50,377 nt of DNA. Source: a virus. The notes beneath the pieces were generated by a model. It saw nothing but the letters and a program-made list of their open reading frames with translations. It searched no databases and was not told the origin of the DNA. The translations under genes and the position numbers were made by a program. Numbering within the stretch: position 1 is the stretch's first letter; each line of letters begins with the position of its first letter. The stretch covers positions 1 through 50,377 of IMG/VR virus record IMGVR_UViG_3300030020_000030; one strand, given 5' to 3'. This document shows positions 1 through 50,377 of the stretch, in pieces.

Positions 1-51
1 CGCACCGAAGGCATCAAGATCGACGGCAAGACGCTGGCGATCGCCGCCTAA
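1..51 (+). CDS. C-terminal end of a truncated gene
   Basis: An open frame runs in from the window edge and ends at TAA 49-51, giving the last 16 residues RTEGIKIDGKTLAIAA. Codons are GC-rich like the neighbouring genes. Nothing can be said about function from so short a tail. About 190 bases without a gene follow, holding the heptamer repeat. Confidence 0.45.
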   Translation, partial: RTEGIKIDGKTLAIAA

Positions 52-129
52 TACAAGAGACGTCGCTGCCTCAAAACGTGGACTTAAGAGCCACCCATTA
101 GGCAACGATCTGAAAGCAGGAAGGTCCCC

Positions 130-206
130 GGCCCTCGGCCCTCGGCCCTCGGCCCTCGGCCCTCGGCCCTCGGCCCTCGGCCCTCGGCCCTCGGCCCTCG
201 GCCCTC
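130..206. repeat. 11 perfect copies of a 7-bp tandem repeat (GGCCCTC)
   Basis: Eleven uninterrupted copies of GGCCCTC (CCGAGGG read on the other strand in a shifted register) lie between the truncated gene ending at 51 and the start of the gene at 241. Because the unit is 7 bp, every frame is open on the minus strand and gives an artificial GRGPRAE peptide; this is not taken as a gene. The rest of 52-240 shows no gene. The role is unknown: slipped-strand expansion, a protein-binding array or a genome-end/packaging signal are all possible. Confidence 0.95.
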
Positions 207-240
207 GATATACAGTGTCCTGAAAAGAAAGGAAAGTACC

Positions 241-558
241 ATGTCAGTAAAATGTCGTCTTGTTTGTGACAAATACATACCATATGAAGTCGACGGCGAA
301 GTCAAATACGTCAGCGTCGGCTTCTCAGCCGTTTACTCCAGCGACCCGACCGACCCGAACTACTCGTTCAGCACCGCAACCCCGAGCGCGCGTCTCGATC
401 TCACCATCTCCAACCCGGCTGCGTTCAATCAATACGAATTCGGCAAGACCTATAATTTCACGTCCGAACTCTACGAGGCGCCGAAGCCTCTGACCGAAGA
501 CGAGAAACTCGAAGCAGTCGACAACGCCAATCCTATTCCAGGGAACGGCGGCAGCTAA
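241..558 (+). CDS. Small phage protein of unknown function (105 aa)
   Basis: The ATG is preceded by a purine-rich site (AAAGGAAAG) 5-10 bases upstream. The 105-residue product is acidic near its C-terminus (TEDEKLEAVDNANP) and has an N-terminal part rich in beta-type residues and Tyr/Ser/Thr. It has no catalytic motif, membrane segment or signal peptide that I can see. It is the first complete gene of the rightward early block. I do not recognise a family. Confidence 0.75.
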   Translation: MSVKCRLVCDKYIPYEVDGEVKYVSVGFSAVYSSDPTDPNYSFSTATPSARLDLTISNPAAFNQYEFGKTYNFTSELYEAPKPLTEDEKLEAVDNANPIPGNGGS

Positions 559-560
559 TT

Positions 561-717
561 CAAACTCCTTTAATACGGGAGTTTGTGGGTAACTCTAGGC
601 TGTGTGGTGGTGCCTGAACTACTACATTAGCGACAGCACCGTTCGACCGTAGTGCGAGTTACATTAGGTCCTGGGAGGCTAATAGTTCAGGCTCTGACCT
701 CCTGGGGCCAACGGTCG
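561..717 (+). other. Gene-free stretch dense in inverted repeats
   Basis: Between the genes at 558 and 746 there is a hairpin CAACTCC-type stem (561-568 with 578-585, 9-base loop, no T tract) followed by several possible pairings: 589-595 with 656-662 (7 bp), 609-613 with 636-640 (5 bp), 612-621 with 683-692 (10 bp), 644-650 with 711-717 (7 bp) and 674-678 with 698-702 (5 bp). Some of these exclude one another, as in a switch or a pseudoknotted RNA. It could equally be a terminator followed by an untranslated leader. No covariation can be tested here. Confidence 0.4.
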
Positions 718-745
718 TTCACACAGAGATAAAGGAAACAGTAAA

Positions 746-856
746 ATGCAAGCACTAAGCCTCGCCACCACCTGGAAATGCGCCGCTTGCGGCAAGACGT
801 CTAGCAACAAAGACGAAATCTGCACCCCTGCCCCGGCATATAAGGGCACCAAATAG
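746..856 (+). CDS. 36-residue putative zinc-ribbon microprotein
   Basis: A short frame starts at ATG 746 after a good ribosome site (AAAGGAAA, about 8 bases upstream) and ends at TAG 854-856. The product contains CAACGK followed ten residues later by another Cys (Cys12, Cys15, Cys26), the spacing of a small zinc knuckle with one ligand unclear. Its stop codon overlaps the GTG start of the next gene by one base, which suggests translational coupling. Function unknown. Confidence 0.6.
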   Translation: MQALSLATTWKCAACGKTSSNKDEICTPAPAYKGTK

Positions 857-1230
857 TGGAAATTAAGTTTAATAATGCGCCTCTGGGAACCCCCCATGAG
901 TGCCGGGTATTTATGCCGAGCGACCCGAAGGGCTTCGATCTCTCGGACCTCCGCAGATTTGGATTGAATATTTATCCACTGGTCAAAACCAGAGTCATCT
1001 ATCCAGATCAGGCCGAAGAGGAAGAGAACAACCTTCCTCAGTTGATCAACTATTACCTTGATACGATGAACTTTAATCCCCACAAGGATTACGTAGTGCT
1101 GATAGGCGATCCGCTTATTACAGCAGCGTCCATCTTTGTGTTGGGACAAAAGGTTGACAGCATCACGGTCCTGCGCTACGATAGCCAGTCGAGGGCATAC
1201 TGGCCCTTTAAGATTAGCCTTAAACAATAA
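856..1230 (+). CDS. Conserved-looking phage protein of unknown function (124 aa)
   Basis: The frame begins with GTG at 856, sharing its G with the stop codon of the preceding microprotein; a weak AAGGG lies upstream. The 124-residue soluble protein has an acidic middle (AEEEEN) and a hydrophobic segment VVLIGDPLITAASIFVLG that reads like the core beta-alpha unit of a small alpha/beta fold and not like a membrane helix. No catalytic motif is evident. It lies in a tight early operon. An internal start is possible but no better ribosome site is seen. Confidence 0.75.
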   Translation: MEIKFNNAPLGTPHECRVFMPSDPKGFDLSDLRRFGLNIYPLVKTRVIYPDQAEEEENNLPQLINYYLDTMNFNPHKDYVVLIGDPLITAASIFVLGQKVDSITVLRYDSQSRAYWPFKISLKQ

Positions 1231-1241
1231 AGGATACCAAC

Positions 1242-1922
1242 ATGGCCAAAGCACCTGTAAAGACCAAGCCCGCTGCGTTCGTCTCGGCCCCGTCCGTGGC
1301 ATCTCCACCAGCCCCGGTATCTCAGCCCCCCGAGACACGGCGAGCCAGTCGGGACGCCATGGTGGACGCCGCCGAGGCTGTCCCAGTGGTCCCAGTGCCG
1401 CCCCTCCTCAAGCTAGACGATATCCACAAGATGGGGCTACCCGTCGAGAAGGCCCTGATTAAGCTTAACATCGCTGTCCGTGAAGCGATGGGCGAGATTA
1501 AGGGCCATGGTGATCGTGCTGCCCATCTGGCTCAAATCTACTCCAAACTGCGCACTGCACAGGAGATTTTGACGCTTCAGATCAAGGACTTTGAGGCCGT
1601 TATCTCTGTGGTCCAGGGCGTGTTGATCCCAGAGTCTTTCGAGCGTGAGCAGTTGCAGACACTGACCACCATGAACGGCGACCGTTTGACCGTTGTCATG
1701 AAGCTGTATGCTTCGGTTAACGGAGAGAATAAGGACAAAGCTTACAAGTGGCTGCGCGACAATGGCCATGGCGCTATGATCCAGGAAACCATCAACGCAA
1801 GTTCGCTTAGCGCGTTTGCGAAGGCTGAGTTGGCCGAGGGCCGTGAACTGCCCGACGAGATCTTCTCGATCTTCACCAAACCCAGCACCACCCTGACCCG
1901 CAAAAAGGTGAAGGCGAAATAA
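1242..1922 (+). CDS. Phage early protein with Pro-rich N-terminus and helical body (226 aa)
   Basis: The ATG follows AAAGGATACC. Residues 1 to about 55 are low-complexity, rich in Ala, Pro and Val. The remainder is predicted helical (KALIKLNIAVREAMGEIKGHG and following). The C-terminal part contains WLRDNGHGAMIQETINASSL and AFAKAELAEGRELPDE, a pattern I associate with a widespread phage protein family of unknown role found near replication and recombination genes; this is recollection of a pattern, not a search. A structural or DNA-metabolism accessory role is possible. Confidence 0.75.
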   Translation: MAKAPVKTKPAAFVSAPSVASPPAPVSQPPETRRASRDAMVDAAEAVPVVPVPPLLKLDDIHKMGLPVEKALIKLNIAVREAMGEIKGHGDRAAHLAQIYSKLRTAQEILTLQIKDFEAVISVVQGVLIPESFEREQLQTLTTMNGDRLTVVMKLYASVNGENKDKAYKWLRDNGHGAMIQETINASSLSAFAKAELAEGRELPDEIFSIFTKPSTTLTRKKVKAK

Positions 1923-1923
1923 G

Positions 1924-2172
1924 ATGTCGGAACCTGTTATCCTAAAGCCGCACACTTGCAGCACCTGCTCCCTTAAGGAACGTGATCCTAATGGGGGTAT
2001 CATATGCCGCAGTGGTCCTCCCTCCAGCACGGCGATCGTTGTGCCGGGTCCACAGGGTCAACCCATGATCATTGGTCAGACTACCAGCTTCCCTCAGCCC
2101 AAGGGTGAGGACTGGTGCTGGGACCACCCCGATCTTATTCGGCCCCGCAAGTCAGCAATCATTCAAAATTAG
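1924..2172 (+). CDS. Small Cys-containing phage protein (82 aa)
   Basis: The ATG lies one base after the preceding stop codon. The product has CSTCSLKE (Cys12 and Cys15), a third Cys in IICRSG (28) and a Trp-Cys-Trp near residues 63-65, a possible four-Cys metal site in an otherwise extended protein with VVPGPQGQPM. This arrangement resembles short phage proteins in which a CxxC pair is followed by a Pro/Gly-rich stretch and a final WCxxH-like group. Function not known. Confidence 0.7.
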   Translation: MSEPVILKPHTCSTCSLKERDPNGGIICRSGPPSSTAIVVPGPQGQPMIIGQTTSFPQPKGEDWCWDHPDLIRPRKSAIIQN

Positions 2173-2182
2173 GGACAAGTCG

Positions 2183-2413
2183 ATGTTGAAACAGTATATC
2201 CTTGTAATGCGGGACGTTGGCTATCACTTGATTGGTCCCTTTGACAAAGATGAAGATGCGCAGCTTTGGGCTATGCTGCAATGGGACCAAGCAAAAGGCG
2301 ATCCGCGTTGGCAGATCCTGGGTATGACAACCCAACCCGCTAAGGATCTGCCTTCGGTCTATGCTCCGCTTCAGGCACAATTGCTTAAGCAGCAGGGTCA
2401 GGACATCATCTAG
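2183..2413 (+). CDS. Small phage protein of unknown function (76 aa)
   Basis: I chose ATG 2183, which has AGGGACA at the right distance and begins after the preceding gene's stop, over an upstream in-frame ATG at 2072 that would overlap the preceding gene by 100 bases. The product starts MLKQYILVMRDVGYHLIGPF and looks like a small alpha/beta protein: a strand pair followed by helices (DAQLWAMLQWDQ). It is the last gene before the promoter at 2427. Function unknown. Confidence 0.7.
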   Translation: MLKQYILVMRDVGYHLIGPFDKDEDAQLWAMLQWDQAKGDPRWQILGMTTQPAKDLPSVYAPLQAQLLKQQGQDII

Positions 2414-2415
2414 CA

Positions 2416-2458
2416 ATCTGCAGGGCTTGACACCCTGCAGATGCTATGGTACTATAAT
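2416..2458 (+). promoter_or_regulatory. Promoter with the -35 box in the loop of a perfect inverted repeat
   Basis: TTGACA (2427-2432) and TACTAT (2450-2455) are 17 bases apart; a second possible -10, TATAAT, is at 2453-2458. The -35 box lies in the 7-base loop between ATCTGCAGGG (2416-2425) and CCCTGCAGAT (2433-2442), a perfect 10-bp inverted repeat. This would serve the 296-residue gene starting at 2487. The repeat could be an operator or a stem-loop ending the upstream transcript. The same architecture recurs at 45270, 45615 and 46005. Confidence 0.75.
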
Positions 2459-2486
2459 CGAGCCACTTTCACATATAGGAGCTACA

Positions 2487-3377
2487 ATGGCACAGAAACC
2501 GACCACCGCTGCACCCGCACGTAAGGCCCCCACTCAGGCCGTCACCGTCAAGGAAACCAAAACCACCGCAGTCGCCGCCCCAATCCCGAGCTTCATGCAG
2601 GGCATGCGGGGCCAAGGGACCGAGAACCTCGGTCAGGGCGACATCGAAACCCCCCGCCTCAAACTCCTGCAAGCGGTTTCCCCCGAGTGCGAAGAGTTCG
2701 ACGAGGCCAAGCAAGGCGAGTATTGGCACAGCGTTGCCGAAGTCTCGCTCGGCAAGGAACTTCGCATCGTCCCGCTTTACATCGACATGCGCGCCATCTT
2801 GTGGCGTCCGCGTCATCAAGGCGGCGGCATCCTTGCCCGTGCTGATGATGGCGTGAACTGGACACCGCCGAACGCTGAATTCGAAGTGCAGCCCTACAAG
2901 GACAACAAGAAACTCGTCAAGTGGCGCACCAAGCCCACTGTCGCGGCTTCTGGTCTTCTCGAATGGGGCAGCACCGATCCCGAAGACCCGAACAGCCAGC
3001 CTGCCGCAACCCGCATGTATAACATGGCGGTGGCTCTGCCGGATCATCCCGAACTGGGCATCGGCGTCGTCACGCTGCAGCGCTCTGGCATCCGGGTTGC
3101 CCGCAAGTTCTTGGGCAAGCTGAAGCTGATGTCGGTGCCGTCTTTCGGCTGCTACTTCACCATGGGCAACGTTCGCGACCAAAACCCATCGGGTGATACC
3201 TTCTACAACTACTCCTTCACCGCTGCAGGCTTCGTGCAGGACGAGGAAGAGTTCATGCAATACAAGGGACTGTATGAGAGCTTCAAGCTGATGGGCCTTA
3301 ACATCAAGGACCTTGAGAGCGCTCAGGAAGAAGGCGTCATCGACGGCACCGTCGATGCTGGCGGGGCCAAGTACTAA
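2487..3377 (+). CDS. Conserved phage early protein, possible ssDNA-binding/recombination accessory (296 aa)
   Basis: ATG 2487 follows AGGAGCTACA; an upstream in-frame ATG at 2361 lies inside the preceding gene and upstream of the promoter, so it is not used. Residues 1-45 are a disordered Ala/Pro/Thr/Lys-rich tail. A globular part begins near ETPRLKLLQAVSPE and contains VPLYIDMRAILWRPR, MAVALPDHPELGIGVVTLQRSG and a conserved-looking PSFGCYFTMGN. This layout is familiar from a common phage protein family encoded beside polymerase genes and often guessed to bind single-stranded DNA. I have no direct motif for that, so the role is inference. It has its own promoter, suggesting high expression. 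Confidence 0.75.
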   Translation: MAQKPTTAAPARKAPTQAVTVKETKTTAVAAPIPSFMQGMRGQGTENLGQGDIETPRLKLLQAVSPECEEFDEAKQGEYWHSVAEVSLGKELRIVPLYIDMRAILWRPRHQGGGILARADDGVNWTPPNAEFEVQPYKDNKKLVKWRTKPTVAASGLLEWGSTDPEDPNSQPAATRMYNMAVALPDHPELGIGVVTLQRSGIRVARKFLGKLKLMSVPSFGCYFTMGNVRDQNPSGDTFYNYSFTAAGFVQDEEEFMQYKGLYESFKLMGLNIKDLESAQEEGVIDGTVDAGGAKY

Positions 3378-3405
3378 CTGACTGCGCAGCACTGAGCGAG
3401 AGCGC

Positions 3406-3494
3406 GCGCTAGATGTCTCAGGGGTGTTTTATCTAGCGCCAGTGCAGCAGACTGGCAACCCGCCAGGGCCGAAGAGCGTAGAGTCTCTTCGGCC
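3406..3494 (+). other. Two stem-loops in the 150-bp leader before the next gene
   Basis: GCGCTAGAT (3406-3414) pairs with ATCTAGCGC (3431-3439) across a 16-base loop, with weaker outer pairing of GCACTG with CAGTGC. A second perfect hairpin pairs GGCCGAAGAG (3467-3476) with CTCTTCGGCC (3485-3494). Neither has a T tract, but together they fill the gap between the abundant early gene ending at 3377 and the gene at 3527, so they may terminate transcription, protect the mRNA or form a small RNA. Confidence 0.55.
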
Positions 3495-3526
3495 AAAGGG
3501 ACCACCCCACATAAAGGAGATATACT

Positions 3527-3943
3527 ATGACTACCCTATCCCTCAGCCGTGGTAACTCGTTTCAAAACATCCGTCTCGACCCACAGGCCGATGGCACCGT
3601 TAAGATGGTCGGGTGCCACCCCTGGTCGAAAACGAGCGAGATCATCATTGCCCATCTCACGGCGATCGAAGCACATGCTCTCGCCACCAGTCTCCGCAAA
3701 TCGATATCAAAGCGTATCAAGCGTGATGAAGTGTATTCGCCCACTGGCCGGATGCAATCCACTGGTCCAGAATTTCAACATATTCGTCCACTGGGCATAT
3801 CAATACTACCCAGTGGACGGCTTGTTGATACCGATTACGCACACGCTGAAGCAAGGATTAGGGCATCAATCGCTCAATCTGAGCCTCAGCACGACGCCCG
3901 CATCATCCAACATAAATGTCCGGAGCAAGATTATGGCCCTTAA
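3527..3943 (+). CDS. Phage protein of unknown function (138 aa)
   Basis: A strong ribosome site AAAGGAGATATACT precedes ATG 3527. The basic N-terminal half (residues 1-70) has a plausible fold, with IRLDPQADGTVKMVGCHPW and EIIIAHLTAIEAHALATSLRK as strand and helix. The C-terminal half is less regular. An overlapping frame at 3549-4175 covers the same bases but has no ribosome site and a basic, shadow-like composition over its first half. The gene overlaps the start of the next one by 11 bases. Confidence 0.7.
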   Translation: MTTLSLSRGNSFQNIRLDPQADGTVKMVGCHPWSKTSEIIIAHLTAIEAHALATSLRKSISKRIKRDEVYSPTGRMQSTGPEFQHIRPLGISILPSGRLVDTDYAHAEARIRASIAQSEPQHDARIIQHKCPEQDYGP

Positions 3944-4175
3944 TGCCGACGAGGAAGCCTGGGTAGATGGACTACTCGATGCTTTTGCTGCTAACCGTAA
4001 TAAAGCCTCAGAATGGGAGCGCGGATTTCTGGATGATCAGGCAGAGCGCTTCGAAGAGCATGCTGCAGAAACCCGGTTCTCACCCAAGCAATGGTCTATC
4101 CTGGACAGGGTGGCCTACAAGCTTGGTTACGTGAAGCGTCAATTCGATGAGGATAGGGGCTTTCCCGATGAATGA
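3933..4175 (+). CDS. Small acidic helical phage protein (80 aa)
   Basis: ATG 3933 is preceded by CGGAGCAAG. It starts MALNADEEAWVDGLLDAFAA and ends YVKRQFDEDRGFPDE; the segment FSPKQWSILDRVAYKLGY recalls the C-terminal part of small phage proteins of the type 'FTPKQxxIxxxI', whose role is unknown. The frame is also open upstream to 3549, but the ribosome site and amino acid composition support the later start. It overlaps thyX by 8 bases. Confidence 0.75.
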   Translation: MALNADEEAWVDGLLDAFAANRNKASEWERGFLDDQAERFEEHAAETRFSPKQWSILDRVAYKLGYVKRQFDEDRGFPDE

Positions 4176-4896
4176 TCGTTTCACTCTCTCGGTCCTTGAT
4201 CATGGATCGGTGCGCTTGGCCAATCTGGCAGGCCCGGTGCGCCGTCCTAACCGCGACTTTGATGCAGATGATATCGATCCTGCATTAGCAGCCCGCATGT
4301 CATTTGATGGTGGACTGGAGCCGAGGGCAAGAGAACTGGACCTTAAGCTTTGTGATTATCTCATGAAGAACCGGCACACTACGCCATTCGAGATGATTGA
4401 ATGCTGGATCGAGATGGAGATGCCGATTTTTGTGGCCCGTCAGTTTGTGCGCCACCGCACCGCTGCCATTAACGAAGTGTCGGCACGCTACGTGACCCTG
4501 CCCGAGAAATGGTATATACCCGACATTCGCATAATCGGTGCCAAGCCGAAGAGTGTAAAGCAGGGCAGGGTTATTGGTTCAGAGCCTACACTTGAGCAGA
4601 AGCTGTTTGCATGTAATCTCAACAGTCACTGCCAGAATGGTTATGACCAGTACAAGATGGCGATCGCTGATGAAATTCCCAATGAACTGGCACGCTGTTT
4701 CCTCAGTCTAAATCACTATACTCATTGGCTATGGAAGCAAGATCTCCACAATATCATGGGTTTCTTGTCTCTGCGCGTCCACGGTCACGCACAGTACGAA
4801 GCGCGAGAGTATGGTGAGGCGGTGCTGCAGCTGCTAACATCATCGCTGCCTGAGAGCATGGAGTTATTTAACAGATACCGCCGCATGTCGGGCTAA
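4168..4896 (+). CDS. thyX: Flavin-dependent thymidylate synthase ThyX
   Basis: Makes dTMP from dUMP with FAD, NADPH and methylene-tetrahydrofolate, supplying thymidylate for phage DNA. The signature RHRX7S is present as RHRTAAINEVS (residues 95-105 from ATG 4168), followed by ARY. The C-terminal FLSLR...AQYEARE region corresponds to the second substrate-binding segment of the family. Length (242 aa) is normal for ThyX. ATG 4168 is chosen because it follows GGATAGGGGC and overlaps the previous stop by 8 bases; an ATG at 4147 adds seven residues. It sits directly before the polymerase gene, fitting a nucleotide-supply role in the same operon. Confidence 0.95.
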   Translation: MNDRFTLSVLDHGSVRLANLAGPVRRPNRDFDADDIDPALAARMSFDGGLEPRARELDLKLCDYLMKNRHTTPFEMIECWIEMEMPIFVARQFVRHRTAAINEVSARYVTLPEKWYIPDIRIIGAKPKSVKQGRVIGSEPTLEQKLFACNLNSHCQNGYDQYKMAIADEIPNELARCFLSLNHYTHWLWKQDLHNIMGFLSLRVHGHAQYEAREYGEAVLQLLTSSLPESMELFNRYRRMSG

Positions 4897-4944
4897 GATG
4901 ATACCTGCTAGTATAATAGAAATAGATCAGTTTTTGAGGGATAC

Positions 4945-6834
4945 ATGGGATATAGCACCCCGATACTCATTCGATCAATGGATGAGGCGCAAATCATTCT
5001 TCGACGCCTTGAGGAAACGGACTCCGTGGTTTATGACTGTGAAACCACAGGGCTTTCGTGGAAGACTGATAGGATCGTCGGCCATGTTTTCACCTTTGGA
5101 GAACGGCCAGACGATAGTTATTACGTACCAGTCAGGCATGGACTTGATTACTTATCTGGCAATATTATCCAGCATCCAGATAAGGCGGGCCATCCATTTG
5201 AGTTGGCTATGGCGGAAATATCTAGAAGGCGGCGAAATCTGCATTGGGTGGGTCACCATTTTCAATTCGACCTTATGTTTATGTGGTCCCACGGAATTGA
5301 AGTTTCCGGAACCATGGAAGATACCGAAGTAAACGATGCACTACTTGATGAATTTGCGGCATCCCACAGCTTAGATAGCGCATGTAAACGTGCAAACACA
5401 GTGGCAAAGCAGGGGAGCGAACTCTATAAACACTTAGCTGGTAAGTTTGGCGGACCCCCCGAACGCCGTGCTCAAATAGGCAATTTCTGGAAGCTGGACG
5501 GGCATGATCTCATTGGCTTCGATTACGCCGCAGGCGATGGTGTGTCAACCTGGAACTTGTGGGAAAAGCAGATCGAGGCGCTGGCGCGACCGTTTAATGC
5601 TGAAGGTGATAGCCTAGAATTTATGCGCGGCTTGGAGAGCCGGGTTACCCGCACAGTATACCGCATGACCAGGCGTGGTATCAAGATTGATGTGGGCCGT
5701 CTTGATGAGATTTTACATATCCTGGAAACCAGGATCATCGAGGCGCGCAAAGTACTACCAGATGGGTTTAACATTAACTCATCAAAAGAAATCCGTGGCC
5801 TAATGGAGAAGGCTGGGCGCACCGACTGGCCAATGACCGCACCAAGCAAAACCTTTCCACAGGGCCAGCCACAGTTTAATGAGGCATATTTGTCTTCGGT
5901 CCCCGAAGGCGCACCAATCCTTGCACTACGCAAATGGGAGAACATGCGTAATACTTTCGCGCTGCCCATGAAGGAAACTCACTTGTGGAATGGTCGGGTC
6001 CACGCCACGTTTACCCAAATGGCAAATGATGACTATGGCACAGTCACTGGCCGCTTCTCGTCTTCTCAGCCCAATCTACAGCAGGTACCGAAGAGAGACA
6101 AGGAAAAGGCCAAACTGATCCGCAGTATGTTTATCCCCGATGACGGCCTGGACTGGTGGGACGCCGACTTGAGCCAGTGCGAGCCTAGGCTACTCGCACA
6201 CTACTCAGAGAGCCGCGTCCTTGTCTCCGGATACCTGTCCAGCCCGCCCGTGGATGCTCATACCGCCGTCGCTACAGCAGCCTCCATCGACCGCGAGAGC
6301 GGCAAGAGGCTTAACCAGACGCTCATTACTGGTGGTGGTAAGGGCAAAATTGTCGCCATGCTGGGAGAGCGGGGTGTAGAAATCTACAACAAGTATTTCG
6401 AGGCCATGCCCGAAGTAAAGGCCCTACAGAGGAATGCAGGGAACCGTATGAAAGCGCGGGGGTATGTGATTAGTCTTCTCGGCCGTTTGGCCAGACTTGA
6501 ACATAGTGACAAGTCCTATTTGGCCATCAATCGTCTGCTTCAGTGTGGGAATGCTGACATCGTTAAGTATGCTATGGTTGAGATCGACGACTACTTCGAG
6601 AGCCGGGGCGACGAGTGTGCAATGCTTAACACTGTGCATGACGCACTCGGGTTTCAGGCGGACCGGACCAACAACGATCATATTGAACAGATGAATGAAG
6701 CTTTGCGATTGATGACTGATTTCGGCCCTGACCGAGGGGTTTACCTAAAGGTTCCAATGGTAGCAGATTTCGGTATCGGTCGCAACTGGGCTGATGCCAC
6801 TTTCCCGCAAGAGAAGATGTTGTTTGGAGAATAA
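4945..6834 (+). CDS. dpoZ: Family A DNA polymerase with 3'-5' exonuclease, likely DpoZ
   Basis: Replicative PolA-type polymerase, 629 aa. ATG 4945 follows GAGGG. Exonuclease domain: DCE (Asp31, Glu33), VGHHFQFD (Asp109) and YAAGD (Asp198), all proofreading acids present. Polymerase: TGRFSSSQPNLQQVP (about 368-382), motif A DADLSQCEPR (catalytic Asp408), motif B RESGKRLNQTLITGGGKG (Arg450, Lys454), motif C VHDA (Asp566). Unusual: by alignment by eye with E. coli Pol I, Phe762 is Gln458 and Tyr766 is Thr462, Tyr706 is Leu409 and Glu883 is Ala567. A genome with purZ, mazZ and datZ and a PolA-type enzyme points to DpoZ, the polymerase that prefers 2-aminoadenine; that preference is inferred from context. 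No 5'-3' exonuclease domain is present. Confidence 0.85.
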   Translation: MGYSTPILIRSMDEAQIILRRLEETDSVVYDCETTGLSWKTDRIVGHVFTFGERPDDSYYVPVRHGLDYLSGNIIQHPDKAGHPFELAMAEISRRRRNLHWVGHHFQFDLMFMWSHGIEVSGTMEDTEVNDALLDEFAASHSLDSACKRANTVAKQGSELYKHLAGKFGGPPERRAQIGNFWKLDGHDLIGFDYAAGDGVSTWNLWEKQIEALARPFNAEGDSLEFMRGLESRVTRTVYRMTRRGIKIDVGRLDEILHILETRIIEARKVLPDGFNINSSKEIRGLMEKAGRTDWPMTAPSKTFPQGQPQFNEAYLSSVPEGAPILALRKWENMRNTFALPMKETHLWNGRVHATFTQMANDDYGTVTGRFSSSQPNLQQVPKRDKEKAKLIRSMFIPDDGLDWWDADLSQCEPRLLAHYSESRVLVSGYLSSPPVDAHTAVATAASIDRESGKRLNQTLITGGGKGKIVAMLGERGVEIYNKYFEAMPEVKALQRNAGNRMKARGYVISLLGRLARLEHSDKSYLAINRLLQCGNADIVKYAMVEIDDYFESRGDECAMLNTVHDALGFQADRTNNDHIEQMNEALRLMTDFGPDRGVYLKVPMVADFGIGRNWADATFPQEKMLFGE

Positions 6835-6835
6835 A

Positions 6836-7060
6836 ATGTCAAGTGCATCTCACGCTGTTTGTGACCGCATTCAGCTTAAATTCGGTGACCTTGATCCTGA
6901 AGCGCCAGCTAAGTATTTGCGTGATAACGGATATATAATCGTTAATTGTATTATATATCCTGGAAGTCTGGATAAGAAACCAACGCAGGATGAGATGGAC
7001 TGCATTAAATTCCTGGCTTATGAGTGGGATTATAGATATAATGGAACCATCCACACATGA
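6836..7060 (+). CDS. Small phage protein of unknown function (74 aa)
   Basis: ATG 6836 follows the polymerase stop by one base with GGAGAATAA as ribosome site inside the polymerase end. The product contains PEAPAKYLRDNGYIIVNCIIYPG and an acidic aromatic end (FLAYEWDYRY). The next gene starts within its stop (ATGA overlap). It is AT-richer than its neighbours. No motif recognised. Confidence 0.7.
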   Translation: MSSASHAVCDRIQLKFGDLDPEAPAKYLRDNGYIIVNCIIYPGSLDKKPTQDEMDCIKFLAYEWDYRYNGTIHT

Positions 7061-7512
7061 CCAAAGAAATCGACATTCAACGCACTATCCTTGATGCAGT
7101 GCGTGAAGCCAATGGTTGGGGAATCAAGTCGTCCAACATGTATGTCAATGGCATACCAGACCTTACTGTGACTTTACCATATGGAGCGCACACTACCCAT
7201 TTTATTGAGGTTAAAAAGCTGGATGCGCTGCCAGTTAAAGATGATCACTTTGTCAAGTTCGCCCACCCCTTGACTAAGCTACAGGAGCAGTGTATCCTTG
7301 GCATCGTCAAAGCAGGGGGATCAGCCGCGTGGTGGGTGGTGTACAAGACTAAGACCGAAGACCTGATCTACGTTGGATTAACCCTGGGTGACATACCCAC
7401 AAAAGCGGAGTTTCTACAAAAATGTCTACGACGCAAAATCGGCCCTCGCGGCGTCCGGTGGTCATCGATGTTACCTCCGTTGCTCCAGTGGCAAGTGAGC
7501 CTGTGCAGGTAA
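7057..7512 (+). CDS. VRR-NUC / resolvase-like PD-(D/E)XK nuclease
   Basis: The N-terminal pattern EIDIQRTILDAVREANGW then NGIPDLTV (Asp near residue 36) and HFIEVKK (Glu-x-Lys near 51-53) is the catalytic core of the VRR-NUC branch of PD-(D/E)XK nucleases. LTKLQEQCILGIVKAGGSAAWWVV matches the usual helix-strand that follows. Such phage enzymes are thought to process branched DNA during replication or packaging. It starts inside the previous stop (ATGA). The last 30 residues overlap the next gene by 91 bases and look less conserved, so a recent extension of this end is possible. Confidence 0.8.
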   Translation: MTKEIDIQRTILDAVREANGWGIKSSNMYVNGIPDLTVTLPYGAHTTHFIEVKKLDALPVKDDHFVKFAHPLTKLQEQCILGIVKAGGSAAWWVVYKTKTEDLIYVGLTLGDIPTKAEFLQKCLRRKIGPRGVRWSSMLPPLLQWQVSLCR

Positions 7513-7832
7513 TCCCGAAGACTCTATTTCAGCACATCGAGGATATCCTTGGTGAAATGCATGTGGTGTTAGTAGAACGGGGGGCAAACTACGCCGACAT
7601 CAAGGACAATAGCACCCCGTTTAAGGGCGTGATGGAGTCCCTTGGCATTCAAGTCCCCGAGGGCATGACAGATGTTGAATTTCACTGCATGTCAAACATC
7701 GCTACCAAACTAGCACGGTTTGCTTCTGGCAACCGTCAGCATGAAGACAATTTTGTCGACATTGCAAATTACACAGTGTTGATGCTGGCCGATCTGCGTC
7801 GGCGCAAAGAGCATGCATCACTACAACCTTAA
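7422..7832 (+). CDS. DUF6378-like all-helical protein in the Z-nucleotide operon (136 aa)
   Basis: The start at 7422 has GGAG 11 bases upstream and overlaps the nuclease gene by 91 bases. After a disordered 35-residue start, the protein reads HIEDILGEMHVVLVERGANYAD, then MSNIATKLARFASG and EDNFVDIANYTVLMLADL. These resemble the DUF6378-type phage proteins, helical proteins with a conserved KLAR and D..VDIANY pattern that look MazG-like. A nucleotide-binding or nucleotide-hydrolysing role beside purZ is inference. A shorter form could start at the Met near 7558, but no ribosome site is seen there. Confidence 0.7.
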   Translation: MSTTQNRPSRRPVVIDVTSVAPVASEPVQVIPKTLFQHIEDILGEMHVVLVERGANYADIKDNSTPFKGVMESLGIQVPEGMTDVEFHCMSNIATKLARFASGNRQHEDNFVDIANYTVLMLADLRRRKEHASLQP

Positions 7833-7854
7833 ACCATAACTTCGGAGACTATAT

Positions 7855-9006
7855 ATGTCTATTCGTGATTTCGTACATCATGGCAAAGCATCTGTCATCG
7901 TCGGCGGTCAATTTGGTAGTGAGGCCAAGGGCCTTGCCGCTGCTATCGTGGCCCGAAACGACCACATGGTGTCAAAGACTGGGCGGCAGTTCATCAGCAC
8001 CACCAACGCGGGTGCACAGGCTGGACACACCACAATCCTGGAAAACGGCACCAAGTTTGTGTGCTATCATCTGCCGACCATTGGGGTAATGTCACCCCAG
8101 TCCATCATTTACCTTAACGCAGGGTCGATCATCGACGTTAAGTTGTTATACAAAGAAATTCATGACGTGTCTGGTGCGACAGGCGAGGATGCCAACGCAC
8201 TGATGGCCCGCATCCGCATCCACCCGAAAGCTGCCATCATTCATGAAGAACACAAGATGATGGAGTCTGGCAACAACCGAGGAAGCGGGGCCACCACTCA
8301 TCTTGGGTCAACGATGAAAGGGGTTGGTGCAGCCCTAGCCTCTAAGATCATGCGGAGGCCAGGCATTCTTGCGGGTGACTCTATCAACCCAAATGGTCCA
8401 CTCAAGGTTGAGGTCATGGACCTGAACCATTATATGCACAAAAAGGGTTCGGTAACGGTTGAAATTCCACAGGGCACCGGCCTGAGCTTGAATGCCTCGC
8501 GCTTCTACCCACATTGCACTGGCCGGGATTGCTGGGTTGGTCAGGGCATCGCTGACGCGTCTATTAATCCTCGGTTCCTTGGCGAGGTAATGATGGTTCA
8601 GCGAACCTTCCCAATCCGCGTTGGCCATGTTTACCATCCCGACACTGGCGAACGTATTGGTGATAGTGGCCCGTTTTATCCCGACAGCCAGGAAATGCAG
8701 TGGGATGACCTGCCTGGAGTAGAGCCAGAGCGCACCACGGTTACCCAGCGTGTCCGCCGCATCTCGGCTTGGTCACGTATGCAATACCTAGAGGCACTGC
8801 GCCTTAATAACCCAACTATCGTTCTCACCACCTTCATCAACTACCTGAAGGATGAGAAGTACCTCAATATCCTTCGCAACCGAATGGGCCTGATCCACCA
8901 GGAAACCGGTATTAATCCGGATACGTTGTGGTCATGGGGGCCGAAGGTAAACGAGTGGGGTGAGAACACCGTTGCAAAATTCCCGTGTTATGAGGCAAGC
9001 AAATGA
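7855..9006 (+). CDS. purZ: PurZ, N6-succino-2-amino-deoxyadenylate synthase
   Basis: A PurA (adenylosuccinate synthetase) relative that joins dGMP and aspartate, the first committed step towards 2-aminoadenine nucleotides. 383 aa, shorter than the roughly 430 of PurA. The nucleotide loop GGQFGSEAKG (17-26) has Ser22 where PurA has its catalytic Asp (GDEGKGK), a change I recall as typical of PurZ. AGHTT (56-60) keeps the His of PurA. QGTGLSLNASRFYPHCTGRD replaces the PurA IMP-binding segment. The ATG follows CGGAGACTATAT. The next gene starts within the stop codon (ATGA), forming a coupled purZ-mazZ-datZ set. Completion of the pathway would need host PurB and kinases, since no purB is visible here. 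Confidence 0.93.
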   Translation: MSIRDFVHHGKASVIVGGQFGSEAKGLAAAIVARNDHMVSKTGRQFISTTNAGAQAGHTTILENGTKFVCYHLPTIGVMSPQSIIYLNAGSIIDVKLLYKEIHDVSGATGEDANALMARIRIHPKAAIIHEEHKMMESGNNRGSGATTHLGSTMKGVGAALASKIMRRPGILAGDSINPNGPLKVEVMDLNHYMHKKGSVTVEIPQGTGLSLNASRFYPHCTGRDCWVGQGIADASINPRFLGEVMMVQRTFPIRVGHVYHPDTGERIGDSGPFYPDSQEMQWDDLPGVEPERTTVTQRVRRISAWSRMQYLEALRLNNPTIVLTTFINYLKDEKYLNILRNRMGLIHQETGINPDTLWSWGPKVNEWGENTVAKFPCYEASK

Positions 9007-9341
9007 GCACCACTGGTCATTACAGCGAGTATGATGAATTCTTGCGCATGATGACGGAGGCGCAGCGATATAAGCTGCGCCTCAACGCTAAGAAGGGTTT
9101 TCTTGGCGACGTGCCACCAGCCGTGCTGCTGGGGCTTCTCAGAAAAGAGGTTGACGAGCTTGAGGAAGCAGCAGAGCGGGGATCCAAGATTGAAATGATC
9201 CTGGAAGCGGCTGACGTTGCTAACTTCGCCCTTGGTTTCATCATCTCGGCCCTTCAGACTGTGCAACCAATCAAGCCGGTGGAGCCTCTGGCCGCGCTGC
9301 ATAATCCGTCGGCAAAATTAGAAAGGACCGTCAATGTTTGA
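9003..9341 (+). CDS. mazZ: MazZ, MazG-like (d)GTP pyrophosphohydrolase
   Basis: Small all-helical NTP pyrophosphatase of the MazG superfamily (112 aa). The metal-binding signature ExxE...ExxD is present as KEVDELEE (Glu49, Glu52) and LEAADVAN (Glu68, Asp71). In Z-genome phages this enzyme hydrolyses dGTP/GTP to the monophosphate, giving PurZ its dGMP. Position between purZ (4-base overlap) and datZ (8-base overlap) supports that role over a general housekeeping MazG. The C-terminal 25 residues are Pro-rich and likely disordered. Confidence 0.9.
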   Translation: MSTTGHYSEYDEFLRMMTEAQRYKLRLNAKKGFLGDVPPAVLLGLLRKEVDELEEAAERGSKIEMILEAADVANFALGFIISALQTVQPIKPVEPLAALHNPSAKLERTVNV

Positions 9342-9948
9342 ACGTGAATATCGTGAAATGTCGTTCGTGCAGCGCTGGGGCATCATCCGCCGCGTCCGCG
9401 AGCAGTCCGTCGCTGAACATATGTATTATGTTGCCATCTATGCTGCCCAAACGGCAGACCTGATTGGTTGGAAGGGGGACCGAGGAGAATTGCTTAAGAT
9501 GGCATTGGTGCACGACTTGCCAGAGGGGGGCGTCGGTGATATTATGGGTCCTGCAAAGCGTGCGTCGGGTATCGGACCTGCCCTTAAGGTCGTAGAAGAG
9601 CAGTATATGAAAGGAGCATTCGGAGATTGGCCAAATCAGGACCACTTAGAGGTACGGAAGGTTCATGAAATGAAGCTAATCGTTAAGTTTGCTGATATTA
9701 TGGATGAGACAATGTTCCTTGCCACCGAGAAGCAGATGGGTAATGGTACCATTGGAAGCTTTTACGGAGCAAATATTATATGCCCTGCTCGTCAGGTATA
9801 TGAGCGGCTGAGCAAGGCATGGGGTAGGCTATTGCCAATAACCGTCAACAGCCATGAAGTCCACAGGATGCAATGGGGTGATATTGATAGTGCTCTAATC
9901 AGCGCCTCACGCGGAAACTCTTTCATCATCGCCAACCCGGAGTCTTGA
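9334..9948 (+). CDS. datZ: DatZ, HD-domain dATP triphosphohydrolase
   Basis: HD-family phosphohydrolase (204 aa) related to YfbR. Metal-binding residues are visible: VAEHM (His29), LVHDLPE (His60, Asp61, Glu64), GDI (Asp69) and a later Asp in KFADIMDE. In Z-genome phages DatZ removes dATP (and its breakdown products) so that adenine is kept out of viral DNA. It starts 8 bases before the end of mazZ with AAAGGA upstream, so the two are translationally coupled. A general 5'-nucleotidase is the alternative from sequence alone; the neighbours make DatZ much more likely. Confidence 0.9.
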   Translation: MFEREYREMSFVQRWGIIRRVREQSVAEHMYYVAIYAAQTADLIGWKGDRGELLKMALVHDLPEGGVGDIMGPAKRASGIGPALKVVEEQYMKGAFGDWPNQDHLEVRKVHEMKLIVKFADIMDETMFLATEKQMGNGTIGSFYGANIICPARQVYERLSKAWGRLLPITVNSHEVHRMQWGDIDSALISASRGNSFIIANPES

Positions 9949-9951
9949 TAT

Positions 9952-11370
9952 ATGTGGCATCTCAAGGGTAGCCCCTTCGAAGTTCAGCGGGTAGCCCTTG
10001 AGATGGCCGAAGGGCGTAAGGGATACAATTGGTTTATGGAACAGGGCCTAGGCAAGACAGCTGTGGCCCTGGAAGACTTTACCCGGCTTTCAGAAGGGGG
10101 CGTCGTCACCGATCTGGTGGTAGTGTGCCCCAACAGCTTAAAGGGCAACTGGGTCGCTGAAGCCAAAAGCTGGCAGTCGGGTGCTGAATTTCGCATGTGG
10201 GACGGCGAAGCCGCCTGGATCAAGCCCAAGATAAAATTTAAGGGTAATGCTCATGTGTTTAATTATGAGGCACTACTGTCATCTGGTGGTGACTATCTTG
10301 AAGAATTACTAAAAACGCGCCGCTGCATGCTGGTGCTGGATGAGAGCCACCGGATTAAAAACCACAGTAGCGCCATCACGAGTCGCATTTTGGGTAATTA
10401 CGGTAAAGAGGCTATCATTAAACGTTGCTTATCCGGCACCCCAATGACTAATACAGTTATTGACTTCTGGCCTCAACTTCGGTTCGCGGGTGCGCTTAAT
10501 GGTTCAAACGCAGTAGCATTTAATAAAAGGTATGGTGTTATAGTTCCTTCATTCAAAGGCAAGATGAAGACGGTCGGGGTAAAGAATGAAGAGGAACTGC
10601 GCGAGATCATAGCATCTTGCGGATTTAGGGCTACCAAGAAAGAGTGGGCTGATTTGCCCGAGAAGTTGTATCGCGACCCCATTAAAATTCCTATGCCGAC
10701 CGTTCTCCGCGAACATTATCAAACTATGCTAGAAGAATTTGTAGTAATGGTAAATGATGACACGGTGGTTACATCGGGCGCGGTTGTTGGTCAGTATCTT
10801 AAGCTGCAACAGATTTCTTCTGGTTTCATCTACGACCACGGCGCAGTGCACCGCCTCATCGAGACTAAGAAACTGCCCAAGTTTCAGGCGCTGATGGACG
10901 TTATAGATGGAAACGGAAGCACCAGCAAGACTTTGGTATTTGCTCACTTCAAGCCGACTTGCGGTGAATTGATAAACACTATGTTTGAGCAGACAGGTGT
11001 AAAACCCGCGTATATCGTTGGTGGCATGAAACCCGAGGAAATCAACAGGCAGAAAGACGAATTTAATAGTGCTGATGGCCCGCAAGTAATGGTGCTTCAG
11101 TTGAGCGCTGGTAAAGAGGGACATACCTTATTGGGTGATCCGGACCTTAATCCATGTCATACTGTTTGCTATTACGAAAACAACTTTAATCTTAACGATC
11201 GCATGCAGTCTGAGGACCGGCCACACAGATATGGGCAAAAGAACGCAGTATTATATAACGACTTTTCATCCTCTCCTATCGAGAGCCATGTCATCCATGC
11301 CTACCAGAAAAAACTAGAATTGGTTGAGTATCTGGTTGATAACCGGCCACGGTTAAAACAGGATGACTAA
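9952..11370 (+). CDS. SNF2-type superfamily 2 helicase
   Basis: DNA-dependent ATPase, 472 aa, the short phage form of the SNF2 family. Motif I is QGLGKTAVAL (GLGKT 32-36), motif II DESH (130-133), motif III SGTP (161-164), motif VI near the C-terminus as MQSEDRPHRYGQ. No nuclease or chromodomain is fused. Phage members are usually encoded beside the replication genes and are thought to remodel protein-DNA or branched DNA. It follows datZ by three bases with GGAG in the end of datZ, so it belongs to the same transcript. Whether it acts specifically on Z-DNA is unknown. Confidence 0.9.
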   Translation: MWHLKGSPFEVQRVALEMAEGRKGYNWFMEQGLGKTAVALEDFTRLSEGGVVTDLVVVCPNSLKGNWVAEAKSWQSGAEFRMWDGEAAWIKPKIKFKGNAHVFNYEALLSSGGDYLEELLKTRRCMLVLDESHRIKNHSSAITSRILGNYGKEAIIKRCLSGTPMTNTVIDFWPQLRFAGALNGSNAVAFNKRYGVIVPSFKGKMKTVGVKNEEELREIIASCGFRATKKEWADLPEKLYRDPIKIPMPTVLREHYQTMLEEFVVMVNDDTVVTSGAVVGQYLKLQQISSGFIYDHGAVHRLIETKKLPKFQALMDVIDGNGSTSKTLVFAHFKPTCGELINTMFEQTGVKPAYIVGGMKPEEINRQKDEFNSADGPQVMVLQLSAGKEGHTLLGDPDLNPCHTVCYYENNFNLNDRMQSEDRPHRYGQKNAVLYNDFSSSPIESHVIHAYQKKLELVEYLVDNRPRLKQDD

Positions 11371-11429
11371 AGTATACTGGTGGACCCCTCGGCTCTGTGG
11401 TATACTAAAGAGTAGACAAAGGAGATATC
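11371..11429 (+). promoter_or_regulatory. Promoter with extended -10 TGTGGTATACT
   Basis: TATACT at 11401-11406 is preceded by TGTGG (11396-11400), giving the extended -10 TGn. No good -35 exists at 16-18 bases, as expected of an extended -10 promoter. A matching AGTATACT at 11371-11378 makes an inverted pair with it. The identical 11-mer occurs at 42453-42463. AAAGGAGATATC then leads to ATG 11430. Confidence 0.6.
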
Positions 11430-11714
11430 ATGACTGAGAGCTATCTGGTTAAAGACGAGACAGGCGGTATTTCAGCATATGTGGGGCCAGACGCCACCCG
11501 CCTCGCATCTGCTAAAACGCTGCGAGGCGCGATAAAGCTTTATAAAGCCTGTCGCGTGGTGCCATTTCGGGGAATGACTATCACAAAGATGCTCAACGCG
11601 GCCACCGGCATCAGCCACAAGAAATACAAGCGTGGCGAAATCGACAATGCTATCAGGGACCTGGATATCTGGATTAACGATATGATTATGGCGCTACCGG
11701 TGGAGACACGTTAA
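11430..11714 (+). CDS. Small phage protein of unknown function (94 aa)
   Basis: A strong ribosome site (AAAGGAGATATC) precedes the ATG. The basic helical product contains ATRLASAKTLRGAIKLYKACR, then GMTITKMLNAATGISHKKYKRGE, which has the look of a short DNA-binding helical bundle; no standard helix-turn-helix can be assigned with confidence. It ends with DLDIWINDMIMALPVETR. The stop overlaps the start of the next gene by one base. Confidence 0.75.
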   Translation: MTESYLVKDETGGISAYVGPDATRLASAKTLRGAIKLYKACRVVPFRGMTITKMLNAATGISHKKYKRGEIDNAIRDLDIWINDMIMALPVETR

Positions 11715-11935
11715 TGGTACAGTATAACATCAGCAAGCCCCATCCGGCGGTCACTCTTGACCGAGTAATGGAGGCCGTCCTGGCGAACAACTTCGGTCTG
11801 GACAATATTGGCATCTGTGTTGCATGTGGCGAGGATCAGGACGGATGTGAGCCTGACGCTTGCGGCTACACCTGTGAGTCCTGTAATTCAAAGGCCGTCT
11901 ACGGAGCCGAAGAACTCTTAATTCGGTTAGCATAA
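11714..11935 (+). CDS. Four-Cys zinc-ribbon phage protein (73 aa)
   Basis: The start codon shares its A with the preceding stop. The product has a ribbon CVACGEDQDGCEPDACGYTCESCNS, with CxxC pairs at about 35-38 and 54-57 and two more Cys between them, followed by AVYGAEELLIRL. This arrangement is common in short phage proteins of unknown role (the YGAEELL end is typical). It is the last rightward gene before the convergent hairpin at 11957. Confidence 0.8.
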   Translation: MVQYNISKPHPAVTLDRVMEAVLANNFGLDNIGICVACGEDQDGCEPDACGYTCESCNSKAVYGAEELLIRLA

Positions 11936-11956
11936 TTTTCCGCCACAAAGCGTTAA

Positions 11957-12000
11957 CAGTGCAAGGTAGAGTCGATTTCCTTCGACTCTACCTTGCACTG
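11957..12000. terminator. 19-bp perfect hairpin between convergent genes
   Basis: CAGTGCAAGGTAGAGTCGA (11957-11975) pairs without mismatch with 11982-12000 across the 6-base loop TTTCCT. It lies between the rightward operon end (11935) and the leftward gene end (12019). There is no strong T tract on either side, so it is not a textbook intrinsic terminator, but its place suggests two-way termination or 3'-end protection. Confidence 0.75.
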
Positions 12001-12018
12001 GTCCTGTAACAGGTAGGG

Positions 12019-12273
12019 TTAGCTGGTAAGCTCTTTGATAGCCCACATGACGGACTCTTCGAGAGCAGTGAAGCCTAAGGAACGATAGCGGCCAGACTTC
12101 ACCTTGTTATAAAGCCCCTCCATGACGACCGCCTGTTCTTTGATGGCGTCGTGGAGGAGGATTTCTTCGGCACTTAGTTGTCGATACCGGTGACGAAACC
12201 TACTGGGCACAATGTCACCACCTTGCCGCGCGTCAGGTTCATTTTCGAATAGATTGCGCTGTCTGTCATCCAT
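12019..12273 (-). CDS. acb2: Acb2/Tad1-hairpin-like anti-CBASS protein (84 aa)
   Basis: Members of the Acb2 family (T4 Vs.4 type) bind the cyclic oligonucleotides made by CBASS sensors and so block effector activation. The pattern HRYRQLSAEEILLHDAIKEQ (about 28-47) followed by GRYRSLGFTALEESVMWAIK (61-80) fits the two-helix hairpin domain: YRxLS start, a long first helix, then R...A...LE..VMWAIK in the second. Length is typical. The reading comes from remembered family pattern, not a search. AAGGAACTAAAA precedes the start. It is the last gene of the leftward lysis/accessory block, directly after a lipase-like gene, a place typical for counter-defence genes. Confidence 0.8.
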   Translation of the reverse strand: MDDRQRNLFENEPDARQGGDIVPSRFRHRYRQLSAEEILLHDAIKEQAVVMEGLYNKVKSGRYRSLGFTALEESVMWAIKELTS

Positions 12274-12293
12274 TTTTAGTTCCTTGATTAGGG

Positions 12294-12944
12294 TTAATCG
12301 CCAGCGATGGGCGGCAAGCCAAGAGAAGTAAGCAGGGCTGGGATTTTATGCTTGGTGGCAACATCAGCATCATCCGGCACCTGGAGCGAGATAAGCACGC
12401 CGGATTGCTCAAATTCACCCCAAAACGGAACTTCGGTTACAACGTCTTTTCCGCTGGCGTTGTAACTCTGTGTCCACGCCACGTCAGTGTCCGAGAGAAG
12501 AAAGCTGAGAGCCTTTGTGCCAACCATTGGGGGTTCAAACAGTCGAAGTGCGGCGAAGGGTCGGCCAAGGGACCGAAAAGCAGCAGCAGCAAGTCGCGCG
12601 TTGCCACCCCCTTTGGAATGCCCACCGCAACGCACTTTTGGCCACCCTTGTCCTTGAACGTCCGATAGCATAAACTGAATTGCGTCTTTGGTGTTATCCC
12701 AAAGACCCTTATGAACCGGGCCAAAGTCGGGGTGGTCATGTACATCTTCCTGGACCGCATAAAAATCAACCAGCCACTCTTCGATGTCCTCGGTCCCAGC
12801 GAATGTATAGTCGATGTATTCACCAGTAGAGAACTTAAATAGATGGCAAGTGTTTTCTGCATTTTGCCAAACTGGCTTAATAGCATCCACATAGCACATG
12901 GCACATTCTGGTGCCAACTCAAGTGTATGTTGATCATATTGCAT
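12294..12944 (-). CDS. Class 3 lipase-like alpha/beta hydrolase (216 aa)
   Basis: The nucleophile elbow CGGHSKGGGNARLAA (Ser110) is that of the lipase class 3/DUF2974 branch (GxSxGG then an Ala-rich helix). An acidic FAGTEDIEEWLVDF lies near residue 48, where class 3 lipases have GT before the oxyanion region. No signal peptide is present, so it acts in the cytoplasm unless released by the holin. GAGGAAAATCC precedes the start codon. Phage hydrolases of this kind are uncommon; membrane or ester damage at lysis, or a host-modifying role, are possible. Confidence 0.8.
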   Translation of the reverse strand: MQYDQHTLELAPECAMCYVDAIKPVWQNAENTCHLFKFSTGEYIDYTFAGTEDIEEWLVDFYAVQEDVHDHPDFGPVHKGLWDNTKDAIQFMLSDVQGQGWPKVRCGGHSKGGGNARLAAAAFRSLGRPFAALRLFEPPMVGTKALSFLLSDTDVAWTQSYNASGKDVVTEVPFWGEFEQSGVLISLQVPDDADVATKHKIPALLTSLGLPPIAGD

Positions 12945-12956
12945 TGGATTTTCCTC

Positions 12957-12988
12957 AAAAAAGTGGGGGCTATCTTACGACAGCCCCC
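12957..12988 (-). terminator. Intrinsic terminator after the membrane-protein gene
   Basis: On the minus strand GGGGGCT pairs with AGCCCCC (12982-12988 with 12965-12971, 10-base loop) and is followed by ACTTTTTT (T run at 12957-12962). It lies just after the stop codon of the gene at 13002-13832 and overlaps the leader of the lipase-like gene, so some read-through or a separate promoter must serve the lipase and acb2. Confidence 0.8.
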
Positions 12989-13001
12989 ATTAGTTTTGCT
13001 G

Positions 13002-13832
13002 TTATTTCGTTACAGCAGCCGGGGCCGAGGGAGGAGACGTGGCCGCGACGGTGGGAGTTGCGGTCGCAAAGCTCTGCAACAATTGGGTACCCATGGGGCA
13101 TAGTGCCTGCAGCTTGGCATGCAGGGCGTTGTCACCAGCCACCGCAGCAGCCACCCCGGCAGCATCACCGGGGAACGCAACGACAGCACCAGTTGACACC
13201 AAATCAACCAGAATGGGTTGAGCAGTTGCAGCTGCTGAACACGAGATTTGGTTGATATAGGCCAGACGTTGGGCTTCGGCTTGCAACGAAGCAGTCGAGA
13301 CAAGCGGTTGACCCGTGGTTGCACTGCATGCTGTGATGACAGTAGCCACCACTAGTAGCAGTAGCCCTGCAGCCACCCCAGCGATGGCCGTCCCGAGGGC
13401 GGACGGCCCCGGTGCAGCCTGGGTAGCGGTGCCAGTATCGGCTGAGGCCGGAGCCGATCCGGACGCCACGGAGACGGGTGCGAGGGCAGTAGCCAGTTTG
13501 GTGAGATCTGATACCGCCCCGACTGCTGATGTGTCTGTCAGAGCACCGAACGCTGCTTGCTTCACCGATGCGCCATGAAGCAACCCAGCCCGATATACCG
13601 CAAACATTTGTTCAAGATCCGTGGTCACTGTCCCGGCAGCGCTTGCTACTGCAGGGGCCGAAGAGCGCTGGGGCCAAGCAAGCAGGATAGCCCCCACCAC
13701 AAGACCAGCGATGGCATGCTGCCAATCCATGGCACCGGATTGAAAGCCAGTGATCACCCCGGCAATGATTGCCGCACCAGTTCCAGTGGTTGACTGGCCC
13801 TTCCACTCAGTAAACGCTTTTGAAAAGTCCAT
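13002..13832 (-). CDS. Putative holin / membrane lipoprotein-like lysis protein (276 aa)
   Basis: The gene precedes the accessory pair and follows the endolysin in transcription order. Residues 18-54 contain two hydrophobic stretches (AAIIAGVITGF; AIAGLVVGAILLAWP) like small holins. A third stretch near residues 150-170, AIAGVAAGLLLLVVATVIT, runs into ACSATTG, which resembles a lipobox but lies internally. The C-terminal 100 residues are Ala-rich with two Cys. It could be a holin fused to a spanin-like or lipoprotein part, or a start-site artefact joining two genes. AAGGAGTATAGACG precedes ATG 13832. Confidence 0.65.
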   Translation of the reverse strand: MDFSKAFTEWKGQSTTGTGAAIIAGVITGFQSGAMDWQHAIAGLVVGAILLAWPQRSSAPAVASAAGTVTTDLEQMFAVYRAGLLHGASVKQAAFGALTDTSAVGAVSDLTKLATALAPVSVASGSAPASADTGTATQAAPGPSALGTAIAGVAAGLLLLVVATVITACSATTGQPLVSTASLQAEAQRLAYINQISCSAAATAQPILVDLVSTGAVVAFPGDAAGVAAAVAGDNALHAKLQALCPMGTQLLQSFATATPTVAATSPPSAPAAVTK

Positions 13833-13905
13833 CGTCTATACTCCTTGGTTGACGATTTTTGCCGCTATTGACCCCCGAAGCTGCGACGTTCTTCGGTTCG
13901 ATTTG

Positions 13906-14421
13906 TTAAGGGGTGGTCTGTGGCACGAGCGAGCAATTAAATGCAACGCTTACGTTTCTAAACATCCACCCCTCAGCATTTCCTTCCCAGTTGCCCAATT
14001 CAGTGTAGTATACGCCGCGCTTTGCCAGCGTGCGCAGGGCAAGGGACACGAAATTTGAATACATCACGGCCTTTTTTGTGTTTGGTCCCACAACTCCATC
14101 ATCGACGATTTTTAGGGACCGCTGCATCAACTTAGCCGAAATCATGTCGCCGTTGTTTACGTCAATATCAAACAAGACGTAGCACACCGGCCAGGGCAAG
14201 TCACCACAGCTGTTTGCATCCCAGTATCTCGTTTTGTAGAAAGCGATAGCTTCGCTTTCGGTAAGGTTGGCCACGTCGATGTCGGGGTTTTGTACTTGGG
14301 ATATACCGTACTTAGTCAATCCACCATTTACATCATTAACCTTGTCATCCGACATCGGACCTTCAATAAACAAGGTAAGCTTGACTGCAAGGTTAAAGTT
14401 AGCCACAGGATCAAACATCAT
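13906..14421 (-). CDS. Endolysin, GH108-type N-acetylmuramidase
   Basis: Cleaves the peptidoglycan glycan strands at lysis. The family pattern is visible: FIEG (Glu20, expected acid), VNDVNGGLTKYGIS (29-41), then LTESEAIAFYKTRYWDA and LFDIDVNNG, followed by a PG_binding_3-like end with DDGVVGPNTKKAV. The usual ExGGY near the catalytic Glu reads EGPMSDDKVND here, a variant. There is no signal peptide, so export through the holin is expected. Length (171 aa) is normal for the family. Confidence 0.85.
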   Translation of the reverse strand: MMFDPVANFNLAVKLTLFIEGPMSDDKVNDVNGGLTKYGISQVQNPDIDVANLTESEAIAFYKTRYWDANSCGDLPWPVCYVLFDIDVNNGDMISAKLMQRSLKIVDDGVVGPNTKKAVMYSNFVSLALRTLAKRGVYYTELGNWEGNAEGWMFRNVSVAFNCSLVPQTTP

Positions 14422-14457
14422 TGGTTACTCCCATTGGATATTTCAGCAAACTTAATA

Positions 14458-15129
14458 TTAACCACCACCCCCAACACTACCACTACCAGAAGATGTAATT
14501 ATTAATAGCACCTGCAGCCATGTTGATCCGTTCGAAACAAACCTAGCGGCTGCGCCACTAGTGCTATCTGACCAAAGAATGCTAGTCGCGGCATTACCAT
14601 TAATGTTACCCGCCAACGTGACACTATTCGCAGCAGTGAGACAAGCAAATTCAATCGTGGTGCCGACAGATGGAACAGATGGAAGGGTTACCGTATAAGA
14701 ACCAGTCCCGCCACAGTTCACCAATGTATTATTACTCGAACTAGAGAGGGTCACCGCCGCTGATACTGCTGTTACCCCCGCCAAAGCACCACACGTGGTT
14801 GACGCTATTGGTGTATATCCGAGGGCGGATATAATAGCCGCAGAGTTAAAGGTAACGCCAGCTGGAGCAAACGTCCCGCCTGTGCCGGTTTCTGTAAGCG
14901 TGCCGATCAAAATCCACGCGTTGTCTGCCTGATTTCTAACATAAATATTGCCATTTGAAGTGTTGTGCCACCATACGCCAGCAGTTGAAGTCAGACCAGT
15001 AGAAGTGGTGGTGGGGGCCGAGGAACCCTGACTCATGGCAGCCAAGGCTGCAATAGCACTATTAATGTAATTCTGTTCTTGAACCCCGGTAATAACGCCG
15101 GATACCGGTAAAGATAGAACGCCAGCCAT
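14458..15129 (-). CDS. Fibre-like virion protein with Gly-rich tail (223 aa)
   Basis: Starts MAGVLSLPVSGVITGVQEQNYI; the segment GSSAPTTTSTGLTSTAGVWWHN then IYVRNQADNAWILIG is the small beta-rich module often found at the N-terminus of phage fibres and head decorations. It ends in SSGSGSVGGGG. It lies two bases after the tip protein gene stop, as the last gene of the virion operon. Probable side fibre or tip-attached protein. Confidence 0.7.
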   Translation of the reverse strand: MAGVLSLPVSGVITGVQEQNYINSAIAALAAMSQGSSAPTTTSTGLTSTAGVWWHNTSNGNIYVRNQADNAWILIGTLTETGTGGTFAPAGVTFNSAAIISALGYTPIASTTCGALAGVTAVSAAVTLSSSSNNTLVNCGGTGSYTVTLPSVPSVGTTIEFACLTAANSVTLAGNINGNAATSILWSDSTSGAAARFVSNGSTWLQVLLIITSSGSGSVGGGG

Positions 15130-15131
15130 GA

Positions 15132-18113
15132 TTAGTATCCTTCAACCAAGAGGTTTACAGTACGTGCAACTGCCGTACCCGCGTTTTGCACAACAATGTG
15201 GCATCCGCTTACCGTCATTGCTGATATTATCAGAGTGTCGCCGCTGGTGGAACTAAGTATAGTTCCCTGGACCGAAGGAACGGTTGACGTCCCAGGGCCA
15301 CCAATGAAAGGAGCCGCAGTGCTGCTGCCGTCTGGAGTGTACGTTATGGTCAAGCCACCTGTCGGCACGGACAACCCGATGTAGTGGTCATTTCGACCAG
15401 GAGGAGCGATAGCGAAGTTAAATGCCGTTAATAGGGCAATAGTTCCAGGGTCAGATGTTTGTACTTGCATTCGCAGGTTAAATGCCATGCCAGTATATGC
15501 ACCTGGGGTGTATTTTTGCCACCCCGCCCAAGTGGTGCCATCTTGGCTGATGTTTATTTCCGGGTAAACCAGGGCAGCATAAGACGACGCACCACCGAGG
15601 AAATCAGTGACAGTAAGGAAGCTTGCCAAACCAATCAGGTTTTGGGAGGTAGGGAAGCTTGATGCCGACCAGTTGATGATTACATTACAGGTGCATACCC
15701 GGCCTACATTAACGATGTGAGAGGTTGGTATGGTATAAACGCCACCAACTTGAGAGGTTACGCCACCACTTGTGCTAATGGTTCCTGCAGTTAGTACCGC
15801 GCCACCCGTGAGCGTGCCAGTCCAGCCTGTGCCTAGTTCATCCCAGGCTGCTGCAACATTCGGTGCCAGCACTGAACTTTGAATAGACAGGTCCACATAA
15901 GACGAGTATACTGTTAATGCGGGATCTGGCGTGACTACTGCTGCCACCCAGTAAGTATCGTTACCAGAAACAAGGAAGGGCGGATGAGCCACCGTGGCTA
16001 ATTTTAGAGCAGTAGCCCACGATGCACCCTTACGGATTTCATATACTGGGGCACGCCAATCTTTGATTTCGGTCCAGCTTAGATAGGTAAACGAGCCAAT
16101 ATAACTGGTGGTAAGGTTGGTCGGCGGGGCCAACACTTCAGCAAGCGCTGTGCCAACCACAGTATACACAACCGGAGACACCGCTGAAATATCAGGTTCA
16201 CCAGCCCCGTATTGATTAAACGGAAGTATCTTAAAGTATAGTACCTGCCCAATACGGTCAGCAGTGAGCGTGTAGGTGAAATATGTACCAACGCTTAAAC
16301 GAACGATCGGGGTGCCAGGGGTATTGGTTTGTGGCACCGAGTCATACATTCCGCGAACCAAGTACGTAAGGTTATAGGCGTCTCCGCTGGTTAGGGTGGC
16401 GGTTTCGTAAGATATATACTCGCCGCCAACATAACATAGGGTATTACCCACCTGAGCGTCGTTTGACGTCCCAGACAGCAATTGCGCCCCTGTAGGCGAC
16501 ATATCCACGGATAGGGTGTTTGTTGTGTCAAGCGTCGTAATGCCAAAAACTGATTGGGTAACCGAGGGGATTGTAGCAGTTAACGTGCCAACACGTGAGT
16601 TGCCGTTAAACCTACCAATATTGATGTAATTGCTGTTGTCTGTTGAGACATAAACATCAGCCCCGCCAAAATTGGTGGGAGCGCCGATGGCTATCCAAAT
16701 CTCGGTCCCACCTGCCAATGCGTAGGTTGGTTCCCAAATAACAGGTGTAATAACGCCTGCGGGGGGCGAATTAGCTGGAAGCGCTGTGCTAAGCGAAGCT
16801 TGGGCGCTGTATAGTGGTGTTGAACCTGACCCAACTAGAACGTCTTCGGCCTGGAAAGTCAACGAATAATCGTTGTTTTCTTGGATTTCTGTTATGCGCA
16901 CCCATGTATTAACCAAGCCCTGCGCAGGATCATTAATCTCAATAATGTCCATAGGGTCGAGCATAATATACTCAGGGCCGAGAGTAAAGGCATACGTGTT
17001 TCTGATGGCCTGACGGCCAAGCATCAGGTTGGCGCTAGTTACAGCCGCGTTAACCCATGTGAAGAAATGTAGGGTTTTGGTACTCTGTTTGCGCAAACCA
17101 TAAAGGTTAATGCTGGCGTCATCAGATGCGCTAATGGTGTTTGGGTTGTATGAGTTTGATGCATCCAGGAACTCAATCCAGATCTGGTTAAACTGATTGG
17201 ACGATTGAATTCTGGAGGATTGTACTGGGTCGCTTTGTGTAAGCGACGAAGAGCTGTTATTATTTCCGCCCTGTGGGCTTTTGTAATCAATGTCACTCAG
17301 CGAAAACAACGCCGTGCTGGGGGCGGTATACGTAGCTCCATAATTAGACACACTAGTGTCACCATATGGCACCACGTTTAACTTGCCTCCAATCCAGATA
17401 ATCTGACTGTTGGTAGCATCCATCAAGTCAGTTACAAACTGACGAGCTTCTGTTTGAGTAGTAATAGTTGGGCTTACAACCAATCCGTTTGCAATGCAAT
17501 AGTTAGAGTAGTTGGTGAGATCCCCAATAAATGAGGACGGGAACCCAACACCATAATAAGGGTTGGTAAGATAGTCAATCAGCACGTCCTTCGGGTTTGC
17601 GCCGTCTATACCCGAAATAGCTCCATTAATAGCGAACGACACGTCAAATGTATAGTTGGGTAGGTTTGGTGATGTACCAAGACTAATATTAGCCCCAACC
17701 ACTATGGCCAAACCACGGTAATCCAATGCCTGACTAGGATATACCGAGGACAGATAACTCCAGGGGCCCTGGCCATAATCGCCGTCCAGGTACCCGAGGG
17801 ATTGGCTACCTAACGAGTAATAGGTGGAATCGCTCCACACCCCATTTACTGCAGATATGGGTCCCTCGCTAATGCCAATGATAATGCTGGCGTTATACGT
17901 GGTGGACCCACTACCACCCTTGCCGCCCCCACCACCACCCTTACCACCGCCACCGCTTGAGTTAGCATGGGAAGCAAAATCTCCATACCATATCAAGTTT
18001 CCAGAGACGCGGGTGCGGCCCCAACCCACCGTGATGGGTAAACCAGCAATCGACGACTGAATGCGAAGAGCAGTCGCTGGCGGGGTTTTAGTTGAGGATG
18101 ACCCACCCATCAT
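15132..18113 (-). CDS. Large tail tip / host-specificity protein (993 aa)
   Basis: Equivalent in place and size to the tip protein of gene transfer agents (gp15) and the J-like central tail protein of siphoviruses. After MMGGSSSTKTPPATALRIQSS comes GLPITVGWGRTRVSGNLIWYG, then a Gly/Lys-rich loop, and a middle part with DVLIDYLTNPYYGVG and YDSV-type fibronectin-like repeats in 400-800. The C-terminal 190 residues hold a jelly-roll-like segment and would bind the receptor. The next upstream gene (NlpC/P60) overlaps by four bases. Confidence 0.9.
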   Translation of the reverse strand: MMGGSSSTKTPPATALRIQSSIAGLPITVGWGRTRVSGNLIWYGDFASHANSSGGGGKGGGGGGKGGSGSTTYNASIIIGISEGPISAVNGVWSDSTYYSLGSQSLGYLDGDYGQGPWSYLSSVYPSQALDYRGLAIVVGANISLGTSPNLPNYTFDVSFAINGAISGIDGANPKDVLIDYLTNPYYGVGFPSSFIGDLTNYSNYCIANGLVVSPTITTQTEARQFVTDLMDATNSQIIWIGGKLNVVPYGDTSVSNYGATYTAPSTALFSLSDIDYKSPQGGNNNSSSSLTQSDPVQSSRIQSSNQFNQIWIEFLDASNSYNPNTISASDDASINLYGLRKQSTKTLHFFTWVNAAVTSANLMLGRQAIRNTYAFTLGPEYIMLDPMDIIEINDPAQGLVNTWVRITEIQENNDYSLTFQAEDVLVGSGSTPLYSAQASLSTALPANSPPAGVITPVIWEPTYALAGGTEIWIAIGAPTNFGGADVYVSTDNSNYINIGRFNGNSRVGTLTATIPSVTQSVFGITTLDTTNTLSVDMSPTGAQLLSGTSNDAQVGNTLCYVGGEYISYETATLTSGDAYNLTYLVRGMYDSVPQTNTPGTPIVRLSVGTYFTYTLTADRIGQVLYFKILPFNQYGAGEPDISAVSPVVYTVVGTALAEVLAPPTNLTTSYIGSFTYLSWTEIKDWRAPVYEIRKGASWATALKLATVAHPPFLVSGNDTYWVAAVVTPDPALTVYSSYVDLSIQSSVLAPNVAAAWDELGTGWTGTLTGGAVLTAGTISTSGGVTSQVGGVYTIPTSHIVNVGRVCTCNVIINWSASSFPTSQNLIGLASFLTVTDFLGGASSYAALVYPEINISQDGTTWAGWQKYTPGAYTGMAFNLRMQVQTSDPGTIALLTAFNFAIAPPGRNDHYIGLSVPTGGLTITYTPDGSSTAAPFIGGPGTSTVPSVQGTILSSTSGDTLIISAMTVSGCHIVVQNAGTAVARTVNLLVEGY

Positions 18114-18589
18114 GACTTGTTACCCCATAACGTAAAAAAGCGGCGCGGGGCTTCTTCCAATACACCCATGTTTCCTGTGTCAGCATGGACCATTCGCGAC
18201 GTCCATGGTGCATGCACTATGCTTGGCCAACCTGGGTTGATGACGATAGCCCCATGAGCGTATGCCAAACCAAATTTGTACAACACCACGTCACCCGGTT
18301 TAACCTTTTCTTCGCTAATTTCGACAGAGTATGTCATAACTCTGTTAAGATAGCGCTCGGCATGGTTATGTTTATGCCAATCGATCGGATAATATTCTAC
18401 AGCTTCCCGATCGATCATACCAGTCCTGGAGTAGACTTCATTTAAAAGCGTGGCGCAGTCAACCCCACCTTTATCAACCGTTCCATCTGGTTTGATGGAT
18501 TTCTTGATCGTGCCCATATGGTGATACTTAGTACCAACCCAATCAAGGGCCTCTTTAACAACCGCCTGTCTCTGTTCGTCCTCGGTCAT
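18110..18589 (-). CDS. NlpC/P60 cysteine peptidase at the tail tip (159 aa)
   Basis: The catalytic Cys lies in KGGVDCATLLNEVY (Cys45), the His in YAHGAIVI (His112), with a further His at 126 (IVHAPW). KPGDVVLYKFG is the usual strand before the catalytic His. In gene-transfer agents and many siphoviruses this enzyme (gp14) lies between the DUF2163 protein and the tip protein and opens the peptidoglycan during DNA entry. Same order here, with 4-base overlaps on both sides. Confidence 0.92.
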   Translation of the reverse strand: MTEDEQRQAVVKEALDWVGTKYHHMGTIKKSIKPDGTVDKGGVDCATLLNEVYSRTGMIDREAVEYYPIDWHKHNHAERYLNRVMTYSVEISEEKVKPGDVVLYKFGLAYAHGAIVINPGWPSIVHAPWTSRMVHADTGNMGVLEEAPRRFFTLWGNKS

Positions 18590-19548
18590 GTTGCAACCTC
18601 TGGTGCTGGAATATAAGGCATTCCACCAAAATTAGGCGTGTTACCGAAATTTCCACACGTGCTTAACTGTTTATCGCAACCCGGATAAATGGTGAATGTA
18701 TCGCCTGCATTAACCGAGAAAGGAAACGGACTCATTAAGACAAACGAACTTGGATAGGAGCCATTACTACCCCAATAACGAATGGACCGAGAGAACCCAT
18801 CGTTATTACCAGACGTGGCTATCATATTGCCCATGCTGTAAGTACCGCTACCACCTGGGACCCCGGCCACACCATTAACTTGCAGTGACGTGGAACCTGC
18901 AGTCGCTGTTAGAGATACGGCATAGGTTGATTTATTTAATTGGCACCCAGCGTCATACAACACATGCCTGCATCCGGAACCATACAAGTTACGAGGCATT
19001 TGTATGTTTAATAATTCCATGTGGCTGTTAATTGTAAGGGCAACTGCGGTTCTACCCACATCAACAGGCCCGACTCGACCAGTAAAGATGTTATACACAC
19101 CCACTGGGGAAATATATGGGCCATATGGCCGAGATGGCCACGACGCAAAGTAGCATCTATCAACTGATACAATGGCTCCATCAAGCATGCCGCCAAGACA
19201 AGCTGCAGCCCATGAAGCGTTGCCTATCTTATCCGGATATGCGGTTCCTGTAATGGGATCCACAGACCTGGGAACAACAATGCATTGCCAAGTGTCCGTA
19301 TCCGCCCCTATCTTCCAGTGGGCAAGAGCCTTCTGGTCTGGGTTATCAATAAGCGGGCCACCATGAGTCCAAACGGTTGCGCTATATCCAATGTCTGTAT
19401 CAGCGGTGGTGTATGTTAAAGTTGATGAGCCACCTGTAGCAAAGCTAGACACTAAATGAAAAGTATATAAATCAGCGGTAACAAATTGACGTGTTTCAAG
19501 CAGAGCCAAAAGTGCCCCAGCACTGGTTTCATACTTGGGCGTTTTCAT
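18586..19548 (-). CDS. DUF2163/BR0599 tail protein (GTA gp13-like)
   Basis: 320-residue baseplate/hub protein. The C-terminal Cys-rich end GCDKQLSTCGNFGN...FGGMPYIPAP is the signature of the BR0599 family, in which Cys bind iron or zinc near the tail tip. Earlier parts contain CRHVLYDAGCQLNK. It lies between DUF2460 and NlpC/P60 genes, overlapping each by four bases, as in gene transfer agents. Confidence 0.92.
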   Translation of the reverse strand: MKTPKYETSAGALLALLETRQFVTADLYTFHLVSSFATGGSSTLTYTTADTDIGYSATVWTHGGPLIDNPDQKALAHWKIGADTDTWQCIVVPRSVDPITGTAYPDKIGNASWAAACLGGMLDGAIVSVDRCYFASWPSRPYGPYISPVGVYNIFTGRVGPVDVGRTAVALTINSHMELLNIQMPRNLYGSGCRHVLYDAGCQLNKSTYAVSLTATAGSTSLQVNGVAGVPGGSGTYSMGNMIATSGNNDGFSRSIRYWGSNGSYPSSFVLMSPFPFSVNAGDTFTIYPGCDKQLSTCGNFGNTPNFGGMPYIPAPEVAT

Positions 19549-20153
19549 AGCTTCACCGTACTAAACATACAGGACTTAATAGACCAAAACCCACTCATAT
19601 CCTCTTGAGCCTTTATTTCGTCGTCATCAAACCTGCACAACCAATTAAACGTTCCCGTCCACGAAATGATAGCACCCGTGGCGGGAGCCGTAGTAAATAC
19701 CACTTGCCCGGTTTGAGAGACTGTGTATAATGTGGGTGATACCAGAGTGATTACGGAACTTACAGTAGAATACACCGATATAGTGACCGGCGCAAACACT
19801 GGCTCTAAAAAGCCACCATAACTCCTAACGCACTGAAACGATTTGTTGGTGCCGTCGCCAGTGCCTATTGATTGGGCAGTTGCAATACTATCAGTGATAT
19901 CATAATATTGAAAAACCCCTGCGGAGCCATTCATAGAGTTAATAAACCCTATCATGGTTTGCCATTCAGTGTAGCTACCATAAGTTCTAAGAAACTCAAA
20001 AGATAACTCGTACTTCCAGCGCGGATACGACCAAAGGGCAAGGCGGGTTTCTTGACCACTAATAGACTCTTGCGGAACAGTTTTCCACTTAGCAGAACGT
20101 TTAACAGGAAATGTCACACCCGGAAACACAGGAAATACAGGCAGGGTGCTCAT
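19545..20153 (-). CDS. DUF2460/TIGR02217 tail protein (GTA gp12-like)
   Basis: 202-residue distal tail protein. It has FPVFPGVTFPVKRSAKWKT, then ETRLALWSYPRWKYELSFEFLR, which corresponds to the conserved TR...YPR..Y...Y pattern, and FQYYDITDSIATAQSIGTGDG. These are typical of the family that forms the distal ring below the tape measure. It overlaps its neighbours by four bases, so the set is translated together. Confidence 0.9.
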   Translation of the reverse strand: MSTLPVFPVFPGVTFPVKRSAKWKTVPQESISGQETRLALWSYPRWKYELSFEFLRTYGSYTEWQTMIGFINSMNGSAGVFQYYDITDSIATAQSIGTGDGTNKSFQCVRSYGGFLEPVFAPVTISVYSTVSSVITLVSPTLYTVSQTGQVVFTTAPATGAIISWTGTFNWLCRFDDDEIKAQEDMSGFWSIKSCMFSTVKL

Positions 20154-22942
20154 GATGCGGGCCTTGTCGAAGCATTATTTTGCCAATGTGAGTATAGCAT
20201 ACGTGCCAAACCCGGTAGTTGCTGTTTCAAAAATCCAGCACCCGTCTGCAGATCAATAGCAGAGATAGTTACGTTAAGGGCGGGCGATACTCCGCCTCCA
20301 GTGTTAGAGCTTGTGTTAGAAGCACCAGACATTGAGCTTAATCCTCCGGACCGAAGACCAGAAGCGAAGTCGGCTGGGACCACCATTTCCCCCTGGTGAA
20401 TATATGCTGGCATGTCCTGTGGTACATTGTACGCGCCCACGTCGAGAGCCACCAATCCCTGCATGCCTTCTACCGCACTAACGGCAGCAGCAGCAGCACC
20501 TGGGGCCAGAGCTAGCCCAACCATGGGTATTGCTGCTGTTGCAGCAAAAGCGTTAGCACCCGCAACAGCAGCTGCAGCCTGAATTTCAGAAGACGCCACC
20601 AACTTGCTTTGTACTAGAGATATTCCATTAGATGTGGTTTGTGCCGACTCCTGGGTCGCATCCGCCGTACCCTGCGCAATGGTGCGGGCGGTAGCTTGCG
20701 TGGTGGTGATAGTTGTTTTTGAAGTCTCCAAGCCTAGCCATCTCATAAGGGTTTGCGCAATTAATGCCACTAACCCTGTACCACCCTCGGCCTGAGAACG
20801 AACAACAGCATTTGCGGTAGTAATATTCGTTTGGGCGACTTCCTTTACTGCCCACTGTGCCAGCATTTTAGCAGTAAGGCTAACGAAATCAGTCAAAACA
20901 GAATTAATCACCTTAGCTTCAGCCTGTCGCCATGTTTCAGTTTTATTCATCAAACCAGAAACGGACGATTGGGCACTGCGCTGAACGCTGTCAAACAATG
21001 AAACATATGACGTGATAATCTTGTTATTGGTACTGGTTTCAGACAACTCACGTTGTTGATCAAGTGACGCGAGTTGGTTTTTAAGTCGCGTTTCAATCTG
21101 TAATTTTTGATCAGCTGCTTTGCTCCACGCTGCAGTCCCTTCGGTAAGAGTTTTCTGCAATGTGTCCAGCATGCCGAGTTCAGCTTGGGCATTGGAGTCA
21201 ACCAAAGCTTTCAGCTGATCGATGGCTTCTGCTTTGGTCAGTTTGTTTAGCTGAACTTCAGCGTTAAGCCGCTTGGTGGTAGTGGCCAGCGACTCAGCAT
21301 CCAACCGTTCTTGGTTTTTAAGTTTGGTTTCAGCCTGCGCCATCGATTGTTTAGTAAACTGGGTTTCCATTTCCAGCTTTTTAGCTAGCTCAGTCTGATA
21401 CTGCTTACTGTCCTCACCATATGCAGCCCTGAGAAGAGCAAGCTTTTGATCCTCAAGCGCCAAGATCTGGGACCTGTTTTCACCTGCAGCTTTTTGCTGA
21501 GCCGTCAAAGCAGCTAACTGGGCTTCTAATGACGACTTAGCAGTGGACTCATCAAGCTTCAGCGTGAGGAGGTCTGCTTGCTCTTTATATCGCAAATACT
21601 GTTCATTAGCCCGCATCTGATCTTTACTGCCAGCCTGTGCCAACGTGCTGGCCTGCTGCCAATAATCCCGAAGAGACGTAGCCTCGTCAATATGCTCTTG
21701 CTTATAATCAGTAGCAGTTCCAGCAATTTTAGCCTTAAGTTCATCAGCCCCTTGTGCCTGAAGCTCGAACCACGTAGGGGTTTGAGATGTGGTTTGCTGT
21801 TCAACGTTGGACATATTAGTAAGCGCATCGCGCATTATTTGATTGTGCTGCGTGATGCGCTTCTTCTCGGCTTCATCCATCACGTCCCACTGGCCTTGCA
21901 CCAGGGCAAGACCACCACCATCAAACCCGCCATATGCCGTCATGGCGGTGGAGGAGTCTTCTTCCTTATTTTTGTTAACATTTTGCTGGGTCTTGGCAAC
22001 GCGTTGAGTAGCCGCGTCAAGCTCGTTTAGCATAATAACTCGACGCTGGATCGTGGTATTCTCACCAGACACAGCGTTAAAAGCATTTATTGCCTGGGAA
22101 CTAGCATTAATACTTTGCAGGAACCTTAACCCATCGGCAGTTGGGGACTCAAAGGCTCGCTTTAAATTTTCAGCGGCTACGGGCAATTTTTCCCCGGTGG
22201 CCTCAGCAAACTTTTGGGTTTCATCTACCAGGGCCTGGACAGTCTGGATAGTGGCCCCCTGCATACGTGCATAAGCGGCAACTACCTGTTGTGAGTCTTC
22301 GGTAGTAACATCCTTTAACTGGCGAAACTTCATCGCCATGTCAGTGAGGGCTTGCTGATCAAGGCCAGGATTAAAGAAAGCCCCCGCCGATTGAACACCA
22401 GTTTTGAGGCTGTTAATGCGCCCCATAAATCCTATGAGTTTTTCGGCCCCAATAGCGGCCATAGCAAACCCTGCAATCAATCCGGTGACAGCAAGGCCCG
22501 CCTGGCCGAGGTACTCAGCCAACACCAGAACCGATCCAGGGATACGACTAAATCTGCCAGACATAGCTTCATGGCCGAGAACGACAAGCTCGCGGGTTAC
22601 GTTTGACGTAGACCCGCTAACCTTATTCATTCCATTAGAAATACCATTGCCAGCATCGTTCATATTGTTACGAAGCTGTTTTACCTCATTTGAGGCATCG
22701 CCAAGTGCTTTACGAAATACTTCGGCACTATCAGCAGCAGACTTTTGGGCATTAGATACGCCAGTGGTAGAATTTATCAAACCCTGGAAATCAACCGATG
22801 CCTGTTTTGCTGTATTGCTAGCCTGTCCGGTGATCTGCGCCCACTGTTCTACAGCCGCTTGCGCAGCTTTGGTGGTTGCAACAAAACCATTATCAGTAGC
22901 TGTAATGGTAACGTTTACATTGCCGTCAGATGAACCGGACAT
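20150..22942 (-). CDS. Tail tape measure protein (930 aa)
   Basis: Sets tail length and is ejected with the DNA. It is long and Gln/Ala/Lys-rich with extensive helical, coiled-coil-like stretches (about 430-700). A hydrophobic region (EYLGQAGLAVTGLIAGFAMAAIG) lies near residues 140-165, and a C-terminal Ala/Gly hydrophobic region near 810-850. It is directly preceded by the tail chaperone frames and followed by DUF2460. At roughly 1.5 angstrom per residue, 930 residues would give a tail of about 140 nm. Start ATG 22942 follows the chaperone stop immediately. Confidence 0.93.
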   Translation of the reverse strand: MSGSSDGNVNVTITATDNGFVATTKAAQAAVEQWAQITGQASNTAKQASVDFQGLINSTTGVSNAQKSAADSAEVFRKALGDASNEVKQLRNNMNDAGNGISNGMNKVSGSTSNVTRELVVLGHEAMSGRFSRIPGSVLVLAEYLGQAGLAVTGLIAGFAMAAIGAEKLIGFMGRINSLKTGVQSAGAFFNPGLDQQALTDMAMKFRQLKDVTTEDSQQVVAAYARMQGATIQTVQALVDETQKFAEATGEKLPVAAENLKRAFESPTADGLRFLQSINASSQAINAFNAVSGENTTIQRRVIMLNELDAATQRVAKTQQNVNKNKEEDSSTAMTAYGGFDGGGLALVQGQWDVMDEAEKKRITQHNQIMRDALTNMSNVEQQTTSQTPTWFELQAQGADELKAKIAGTATDYKQEHIDEATSLRDYWQQASTLAQAGSKDQMRANEQYLRYKEQADLLTLKLDESTAKSSLEAQLAALTAQQKAAGENRSQILALEDQKLALLRAAYGEDSKQYQTELAKKLEMETQFTKQSMAQAETKLKNQERLDAESLATTTKRLNAEVQLNKLTKAEAIDQLKALVDSNAQAELGMLDTLQKTLTEGTAAWSKAADQKLQIETRLKNQLASLDQQRELSETSTNNKIITSYVSLFDSVQRSAQSSVSGLMNKTETWRQAEAKVINSVLTDFVSLTAKMLAQWAVKEVAQTNITTANAVVRSQAEGGTGLVALIAQTLMRWLGLETSKTTITTTQATARTIAQGTADATQESAQTTSNGISLVQSKLVASSEIQAAAAVAGANAFAATAAIPMVGLALAPGAAAAAVSAVEGMQGLVALDVGAYNVPQDMPAYIHQGEMVVPADFASGLRSGGLSSMSGASNTSSNTGGGVSPALNVTISAIDLQTGAGFLKQQLPGLARMLYSHWQNNASTRPAS

Positions 22943-23263
22943 TTACTGTGTGAACCTCTCACCGGGTCTTAGTCCAAACATCGCAGCAAGGTCTGCTGGT
23001 GTTCCAATTTTAGTATCTTCCGGAGTGGAATGAGGAAGATTTAGCCCCTTACTGCTAGCTGGGGGCTTATACCCCATGTAAGACGCGGCCAACCATTCAA
23101 CTCTGGGATATCTGTGCCAGTGGTCCCGAAGAGCCTGCAGTCGTGGGAGGGTAATGTTGCGTTCGACGCGATCCCAAGACCCCCCCTCAATTCCATATGC
23201 TACGAGTTGGGCGACGACGCTTGACCAGTTTCCGTCAAATTGTTCGTCGCCTGAAGTTCCCCC
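22943..23263 (-). CDS. Tail chaperone extension (T part), probably read by -1 frameshift
   Basis: In the -1 frame relative to the gene at 23200-23571 an open stretch without any ATG, GTG or TTG start of its own before the middle runs from about 23300 to TAA at 22943-22945, touching the tape measure ATG. It encodes GDEQFDGNWSSVVAQLVAYG, then SWDRVERNITLPRLQALRDH and AASYMGYKPP. This is the usual place for the T part of a G/GT tail assembly chaperone. The most likely slip point is the G run in GCG GGG GAA (23259-23263); a second G run lies at 23280-23284. I place the start at the run; the exact site is not proven. Confidence 0.7.
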   Translation of the reverse strand, partial: GGTSGDEQFDGNWSSVVAQLVAYGIEGGSWDRVERNITLPRLQALRDHWHRYPRVEWLAASYMGYKPPASSKGLNLPHSTPEDTKIGTPADLAAMFGLRPGERFTQ

Positions 23264-23571
23264 GCAGTTTGGTCTGCCGCCCCCTCGGTCGCCTTGAACC
23301 CGCTAATACGCAGCAAATCAACGATGCCGTTGGCGAGCGCAAGGGACTCATCCCACCGAACCCGCTTCATGAGTTCTTCTGTGCTGATTTCTTTGGTGAG
23401 GGACATCCCAGCCGAAATGATATTGCAATACACTTCGGTGCGCTCAAAAGAGTCGGCAATCGGCTTCGACAGCTGATTGATCGACGCCCAACAACGCTTA
23501 AGGGACCAAATTGAAAGGGGGCCGAGGACAACCTCTTGGCCCCCAATCATAAACTTCGCCGTCTCGTCCAT
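23200..23571 (-). CDS. Tail assembly chaperone (G part, 123 aa)
   Basis: Small helical protein starting MDETAKFMIGGQEVVLGPLS, with FERTEVYCNIISAGMSL and EELMKRVRWDESLALANGIV. It is located between the tail tube and tape measure genes, as tail chaperones are. The C-terminal 35 residues (from SGFKATEGAAD) are low-complexity, consistent with a part that is replaced by the frameshifted extension. AAGGCAAATAGA precedes ATG 23571. Confidence 0.8.
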   Translation of the reverse strand: MDETAKFMIGGQEVVLGPLSIWSLKRCWASINQLSKPIADSFERTEVYCNIISAGMSLTKEISTEELMKRVRWDESLALANGIVDLLRISGFKATEGAADQTAGELQATNNLTETGQASSPNS

Positions 23572-23628
23572 TCTATTTGCCTTATCTCGGTTTGTTTAGC
23601 GAGATTAGTTCAATCCGTGAACTGCGGT

Positions 23629-24579
23629 TTAGGTGGCCACGCTCAGGCTGAACGTTTGGCCCGCAGCATTGGCGTACGCCATGAAGTCAAATTCCTGGAT
23701 CACGTAGTCGTCGATCTTGGTCGGGAACGTGAGCTTGCTGGCAACGCAAGAATACAGGGTAAGGGTAGTGCCCTGGTTGTTGTACTGCTGGTTGAACGTG
23801 GCCTGGAACTTTGGGGTATTACCCATCAAAGGATTGCCGCCGTTGATGGTAAATCCAGACGTGGAACTGGTATACAGGTAGTTGATCAGGACTGGTGCCG
23901 CAGCATCGGCCACGTTGAACGAGTACACACCATTTTGTTCGATGTACTGACCCTGAGACGGATTGGATGCAACATAGGTCAGCACGACACCCGTGTTTGC
24001 ATAGGTAACACCGAGGTCACCAGTGAAGGTGGCAGCATTCGCCACGCTGGCCGATGGGCCAAACTTGATGCTATCACCACTGCCCACACCTGGGGTAATG
24101 ATATTAGCCGAGAGGGTGACAGTGGTGCCGGTTTTGGACACCACATAAGTGCCAGCAGGGATTGCAGCAGTTGCCGTGGTGTCCGTTACCGACCCACCCA
24201 CGGCCACACCAGCCGGAACGGTGGTAAAGGTGAGAACGGTGCCGTTGACAGCAGTGGCTGCAGACGTGGCAGCGGTTACTGCAGCACTGACCGTGGCGGA
24301 CTCATTGTACGCAGTCAGGGTTTGGCCAGCCGTCGCGGTGGTACCAAAGAACATGTTGGTCATGATCAGTGCACTGATCTGGGCAAACTTGGCCTTGCCA
24401 GTAAGCTTGATTTTGCCGCGTGCCGCGTCGAGAGGATATTGGCTCTGGCCATAGAGTTCCTTGACTTCACCAGCAAAGTCAATGCTGATGTCTTGCATGG
24501 CACCAAAGCGAATTGGCGTTCCATTGGCAATGTCATTACGGGTCGCATAAAGCGTCCCAGCGCCGAAACCGAACTGCAT
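23629..24579 (-). CDS. Major tail tube protein (316 aa)
   Basis: Starts MQFGFGAGTLYATRNDIANG and has PIRFGAMQDISIDFAGEVKELYG, the common start of siphovirus tube proteins, with LTFPTKIDDYVIQEFDFMAYAN at the end as the return strand. A Thr/Ala/Val-rich insertion (about 90-190) has Ig-like features. Residues about 190-240 contain a module (ASNPSQGQY...GVYSFNVAD) also found in the connector at 25890-26696. It lies between the completion proteins and the tail chaperone. Confidence 0.88.
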   Translation of the reverse strand: MQFGFGAGTLYATRNDIANGTPIRFGAMQDISIDFAGEVKELYGQSQYPLDAARGKIKLTGKAKFAQISALIMTNMFFGTTATAGQTLTAYNESATVSAAVTAATSAATAVNGTVLTFTTVPAGVAVGGSVTDTTATAAIPAGTYVVSKTGTTVTLSANIITPGVGSGDSIKFGPSASVANAATFTGDLGVTYANTGVVLTYVASNPSQGQYIEQNGVYSFNVADAAAPVLINYLYTSSTSGFTINGGNPLMGNTPKFQATFNQQYNNQGTTLTLYSCVASKLTFPTKIDDYVIQEFDFMAYANAAGQTFSLSVAT

Positions 24580-24580
24580 T

Positions 24581-24907
24581 TTATGGTCCCCTCATGATAA
24601 TTGCTTGCAGCGCAGGAAGCGCTGCAACAAGGTGGTTATACGCAGGCGTAGACTGTGAAATGGGAGAACCATGAATGCTGGAAATCATCCACTCCCGCAG
24701 CTTGTTTTCCAGGATATCAGCCGAGATGGTCACGGTGACCTCTCCCTGGACCACTGGGACCGTCTCCGACGACGCGGCTATATCTATACCTACCTCGACG
24801 CGCACGCCGTCCTCGACCGACTCTCCGGACGTCCAGGATACGTCAGCCTGTGGGGTGGCATCGCCTTCGATAGGAGCCATGTTATAAATTCCAATCTGAG
24901 GCTCCAT
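24581..24907 (-). CDS. Small virion-region protein of unknown function (108 aa)
   Basis: The gene ends one base before the tube gene start (TAA 24581-24583; tube ATG 24579). Product has an acidic N-terminal third (SVEDGVRVEVGIDIAA) and a helix NKLREWMISSIHG. It lies between the tail terminator-like gene and the tube gene. It may be a tail assembly factor; no family recognised. Confidence 0.65.
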   Translation of the reverse strand: MEPQIGIYNMAPIEGDATPQADVSWTSGESVEDGVRVEVGIDIAASSETVPVVQGEVTVTISADILENKLREWMISSIHGSPISQSTPAYNHLVAALPALQAIIMRGP

Positions 24908-24949
24908 ACTACCACACCTTCATGTTATATGCAATTCCATATCTATTGC

Positions 24950-25408
24950 CTATGGCAACATCACGTTGATGGGTATCACGGCCATACCCTGCCCGTCCAG
25001 GTCACCTGGGGTTTTGGCGATGTTGCCTTCAATTCGGCAGTAATGCACCAATCCGCCCAAGGTGAACACATTACGTATTAGGTCATCAGGGAGGAACACT
25101 TTATCCACTGCATCAAGGACCAAGTTCATCTGGACCGAAGGGACGTCTTCGCTGTTTGTGGTGCTCACGTAAATGATAGCAGCCGTCCGCATAAGCAACT
25201 TGGAGGGCAATCCCTGAGGGGGTTGTTGGGTTCGGGTTTCATGAGTGTCAACCAAGAACATCGCAGGTTGCTGGTCGTGTGGCACTTCTCCCCATAACTT
25301 TAGTTTTCTGCTAACAGAATTAAAAACCGGACTGGTGCCATCGCTATAAACTGCATTTGAGAGTGCAGTAAACAACGCAGCCATTACCTGTTCACGAGCG
25401 ACAGTCAT
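24950..25408 (-). CDS. Tail terminator / completion-like protein (152 aa)
   Basis: Starts MTVAREQVMAALFTALSNAV, has PAMFLVDTHETRTQQPPQG and LLMRTAAIIYVSTTN and ends DGQGMAVIPINVMLP. This helix then strand-rich layout, with position after an HK97 gp10-like protein and before the tube, is that of the tail terminator (gpU-like) family. It overlaps the neighbouring gene by one base. Confidence 0.75.
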   Translation of the reverse strand: MTVAREQVMAALFTALSNAVYSDGTSPVFNSVSRKLKLWGEVPHDQQPAMFLVDTHETRTQQPPQGLPSKLLMRTAAIIYVSTTNSEDVPSVQMNLVLDAVDKVFLPDDLIRNVFTLGGLVHYCRIEGNIAKTPGDLDGQGMAVIPINVMLP

Positions 25409-25893
25409 TAAAATCCAAGCCCCTGGTTTACAGCGTTGGCAATGGTATTTCTGATGTATGCTTGGTTCTCGGTCAAAGTATCACGCATATATCCTGTGGC
25501 CTTGATGCGAGAACCTGGATGGTTTACTACCTTAAAGAATACCTCTTTTCCACCCCAAAAAAAGTGGAGAGCGCTTACTTTATTTGGTAGTATTTCGTGA
25601 GCAGATGTTGTACCACCACGTTCTTGAATGGCGGCGTATGGTACGCCCTTTGGACCTATATTAAGAACAGCACCACTTCCAGTGTCCTGGACATCAAATG
25701 TAATACTGTCGGCCAACTCACCTGTACCGCGGTTTAATGATTGGCCAGACAATTTTTGTTCTTGCACGTAATTCTGCAGGTACTGACCAAGTTCCTGAAA
25801 CCTTAAGTTTATTAGCTCGTTTACAGAGGACGGGGCTGACATAAACTTAGCAGCAATGTCGGTATCCCCAACAACCGAAATCGAGAACCTCAT
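25408..25893 (-). CDS. HK97 gp10-like tail completion protein (161 aa)
   Basis: Contains the typical central pattern IGPKGVPYAAIQERGGTTSA, then VNHPGSRIKATGYMRDTL, which matches the HK97 gp10 family (YA...E.G followed by the HPG..... strand). It joins the head-completion complex to the tail. It lies between the connector gene (4-base overlap) and the tail terminator gene. Confidence 0.85.
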   Translation of the reverse strand: MRFSISVVGDTDIAAKFMSAPSSVNELINLRFQELGQYLQNYVQEQKLSGQSLNRGTGELADSITFDVQDTGSGAVLNIGPKGVPYAAIQERGGTTSAHEILPNKVSALHFFWGGKEVFFKVVNHPGSRIKATGYMRDTLTENQAYIRNTIANAVNQGLGF

Positions 25894-26696
25894 AAAGGTA
25901 TCACCGACTTAAAGTTCTGGAGCATCATTTGTGTCAGGCTGTCCATTGGAAGTTGAGAAAATGAAATAGTTTCCTGACCGCCAAGAGACTTAGAATTTAT
26001 TCCAACACGTTCCTTCTGCTTCCACTGCCAAGCAATAATGCCGAGGGTAGCTTGTTGAAGGTCTTCTGGTACGTAGCTGTATGTAATGCCCACTTGAGCA
26101 CCCACATCAGCCGCAGCAAAGCCATATATGCCGGTGGTAGGATCAACAGTATACTGGCCCTGAGCAGGGTTGGACGCCACATGGATCAACGCTTGACCGT
26201 TTGCATAAGCCACACCCTGGTCCGATTGCCATGGACGAGCAGTGGAAATGACAGCTAGCGAACCAACCGTGTAAGCCTCACCCTGGATTTGGTATCCAGC
26301 CGTATATGAAATGCTTATATTTTGAATGTTGCGATAAAACCGCGAACCCATGCAGCCAACATATTGATGGCCTTGTGTATCGTCACCCGTCCAAGCTTCC
26401 CAATAAAAACCGGGGCCGAAGGGAGGCTGAGCCTGTTGCTCATATGGGGTGCCATTGATCGACAAAGCAGACACCAACAGCACCGGCCAGTACCGAAGAG
26501 GCAGAGTCAAGCCTCCATTTCCGTCGCGGATCTCAGTAACAGCCCTAAAGCCTAAGTTTGAGCCTCTACCAAGTTCATTCATGACCGCGCGGGAAGCCCT
26601 GGTGATCCAGCTAGCCAAAAGCAGGTCGCTCGGGGCATCAGTGCTACCCAACCAAGCCTTAGCGTCTGCCAGCTTTACTAGATCACCAGATGCCAT
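25890..26696 (-). CDS. Head-tail connector with an inserted module (268 aa)
   Basis: N-terminal half is a gp6/HK97-type connector: LVKLADAKAWLGSTD, LLLASWITRASRAVMNELGR and TLPLRYWPVLLVSALSINGTP, with ISYTAGYQ. The C-terminal end, EDLQQATLGIIAWQWKQKERV, is the usual final helix. Between them (about 155-215) lies an extra segment VASNPAQGQYTVDPTTGIYGF that closely resembles a segment in the tail tube protein. Normal connectors of this family are about 100-200 residues, so the insertion explains the extra length. Confidence 0.82.
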   Translation of the reverse strand: MASGDLVKLADAKAWLGSTDAPSDLLLASWITRASRAVMNELGRGSNLGFRAVTEIRDGNGGLTLPLRYWPVLLVSALSINGTPYEQQAQPPFGPGFYWEAWTGDDTQGHQYVGCMGSRFYRNIQNISISYTAGYQIQGEAYTVGSLAVISTARPWQSDQGVAYANGQALIHVASNPAQGQYTVDPTTGIYGFAAADVGAQVGITYSYVPEDLQQATLGIIAWQWKQKERVGINSKSLGGQETISFSQLPMDSLTQMMLQNFKSVIPL

Positions 26697-26698
26697 GA

Positions 26699-27112
26699 TT
26701 ATACAGCCCCTGTGGTCGCGTCGGTCTTGACGGGTTCACCCTTGTGAGCAGCCAACTGGGCTGCATAGGTATCTTCCACCAGGGTCCGCAACTGGCCGAC
26801 CATGATGCCCTTTGGGATGCCGATGCCCTCGGACCGAAGATAACTCTTCATGTCCTGCTGCGTCATCGGTCGGGAAAAGTCGGACGGCGATGGAGCATCA
26901 TTGTCATCGTCATCGACGAGATCACTGTCTTTGGCAACTTTTGCAGTAATCACTCGGGTCTTTTCGAGCGAAAGCGCAAAACCATGGCTGCCAAGGAGCA
27001 CTTGTGCCGCAGACTCGGGCACCATCACGGTGCCATCTTCGGCCACAACATACGTTTCACCACCAAAAGAAACTTCGGTGGTGCCGGGGGGAGCGAAAAT
27101 CTGCTTAGCCAT
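26699..27112 (-). CDS. Small head protein with a SAP-like end (137 aa)
   Basis: Starts MAKQIFAPPGTTEVSFGGET, a strand-rich part followed by an acidic linker (DSDLVDDDDNDAPSPSD), then MKSYLRSEGIGIPKGIMVGQ and LRTLVEDTYAAQL, a helix-strand-helix that resembles a SAP/Rho-N type domain. It sits between the major capsid and connector genes, where small head-completion or adaptor proteins are found. Confidence 0.7.
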   Translation of the reverse strand: MAKQIFAPPGTTEVSFGGETYVVAEDGTVMVPESAAQVLLGSHGFALSLEKTRVITAKVAKDSDLVDDDDNDAPSPSDFSRPMTQQDMKSYLRSEGIGIPKGIMVGQLRTLVEDTYAAQLAAHKGEPVKTDATTGAV

Positions 27113-27142
27113 TTCTGTGAGCCTTTCTTGTTTAACGAAGCT

Positions 27143-27168
27143 AAGGCCCCCCGGAGATGGGGGGCCTT
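27143..27168 (-). terminator. GC-rich hairpin after the major capsid gene
   Basis: AAGGCCCCCC (27143-27152) pairs perfectly with GGGGGGCCTT (27159-27168) over a 6-base loop. On the minus strand it follows the capsid stop by about 15 bases and is followed by TTAGCTTCGTT, a poor T tract. It may partly terminate, so that capsid mRNA exceeds that for the downstream connector and tail genes. Confidence 0.7.
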
Positions 27169-27182
27169 GCTATCGTTGGGGC

Positions 27183-28706
27183 TTAGCCGTTGCCGATGTT
27201 GGTGACTACACCCATCGAAGGCGGGTAGTAGTGCTGCAGCACTTCGTCTGCATACACGCCGTATTCGTATTTACGGCTGTGGAGCGGCCACTCAATCTGG
27301 TAGTAATCCTGGCGAGTGCGGATCTGCGCCACATTCGCGACGTTCGACAACGGATACGGCAAACGCTCCGTGTAGAACAGGATCGTACCGGCAGGCATGT
27401 TCGGATGGATTTTGATCGGGATCAACTGACCGCCAGCCATTGAGAACCGGTTAAGGTACTCTTTGATCATGACGCCGCCAGCGATCATGCCATCCTTCAC
27501 ATCGACGTTGAAGCGCAGATTGGAGGTACCCGACCCACCAACAAGAACCTTCTTGCTGATGTTGAGTGCTTCTTGCGAGTTGACGTAGATCACAGTCGGA
27601 GACAAGCGATAGACATCCCAGAACCGCTTCAGAGCAACGTCGATTTCGACGATGCCGCCTTCACTGTCCGCCGTGAGCGGGGTGCCGGTACCAGCCGTGC
27701 CAGTCGGCTGAGCGGCGTAGTACGAGTTGGAACCCGATTTGATGATCTGCGTGAGCAAACCGTCAAACACAAGGCCGTTCACAGAGTTGTCGTTGGTACC
27801 GAGGGAAGCAGCAGTCTGCGTGCCGCCCATGCCGGTGCCGTTGGCCGTGGTGATGACAAGGCTGTTAATGGTGGTGATCGCACCAAGAACCTCAGAGCCA
27901 GCAGGCCCCCATAACCAAGCATAACCAACCGCGCCAGTCAGGGCGGGGGTGGTGGCCGCAACAGAACCAGTGCCACTGGTCACGCTTACGGTCGCATTGG
28001 AGGACAGCTTCGCCACGCCACCACCGAAGGTATCCGAAGAACCGTCAGCGTTGGTACGAACGATCTGGCCCTGCACGCCACCGACGACGCTGCCATTGAT
28101 CAAGCCTTCGAGGGTCAAAGCCGCCACAATCACCGAAACGGTGACGGTACCGACGATCGAACCCGCAGAACCGGCAGTGAGCGTGGGCTGGGTGCATTGG
28201 CCAAGCGCAGTGGACCCGTTGCCGCCGAGGATCAGAAGCTCTTCACCGATCATGGTTGCTTCGAGCAACGTTTTCGCCGCGATGGCGCGAACGTCGTCGA
28301 AACCCATGCCAGCATACTGGGCTTCGAAATCCACGTTGTCTTCGAGGCCGATGCCCTTGTAGGACGCAGTATAGTCCTGGGTCGCCACGGCGATGACGCC
28401 GCCGCGATTGCCACCAGACACGCCGAGGCGGACGCCGCCCGTGTTGATGGCAGTGACCGCACGCCAGTTCGCCTGGATGCCGCCTTTGCCGGAAACGCGG
28501 GGCAGGGTGTTGCGGAGCGGGGTGAGGACCGGATAAAGGAACTTTGCGCCAAGTTCCAGGTCATAGAACGTAATGCCCGAAGTGGCAGAACCCGCCTGAG
28601 TGAAGGTGGACTTCTGCAGCATTTCACCAATACGCGGATCGGAGATGGGCGACGAATACGCACTTTTGAATGCGTTAAGCGTCTCGGCAATCATATTTGG
28701 GTTCAC
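27183..28706 (-). CDS. Major capsid protein (507 aa)
   Basis: The most likely HK97-fold capsid protein. Starts GTG at 28706 with AAGGAGAAATGAC upstream; an ATG four codons later is a weaker choice. Recognisable: FYDLELGAKFLYPVLTPLRN, GGIQANWRAVTAINTGG, MIGEELLILGGNGSTALGQ, and the end YPLSNVANVAQIRTRQDYYQIEWPL. The middle (about 180-320) is a Gly/Thr/Val-rich, Ig-like insertion (GAVGYAWLWGPAGSEVL), which explains the long length relative to the usual 300-400 residues. It is flanked by the protease and a GC-rich hairpin. Confidence 0.9.
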   Translation of the reverse strand: MNPNMIAETLNAFKSAYSSPISDPRIGEMLQKSTFTQAGSATSGITFYDLELGAKFLYPVLTPLRNTLPRVSGKGGIQANWRAVTAINTGGVRLGVSGGNRGGVIAVATQDYTASYKGIGLEDNVDFEAQYAGMGFDDVRAIAAKTLLEATMIGEELLILGGNGSTALGQCTQPTLTAGSAGSIVGTVTVSVIVAALTLEGLINGSVVGGVQGQIVRTNADGSSDTFGGGVAKLSSNATVSVTSGTGSVAATTPALTGAVGYAWLWGPAGSEVLGAITTINSLVITTANGTGMGGTQTAASLGTNDNSVNGLVFDGLLTQIIKSGSNSYYAAQPTGTAGTGTPLTADSEGGIVEIDVALKRFWDVYRLSPTVIYVNSQEALNISKKVLVGGSGTSNLRFNVDVKDGMIAGGVMIKEYLNRFSMAGGQLIPIKIHPNMPAGTILFYTERLPYPLSNVANVAQIRTRQDYYQIEWPLHSRKYEYGVYADEVLQHYYPPSMGVVTNIGNG

Positions 28707-28784
28707 GTCATTTCTCCTTGTGGTGAACCAGTTTTGCCTTGCTCAAGGGCGTTGAAGTGAGCATCGGTTCCGTCTCCGGGTCCG

Positions 28785-30941
28785 TTAGGTTTTATTGAAA
28801 ACGCGGTGTCCACCTGCTGAATGGGTCAGGCGGATAGCGGCTGCAGCAAGCGCATCAGGCGAGAAATTCTTAAGAAGCTCGTTGGCAGGTTGACCGCCCG
28901 TTGCTTCTCCAGAGACATCAGAGCCTTTGGCTACCACACTCAACCTTGATGGTGCTTGCACCACCGGTTGTTCTTGAATGGCCTTAACTTGTTCGGCCAT
29001 TTTATTGATTGCATCGATTGCCTCAGTGAGGCCGGTGCGCAATTCTTCGTTTTCGGCGGCAAGGATTTCCATACCTTTCGCCAAACGATTGTCATCCGGC
29101 ACGATGCCAGCGCCCTTACCTATGTTGCCATCATCACACTTGGCACCCATGGCGCAACAATGATCATGAATGGCCTGGATCTTGACGGCGTTGCCCTTCG
29201 GCACGGCCTCTTTTGCAATCGACTTGAGGACCGAGAGGCCCTTACCAACCCCACTCGACTTTTCAAGAGTCTGGCCCTCAACATAACCGATGTACTTCAC
29301 AAGCTGCTGACCAGGGATACCTGTTGCGGCCATCTCCATCATCTCAGCAAAGTCAACATGCTCTGCGACGCTGAACAACTCGGCGGTTTCTTCGTTCATC
29401 ATCATCTTGAGCGTGCCGACCAGAGACGCAATATCACCCTTCAGCTGAGCAGGCACTGCAGAGCCATCTTGCTCAATTTCTGCTTCACGCTCGATGGAGT
29501 CGTGCAACCAGTCAAGCTCCTCAATGATGGTCGCAAGGCGGGAAACACTGTACATACCCTTCTTAAGGGTGCCAGTAACCATCGACTTCGAAGCAGCCTC
29601 GGGGGGTTCGCCGCCGATGATGCTCTTCCAAGCAGCCACGATCTTGCTCTTCACAGCACTAACCTGTTCGGGGGTGTACCCCTTCTGGTTCTTCGGCATG
29701 TGGACGTACGACCAAGCAGCCCGAACGTGCTTTTCAGTGTCCACCGGATACCGCTTTTTCTTGTCAGCCTTGTACCCTGGGTCGGCGTAGTGGACATCCT
29801 CAGCCTCTCCGCTGGCCTTCTCGGTATGGGCGGGCTTCTCGGCGGTGGGAGCATCCGCCGTAGCGGCAGCGTCCTTCCCGAGGGCAGCGGTCAAGCCACC
29901 GAGGGCCTTCCCGAGGGCCGAGAGAGGACTGTCCAGCTTGGCGTTGTGCTTAACCGCGTCAGCCTTGGAAATGTGAAACGAGCCGTCTTTCGCCTGCCAG
30001 CCCTGCTGCACGTCGTTGCGCGGGTCGGCGGATTTACCCATATCCTTGAGATCAGTAGCCACTTCAACACCAGACGGCACCTTGACGGCAGCAGTGTTGC
30101 CGGGTTCAGAGGGTTTCGGACCCTGGAGATCTTTATCAAATTCCGGGTCGTCGGCCATCGTACCGTGGGTGGTGTCTTCGTTCTGAGCCACGCTGTTTTT
30201 ATCCGTGATCACCGCCACAGGGTCCACGACGACCTTGGTGCCCTCTCCGCCAAGCGCCACGGACTGCGCATGTCCATCATAGATCGAAGCTGCCTCTTTC
30301 TCAAGTTCTTCACGGGCTGCTGTGATGAAGCTGGCAAAGCTAGTCGAGTTTGCTGCTTTTGCCAACTTTTCAGCGCGCGTAGCCACTGCGTCGTTCGTAA
30401 TCATTACGCTGTTCTCCTTCGGTGCCACATATTTCATGAATGAGCGTTGCTCAATGCCACCATCCGCTTTAATCATGGAAAAATGAGCACCAAACATAGC
30501 AGGGTTATCCACCAAACTAATCTCGCTTGGGCGCGCGGTATAGAACTTGGTACCACCCTCACTCCAGCGCTTCACATAGTCACCACCAATAGAAAACCCG
30601 GTGTATACGCCCTCTTCGACTTTATTCCAAGCCGCGTCATCTACAACTTTCGCGCAGACCTCAATTTGTTTGTCATCATCATTAAACTCAATCTGGGTAA
30701 GTTTACCAGCTGCTGATTTGCCATGCATCTCGCGCACGTTGCCGAGCGACCGAGTTCCAATTTGCTGCGCAGCCTTGTTGGCCTCTTCAGACCATGTTTT
30801 GAAGTGAGGCACCGAAGTGTCGTAGTGAAAAGTTTCACCGGACTTGTCCTCCTCCTGTAATGCAGCGACACCATATACCAAACGCTTGGCGCTGTCTACT
30901 TTGGCAATAGGAAGATGGATACTAAATCCTGGCATTAACAT
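28785..30941 (-). CDS. XkdF-like head maturation protease with long acidic/scaffold-like C-terminus (718 aa)
   Basis: N-terminal protease: RLVYGVAALQEEDKSGE, VREMHGKSAAG (His73), VYTGFSIGGDY (Ser117) and SEISLVDNPA, the XkdF pattern. The following 500 residues are disordered and charged, with a DUF6582-like segment (HVRAAWSYVHMPKNQKGYT, about residue 407) and a coiled-coil-like end that may act as scaffold. ATG 30941 overlaps the portal stop; ATG 30935 is also possible and the listed GC-upstream Met is not favoured. Protease and scaffold in one chain is known in some siphoviruses. Confidence 0.85.
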   Translation of the reverse strand: MLMPGFSIHLPIAKVDSAKRLVYGVAALQEEDKSGETFHYDTSVPHFKTWSEEANKAAQQIGTRSLGNVREMHGKSAAGKLTQIEFNDDDKQIEVCAKVVDDAAWNKVEEGVYTGFSIGGDYVKRWSEGGTKFYTARPSEISLVDNPAMFGAHFSMIKADGGIEQRSFMKYVAPKENSVMITNDAVATRAEKLAKAANSTSFASFITAAREELEKEAASIYDGHAQSVALGGEGTKVVVDPVAVITDKNSVAQNEDTTHGTMADDPEFDKDLQGPKPSEPGNTAAVKVPSGVEVATDLKDMGKSADPRNDVQQGWQAKDGSFHISKADAVKHNAKLDSPLSALGKALGGLTAALGKDAAATADAPTAEKPAHTEKASGEAEDVHYADPGYKADKKKRYPVDTEKHVRAAWSYVHMPKNQKGYTPEQVSAVKSKIVAAWKSIIGGEPPEAASKSMVTGTLKKGMYSVSRLATIIEELDWLHDSIEREAEIEQDGSAVPAQLKGDIASLVGTLKMMMNEETAELFSVAEHVDFAEMMEMAATGIPGQQLVKYIGYVEGQTLEKSSGVGKGLSVLKSIAKEAVPKGNAVKIQAIHDHCCAMGAKCDDGNIGKGAGIVPDDNRLAKGMEILAAENEELRTGLTEAIDAINKMAEQVKAIQEQPVVQAPSRLSVVAKGSDVSGEATGGQPANELLKNFSPDALAAAAIRLTHSAGGHRVFNKT

Positions 30942-33379
30942 TATCCAATCTGAAGTGAAAGGCCACAGCGACACTTAGGATGGCCCGGTGTCATTAAATC
31001 ACCGCTGGTAAAGTGCTCGTCTATTGATATCCATCCATCCATTTCATTAAGCTGGCAGATGTCGGCGCAAACCTTTGAGTCGTTTTCTGTTATCCAGGAC
31101 TTACGCGAAGTGTAACCTACTGATCCTAAAAGCTGAGCCGCAATAGACAAACCCAAAGAATTTGCCCTAGTTGCCTCTGCTCCAGCTATCAGAGCGGCAC
31201 GAGCACCACCAAATACCGTACTCTCTATTCCACCAGATACAGCATCGACTGTCAATCCCTCTTCAATTCCTTGAATTATAGCTCGTTCTATCATATTGAC
31301 TGTGGTGCCGTCAATAGATATATCAGCAGTGGCATTTGCTACAAGTTCCCCTTGAGCGTTATACTGCATACCAACAAGCTCTGCAGCCCTGGCCGTGGCT
31401 TGGCTTTCTACCGCAGCAGCCGCATCTGAGACAGAAACGTCTCCCTCAGGAAAGTTTGATAACACTTCATTGGCAGAGCTTTGTGCTATATCTACCAACC
31501 CACCTTGAATGCCTGCAGGTATTTGAGAAAATCCTGAGAGATCAACCGACTCAGCAATACTTCTAGCGGAGGAAACTTCAAACATTGACGCTTTACCCAA
31601 ACGGTGAAGCGACTGCTTTACATGATATGCTGCCTTAGAGCCTACCTTAAGGAACACATCATGTAAAGCATTCTCAATTTGATCACGTGAAGCCACCAGC
31701 GATGGTCGCTCTACCTTAACTGAGATCAGTTTCGGATTGAAGGACTTTTTCAACCCTATTCCAAAAGGGACGCTAGCAACTTTGCCTACCCCCTTTGAAT
31801 TAGCCGCCGGTTTGTCCTTTGGCTTAGGAGTGGGTGGCGGTACGTCTTTTGGATCTTTGCCGGTTGATTGGCGCGTGGTGCCTTGTGCTTTTACATCATC
31901 GTGCACTTCACCAGCGCCCTGCGCACCACCCGCAGCACCAAACTGGTTAGTGGGAGCGATAGGAACCCAGCCTGTTGGTAGTAGGGCTAAATGTTGATCA
32001 CCACCATTGATAGGGTCCTCACCCAACTTATCCAGCGCCATATTTACTGAATAAATACCAACTTTTACGTAGTCGGTGATAATGGTTGCCTGCTTCCCCG
32101 CATCGACGTCATCAGGAAGCTCCCAGGTAAACTCTACGTCGCGGCGCTTCCACTCTTTCCAAATAATATAGTTAATAAGAGACTTAATCCACATTTGAAT
32201 GGGAGCAAGACCCTCTTCCTGTGCCTGTTCTTTCTGACTATCTGCGTTGGCGCGGCTTACCTGTTTGATAAATGGAGTTGGGGATACCGAGAAAGCGAAG
32301 CAACATACCCGAGCCAACCACTCTTCAGTCTCGTTAGTGAGCGCACCCTCTTTCGTGTTCATGACGTTCTTGGCACCACCTGGGATGAAACGGGCACGGC
32401 GACGTGTACCAGTCTCTCCAGCAAGAACGCTATCAAACCAATTTTGAAAATCTTTGATCTGGTTCATCGACCAGTTTTCTGGTGCCCCAATCAAAGCTTC
32501 TGGCACATTGCCCTCAGTGTAATACTGGAGCAAGTACATCTGACGGCGCAGCGCGATGTTTACTGTCATCACGATCTGCTCTACCGGACTATACCCATAC
32601 ACTTTATGTGCACGTGTATTGCGAGGGCGATAAATCAGATCATTTGTGGTATAGTTAACAGCAGGCATACCATGAAGGTCCTGCTGATAAGCTGGCAGAG
32701 GGGCCTGAGGCGTGCGGCCATGGTTGTCGATGATACGCTTTACGGTTGACCCATCAATGGGATCTAACCCAATCATTTTACCTGCACGGTTACGGCGAAC
32801 ATATAGAGTCGGCGCGTCGAGAACGAACAGGTCCTCAAGAATTTCACGAAGCCACGCATCCCAAAACTGGTCGCCATCGGGCATCGTAAAAAAGTCTCTG
32901 ATCTCGGTTAACACCGGATCGTTGGGCTTGGTAAGGTTCTTTCCATTCGCATCTTGGCGCGGCTTGATATTCCAGGTAAGACGAACTACCTGATCCTTGC
33001 GCGTCTCAATAATAGTGCGCAGAACGTCGTAGCTTTCAGCCAAGGCCCGAAGGTCAGCGAACTTGATTGGCTCATAGGCACGTGGCTCAATATTTAAGTT
33101 GTATCCCGAAGGAAAATCAAATTGACGCCCCGCGACTTCAGGAGGGGCGGTGGGGGCCATCGGATTAAGAGGGCCAAACCAATCAGCAGGCGAACCCGTT
33201 ACAATGCCTGGGCTATATCCACCTGGAGTAGTATACCCATATCCGGCGTATTGAAGGGTGTATGGGTTGCCCGACGCGCCTGGGTCTTGACCCGGCACAG
33301 CCGTGGGATTAGGAATAGCTGGTTTCGGCGGATTGGCCTGGGGCAACGGCTTCACGGTTCCCTTTGATCGGTCAACCAT
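30941..33379 (-). CDS. Portal protein fused to a MuF-like minor head protein (812 aa)
   Basis: After a Pro-rich start (1-60), residues 90-470 have portal features: YDVLRTIIETRKDQVVRLTW, ELPDDVDAGKQATIITDYVK and INGGDQHLAL. The C-terminal 300 residues read as a MuF (gp7/F) domain: helical segments then CADICQLNEMDGWI and a final HPKCRCGLSLQ, the zinc-like Cys/His end of MuF. In most phages these are two genes. The linker (480-530) is Pro/Lys-rich. It overlaps the start of the small gene at 33379 by three bases. Confidence 0.88.
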   Translation of the reverse strand: MVDRSKGTVKPLPQANPPKPAIPNPTAVPGQDPGASGNPYTLQYAGYGYTTPGGYSPGIVTGSPADWFGPLNPMAPTAPPEVAGRQFDFPSGYNLNIEPRAYEPIKFADLRALAESYDVLRTIIETRKDQVVRLTWNIKPRQDANGKNLTKPNDPVLTEIRDFFTMPDGDQFWDAWLREILEDLFVLDAPTLYVRRNRAGKMIGLDPIDGSTVKRIIDNHGRTPQAPLPAYQQDLHGMPAVNYTTNDLIYRPRNTRAHKVYGYSPVEQIVMTVNIALRRQMYLLQYYTEGNVPEALIGAPENWSMNQIKDFQNWFDSVLAGETGTRRRARFIPGGAKNVMNTKEGALTNETEEWLARVCCFAFSVSPTPFIKQVSRANADSQKEQAQEEGLAPIQMWIKSLINYIIWKEWKRRDVEFTWELPDDVDAGKQATIITDYVKVGIYSVNMALDKLGEDPINGGDQHLALLPTGWVPIAPTNQFGAAGGAQGAGEVHDDVKAQGTTRQSTGKDPKDVPPPTPKPKDKPAANSKGVGKVASVPFGIGLKKSFNPKLISVKVERPSLVASRDQIENALHDVFLKVGSKAAYHVKQSLHRLGKASMFEVSSARSIAESVDLSGFSQIPAGIQGGLVDIAQSSANEVLSNFPEGDVSVSDAAAAVESQATARAAELVGMQYNAQGELVANATADISIDGTTVNMIERAIIQGIEEGLTVDAVSGGIESTVFGGARAALIAGAEATRANSLGLSIAAQLLGSVGYTSRKSWITENDSKVCADICQLNEMDGWISIDEHFTSGDLMTPGHPKCRCGLSLQIG

Positions 33380-33597
33380 TAGTATACCCCTTGCTCGGTT
33401 GACATAGGGGGTAAGTTTGCCACCATATGTGCATCTGTTTTTATGATTTTGTAAAAAACGTTGTCAACGTTGCGTTCTTTCAATAGAAGGTCCATTACCT
33501 CTAAAGCGCTATGTTTAGCGGACGCAAACATTAAAGCTGCCCGTATCTTGGGTGGAAGTAAATCAAATGCTTCCATGTCTGATACGGGCAGCAACAT
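33379..33597 (-). CDS. Small protein upstream of the portal (72 aa)
   Basis: The stop codon overlaps the portal start (TAATG). The helical product reads LLPPKIRAALMFASAKHSAL then EVMDLLLKERNVDNVFYKII. No motif recognised. Coupled translation with the portal suggests an assembly helper. No clear AGGAGG is seen upstream, and the start codon lies 4 bases after the previous gene, so a ribosome may simply re-initiate. Confidence 0.6.
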   Translation of the reverse strand: MLLPVSDMEAFDLLPPKIRAALMFASAKHSALEVMDLLLKERNVDNVFYKIIKTDAHMVANLPPMSTEQGVY

Positions 33598-33601
33598 ACA
33601 C

Positions 33602-34150
33602 TTAACTCAGAACCGTACCGAACACGTAGATATCAGCAGTGGCCGCAGCACCCTCAGCAGTGGTGAGTGACAAGTACAGTGCCAGCGTGGACTGAACCAA
33701 GCTCACCGCAATCGGCACCGAAAACGCATGAGTCGGGATCACAACTGACGTATATCCCTGATTGGCAGCAACAATCGGCGTACCACCCTTGGAAGATGCC
33801 GAATAGAAACCACCGACTGCAGAAGCAAGCGTGTGGCTCGCATTAACAATCAGGATCTTCTCGATGATGACGGTGCCGCCGACCGGATCGAACCCGGCTA
33901 CGGAAAGCGGGATTTGCTGATCAGTGGTGATATTGAAGTTCGCACCGATCAACTTGCCGAGGAAGACACCATCACGCTGCGTGGCTGGCAGAACTGTGAA
34001 ACCAGCCTGCTGAAGATCATTGATGTCGACGGACTGAACGCCAGAAATAAATCCATTGGCATCAATGATGTAGTGACTTCCAGACTTGGCATGAATAACA
34101 GCGGACATGTAACCCGCTGGTGCCATCATATTCACTACAGCACTAGTCAT
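33602..34150 (-). CDS. Virion-operon protein, beta-rich (182 aa)
   Basis: ATG 34150 follows AAGGAGAATAAC and a promoter at 34177-34204. The N-terminal part MTSAVVNMMAPAGYMSAVIH then SGSHYIIDANGFISGVQSVD and LQQAGFTVLPATQRDG is a phage head-region pattern, followed by a beta-rich domain of about 100 residues. Probable head decoration or a portal-associated protein; strong ribosome site suggests many copies. Confidence 0.65.
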   Translation of the reverse strand: MTSAVVNMMAPAGYMSAVIHAKSGSHYIIDANGFISGVQSVDINDLQQAGFTVLPATQRDGVFLGKLIGANFNITTDQQIPLSVAGFDPVGGTVIIEKILIVNASHTLASAVGGFYSASSKGGTPIVAANQGYTSVVIPTHAFSVPIAVSLVQSTLALYLSLTTAEGAAATADIYVFGTVLS

Positions 34151-34176
34151 TGTTATTCTCCTTATATAGGGTGCAT

Positions 34177-34204
34177 TTTATATGAATGAGGATAGCACCG
34201 TCAA
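34177..34204 (-). promoter_or_regulatory. Leftward promoter of the head genes
   Basis: Read on the minus strand: TTGACG (34204-34199), 16-base spacer, TATAAA (34182-34177). It lies in the 70-bp gap between terminase and the beta-rich head gene, and would raise expression of the head and tail genes over terminase. Confidence 0.65.
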
Positions 34205-34220
34205 TCCCCTAGGCCATTCC

Positions 34221-35795
34221 TTAGTTAGATTGCTCCATTTCACGAAACCCAAGCCTTTTAAATGCAGCAGCGTCTTCTATATTTACTCGTACAGTGCCGT
34301 TGGTAGCGACTACATATTTGATACCATTTTTACCAAATATAGTAGGAACTTCTGGATTGTTGCTGCCCATAAGCACGGTTTTGATTTCTACTTTCTCAGC
34401 CTTGATATCCACTCCACCGTTAGCAGCCAAGCGGCGATAATACTCAAATATACCCTGGCTATCCATGTCACCAAGAAGAACTTCAGTAACCAGCCACACC
34501 ATAGCATCCATTCGGTCTGGAGAGTATCCGGCTTTGGTTCTGTTAAAACCAGTCGTAAAAGCTGTCATCTGGTCTTCAAGTTTATTAAACACTCCGCGAT
34601 GGTGGACCTTATTTTGATCATATAATGCGGACACAGGCTCAGCCCGCGCAACTTTACCTCGCGAAGCCCGAACACCCTTAAATGGTATGCTAGAATTAAT
34701 ACCAGTAATAGTGTTCTCCACCATATCACCGCCGTTGTTTACCTCCCCAATAATAAGATCAGCTTGATATTTATGATAGAGTTTAATAGCAAGCTCACCC
34801 CATTCATTTGGAGTATACTTACCTGAGGCATCTTCAAGGATATGAGCATGACCCTCAGCATCACACCCACCAACAATAACTCCAGTTTCGTCACTGCCTT
34901 CTTCAGTAGAAGCAGCAGGATCAATAGATACAACAATACGTTCAAGTTGAAGTTCCTCAATTCTCGCCACAGATGGCAAACGGTTGCGGTCTATAACCTC
35001 ATTGGACCATAGCGCACCTTGGATGTCCTCAAGAATTTCTGCTTCAAGTTCCTGTCTTCCCAAACGTGTACCAGTGTACTGACTGATAAGAATTTGAAAG
35101 TTACGAGAAAGGTTGGAAAAATTCTCAGACGTGCTACCACGGGTAACAATAACCCGCAGATCCTTTAGGGTTTGATTGCGTTCGGTAATCTTGCCTACAG
35201 ACAAGTCAACCAGATTGCGAATAAGCTGAATTGGCTTAGGAGTAGTAGTGAGCAAAGCATATGAATGGTTACCTAATCGCAAACCAAACATTGCTTGGTC
35301 AAACATTTCCCTGGCACCACCCTTAACCTGATCCCAAGCGGCCAACTCGTCTCCCCATAACCTATGACACTGAGGACCACGGGCACGCTCTGGTGCTTCA
35401 GCCGAGAACCCACGGATAATGCTGCCGTTAGTCAGGTATATTTCACCGAGGGAACGGTTGTAACCATGGGGTTTAATGCACTCGGGGGGTATGATACCAA
35501 TCAAACCAGACTCACCCTCATAACAAACCGACCGTAAATCACCATGGGTACTAGCTACAACGTGAGTAATAGTATTCTTTTCATTCCAAGTATCCCATGC
35601 CACTTTCTCTGCAGCCAAACGAGTCTTACCGTTCCCTCGGCCAGCCAAATATAACCAAATATCCCAATCCTGGCCGGGGGGTGGTAGTTGGTTCGGTCGC
35701 GCAGTGTCAATCCATGACTTCCGGTGCGCAAGCATTTTGATGCGCGCCGTCTGGCTGGTAAGATTGCGCATGGTATATTCAGGAAGTTCGTTCAT
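34221..35795 (-). CDS. terL: Terminase large subunit
   Basis: DNA-packaging motor and headful nuclease, 524 aa. Walker A is LAGRGNGKTRLAAE (GRGNGKT 52-58). Walker B lies in RLWGDELAAW. The nuclease domain has VVSIDPAAS and GGCDAEGHAH with further acids near the C-terminus, as in the T4 gp17/GTA-type TerL family. Start ATG 35795 overlaps the preceding gene stop by four bases. AT-rich codons compared with the GC-rich fibre genes upstream. Confidence 0.95.
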   Translation of the reverse strand: MNELPEYTMRNLTSQTARIKMLAHRKSWIDTARPNQLPPPGQDWDIWLYLAGRGNGKTRLAAEKVAWDTWNEKNTITHVVASTHGDLRSVCYEGESGLIGIIPPECIKPHGYNRSLGEIYLTNGSIIRGFSAEAPERARGPQCHRLWGDELAAWDQVKGGAREMFDQAMFGLRLGNHSYALLTTTPKPIQLIRNLVDLSVGKITERNQTLKDLRVIVTRGSTSENFSNLSRNFQILISQYTGTRLGRQELEAEILEDIQGALWSNEVIDRNRLPSVARIEELQLERIVVSIDPAASTEEGSDETGVIVGGCDAEGHAHILEDASGKYTPNEWGELAIKLYHKYQADLIIGEVNNGGDMVENTITGINSSIPFKGVRASRGKVARAEPVSALYDQNKVHHRGVFNKLEDQMTAFTTGFNRTKAGYSPDRMDAMVWLVTEVLLGDMDSQGIFEYYRRLAANGGVDIKAEKVEIKTVLMGSNNPEVPTIFGKNGIKYVVATNGTVRVNIEDAAAFKRLGFREMEQSN

Positions 35796-36100
35796 GATCC
35801 GTGTCTAAATGAGGAATAGAGGGTGCCTAAAGCCGTCAAGGCGCTTAGAAACAGGGCACCAGCAGACATTATGGTTGTGCTATGGCTTTTTTCTTCTCTG
35901 TCTTCGGTTTCCTGCGCTGTCGAATGTCGAGTTTGATTAAGCTCGATGCGATTAACCGTAGCAAGAACAACCTGCATAGTTGAATTTAAAGCACGTATAT
36001 CTTCTTTAGCGCGGCCAAGCTCATTAATGGCAACAGCCAGCCTTACCTGATCGGAACCCTCTGGCATACCATCAATCTCCTCTTTATCTTGATTAGACAT
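35792..36100 (-). CDS. Small coiled-coil membrane protein, XhlA-like (102 aa)
   Basis: Residues 20-65 form a heptad-like helix (AINELGRAKEDIRALNSTMQ) and residues 78-96 a hydrophobic segment (MSAGALFLSALTALGTLYSS), then a short basic end. This layout is that of XhlA/holin-associated proteins or of small membrane anchors. It lies directly before terL rather than beside the endolysin, so a lysis role is open. Confidence 0.65.
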   Translation of the reverse strand: MSNQDKEEIDGMPEGSDQVRLAVAINELGRAKEDIRALNSTMQVVLATVNRIELNQTRHSTAQETEDREEKSHSTTIMSAGALFLSALTALGTLYSSFRHGS

Positions 36101-36111
36101 ACAAATGATCC

Positions 36112-36405
36112 TTATGAAGGAACATTTGGCACAACAGGCACTATTCCAGAGCGTGTGGCCAAGTACCCATCAACCGTTACCACGCTGCATGACAACTCTG
36201 GATAAGCAAGGCTGGAGCCAGCCATTATTTTAAAAATTACTTTGCCACCCACCACCTGGAGTGTATTGACAACAATGGAAATACCCGCTCCAACGGTTAC
36301 CATTGGAGTACCAGAAATGGCATCACCTGTTGTAAGCCAACCAGTAAAGTCAAAGCTAAACCAGGCATTGTCTCCAAACGCCATGGCACCAAACTTATAT
36401 GGCAT
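36112..36405 (-). CDS. Small beta-rich virion protein (97 aa)
   Basis: Starts MPYKFGAMAFGDNAWFSFDF, then TGWLTTGDAISGTPMVTVG and two more strand-rich stretches. The pattern of W..TGD.I...... is that of fibre-adaptor proteins in tailed phages. AT-rich. It sits between the AT-rich structural gene and the small membrane gene. Confidence 0.6.
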   Translation of the reverse strand: MPYKFGAMAFGDNAWFSFDFTGWLTTGDAISGTPMVTVGAGISIVVNTLQVVGGKVIFKIMAGSSLAYPELSCSVVTVDGYLATRSGIVPVVPNVPS

Positions 36406-36416
36406 CTCGATACACC

Positions 36417-37205
36417 TTACTTGGTTATTGTCAGAGTACGCAGATCAGTAGGCACTACAAAAGATCTAAGGTCAGGTTGCACCACAAAAATTTGATCTGG
36501 TACAATATAAATGTTAATTGGTGCTGAAGTTCCGCCATTATATGACATCTGCAACGGTTGCGAGAATATAAATGAAATGCTATATGCCCACTCAGCAGGA
36601 GAAATCAGGGTACGAAACATTCCCGCCGATGTATAGTTTTGAACTTTTTGATCCACATAAATACTGGCAACAGTCGAAACGGGCTGAATGGCATCTAACT
36701 TAACACCGGATTTAAGCGAAGCCGGAACAACGGTGTCTGCTACAAACTTAGTGTTACCATATAACGGCAAATTCTGATCTTTACGCGTTACTACGCCAAA
36801 GCTAATTGGTATATTAGTATCCCAAGACGTTACAAGGGCCGAGGACAACCAAGAAACAGAGGAGTTAATACTACCATATGACAGTTTAAGCATGAATGCT
36901 GGTGAGTTATAGTTTACCTGCAAACTAATAAACCATGCAATTGTGCTATTATAATTGATCTGTGTATTTCCAATTGTAAATTTTGGAACGATCAAATCCA
37001 TTTTAGTATTGAGTGTATATTGAAATGGAGCATTATTGTTCGTTTGTATATTAGACAGTGTTGCATTTTTAGCATAAATATTGTTTAATATAGAACCCTG
37101 TATATATACACCGGAATTATAATCAATAGATATAGTAAATCCACTAATGATATATGGTTGACCAGCAAAAGGTAACTCACCAAATGATGATATACCAAAA
37201 CTCAT
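36417..37205 (-). CDS. AT-rich virion protein with FGxxPF start (262 aa)
   Basis: Starts MSFGISSFGELPFAGQPY; the SFG..SFGELPF pattern is a frequent N-terminus of minor virion proteins. The rest is Asn/Ser/Ile-rich and beta-like, with the end DQIFVVQPDLRSFVVPTDLR, which looks like a bound strand repeat. Base composition is strikingly AT-rich beside the GC-rich genes at 37269-41770, so it may have a different origin. Function unknown; probably a surface or fibre component. Confidence 0.65.
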   Translation of the reverse strand: MSFGISSFGELPFAGQPYIISGFTISIDYNSGVYIQGSILNNIYAKNATLSNIQTNNNAPFQYTLNTKMDLIVPKFTIGNTQINYNSTIAWFISLQVNYNSPAFMLKLSYGSINSSVSWLSSALVTSWDTNIPISFGVVTRKDQNLPLYGNTKFVADTVVPASLKSGVKLDAIQPVSTVASIYVDQKVQNYTSAGMFRTLISPAEWAYSISFIFSQPLQMSYNGGTSAPINIYIVPDQIFVVQPDLRSFVVPTDLRTLTITK

Positions 37206-37268
37206 GTGGACGCGACTGACAGATTAAGAATTTGCGTCATTCGCGCCTGAGTGAGTTTGCAGGCCATC

Positions 37269-37745
37269 TCATATTTCCACGGTTGAGGCGGCGAGATAGA
37301 GCGCGTCGATTTCAGCCCCCCCGAGGCCAAGCGCTCCGGCGATGCCCGCGAGTGTCGGGCTGCTGCGCGTCACGTCGGGGTTGCCTGTCCACGCGATTTG
37401 CAGCTCGATGTCCGACGACTGCGCAGCGATCACGGCGCTTGCGGCTGCGAGCATCGTTTGCGACGGGTTGGCCGGGTTTGGCGTGCGGTTGAGCGCGATT
37501 TTGATTTTCCAGAGGGGCACGCTTGTAACCTGGGCGACCATCTGCGCGGTGGTCGGGACCAGCGGCGTGGGAGGCGTGTCGCCCTCCAGCGTGTGCATGG
37601 CAAAATACCCCGCCGCGCTGGCCTCGGCACACGGCCCGCATGTCAGGCCGCCCCCCGTCCAAGTGCCGTCCGGTGCCTGCATGACAGTTACCATCTGGCC
37701 GGTGGATGAGTTGGTTGCGAAAGTCGCTGTGATCGTTTCGGACAT
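37269..37745 (-). CDS. GC-rich small protein linked to the fibre gene (158 aa)
   Basis: Starts MSETITATFATNSSTGQMVT, has a CGPCAEASAAGYF segment, then VPTTAQMVAQVTSVPLWKIK and a Pro/Ala-rich part. It ends 1 base before the fibre start and is read from the same mRNA. Composition is GC-rich like the fibre. Its place after a fibre gene suggests a fibre assembly or trimerisation factor, but the sequence shows no known motif. Confidence 0.6.
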   Translation of the reverse strand: MSETITATFATNSSTGQMVTVMQAPDGTWTGGGLTCGPCAEASAAGYFAMHTLEGDTPPTPLVPTTAQMVAQVTSVPLWKIKIALNRTPNPANPSQTMLAAASAVIAAQSSDIELQIAWTGNPDVTRSSPTLAGIAGALGLGGAEIDALYLAASTVEI

Positions 37746-40661
37746 TTATAGACCCACCTGCATTGTTAGCCCTGCGGTCCCTGCGCCACCAGCAGTTGTC
37801 GATGGGGTAGATGGCGTGGTCGCGCTCGCCGCCGAGCCGAACGTGGTGGCGTTGAAACCAGCCGACGATACCGAGCTACCCGAGGCGATGCCGGTCGTGC
37901 TGCCGGTCTGCGTCAGGACCAGCACCTCAACGTGCCCGTGCTGCCCGCCCTGCCCGCCCTGCCCGCCTTTTCCGGTGCCGGTGCCAGTGCCGCCCGCCCC
38001 GCCCGCCCCGCCGGAGACATCGATAGCGTTGGCAATCGGGGAGCCGGTCAGGCTCTCTGTGACAACATAGATGTCACCACCACCGCCGCCACCACCGGCT
38101 GCGCCACCTGCCGAGTTACCCGTGGCGGACGCATTGCCGCCCGCACCACCAACTGCGCCTTTGCTCTGGATGATCGCGGTGTTGGTGTTGGTGCCGCGTG
38201 CAATGGTGCGGCAATTTAATTGGATGCCACCCGGCGAACCGCCGCCACCGCCGCCAGCGCCCGACAGATTGGTGCCATCGCCGCCGCCCGCGCCACCACC
38301 TGACCCGCCGTTGGATGCAAATGTCTGCCCGGCCGTGCCGTTGCTATTGCCTCCGGACTGGAGATTTATTTGCGGGGTGTTGCGCCACGCGGTTTGGTTG
38401 GGATTGGTGCTTGTGCCGCCCGCGCCACCAGCGTTGGTGCTCGCGCCGCCCGTGCCACCAACCCCACCGTAACCGCCACTGGATGCAGCGCTCCCGATAT
38501 TCGCCGACGCACCACCTACCCCGGTCGATCCCGCCGCGCCATTCGAGCCGCCGTTCGCAGCACGCATAGCTGTGCCGCCGTAGCTGTTGATCCCACCGCC
38601 CGTCCCGGCAGTTGCACCAGATGCAGCGCCCCCGGCGTTGGCGACGATATAAATTGCCCCCGTCTGGGCCGCAGATAGATCACATACGCCTTGAGAAAAA
38701 ATACGATAGGCTTGCGTGTTGATCGCCCCCGTCCCATTTATGGTCAGGGCGGCAGCGTGCAAGTCACGCGAGAGCGTCGTGGTGCCCGACGATATCACTA
38801 CGATGCCATCGGCACCCGTCCCCCACAGCGGGGTGCCTGTGTATGGCGACTGTGAGACGCCGTTGTTTTGCAAAACCGGGATATTAACGGTGCCCCCGAT
38901 GATCGACAGCGAGGTGGTTGACGCGTTGGTGGTCAGCCGTATTGCGCCCGAGGTATTGCGATACACAAGGTCGCCCGCCGCAGCATCGTTAACCCAGTTC
39001 CCAGCCGCGAACGCATAGCCGATCCAGGGGTTGGTACCCGGACCACCCGATCCGATGGCCGACGGCCCAGATGTGTCAAGGTTGAGCCACGTCCCGGTGT
39101 AGCCGGACCCTGAAAACCAACTCGGTGTGACCGTGAGACCCGACGTTCCCGATGCTACCGAGAAGACGCCGCCGGTCGTCACGCTACCGCCGTTTGCCCC
39201 TGCTAGCCCCAGATTAACAGCGCCGGTCCCGCTCGCCGTGATTGTCGGGGTGCCACCAGATGCGGCCTGGACGATGTTGATGCCGTTTATGCCCGAGGTG
39301 ACAGACACCACGTTGATGATGGCGTGGGCCGCCCCATCCTCAAACATATAGGCGGTGCCGACGCCCTTGGCCTGGAAGATTTGTCCAATATTTGCGTCGG
39401 AACCCGCCACGCCGCGCAGCACGAAGCCACTGCCGGACGCACTGCCATAGTCGTTGCCGTGGTTGGCTACTGCGGCGTTGTTTCCGGGGCCAAAGGACCA
39501 ATCAACCCCGCGCAAGGTGCTTCCAAGCTGGACGCTCCCGCTTCCGTTGCCCTTCAGGGCCAGCGATCCGTTGGTAGTCTGAGCTGTGACTGTGTTGGTG
39601 GTGAGCGACAAAACAGTGGTGTTGCCGGTCGGATCAATCGTTGCCCCCGGCGACAGCCAAGCCGCGTTTGTGAACGTGCCATGAGAGAAATCCACGCCGT
39701 TTGCAACCGTCCCCGCCGATCCGGTGCCTGCGTGGGGATACCAGACGATCAACGTGCCGGTGGATGATACGGGGTTGTAGCCCTGGTAAAGCCCAAAGCT
39801 CAGGCCGTATTGCAGCGTGTCGGTGCCGTCTGCGCCCCCGCTGGACGCCCCAAAATAAGTTGAGAACCGGCCCGACGGCGCGGTATTCCCCGACTGGTTG
39901 ACGATCTGCAACCCGATGAGGTCGTTGAAGGACGACCCGGTTTTTGCTGCGATGTCAATCTCGCCACCAACGACTTGGTCGATGTAGGTCGCGCCGGACA
40001 GTATGCGGGCGACAGCGTTGAACCCGTAATAGTGCCCGCTGTATGCGCCGGATGTGCCGTTGTCATTATAAGCATTCTGCGTCAGGAACGTGGCAGCCGT
40101 GTAATACCCCGTATCCAACAGATTTGCTGTGGTGCCAACCTGGTTGTTGACAACATAAAGGCCTTGGTATCCACCGGTTCCTGTGGAAAAATTGTGGTTT
40201 ATGTAGCAGGCGTTATTTAGGCCGCTGCCGCCTGTGTTGCTGGACGTGTTTGTTACTGAAACAATGTTCCAGTCCTTCTCACCCGAGAAGGTTCCCGTCG
40301 CGGTCTCAGTGATGTTCAAGGACGTTCCGATGATCGCCCCACCCGGACCCGCCAGATACCGTTCGGCCGTCAGTGTGTTCGACACCAGAGTAGACCCGGT
40401 GAAATTCACCGCAGTCGTGCCACCGCTGGAGTTGTGTAGCACGGTCGTGCGTGTCAGCGTTCCGCTTGTCCATGTGCCGGTGCCCACTTCCCAGGGCACG
40501 CCGCTGGCATCGATGGCGAGGTAATCTACGGTATCGCCACTTGTGATGGACGGGATCGTGGAAAACGCGACGAAGCCCGTTGACGGCGTGCCGAGCGTGA
40601 ATGCAGCGGTGCCGGGTGCAGATATAGTCTCTTTAACCATGTCGCCATAGCGTTGTGCCAT
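37746..40661 (-). CDS. Tail fibre / adhesin with Gly-rich C-terminus (971 aa)
   Basis: Starts MAQRYGDMVKETISAPGTAA with the common fibre-type N-terminus. Middle part is Thr/Ser/Asn-rich beta-repeat. The last 300 residues are packed with Gly-rich stretches (GGSNGAAGSTGVGGASAN; GGAGGAGGTGTGTGKGGQGG), the type of poly-glycine layers used as receptor-binding tips in some tailed phages. GC-rich. It is the largest of the GC-rich genes at 37.3-41.8 kb and probably decides host range. Confidence 0.85.
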   Translation of the reverse strand: MAQRYGDMVKETISAPGTAAFTLGTPSTGFVAFSTIPSITSGDTVDYLAIDASGVPWEVGTGTWTSGTLTRTTVLHNSSGGTTAVNFTGSTLVSNTLTAERYLAGPGGAIIGTSLNITETATGTFSGEKDWNIVSVTNTSSNTGGSGLNNACYINHNFSTGTGGYQGLYVVNNQVGTTANLLDTGYYTAATFLTQNAYNDNGTSGAYSGHYYGFNAVARILSGATYIDQVVGGEIDIAAKTGSSFNDLIGLQIVNQSGNTAPSGRFSTYFGASSGGADGTDTLQYGLSFGLYQGYNPVSSTGTLIVWYPHAGTGSAGTVANGVDFSHGTFTNAAWLSPGATIDPTGNTTVLSLTTNTVTAQTTNGSLALKGNGSGSVQLGSTLRGVDWSFGPGNNAAVANHGNDYGSASGSGFVLRGVAGSDANIGQIFQAKGVGTAYMFEDGAAHAIINVVSVTSGINGINIVQAASGGTPTITASGTGAVNLGLAGANGGSVTTGGVFSVASGTSGLTVTPSWFSGSGYTGTWLNLDTSGPSAIGSGGPGTNPWIGYAFAAGNWVNDAAAGDLVYRNTSGAIRLTTNASTTSLSIIGGTVNIPVLQNNGVSQSPYTGTPLWGTGADGIVVISSGTTTLSRDLHAAALTINGTGAINTQAYRIFSQGVCDLSAAQTGAIYIVANAGGAASGATAGTGGGINSYGGTAMRAANGGSNGAAGSTGVGGASANIGSAASSGGYGGVGGTGGASTNAGGAGGTSTNPNQTAWRNTPQINLQSGGNSNGTAGQTFASNGGSGGGAGGGDGTNLSGAGGGGGGSPGGIQLNCRTIARGTNTNTAIIQSKGAVGGAGGNASATGNSAGGAAGGGGGGGDIYVVTESLTGSPIANAIDVSGGAGGAGGTGTGTGKGGQGGQGGQHGHVEVLVLTQTGSTTGIASGSSVSSAGFNATTFGSAASATTPSTPSTTAGGAGTAGLTMQVGL

Positions 40662-40675
40662 TTATTAGAGTCCTA

Positions 40676-41770
40676 TTAAACAGTCAGACCGCTGGGCCGG
40701 TAATCAACAAAGGTGTTGGCTGGTGCCTGACCAGGGGCCAGGGTCAAACGCGCCCAAAAGCACTGCGCCTGTGCAGCGGAATTCAATGCCGCCGTCTGTG
40801 CAGCCAGCATAATGGTCTGTGGTGCGGCACCAGTTGACCACGACCCAATACCAGATGCCGGGACCGTCTGGCGGTTTGTGGCGGTGATGGTGTCGTTCAG
40901 TGCAGAACACGGAACGATGTCAAACGCCCCACCGCCTGCATAAAGACCAGCCGGGTCGATTTGTTTGATCAAGGTGGCCGAAGTCCAGGCGGTAGCACTA
41001 TCGGTGTTCAGGATCGCGAATTTCTCGTAGTAATAACGGATCGAGCCGCCCGCCACATCTGCCGACGCTCCGCTGAATGGGCGCACCACTGAAGTGATTG
41101 GGTTGGGCAGGATCGGGAATACCATACCCGTCGCGATTTCATAAGTGGTGGTGGCATCCGGAATAGTGGTCCAATCCCGGTTTACCGCAATGACATCGGT
41201 GCCGTACTGGCCCGACCCGGTGCCAGAAGTAGAGCAGGCGTACCGGACCTGGTTGGCACCGGTACCACCCGTGGTGCGGATAACCATCCCGAGGGTCACG
41301 GAGGCCCCGTCCCCGGCCTGTAGCTTTATGACCGCTGGGGTAATACCGGTATGGTTGGCGGACCCGGCCTGACACGTGTGGGCGGCGATCGTGAGGGTAT
41401 GTGCCATCACGGCCACGTCACCCACTGCAGCAGTGCTACCTGGGTTGGCCAAAGGACCGTTGACCGATGCCCCGGAAGTCGCAGCAAAGAGCAGACGGTT
41501 AAAAGTCTGAGTGCCAGCAACCTTGGTGGTGCCAGTCAGCGTAACCGCAGCAGGCGATTGCTGAATGCCATAGCCATCAAGACCAACAATAACGCCTTTA
41601 GTGGCGGTATCCGAGGCCGAAGAACTGACCCAATCAATAAGCCCGTTCGCGGCCATGTCGGAAAACGAAATCATGCGGGTCAGGTCTGCCGCCCCACCAA
41701 CGGTAGAGCCATCAGCCTCTGGCATGTACGAAGTGCCGTAAATCTGGATTTCGGTGGGATAGACACTCAT
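40676..41770 (-). CDS. Virion structural protein of unknown role (364 aa)
   Basis: Starts MSVYPTEIQIYGTSYMPEAD and has strand-rich repeats with AAHTCQAGSANHTGITPAVI, which contains two possible metal ligands. GC-rich, between the small terminase and the fibre. It could be a minor capsid, decoration or fibre-base protein. No family recognised. Confidence 0.7.
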   Translation of the reverse strand: MSVYPTEIQIYGTSYMPEADGSTVGGAADLTRMISFSDMAANGLIDWVSSSASDTATKGVIVGLDGYGIQQSPAAVTLTGTTKVAGTQTFNRLLFAATSGASVNGPLANPGSTAAVGDVAVMAHTLTIAAHTCQAGSANHTGITPAVIKLQAGDGASVTLGMVIRTTGGTGANQVRYACSTSGTGSGQYGTDVIAVNRDWTTIPDATTTYEIATGMVFPILPNPITSVVRPFSGASADVAGGSIRYYYEKFAILNTDSATAWTSATLIKQIDPAGLYAGGGAFDIVPCSALNDTITATNRQTVPASGIGSWSTGAAPQTIMLAAQTAALNSAAQAQCFWARLTLAPGQAPANTFVDYRPSGLTV

Positions 41771-41782
41771 TGTAGAAATTCC

Positions 41783-42337
41783 TTACTTTTGGAGGGCTTT
41801 TTCTTTTGCGATGCGCTCGACGTCCTCGGTCAGCTTATCCAGTTCTGCGGCCAACTCGGCATCCGTAGCGGTCTGCTCAGGATTGAACGCCTTAAGGCCA
41901 TAAGCCTGACGCTCGATTTCGGTGGTGCGAACCATAACGCGGGACAGCTTCTCCAAAAGATCTGCAGGAGACTCCCGAGAACCAAGGCACGCCATCTGAT
42001 TGCCTTCTGCATCCTTAAGCTCTTTGCCTGCGAGGATGATACCAAGACGATCAACCAGGGTGCTGGAAATCGTGCGAAGGCGAGCGACATCCTTGCGGTG
42101 CATCGCAACTACTTGGGCTGCAGACATCGCCGCCTGTTCATTGGGATCAAAAGAAAACAGATGAACCAGTGGCTGTACTTTGTCTTCGGTCGGAGGAACT
42201 CGACGCACCCACCCATTCCTCTGAACCAGAGTGGACAAACGGGACCGAGAGACGTAGTACTTCTCGCAAAGCTCCTCGTTGGTAAGGATACCTGCTTGAA
42301 ATTCTGATGCAAGTGCTGCTAGACGATCAGGTTCCAT
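41783..42337 (-). CDS. terS: Terminase small subunit-like protein (184 aa)
   Basis: N-terminal 45 residues look like a helix-turn-helix (LASEFQAGILTNEELCEKYY then VSRSRLSTLVQRNGW), the usual DNA-recognition part of small terminases. A central helical part (VAMHRKDVARLRTISSTLVD) fits the oligomerisation domain, and ERQAYGLKAFN near residue 145 is a recurrent end of this family. It is the first leftward gene, next to a divergent promoter region. The large subunit is 6 kb away, with fibre genes between, an unusual separation. Confidence 0.75.
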   Translation of the reverse strand: MEPDRLAALASEFQAGILTNEELCEKYYVSRSRLSTLVQRNGWVRRVPPTEDKVQPLVHLFSFDPNEQAAMSAAQVVAMHRKDVARLRTISSTLVDRLGIILAGKELKDAEGNQMACLGSRESPADLLEKLSRVMVRTTEIERQAYGLKAFNPEQTATDAELAAELDKLTEDVERIAKEKALQK

Positions 42338-42365
42338 GAGAATACAAGTTTCCTAGGTTGAAGAG

Positions 42366-42394
42366 AGTGTAGCACGTGAGAAGTTATATGGGAA
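42366..42394 (-). promoter_or_regulatory. Probable leftward promoter of the packaging/virion operon
   Basis: On the minus strand TTCCCA (42394-42389), 17-base spacer, TACACT (42371-42366). Both hexamers deviate from consensus. It faces the rightward promoter at 42434-42463 in the 149-bp divergent gap. Confidence 0.5.
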
Positions 42395-42433
42395 TATATG
42401 GAGAATTACCTAGTTCATGGAAGCTGCATAATA

Positions 42434-42463
42434 TTGTATATGTGGGGGCATATGTGGTATACT
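42434..42463 (+). promoter_or_regulatory. Rightward promoter with extended -10
   Basis: TTGTAT (42434-42439), 18-base spacer, TATACT (42458-42463) with TGTGG just upstream of the -10, the same 11-mer as at 11396-11406. The following AGGAGGG leads to the leader peptide at 42487. Confidence 0.65.
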
Positions 42464-42486
42464 ATATATATCTTTAGGAGGGTAAA

Positions 42487-42543
42487 ATGGACTATAATAC
42501 ATATACTGAAAATGGCAAGCCCATGCGGGAGCGTTTTCAATGA
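42487..42543 (+). CDS. 18-residue leader peptide
   Basis: An excellent ribosome site (AGGAGGGTAAA) precedes ATG 42487. The peptide MDYNTYTENGKPMRERFQ ends at TGA 42541-42543, which overlaps the ATG of the next gene (ATGA). It may load ribosomes for the next gene or be a short regulatory peptide. There is no obvious run of codons for one amino acid, so classical attenuation is unlikely. Confidence 0.6.
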   Translation: MDYNTYTENGKPMRERFQ

Positions 42544-43007
42544 CCACATACGGCAATCTGGTATCACTCCTGCGTCAATGGCGCACAGAAACACCCGATG
42601 CTTGGATACTACAGGCGGCAGATAGCATCGAGGACCTGGAACGCGAGGTGATGAAACTACGCGCAACCATATCAGCCGCGCCTCCCGTTCTTAGCGACCA
42701 AGAAACCGAGGACGCACTGATACTCTCCGTGCCGGACGCTGGATTTGGCCGCGATAGGGCACAAGTAACCATCGAAAATCTATCGAAGATTGGGTGTGTG
42801 ATCGGTAGGCGCCACCTCGATCTTGAGCACTACAAAATCCGCGCCGCCGCTCTTGCCCATCAATGCGACGAAAAAGACGCCCGCATTGAGGCGATGGAGG
42901 TCGAAATCGAGTGCAACAATGATCTGATCCGGCAGCTTGAAGGGAAGTATGCTGATCCCGACCGCCTCCGCGATGACCGAGACGAGCGGCGCCGGGGAGA
43001 TTTTTAG
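42540..43007 (+). CDS. Coiled-coil early protein (155 aa)
   Basis: Helical throughout: WILQAADSIEDLEREVMKLR near the N-terminus and CDEKDARIEAMEVEIECNND near the C-terminus are coiled coils; it ends with basic RDDRDERRRGDF. It is coupled to the leader peptide by ATGA. It is GC-rich. No enzyme motif. Its position beside small early genes suggests a host-takeover or assembly role; unknown. Confidence 0.75.
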   Translation: MTTYGNLVSLLRQWRTETPDAWILQAADSIEDLEREVMKLRATISAAPPVLSDQETEDALILSVPDAGFGRDRAQVTIENLSKIGCVIGRRHLDLEHYKIRAAALAHQCDEKDARIEAMEVEIECNNDLIRQLEGKYADPDRLRDDRDERRRGDF

Positions 43008-43101
43008 TTATTCGAGTCAAGACCCGGCATCATCAATAGAGCGTTGCTACGACTGCGATGGAACAGGAGAGCAGGGATTATTTGCCGATATACAGGGATA
43101 A
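42973..43101 (+). CDS. 42-residue putative zinc-finger microprotein
   Basis: A short frame starts at ATG 42973 inside the end of the previous gene and ends TAA 43099-43101. The product contains RCYDCDGTGEQG, a CxxCxGTG as in DnaJ zinc repeats but only one pair. The ribosome site is weak. The composition looks protein-like and the CxxCxGTG is hard to explain by chance, but expression is not shown. Confidence 0.5.
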   Translation: MTETSGAGEIFSYSSQDPASSIERCYDCDGTGEQGLFADIQG

Positions 43102-43102
43102 C

Positions 43103-43168
43103 ATGACGTTAGAGGAGGCAAAGGAAGCGATAATGGAGGGAAAAGGATGGGTGATGAATAAAGCGTGA
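43103..43168 (+). CDS. 21-residue micro-ORF
   Basis: ATG 43103 lies one base after the previous stop and gives MTLEEAKEAIMEGKGWVMNK plus one residue. Part of it (EGKGWV) is repeated in the DNA about 50 bases on (direct repeat GGAAAAGGATGGGTGA near 43138 and 43188), which looks like a partial duplication. Low confidence. Confidence 0.3.
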   Translation: MTLEEAKEAIMEGKGWVMNKA

Positions 43169-43529
43169 GAGTGGGAAAAACGGAAGGAAAAGGATGGGTG
43201 ACAAATATTAAAGGTGTCGGAAATTTTCGAGAGAGACAAGGGATGATTACGTGTGTCCCGCCCCCCGTGGCTCCCGACCCATGCCACCCGGACTCCGCGC
43301 CACCACCACCACCGCGCGGCCCCGTCCTTGCCTTCCCGTGCCCCTCTGGTCCGACCTCGGCACCACCCCACCGACCTCCACCACGCACCCGTCCCGACCT
43401 CGCATCGCATTGTGCTCCGCGCATAACGACCATGCGTTCGCGGCATTGTGCGCCGCGCCGCGCCGTGGTATTGTGTGTGGGTCGGGCAGTCCCGACCAGC
43501 CCGGTCGAACACGAATAGGAGCCACGCTG
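43169..43529 (+). other. C-rich non-coding stretch with a promoter and leader repeat
   Basis: About 360 bases without a convincing gene. The region is strongly C-rich on the plus strand. It contains TTGTGC (43446-43451), a 17-base spacer and TATTGT (43469-43474) with CGTGG before the -10, and then the repeated leader motif CCCGACCAGCCCGGTCGA (43491-43508). Long frames on the minus strand here come from base composition and are not called. Confidence 0.5.
43491..43508 (+). repeat. Leader repeat CCGACCAG-N-GGTCGA, copy 1
   Basis: CCCGACCAGCCCGGTCGA occurs 22 bases before the gene at 43530. Near-identical copies lie at 44043-44060 and, with two changes, 44889-44906, each before a small gene. 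GACC and GGTC can pair, so each may form a short stem before the ribosome site AGGAGCC. Confidence 0.7.
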
Positions 43530-43781
43530 ATGCCCGACATCGCCTCCCTGATTGCCGACGCCGACGCAGCGCAGGAGCGCGCCGCAGAAGCCGAGGCCAA
43601 CATGCGAGCCAAAATGGGCACGCGCCGCGCGGCCTCCCGTGCCAACGCCGAAGCCGACGAAGCCATCCTTGCCGCATGGCGCGCAGCCACGGCACAAGCC
43701 GAGCAGATCGATGACTGGGATATCGTGAGCACGCTCGAAGAGCGTATGCGCGCACGCGGTCTCGATCCGGCAGAATGCTGA
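43530..43781 (+). CDS. Ala-rich helical small protein (83 aa)
   Basis: ATG 43530 is preceded by the leader repeat and ATAGGAGCCACGC. The product starts MPDIASLIADADAAQERAAE, highly helical and Ala/Glu/Arg-rich, ending EERMRARGLDPAEC. The longer frame upstream (from 43251) is C-rich non-coding sequence. GC-rich, unlike the replication genes. Function unknown. Confidence 0.7.
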   Translation: MPDIASLIADADAAQERAAEAEANMRAKMGTRRAASRANAEADEAILAAWRAATAQAEQIDDWDIVSTLEERMRARGLDPAEC

Positions 43782-43819
43782 GCCACCCCACACACACACA
43801 CGAACAGGAGCCAACCCCG

Positions 43820-44011
43820 ATGCCGCACCCGACCCAAGCCCCCGACCCAAGCCTCGTGCAAGCCGCCGTGGCCGATCTGTTCCGACGCCAGCAACGCCCG
43901 CTGGCGTGGAAAATCGCCCAAGACTGGGCGAACTCTTGGACCACGGCAGGAAACCCCCTGCTCGCCCACGCGGCACGCGAGGAAGCCACGCGGCTTCTGA
44001 ACGCGGAATAG
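43820..44011 (+). CDS. Small helical protein (63 aa)
   Basis: ATG 43820 follows AACAGGAGCCAACCCC. An in-frame ATG at 43775 lacks such a site and overlaps the previous gene. Product: QAAVADLFRRQQRPLAWKIA then LLAHAAREEATRLLNAE, a two-helix protein. It is followed by a hairpin (44020-44039) that may end the transcript. Function unknown. Confidence 0.65.
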   Translation: MPHPTQAPDPSLVQAAVADLFRRQQRPLAWKIAQDWANSWTTAGNPLLAHAAREEATRLLNAE

Positions 44012-44019
44012 TCCGGCTT

Positions 44020-44042
44020 CCCACCCTTGCGGGGGTGGGTTT
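44020..44042 (+). terminator. Hairpin with short T tract
   Basis: CCCACCC (44020-44026) pairs with GGGTGGG (44033-44039) and is followed by TTT. It lies after the gene ending at 44011 and just before leader repeat copy 2. Weak but typical intrinsic terminator. Confidence 0.55.
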
Positions 44043-44060
44043 CCCGACCAGTCCGGTCGA
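44043..44060 (+). repeat. Leader repeat CCGACCAG-N-GGTCGA, copy 2
   Basis: CCCGACCAGTCCGGTCGA, one base different from copy 1. It is followed, 110 bases on, by the ribosome site of the gene at 44175, with a possible promoter (TTCCAC 44099-44104, 17 bases, TTTACT 44122-44127) between. Confidence 0.7.
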
Positions 44061-44174
44061 TTTGCAAGACGCACAATGCGACCCTGCAAAAGCTGCACTT
44101 CCACCGGCAAGCGCCGCGTGGTTTACTTAATGGGTCGAGGCGATCCCGCCGAGGTCACAATACAGGAGCCGACC

Positions 44175-44732
44175 ATGCTGATCCACCATTCGAGTGTCAA
44201 GAAAGCCGCGAAGCTGGGCTTCACCTTCATCGAGACGGATGCGGGTTTCGTACTCAACCGCACCGTGGACGGGCTGAACTCCACTGAGACGTTCGACAGC
44301 ACCGCCGAGGCTTTCGAAGCCTGGGACGCAGGCGAGGTTGAATTCGAAGCCCCCGAAGACGCCAGCGCGTTCGCCAAGTGCGGCGTGATGGCCAAGGACT
44401 ACCACGACCAATACAGCCACAATCCGCATGGTCCAGGTTGCGGCGACACTGTGGACATCGAGATGCGGAACGCGATCCAGGTGCTGGATGGCAAGGTCGT
44501 CAAGGTCGATGTCATGGCACTCAAGCAGATCGGCATCGACTCCGGACTCTGGAAGCAATCATGGGAGGGCCTGAACGTCGGAATGCAGCGCATGAACCTC
44601 GCTAACCGCATCCGGGGCCTGCTGCGGAATGACCCGGATGCCAAGGTCCGGATCGGGTCGATCACAGGGCGCTTCGGGGTGGCGTTCACCCCGGCCAAGG
44701 GCAAGGCCAAGAAATCGAAGGTAGCAGCTTGA
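44175..44732 (+). CDS. Conserved-looking small phage/host protein (185 aa)
   Basis: ATG 44175 has ACAGGAGCCGACC, the same ribosome site as its neighbours. The frame also opens upstream to ATG 44076, adding 33 residues with CKSC and STG (zinc-ribbon-like), but a promoter-like sequence lies inside that stretch and it has no ribosome site, so the shorter form is preferred. The protein has a small alpha/beta N-terminal part (VKKAAKLGFTFIETDAGFVL) and a C-terminal basic Lys-rich end. MRNAIQVLDGKVVKVDVMAL is another structured part. No family recognised. Confidence 0.65.
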   Translation: MLIHHSSVKKAAKLGFTFIETDAGFVLNRTVDGLNSTETFDSTAEAFEAWDAGEVEFEAPEDASAFAKCGVMAKDYHDQYSHNPHGPGCGDTVDIEMRNAIQVLDGKVVKVDVMALKQIGIDSGLWKQSWEGLNVGMQRMNLANRIRGLLRNDPDAKVRIGSITGRFGVAFTPAKGKAKKSKVAA

Positions 44733-44875
44733 GCCACCACCGCAGGTGGGGGGCGCAATCCCCCCGCAAGCCCACTGGGAACTGGGTTTGGATCGCCTGG
44801 GGCTTCATTATCTTGGTGATTGTGATCGAGATCGTGGTTTACGCTGTAGTGTCTAGTCCGGGTAGCCGATCTTAA
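44729..44875 (+). CDS. 48-residue small membrane protein
   Basis: TTG 44729 overlaps the previous stop codon and starts a 48-codon frame ending TAA 44873-44875. Residues 1-18 are basic (RRWGAQSPRKPTGNW), residues about 19-41 are a clear membrane segment (WVWIAWGFIILVIVIEIVVY), the end is short and polar. The TTG start and weak ribosome site lower confidence. Promoter-like bases for the next gene lie inside it. If real, it may be a holin-like or regulatory membrane peptide. Confidence 0.5.
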   Translation: MSHHRRWGAQSPRKPTGNWVWIAWGFIILVIVIEIVVYAVVSSPGSRS

Positions 44876-44888
44876 CGGATCGGCTTCT
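44864..44888 (+). terminator. Stem-loop before leader repeat copy 3
   Basis: AGCCGATC (44864-44871) pairs with GATCGGCT (44878-44885) across TTAACG, followed by TCT. It overlaps the stop codon of the small membrane frame and precedes leader repeat copy 3. It is probably a terminator or leader structure. Confidence 0.5.
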
Positions 44889-44906
44889 CCGACCAGATGA
44901 GGTCGA
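44889..44906 (+). repeat. Leader repeat CCGACCAG-N-GGTCGA, copy 3
   Basis: CCGACCAGATGAGGTCGA keeps the GACCAG and GGTCGA halves of copies 1 and 2, with the centre changed. It lies 10 bases before the ribosome site of the gene at 44922. Confidence 0.6.
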
Positions 44907-44921
44907 ATACAGGAGCCTACA

Positions 44922-45263
44922 ATGAGCGACGAAGCAATCATCAAAGCCGTCAACGACAAGCTCGACGCGATGTGGGTGACCGTTCGCACGCGGTGCGAAG
45001 ACCCGGATATGCTGGAAAATGCGCGTAAAGCAACCTGCAAGCATATGGCTGAGTGCGAATTCTCAGAACTGAGAGTTCAAGACATGTATGAACTGATATG
45101 GAACGGCATCGAAATCAAAGCCTTCAAAGAATGCACGGTTGATTATCTCATTGAATATTGGACTTCAGAGTCCGACATGGAAGACATGGAAGACATCGTG
45201 GATGAGGAAATTGCCGACGAATATAAAACCTATATAATGAAAACCCTGTTTGGAGACAAGTAG
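44922..45263 (+). CDS. Small acidic protein, paralogue A (113 aa)
   Basis: ATG 44922 follows ACAGGAGCCTAC. Product begins MSDEAIIKAVNDKLDAMWVT and has RTRCEDPDMLENARKATCKH, which aligns with RKRCRDPEQLAQARRCTARH of the gene at 45687; both go on with DMYEL/EQYEM and a glycine-containing turn. The Cys and His residues may bind metal. Acidic C-terminal third (SESDMEDMEDIVDEE). Function unknown. Confidence 0.75.
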   Translation: MSDEAIIKAVNDKLDAMWVTVRTRCEDPDMLENARKATCKHMAECEFSELRVQDMYELIWNGIEIKAFKECTVDYLIEYWTSESDMEDMEDIVDEEIADEYKTYIMKTLFGDK

Positions 45264-45269
45264 CAGAAC

Positions 45270-45309
45270 GCGCGCGAGGGTTGACAAAGCCCTAGCGTTG
45301 TGGTTTAAT
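45270..45309 (+). promoter_or_regulatory. Promoter with -35 inside an imperfect hairpin (repeat member 1)
   Basis: TTGACA (45281-45286), 17-base spacer, TTTAAT (45304-45309) preceded by TGTGG. The bases before (GCGCGAGGG) and after (CCCTAGCG) the -35 pair imperfectly. It drives the gene at 45337. Close copies lie at 45615-45645 and 46005-46042. Confidence 0.75.
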
Positions 45310-45336
45310 GCTTAAGTTAACCAAGGAGCTATTCAC

Positions 45337-45606
45337 ATGGTCAAGGCACGCATCGTCTATTCCGAGACTGAGACCGGCGAAACCAATGAATTCGACACCG
45401 AGCTTGCGGAACTTAACTGCGCTTCAGTGGCTAAGGTGCTGAATGACTATTTCAAGAAAAACTGCGAAGGCTATTATGAGGAACTGGTGCCTATTAAAAT
45501 TATGGAACTTCGCAACTATACGGGAATGGCGTTCGCATTCACAGTCAACTTGAGCTACTTCGGAACCGTGACAGGGTATGGGATGATGTACACAGAATTC
45601 GTCTGA
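45337..45606 (+). CDS. Small phage protein of unknown function (89 aa)
   Basis: ATG 45337 follows CCAAGGAGCTATTCAC. Product MVKARIVYSETETGETNEFD then LAELNCASVAKVLNDYFKKN and FAFTVNLSYFGTVTGYG, an alpha/beta fold with no recognised motif. Separate promoter and a hairpin behind it suggest a self-contained cassette. Confidence 0.75.
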   Translation: MVKARIVYSETETGETNEFDTELAELNCASVAKVLNDYFKKNCEGYYEELVPIKIMELRNYTGMAFAFTVNLSYFGTVTGYGMMYTEFV

Positions 45607-45614
45607 TAAAACCA

Positions 45615-45645
45615 CAACGCGGGGGTTGACAAAGCCCCCGCGTTG
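45615..45645. repeat. Perfect 11-bp hairpin with TTGACA in its loop (repeat member 2)
   Basis: CAACGCGGGGG (45615-45625) pairs without mismatch with CCCCCGCGTTG (45635-45645) around the loop TTGACAAAG. The TTGACA at 45626-45631 has no good -10 at 16-18 bases (ACCCCA), so this copy may act mainly as terminator or as a decayed promoter for the gene at 45687. Confidence 0.75.
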
Positions 45646-45686
45646 ATCACCCCATTCTCCCTCATTGCTGAATAAAGGAACCGACA

Positions 45687-45998
45687 ATGACCAAGATACA
45701 GGACATTCTTCGCAAGTGCCGCGCGGAAATTCGCAAGCGTTGCCGCGACCCAGAACAACTGGCACAGGCACGCCGCTGCACCGCGCGGCACATAGTGGAA
45801 GATGGCACAATTGATTGGCAGGACCGCTACGAGCAATACGAAATGCTGATGATGGGAATTAAGCCAGTAGGCACTTATACCGCGAACAATATCATCGAAG
45901 AGGCGTTCAGCAGATATATGGTTGAGGAACTGAAGACATTGGAAGAGGCGGAAGACTTTTATACCAACCTGATTGAGTCGCTGTTCCCCAACCCGTGA
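45687..45998 (+). CDS. Small basic protein, paralogue B (103 aa)
   Basis: ATG 45687 follows AAAGGAACCGACA. Product begins MTKIQDILRKCRAEIRKRCR; the Arg-Cys-rich part and later pattern match the gene at 44922. The end is acidic (EELKTLEEAEDFYTN). The two genes are separated by one unrelated gene and the repeat member 2. Function unknown. Confidence 0.75.
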   Translation: MTKIQDILRKCRAEIRKRCRDPEQLAQARRCTARHIVEDGTIDWQDRYEQYEMLMMGIKPVGTYTANNIIEEAFSRYMVEELKTLEEAEDFYTNLIESLFPNP

Positions 45999-46004
45999 CA
46001 GAAT

Positions 46005-46042
46005 ATGCGGGGGTTGACAAAGCCTTCGCGTTGTGGTTTACT
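46005..46042 (+). promoter_or_regulatory. Promoter with -35 between pairing arms (repeat member 3)
   Basis: TTGACA (46014-46019), 17-base spacer, TTTACT (46037-46042) preceded by TGTGG. TGCGGGGG and CCTTCGCG around the -35 pair with two G-T. It overlaps the stop of the preceding gene by a few bases and serves the gene at 46082. Confidence 0.75.
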
Positions 46043-46081
46043 AGTTTTGCTACCAACGGCACCAATAAAGGAGCAAGTACC

Positions 46082-46285
46082 ATGTCGATTACCGGATACC
46101 AGAAACTAATTGCCGAGAGCCGCCGTCTCGCACGAGAACTTATCGAGGCCGAAGAGGCTGGCAACGAAGAACGCATCGGCCAGATCGCGTTCCGCCAGAT
46201 GGACATCAGCGACAACCTTCGCCGCTACAACAAGCGCCTCGCGCAGATCGGCGTGAACCTCCTGGTTAAGGAACTGGTGGCATGA
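46082..46285 (+). CDS. Small helical protein (67 aa)
   Basis: ATG 46082 has AAAGGAGCAAGTACC upstream; the frame is open from 45995 but that start overlaps the promoter. Product is one long helix pair: YQKLIAESRRLARELIEAEE and RQMDISDNLRRYNKRLAQIG. It is coupled (ATGA) to the next gene. Function unknown. Confidence 0.75.
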   Translation: MSITGYQKLIAESRRLARELIEAEEAGNEERIGQIAFRQMDISDNLRRYNKRLAQIGVNLLVKELVA

Positions 46286-46530
46286 GCACTATGCCAAAGT
46301 GGGCCAAATGGCATGTCAGCGCTAAGGACAGTGAGTTCGATGGTCCCGCTGACTATGAGTTCTACGAGTATATCTCTGACGTTCGGAACGCGCTGGAAGG
46401 CGAACTGGTATTCATACCAATGGTTGCCGTTAATCAGCTGCTGGACCATCTGCCCCCCAAGGTTGGCGAGAGCAACCACGTTACCGTTGACAATATCACG
46501 GTTACCGTGACGCGTTTGAAGGAATATTAA
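46282..46530 (+). CDS. Small phage protein of unknown function (82 aa)
   Basis: Starts inside the previous stop (ATGA). Product MSTMPKWAKWHVSAKDSEFD, then YISDVRNALEGELVFIPMVA and a strand-rich end (VTVDNITVTVTRLKEY). Its stop overlaps by four bases the stop of the convergent gene at 46527. No motif recognised. Confidence 0.7.
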   Translation: MSTMPKWAKWHVSAKDSEFDGPADYEFYEYISDVRNALEGELVFIPMVAVNQLLDHLPPKVGESNHVTVDNITVTVTRLKEY

Positions 46531-47039
46531 CGCACCACCCATTTTGATTTCGGGGCCGCAGGGGTAACAGCCTGCGGCTTTGTTTCAGGTGGAACACTGA
46601 TGGTGCCACCTTTGCGCACAAAGTGGAGCAGGGTATTCTTGCCACGCATTACGGTTATACCGGCATTTGTTGGGTGGGGTTCCACCTTAAGACCGAGGGA
46701 AGCCAACGTCAATGCAACCTCTGGCCCTTTCATCGAGCGAATACGTGCCTCATCGCCAGCAGGGGAACTGTCATGGGGTATATGGGCGATAAGTTCCTGG
46801 ACGCGGGGCTTGGCCATTGCAATCTCGTTGGACAGGCGGCGATACTCCTTCCATACGATGCGTTCCACCTTGGTCCACAATGGGTCGGTGTAATCTGGAA
46901 CCTGGGCAACAAGCTTCATGCTAAGACACATGGACTTGGCATCTCGCCAGTTCGGGAACGTCACAGAAAGGGTGCGGGAAGCGTAATCCGGGTGGTATTG
47001 AGCAAGATTTGCGATCTCTTGTGCGAAGTCTAAAGACAT
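46527..47039 (-). CDS. Leftward protein of unknown function (170 aa)
   Basis: ATG 47039 follows CGGAGAACTCTTCCC; an upstream in-frame ATG at 47081 has no such site. Product MSLDFAQEIANLAQYHPDYA, FPNWRDAKSMCLSMKLVAQV and a C-terminal basic Pro-rich end. It is the only leftward gene in this right-hand part and reads towards 46.5 kb from the repeat-rich region, so it may be regulated by the GGTAGCC repeats. Confidence 0.7.
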   Translation of the reverse strand: MSLDFAQEIANLAQYHPDYASRTLSVTFPNWRDAKSMCLSMKLVAQVPDYTDPLWTKVERIVWKEYRRLSNEIAMAKPRVQELIAHIPHDSSPAGDEARIRSMKGPEVALTLASLGLKVEPHPTNAGITVMRGKNTLLHFVRKGGTISVPPETKPQAVTPAAPKSKWVVR

Positions 47040-47155
47040 GGGAAGAGTTCTCCGAGGGCCGAAGGAAAAGCAGTAAAACACGTTCGGAGTGGTTTGTCAA
47101 GTGGGTTTGAACACAAGTTCGAGGGTGCCGAGAAGTAAAGCGGGCCAGAGGGTGG

Positions 47156-47463
47156 CCGGTAGCCATGGTAGCCAGTACGACATGGCTACCGGACCAGCTT
47201 CTCCTACGATACTTTCTCTCTCCCCCCCCCCCCTACCACTAAAAAAGAAAACCTTGTCAAAAAAAATACCCCTTACCACCCCTTACTGTGGCTACCCTCG
47301 GCCTCTCTCCCGGGTCTAGCATCCAAATTTTACTGTCTACCGCCTCCCTCTACCGTCCTCTCCTCCCGTCTACCGCACAACCTCGGTAGCCATGGTAGCC
47401 ATCGTCTTACTGGCTACCGCCGACCCGCTTCAACCCTCCCTCTTGACAGGTAGGATGGCTACT
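47156..47463. repeat. GGTAGCC repeat array, putative origin or operator region
   Basis: Seven copies of GGTAGCC/GGCTACC lie at 47158, 47167, 47184 (inverted), 47290 (inverted), 47385, 47394 and 47412 (inverted), plus a GGCTACT at 47457 inside the promoter spacer. They make two nearly identical blocks: GGTAGCC-AT-GGTAGCC then an inverted copy 17-18 bases on. The first block is also a perfect 12-bp inverted repeat (47156-47167 with 47181-47192). Between the blocks lies a pyrimidine-rich stretch with a 12-C tract (47222-47233), an A-rich stretch and repeats of CTACC. No gene is seen from 47040 to 47501. This fits a replication origin beside the primase, or a repressor array. Confidence 0.65.
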
Positions 47464-47471
47464 GCTACACT
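47443..47471 (+). promoter_or_regulatory. Promoter of the primase-helicase gene
   Basis: TTGACA (47443-47448), 17-base spacer, TACACT (47466-47471). The last GGTAGCC-like copy (47457-47463) lies in the spacer, so a protein bound there would block transcription. Confidence 0.7.
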
Positions 47472-47501
47472 GTCCTCTCGATGCTTTAGGACCCTCCTCA
47501 T

Positions 47502-49826
47502 ATGTCACAGGTGCTGATTTCTGATCGCTCGCTGCCTATTGACCTCGCATGTCGCTATATGTCTCATGGCTACCAGCCTGTAATTGTCCACCGTAATGCG
47601 GAGTGGGTCGCCAAGAATGGTCTGACCCGTCCCATCAATCAGCACGAGGGGTTCTTCTCTGAGGAGCAGATGCTTGAAGAGTTCAAGAACCACCCTTATT
47701 CCGGCATTGGTGTCCTCGGTGACCATTTCCGAGATGGAACCACTGGTCTTATGATCATCGACGTGGACATCGAGGACCAGCTTGATGGTGGCGCAACCAT
47801 GCAGGTGTTGGCCGACATCATTGGCACTCCAGCCCCGGTCAAGTATGGTTCCAAGGGTGGCACTTTCTTCGTTCGCTACCACTATCCAGACCGTATTACC
47901 GACATCATGGCCGAGCGCAGGCTAGCTGGTCCCAGTTTCATCAAGGCTACCAAGTTTTACATTCCCCACATTCCCTTCGAAAAGCCAACCAAGCCGCCTT
48001 GCATCGAGATTTTCGGTGCCGGTGGTGGAATGGGCTACACTGTAGTTCCCCCCTCCAAGCATCAGAAGCCAAACGACGATGGCACTGACCGTTTTTATCG
48101 TTGGATACCGTTTCCAGGAACTGACATCGTTCAAGACCTGTCTGAGGTTCCACCGTCCAATCTCCCTGCCCTCAAACCCTATCACTTGCTCCTCATTTAC
48201 CAATACGCAAAAAACCCGACTTCCCCGATTTTTCGGTACATCGGCCAAACTTCCCCTGGCGACCACCACCATTCCATGCTGTCCGCCACAACCTACATGT
48301 ACCATGAGAAGTTCACGGAAGACGAGATCGAGGAAATTTGCGCGCAGGAGGCAGAGCGTTCAGCACCTGATGATACCACTCTCAAGGAGCGATTGCAGGA
48401 AATCAAGATCGCAGTCAAGGCCCTGGCTAACAAGATCAAGGAGCAGAAGCCAGCTAAGCAGTCTGGCAAATCGGGTGGGTCGTCTGCCCTCAAGGTTCCG
48501 CTCGATCGCATCATGTACAACTGGTTGCGGGAACGCTACAAGCGGGAAGACTTAGGTTACTTTTCAGGTGTGGCCTATCACTGGGATGAAGGTTCCTGGC
48601 ACATCATCAAGGAACTGGGCGCAGACAATCCATGGCACATCATCAGCAACAAGCTGATCGACACTTTCGACATCGCGGGTCAAGCGGCGATTTCGGCATC
48701 GGTCAAGATGTTTCGTGATAGTATCTCACCACGCGTGGCGTCACCAGACCCCTACTTGATAGCCTTTGCTAATGAGGTTCTCGATACGCGCGACTTTTCA
48801 ATGCGGCCCGAAGAACGTGATGACAACATCGTGACCAGGATCGAGCATGGCTTTGACCCTAGCACCAAGTCCACAGTCTGGCAGCAGTTCCTCAAGAACC
48901 TCCTTCGGCCTCCTGCCGAGTATGAGGACTCACCAAACTACGAAACCGACTGGCGCAAGGCATACTGCGTGGTTGAAGAGTTCCTCGGTTACTGCTTAGT
49001 GCGCTCACATCAGTTCGAAAAGATGCTCTTCCTAATCGGGCGTCCTGGCACAGGCAAGTCAACCCTGTTCAAGGTAATCAACGCCATCCTGCCTCGGGGC
49101 TTTGTGTCAAACGTGGGTATGGACCAGTTCGACGATCCCAACTCCATGATCGACATGGCTACGGCCAATCTAAATGTAGCGTCGGAAGTGGACAGCCGAA
49201 ATAAGAACATCGACCGTATGCTGCAGAACGTGTGCTCAGGCGAGTTTGTGAAGCTCAAGGTTCTATACGAAGACGCCAAGAACGTTATCCTACCCACCCG
49301 CCTTCTGTTTCACGGCAACAACACCCCTGATACTTACGACAGCACTGGGGCCATTGAGCGCCGATCCCTGATTATCCGAACCACTGACGTCACGGTTGCA
49401 GGAACCAAGGATCAGGTGATGAACTATGATAGCCTACTCGCAGAGGAGGCACCTGGAATTCTGGCGGCACTTGCTAAAGCCTACCGCCGATTAATGGAAC
49501 GTGGACACTTTGACCCACCAGACTACTCGATGGAAGCGGCGAAGTCGATGACGGTCGAAGCAAATTCCGTGTCGCGCTGGTTGAGTGAATGCTGCGAGAT
49601 AGTAGAGAACATCGCGGACGGCACGACCAACAACGACCTTTACTCGCACTACTCTGAGTGGGCCACCATGAACGGGTTTAGGCCCGTCTTCAACTCTAGC
49701 ACCTGGGGTAAGAGGCTCACAGGTATGGGGCTACCAACGCGATCGCGCAAGTTACCGGGTAACAAGGTGGTAAACTTCAAAGCGATCAAGCTAATCACTA
49801 ACATTAATACAGGAGCACGCTACTGA
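47502..49826 (+). CDS. PrimPol (AEP) - D5-type SF3 helicase replication protein (774 aa)
   Basis: Primes and unwinds viral DNA. N-terminal archaeo-eukaryotic primase-polymerase: LMIIDVDIED (Asp87, Asp89), GSKGGTFFVRYHYP (116-129) and IEIFGAGGGMGYTVVPPSKH as the third motif. A linker (about 300-330) is Lys/Gln-rich. The C-terminal helicase has D5-like features and Walker A LIGRPGTGKSTLF (about 511-523). Length is normal for this fused type. ATG 47502 follows TTAGGACCCTCCTC. PrimPol in Z-genome phages such as S-2L is the nearest parallel. The gene follows the repeat array and its own promoter. Confidence 0.92.
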   Translation: MSQVLISDRSLPIDLACRYMSHGYQPVIVHRNAEWVAKNGLTRPINQHEGFFSEEQMLEEFKNHPYSGIGVLGDHFRDGTTGLMIIDVDIEDQLDGGATMQVLADIIGTPAPVKYGSKGGTFFVRYHYPDRITDIMAERRLAGPSFIKATKFYIPHIPFEKPTKPPCIEIFGAGGGMGYTVVPPSKHQKPNDDGTDRFYRWIPFPGTDIVQDLSEVPPSNLPALKPYHLLLIYQYAKNPTSPIFRYIGQTSPGDHHHSMLSATTYMYHEKFTEDEIEEICAQEAERSAPDDTTLKERLQEIKIAVKALANKIKEQKPAKQSGKSGGSSALKVPLDRIMYNWLRERYKREDLGYFSGVAYHWDEGSWHIIKELGADNPWHIISNKLIDTFDIAGQAAISASVKMFRDSISPRVASPDPYLIAFANEVLDTRDFSMRPEERDDNIVTRIEHGFDPSTKSTVWQQFLKNLLRPPAEYEDSPNYETDWRKAYCVVEEFLGYCLVRSHQFEKMLFLIGRPGTGKSTLFKVINAILPRGFVSNVGMDQFDDPNSMIDMATANLNVASEVDSRNKNIDRMLQNVCSGEFVKLKVLYEDAKNVILPTRLLFHGNNTPDTYDSTGAIERRSLIIRTTDVTVAGTKDQVMNYDSLLAEEAPGILAALAKAYRRLMERGHFDPPDYSMEAAKSMTVEANSVSRWLSECCEIVENIADGTTNNDLYSHYSEWATMNGFRPVFNSSTWGKRLTGMGLPTRSRKLPGNKVVNFKAIKLITNINTGARY

Positions 49827-50371
49827 TGGCACAGCCCCGTCAGCGCTTGAATGCACCGGCCAGTAAAACCGACGACTTCATCGACTACATGATCTACAAC
49901 TGCCCGGTGCGGCACTGCCAAGCCATTGCAATTGAAGATAAGTATGGCCAATGGTGGTCAGCCCCAGAGTGGGTGCTGGGTGGCAAAGTGCACTACAATC
50001 GCAGCTTAAGCCTTACGCTTATTTTGAGCGACGACCCCAACACTGCAGCCACTCAGATAGCAGAGTTAATAACCGACATCAATCATCATCCAGATTTCAT
50101 TTGCGTGTGGTGGTCTATTTTTGGTGATGGCAGCCCAAGAGAAGATATGGCATGTCTCAATAAAGACACCATCAGGGAACCGAAATCGTCTGGGTGGTTC
50201 GTGTTTCGCAACAATTGGGAACGAGTATTTGATCTAAGCTACCCTCGACCCGAAGGTTCACCATCCTCGGCCCACTCTCTGTCAGTTCGCGCCGCAAAGA
50301 TGCGTCACGCACGGTCCTGCCGCAATAAGCTTCACCGTATCAAGAAAAGAAAGATGAAACAGGATGCATGA
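49826..50371 (+). CDS. Phage protein of unknown function, next to primase (181 aa)
   Basis: The start overlaps the primase-helicase stop (TGATG). Product: acidic and aromatic N-terminal 130 residues with DDFIDYMIYNCPVRHCQAIA and DKYGQWWSAPEWVLGGKVHY, then a very basic Arg/Lys/His end (RAAKMRHARSCRNKLHRIKK). The basic tail could bind DNA. At 50368 an ATG overlaps its stop and may begin a further gene that leaves the window after three codons. Confidence 0.75.
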   Translation: MAQPRQRLNAPASKTDDFIDYMIYNCPVRHCQAIAIEDKYGQWWSAPEWVLGGKVHYNRSLSLTLILSDDPNTAATQIAELITDINHHPDFICVWWSIFGDGSPREDMACLNKDTIREPKSSGWFVFRNNWERVFDLSYPRPEGSPSSAHSLSVRAAKMRHARSCRNKLHRIKKRKMKQDA

Positions 50372-50377
50372 CATCGA

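Follow-up and report, generated by a model that had tools for sequence, protein, structure and literature searches.

A purZ-mazZ-datZ cluster and an O-helix variant of family-A DNA polymerase in a phage genome predicted to contain 2-aminoadenine

The DNA analysed here (the window) is the entire IMG/VR virus record IMGVR_UViG_3300030020_000030, 50,377 bases in length. As proposed in a preliminary description of the sequence, its purZ-mazZ-datZ genes form a Z-cluster of the S-2L/phiVC8 kind, complete with the diagnostic residues; a genome containing 2-aminoadenine (Z) is therefore by far the best prediction, and one that we make with good confidence. The Z-cluster is real and well supported, and it belongs to a large clade of which a single member has been cultured. 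The gene context of the cassette, which had been claimed as undescribed, is already known, and what is new is the variant form of the polymerase encoded nearby. The overlooked polA is the most informative neighbour of the cassette, and on the basis of its residues and phylogeny we propose that it represents a third class of Z-associated family-A polymerase. The preliminary description was silent on this directly upstream gene and on a primase-polymerase (PrimPol) gene located elsewhere in the window. The genes considered here are the following:

4147..4896, plus strand: thyX, flavin-dependent thymidylate synthase (Pfam Thy1, E 1e-36)
4945..6834, plus strand: polA, family-A DNA polymerase with 3'-5' exonuclease, of the proposed third Z-linked PolA clade
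6794..7060, plus strand: small gene related to Pam3_gp59, placed after polA and before the nuclease gene
7057..7512, plus strand: VRR-NUC/PD-(D/E)XK-like nuclease, a member of the module
7422..7832, plus strand: DUF6378-like all-alpha protein, common in the module and also found beside non-Z PolA genes
7855..9006, plus strand: purZ, predicted 2-amino-adenylosuccinate synthetase (PurZ), 383 aa, with Ser22, Val256, the Thr294-Thr297 loop and Asn329
9003..9341, plus strand: mazZ, predicted MazG-like (d)GTP pyrophosphohydrolase of the MazZ-2 (phiVC8) type, 112 aa, with Glu49/Glu52/Glu68/Asp71
9334..9948, plus strand: datZ, predicted HD-domain dATP triphosphohydrolase, 204 aa, with 14 S-2L DatZ residues matched
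9952..11370, plus strand: SNF2-family helicase, the conserved end of the module, 37% to that of phage vB_OspP_OH (OH)
47502..49826, plus strand: primase-polymerase (Prim-Pol/D5_N), the second polymerase of the phage

The minus strand carries phage head, tail and terminase genes. Genes related to the gp33, gp34 and gp59 families of cyanophage Pam3 lie in and beside the replication module (1242-3377 and 6794-7060).

The three cassette genes are present as open reading frames, all on the plus strand, and overlap by 4 bases (purZ/mazZ) and 8 bases (mazZ/datZ), with a 3-base gap between the end of datZ and the SNF2 helicase gene. The motif residues described earlier for MazZ (Glu49/Glu52/Glu68/Asp71) and DatZ (His29/His60/Asp61) occupy the numbered positions, and the profile searches proposed at that time returned PHROG matches far outside chance expectation for all three proteins: '2-aminooxy adenylosuccinate synthetase' for PurZ (E 8e-63), phrog_9860 for MazZ (E 2e-9) and dATP triphosphohydrolase for DatZ (E 1e-15). 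PurZ also matches the PDB PurZ structures of phiVC8 (E 6e-33) and S-2L (E 2e-32), and the best PDB match of the window DatZ is likewise a DatZ (E 1e-5).

Examination of the PurZ sequence places Ser22 at the position of the PurA catalytic Asp13, which is occupied by Ser in all 118 of the 118 aligned PurZ homologues. Val256 corresponds to a valine in S-2L so positioned that a ribose 2'-OH would clash with it, the Thr294-Thr297 loop is retained, and Asn329 matches phiVC8 Asn297 at the ATP-base site. Two deviations, both common to the nearest relative (L021/L036), are a GSEAKG loop of the PurZ0 form and Thr326 in place of the S-2L Asn305 that contacts the ATP adenine. The PurZ0 membership hinted at by the loop is ruled out by a tree of 85 PurZ-like proteins, in which the window falls inside a 75-row PurZ clade (SH-aLRT 100) and the Wayne and Ghobes PurZ0 proteins fall outside. 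Within the PurZ clade the window belongs to a 61-row clade (SH-aLRT 96), among whose rows OH is the only cultured phage; its sister is a 12-row clade of phiVC8, S-2L, SH-Ab 15497 and their relatives.

The four MazZ acids (Glu49/52/68/Asp71) match S-2L E35, E38, E50 and D53, while a counterpart of S-2L Arg83 was not placed in the window MazZ by alignment. The protein resembles the OH (45% over 69 aa) and phiVC8 proteins, i.e., MazZ-2 and not MazZ-1. In the case of DatZ, all 14 of the 14 published S-2L residues checked are identical: R14, W15, I17, Q24, A27, H29, H60, D61, E64, G68, P73, K75, K118 and D121 correspond to S-2L R19, W20, I22, Q29, A32, H34, H66, D67, E70, G74, P79, K81, K116 and D119, respectively. 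In S-2L these residues serve in metal binding (H34, H66, D67, D119, E70), phosphate binding (R19, K81, K116), base and sugar contacts (W20, I22, P79) and structure (Q29, A32, G74); the base and sugar contacts are thus kept in the window as Trp15, Ile17 and Pro73. These three specificity residues, together with PurZ Ser22 and the repeated co-location of the genes, make it highly improbable that the cassette consists of ordinary nucleotide-salvage genes (PurA, MazG and a 5'-nucleotidase), which is how the OH trio was annotated in 2020, in a paper that did not recognise OH as a Z phage (PMC7139368).

We assign to the cassette, with high confidence, the predicted function of making dZTP and removing dATP. 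MazZ would convert dGTP to dGMP, from which PurZ, with aspartate and using ATP or dATP, would form N6-succino-2-amino-dAMP; host PurB and kinases would complete dZTP, and DatZ would hydrolyse dATP. The phage would then replicate as ZTGC-DNA, probably by means of the adjoining PolA. Partial or regulated substitution, with only some A exchanged for Z and the pathway competing with the host dATP supply, would accord with the mere 12% substitution obtained in plasmid DNA when E. coli carries the S-2L cassette alone; we regard it as improbable, since characterised phages with the same gene set replace A completely (PMC12884076), and full replacement is probable for the window as well.

In 40 of the 118 aligned PurZ proteins (L042, L039, L030, L094 and others, many of them of the window clade), an Asp occupies the purine-donor site at which phiVC8 has Asn297. 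PurA has Asp at this site for GTP, and the Asp-bearing PurZ proteins may take GTP in place of ATP. The use of ATP or dATP has been measured for S-2L PurZ, and the phiVC8 PurZ structure is ATP-bound. In the purZ0 section of PMC12884076 the preferences of PurZ0 and PurZ are given as ATP and GTP 'respectively', an assignment at odds with the S-2L and phiVC8 data and probably reversed.

PurZ-like proteins also occur in bacteria. Six bacterial contigs (L269, L271, L273, L274, L275, L277), from sources comprising Mycobacterium gordonae, Flagellimonas, Betaproteobacteria, Acidobacteriota and Myxococcota, code for proteins of ~550 aa with a PurZ-like synthetase that bears Ser at the Asp13 site (GSEGKG). 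All six fall outside both PurZ and PurZ0. In three of them (L269:9458-11080, L275:9368-11065 and L277:9404-11065) Pfam identifies an N-terminal P-loop kinase-like domain fused to the PurZ-like domain.

The arrangement of genes around the cassette had been considered undescribed, yet the published phage vB_OspP_OH (MT028492; PMC7139368) shows the same order: polA, a small gene, nuclease, DUF6378-like, purZ, mazZ, a small gene, datZ and SNF2. Sequence identity between OH and the window is 34% for PolA, 37% for PurZ and SNF2, and 45% over 69 aa for MazZ; as in the window, a PrimPol-type primase and a family-A polymerase are found in one genome. Unlike the window, OH carries one more small gene, located between mazZ and datZ, lacks an annotated thyX beside polA, and is classed as a podovirus, whereas the window has tail genes of the siphovirus type, among them those for a tape-measure protein and a J-like fibre. 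The OH PolA carries Met at position 762 and Ser at 766 (Klenow numbering), compared to Gln and Thr in the window.

More distant Z phages share parts of the same arrangement. Like phiVC8 and ZP6, the window has a MazZ of the MazZ-2 type, DatZ, nearby nuclease and DUF6378-like genes and a family-A polymerase upstream, although in these two phages the nuclease (VRR-NUC) and DUF6378-like genes come after datZ. The S-2L Z-cluster (datZ-mazZ-purZ; PMC8342488) resembles that of the window in its three enzymes, its gene order and the key PurZ and DatZ residues, but S-2L has MazZ-1 and a PrimPol as its sole polymerase. The PurZ0 phages Wayne and Ghobes (DpoZ-1, DutZ, DmtZ) share with the window a Ser-type synthetase, the GSEAKG loop and a family-A polymerase; unlike them, the window possesses MazZ and DatZ, and its PurZ groups with PurZ. 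Neither DutZ nor DmtZ was identified among the window module genes.

A PurZ-driven scan of viral contigs covered 80 loci out of 441 encoding relatives. Near 89 purZ loci we found polA-like genes (72), nuclease (72), SNF2 (71), datZ (66), mazZ-2 (63) and DUF6378-like genes (61), and the full module order is the commonest arrangement. The occurrence of this order in dozens of IMG/VR contigs identifies a large clade of predicted Z phages, nearly all of them uncultured. Among the neighbours reported earlier, thyX and the SNF2 helicase are borne out, thyX being rare beside the cassette (3 of 89 other purZ loci). The VRR-NUC-like nuclease has no Pfam match, and its PHROG matches are exclusively to endonuclease- and helicase-labelled phage families. 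The DUF6378-like protein on its own falls below the Pfam cut-off (E 2.5e-4), whereas 38 of 40 homologues match DUF6378.

All direct phage matches of the DUF6378-like protein are Z phages. As a candidate Z-specific fourth gene it was nevertheless rejected: the family also occurs near polA in non-Z contigs, and the gene is thus better regarded as belonging to the replication module. Its predicted structure is a confident 4-helix model (pLDDT 88). A fold search of the PDB with this model, bearing on the idea of a MazG-fold pyrophosphohydrolase, gave no significant match, and an alignment of DUF6378-like proteins contains no conserved stretch.

Other purZ genes lie in different surroundings. On six viral contigs of 67-287 kb (L082, L084, L087, L089, L105, L113), mazZ and datZ were not detected within the fetched flank, and two of these (L089, L105) carry an ordinary Tyr766 PolA several kb from purZ. 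On two Pseudomonadota MAG contigs (L264 and L265, one of 994 kb), mazZ, datZ and polA are absent from the 10-kb flanks of purZ.

The exonuclease and polymerase catalytic residues of the window PolA are all intact. Its O-helix residues R450, K454, Q458 and T462 correspond to Klenow R754, K758, F762 and Y766, with Gln458 in place of Phe762 and Thr462 in place of Tyr766. The AlphaFold2 model (mean pLDDT 89.5) has phiVC8 DpoZ (7pbk) as its best PDB fold match. Current work recognises two polymerase groups in Z phages, and Phe at 766 is the sole published mark common to DpoZ-1 and DpoZ-2. The phiVC8 DpoZ-2 combines Phe459 (766) and Leu455 (762) with insertion 2 in helix O and insertion 3, on the fingers; the window enzyme has Thr462, Gln458 and neither insertion. 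In the PolA tree the window belongs to a 53-row clade (SH-aLRT 100) apart from both groups, DpoZ-2 (phiVC8/SH-Ab) forms a clade of its own (support 100) with the window outside, and the window PolA is not monophyletic with the DpoZ-1 polymerases of Wayne and Ghobes. Residues, insertions and tree together rule out membership in DpoZ-2 or DpoZ-1. A larger grouping of the window clade with DpoZ-2 could not be rejected (AU p 0.715). With or without a common origin of the two, Thr and Phe seem to have been acquired separately, given that Tyr is retained in basal polymerases of the window clade.

The linkage of residue 766 to purZ was assessed by scans driven by the polymerase sequence, not by PurZ. 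At 93 loci with Thr, Ser or Asn at 766, comprising all those with enough flank, purZ lies beside polA; the 10 such loci without purZ all end no more than 2.8 kb downstream. By comparison, 33 Tyr766 loci flanked by 5 kb or more are without purZ and 2 have it. These figures count records and not events, because some loci are near-duplicates. In a further scan from the cassette-less relatives, the non-purZ loci that have 5 kb or more of flanking sequence comprise 34 with Tyr, 2 with Phe and none with Thr, Ser or Asn. Leu occupies the position in L128, on a contig that is cut and so uninformative on purZ. The association is strong by count but reflects few independent events: a formal contrast would have 3-5 independent pairs to draw on, a number that cannot reach significance. 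Phe766 was rejected as a Z signature on account of L346, a PurZ-less record of 58.8 kb in which it is likewise present.

Three members of the window PolA clade (L137, L141, L142) keep the order polA, nuclease, SNF2 but lack the DUF6378-like, purZ, mazZ and datZ genes, and their polymerases have Tyr766; a search of these 50-66 kb records for PF00709 gave no match. Simple parsimony on the PolA tree gives six losses of Tyr766, all in PurZ-bearing lineages (DpoZ-1, DpoZ-2, L101, L270, the window lineage and L058), and one return to Tyr766, in the PurZ-less group. A single clade of all Thr/Ser rows that excludes L137, L141 and L142 is not rejected (AU p 0.228), and a double origin of Thr766 within the window clade is accordingly not supported. 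Outside this clade, L270, a contig from a Deltaproteobacteria/Myxococcota bin, carries purZ together with an otherwise unrelated PolA that has Phe762 and Thr766. Several basal Z-linked polymerases (L054, L064, L075, L078, L081, L086) keep Tyr766, and the change is thus not required for Z linkage.

This retention of Tyr766 would also be expected if the Z-cluster were real but its neighbouring PolA had no preference for Z, the O-helix Thr and Gln representing lineage drift, and if removal of dATP by DatZ together with an S-2L-like PrimPol accounted for Z. S-2L shows that a non-selective PrimPol and DatZ suffice, the window has both, and its PolA is without DpoZ insertions 2 and 3. We nevertheless consider this explanation rather unlikely, given that Thr, Ser and Asn at 766 are restricted to purZ loci in every scan while the cassette-less relatives have Tyr, that Thr766 also arose in the unrelated Z-linked lineage of L270, and that some modules with this type of PolA have no DatZ. 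At 41 of 137 module loci, datZ was not found between purZ and SNF2. Eight records of 42-45 kb with such modules combine purZ with a Thr766-type PolA (L210, L253, L262, L250, L255, L197, L198, L232), and PF12917 (DatZ-like) has no match anywhere in them, whereas the window and two controls do match. These modules appear as if the polymerase alone sufficed. If the DatZ-less phages make Z-DNA, the exclusion of A would have to come from the polymerase or from some other factor.

A selective role of the window PolA, as we infer it, may lie in Thr462. This residue (Ser or Asn in relatives) replaces the O-helix Tyr that fills the template side of the nascent base pair and would thereby make room for the 2-amino group of Z; it could also hydrogen-bond this minor-groove group, so that Z:T pairs would close productively. 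In Bacillus Pol I, Tyr714 (equivalent to 766) gives the pocket its form on the template side and, in a G:T pair, clashes with the 2-amino group of guanine, and in the Y714S mutant the Ser hydroxyl bonds the guanine 2-NH2 for 92% of the simulation, accommodating G:T (PMC12756729). Since 2-aminoadenine has the minor-groove amino group of guanine, and Thr, Ser and Asn are small and polar, these residues could contact Z in a similar manner. Klenow Y766S gains a more open site and loses fidelity (PMC3121766), and the Thr/Ser/Asn766 polymerases would accordingly be expected to make more G:T errors. The accommodation of Z by this route is tentative, with chances we judge to be a little short of even.

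The choice of Z over A in Z phages is unsettled, and the published DpoZ study found no single residue to account for it; the third group alters the same normally invariant Tyr in a different manner. The question can be tested by a one-residue swap, because natural relatives without the cassette and with Tyr exist, as do DatZ-less relatives. In this regard OH, which has been isolated and can be grown in the laboratory on Ochrobactrum sp. POC9, offers a direct route to checking for a Z genome. A dZTP-preferring polymerase with proofreading residues would also serve work on modified nucleic acids. For the phages themselves, we suggest, with slightly less than even confidence, that a large uncultured clade possesses a third class of Z-selecting family-A polymerase, tuned separately from the other two, in which Tyr766 has given way to Thr, Ser or Asn (with Gln, Met or Leu at 762) that would read the 2-amino group of Z, and that position 766 may be a convergent determinant of Z versus A across DpoZ-1, DpoZ-2 and this class.
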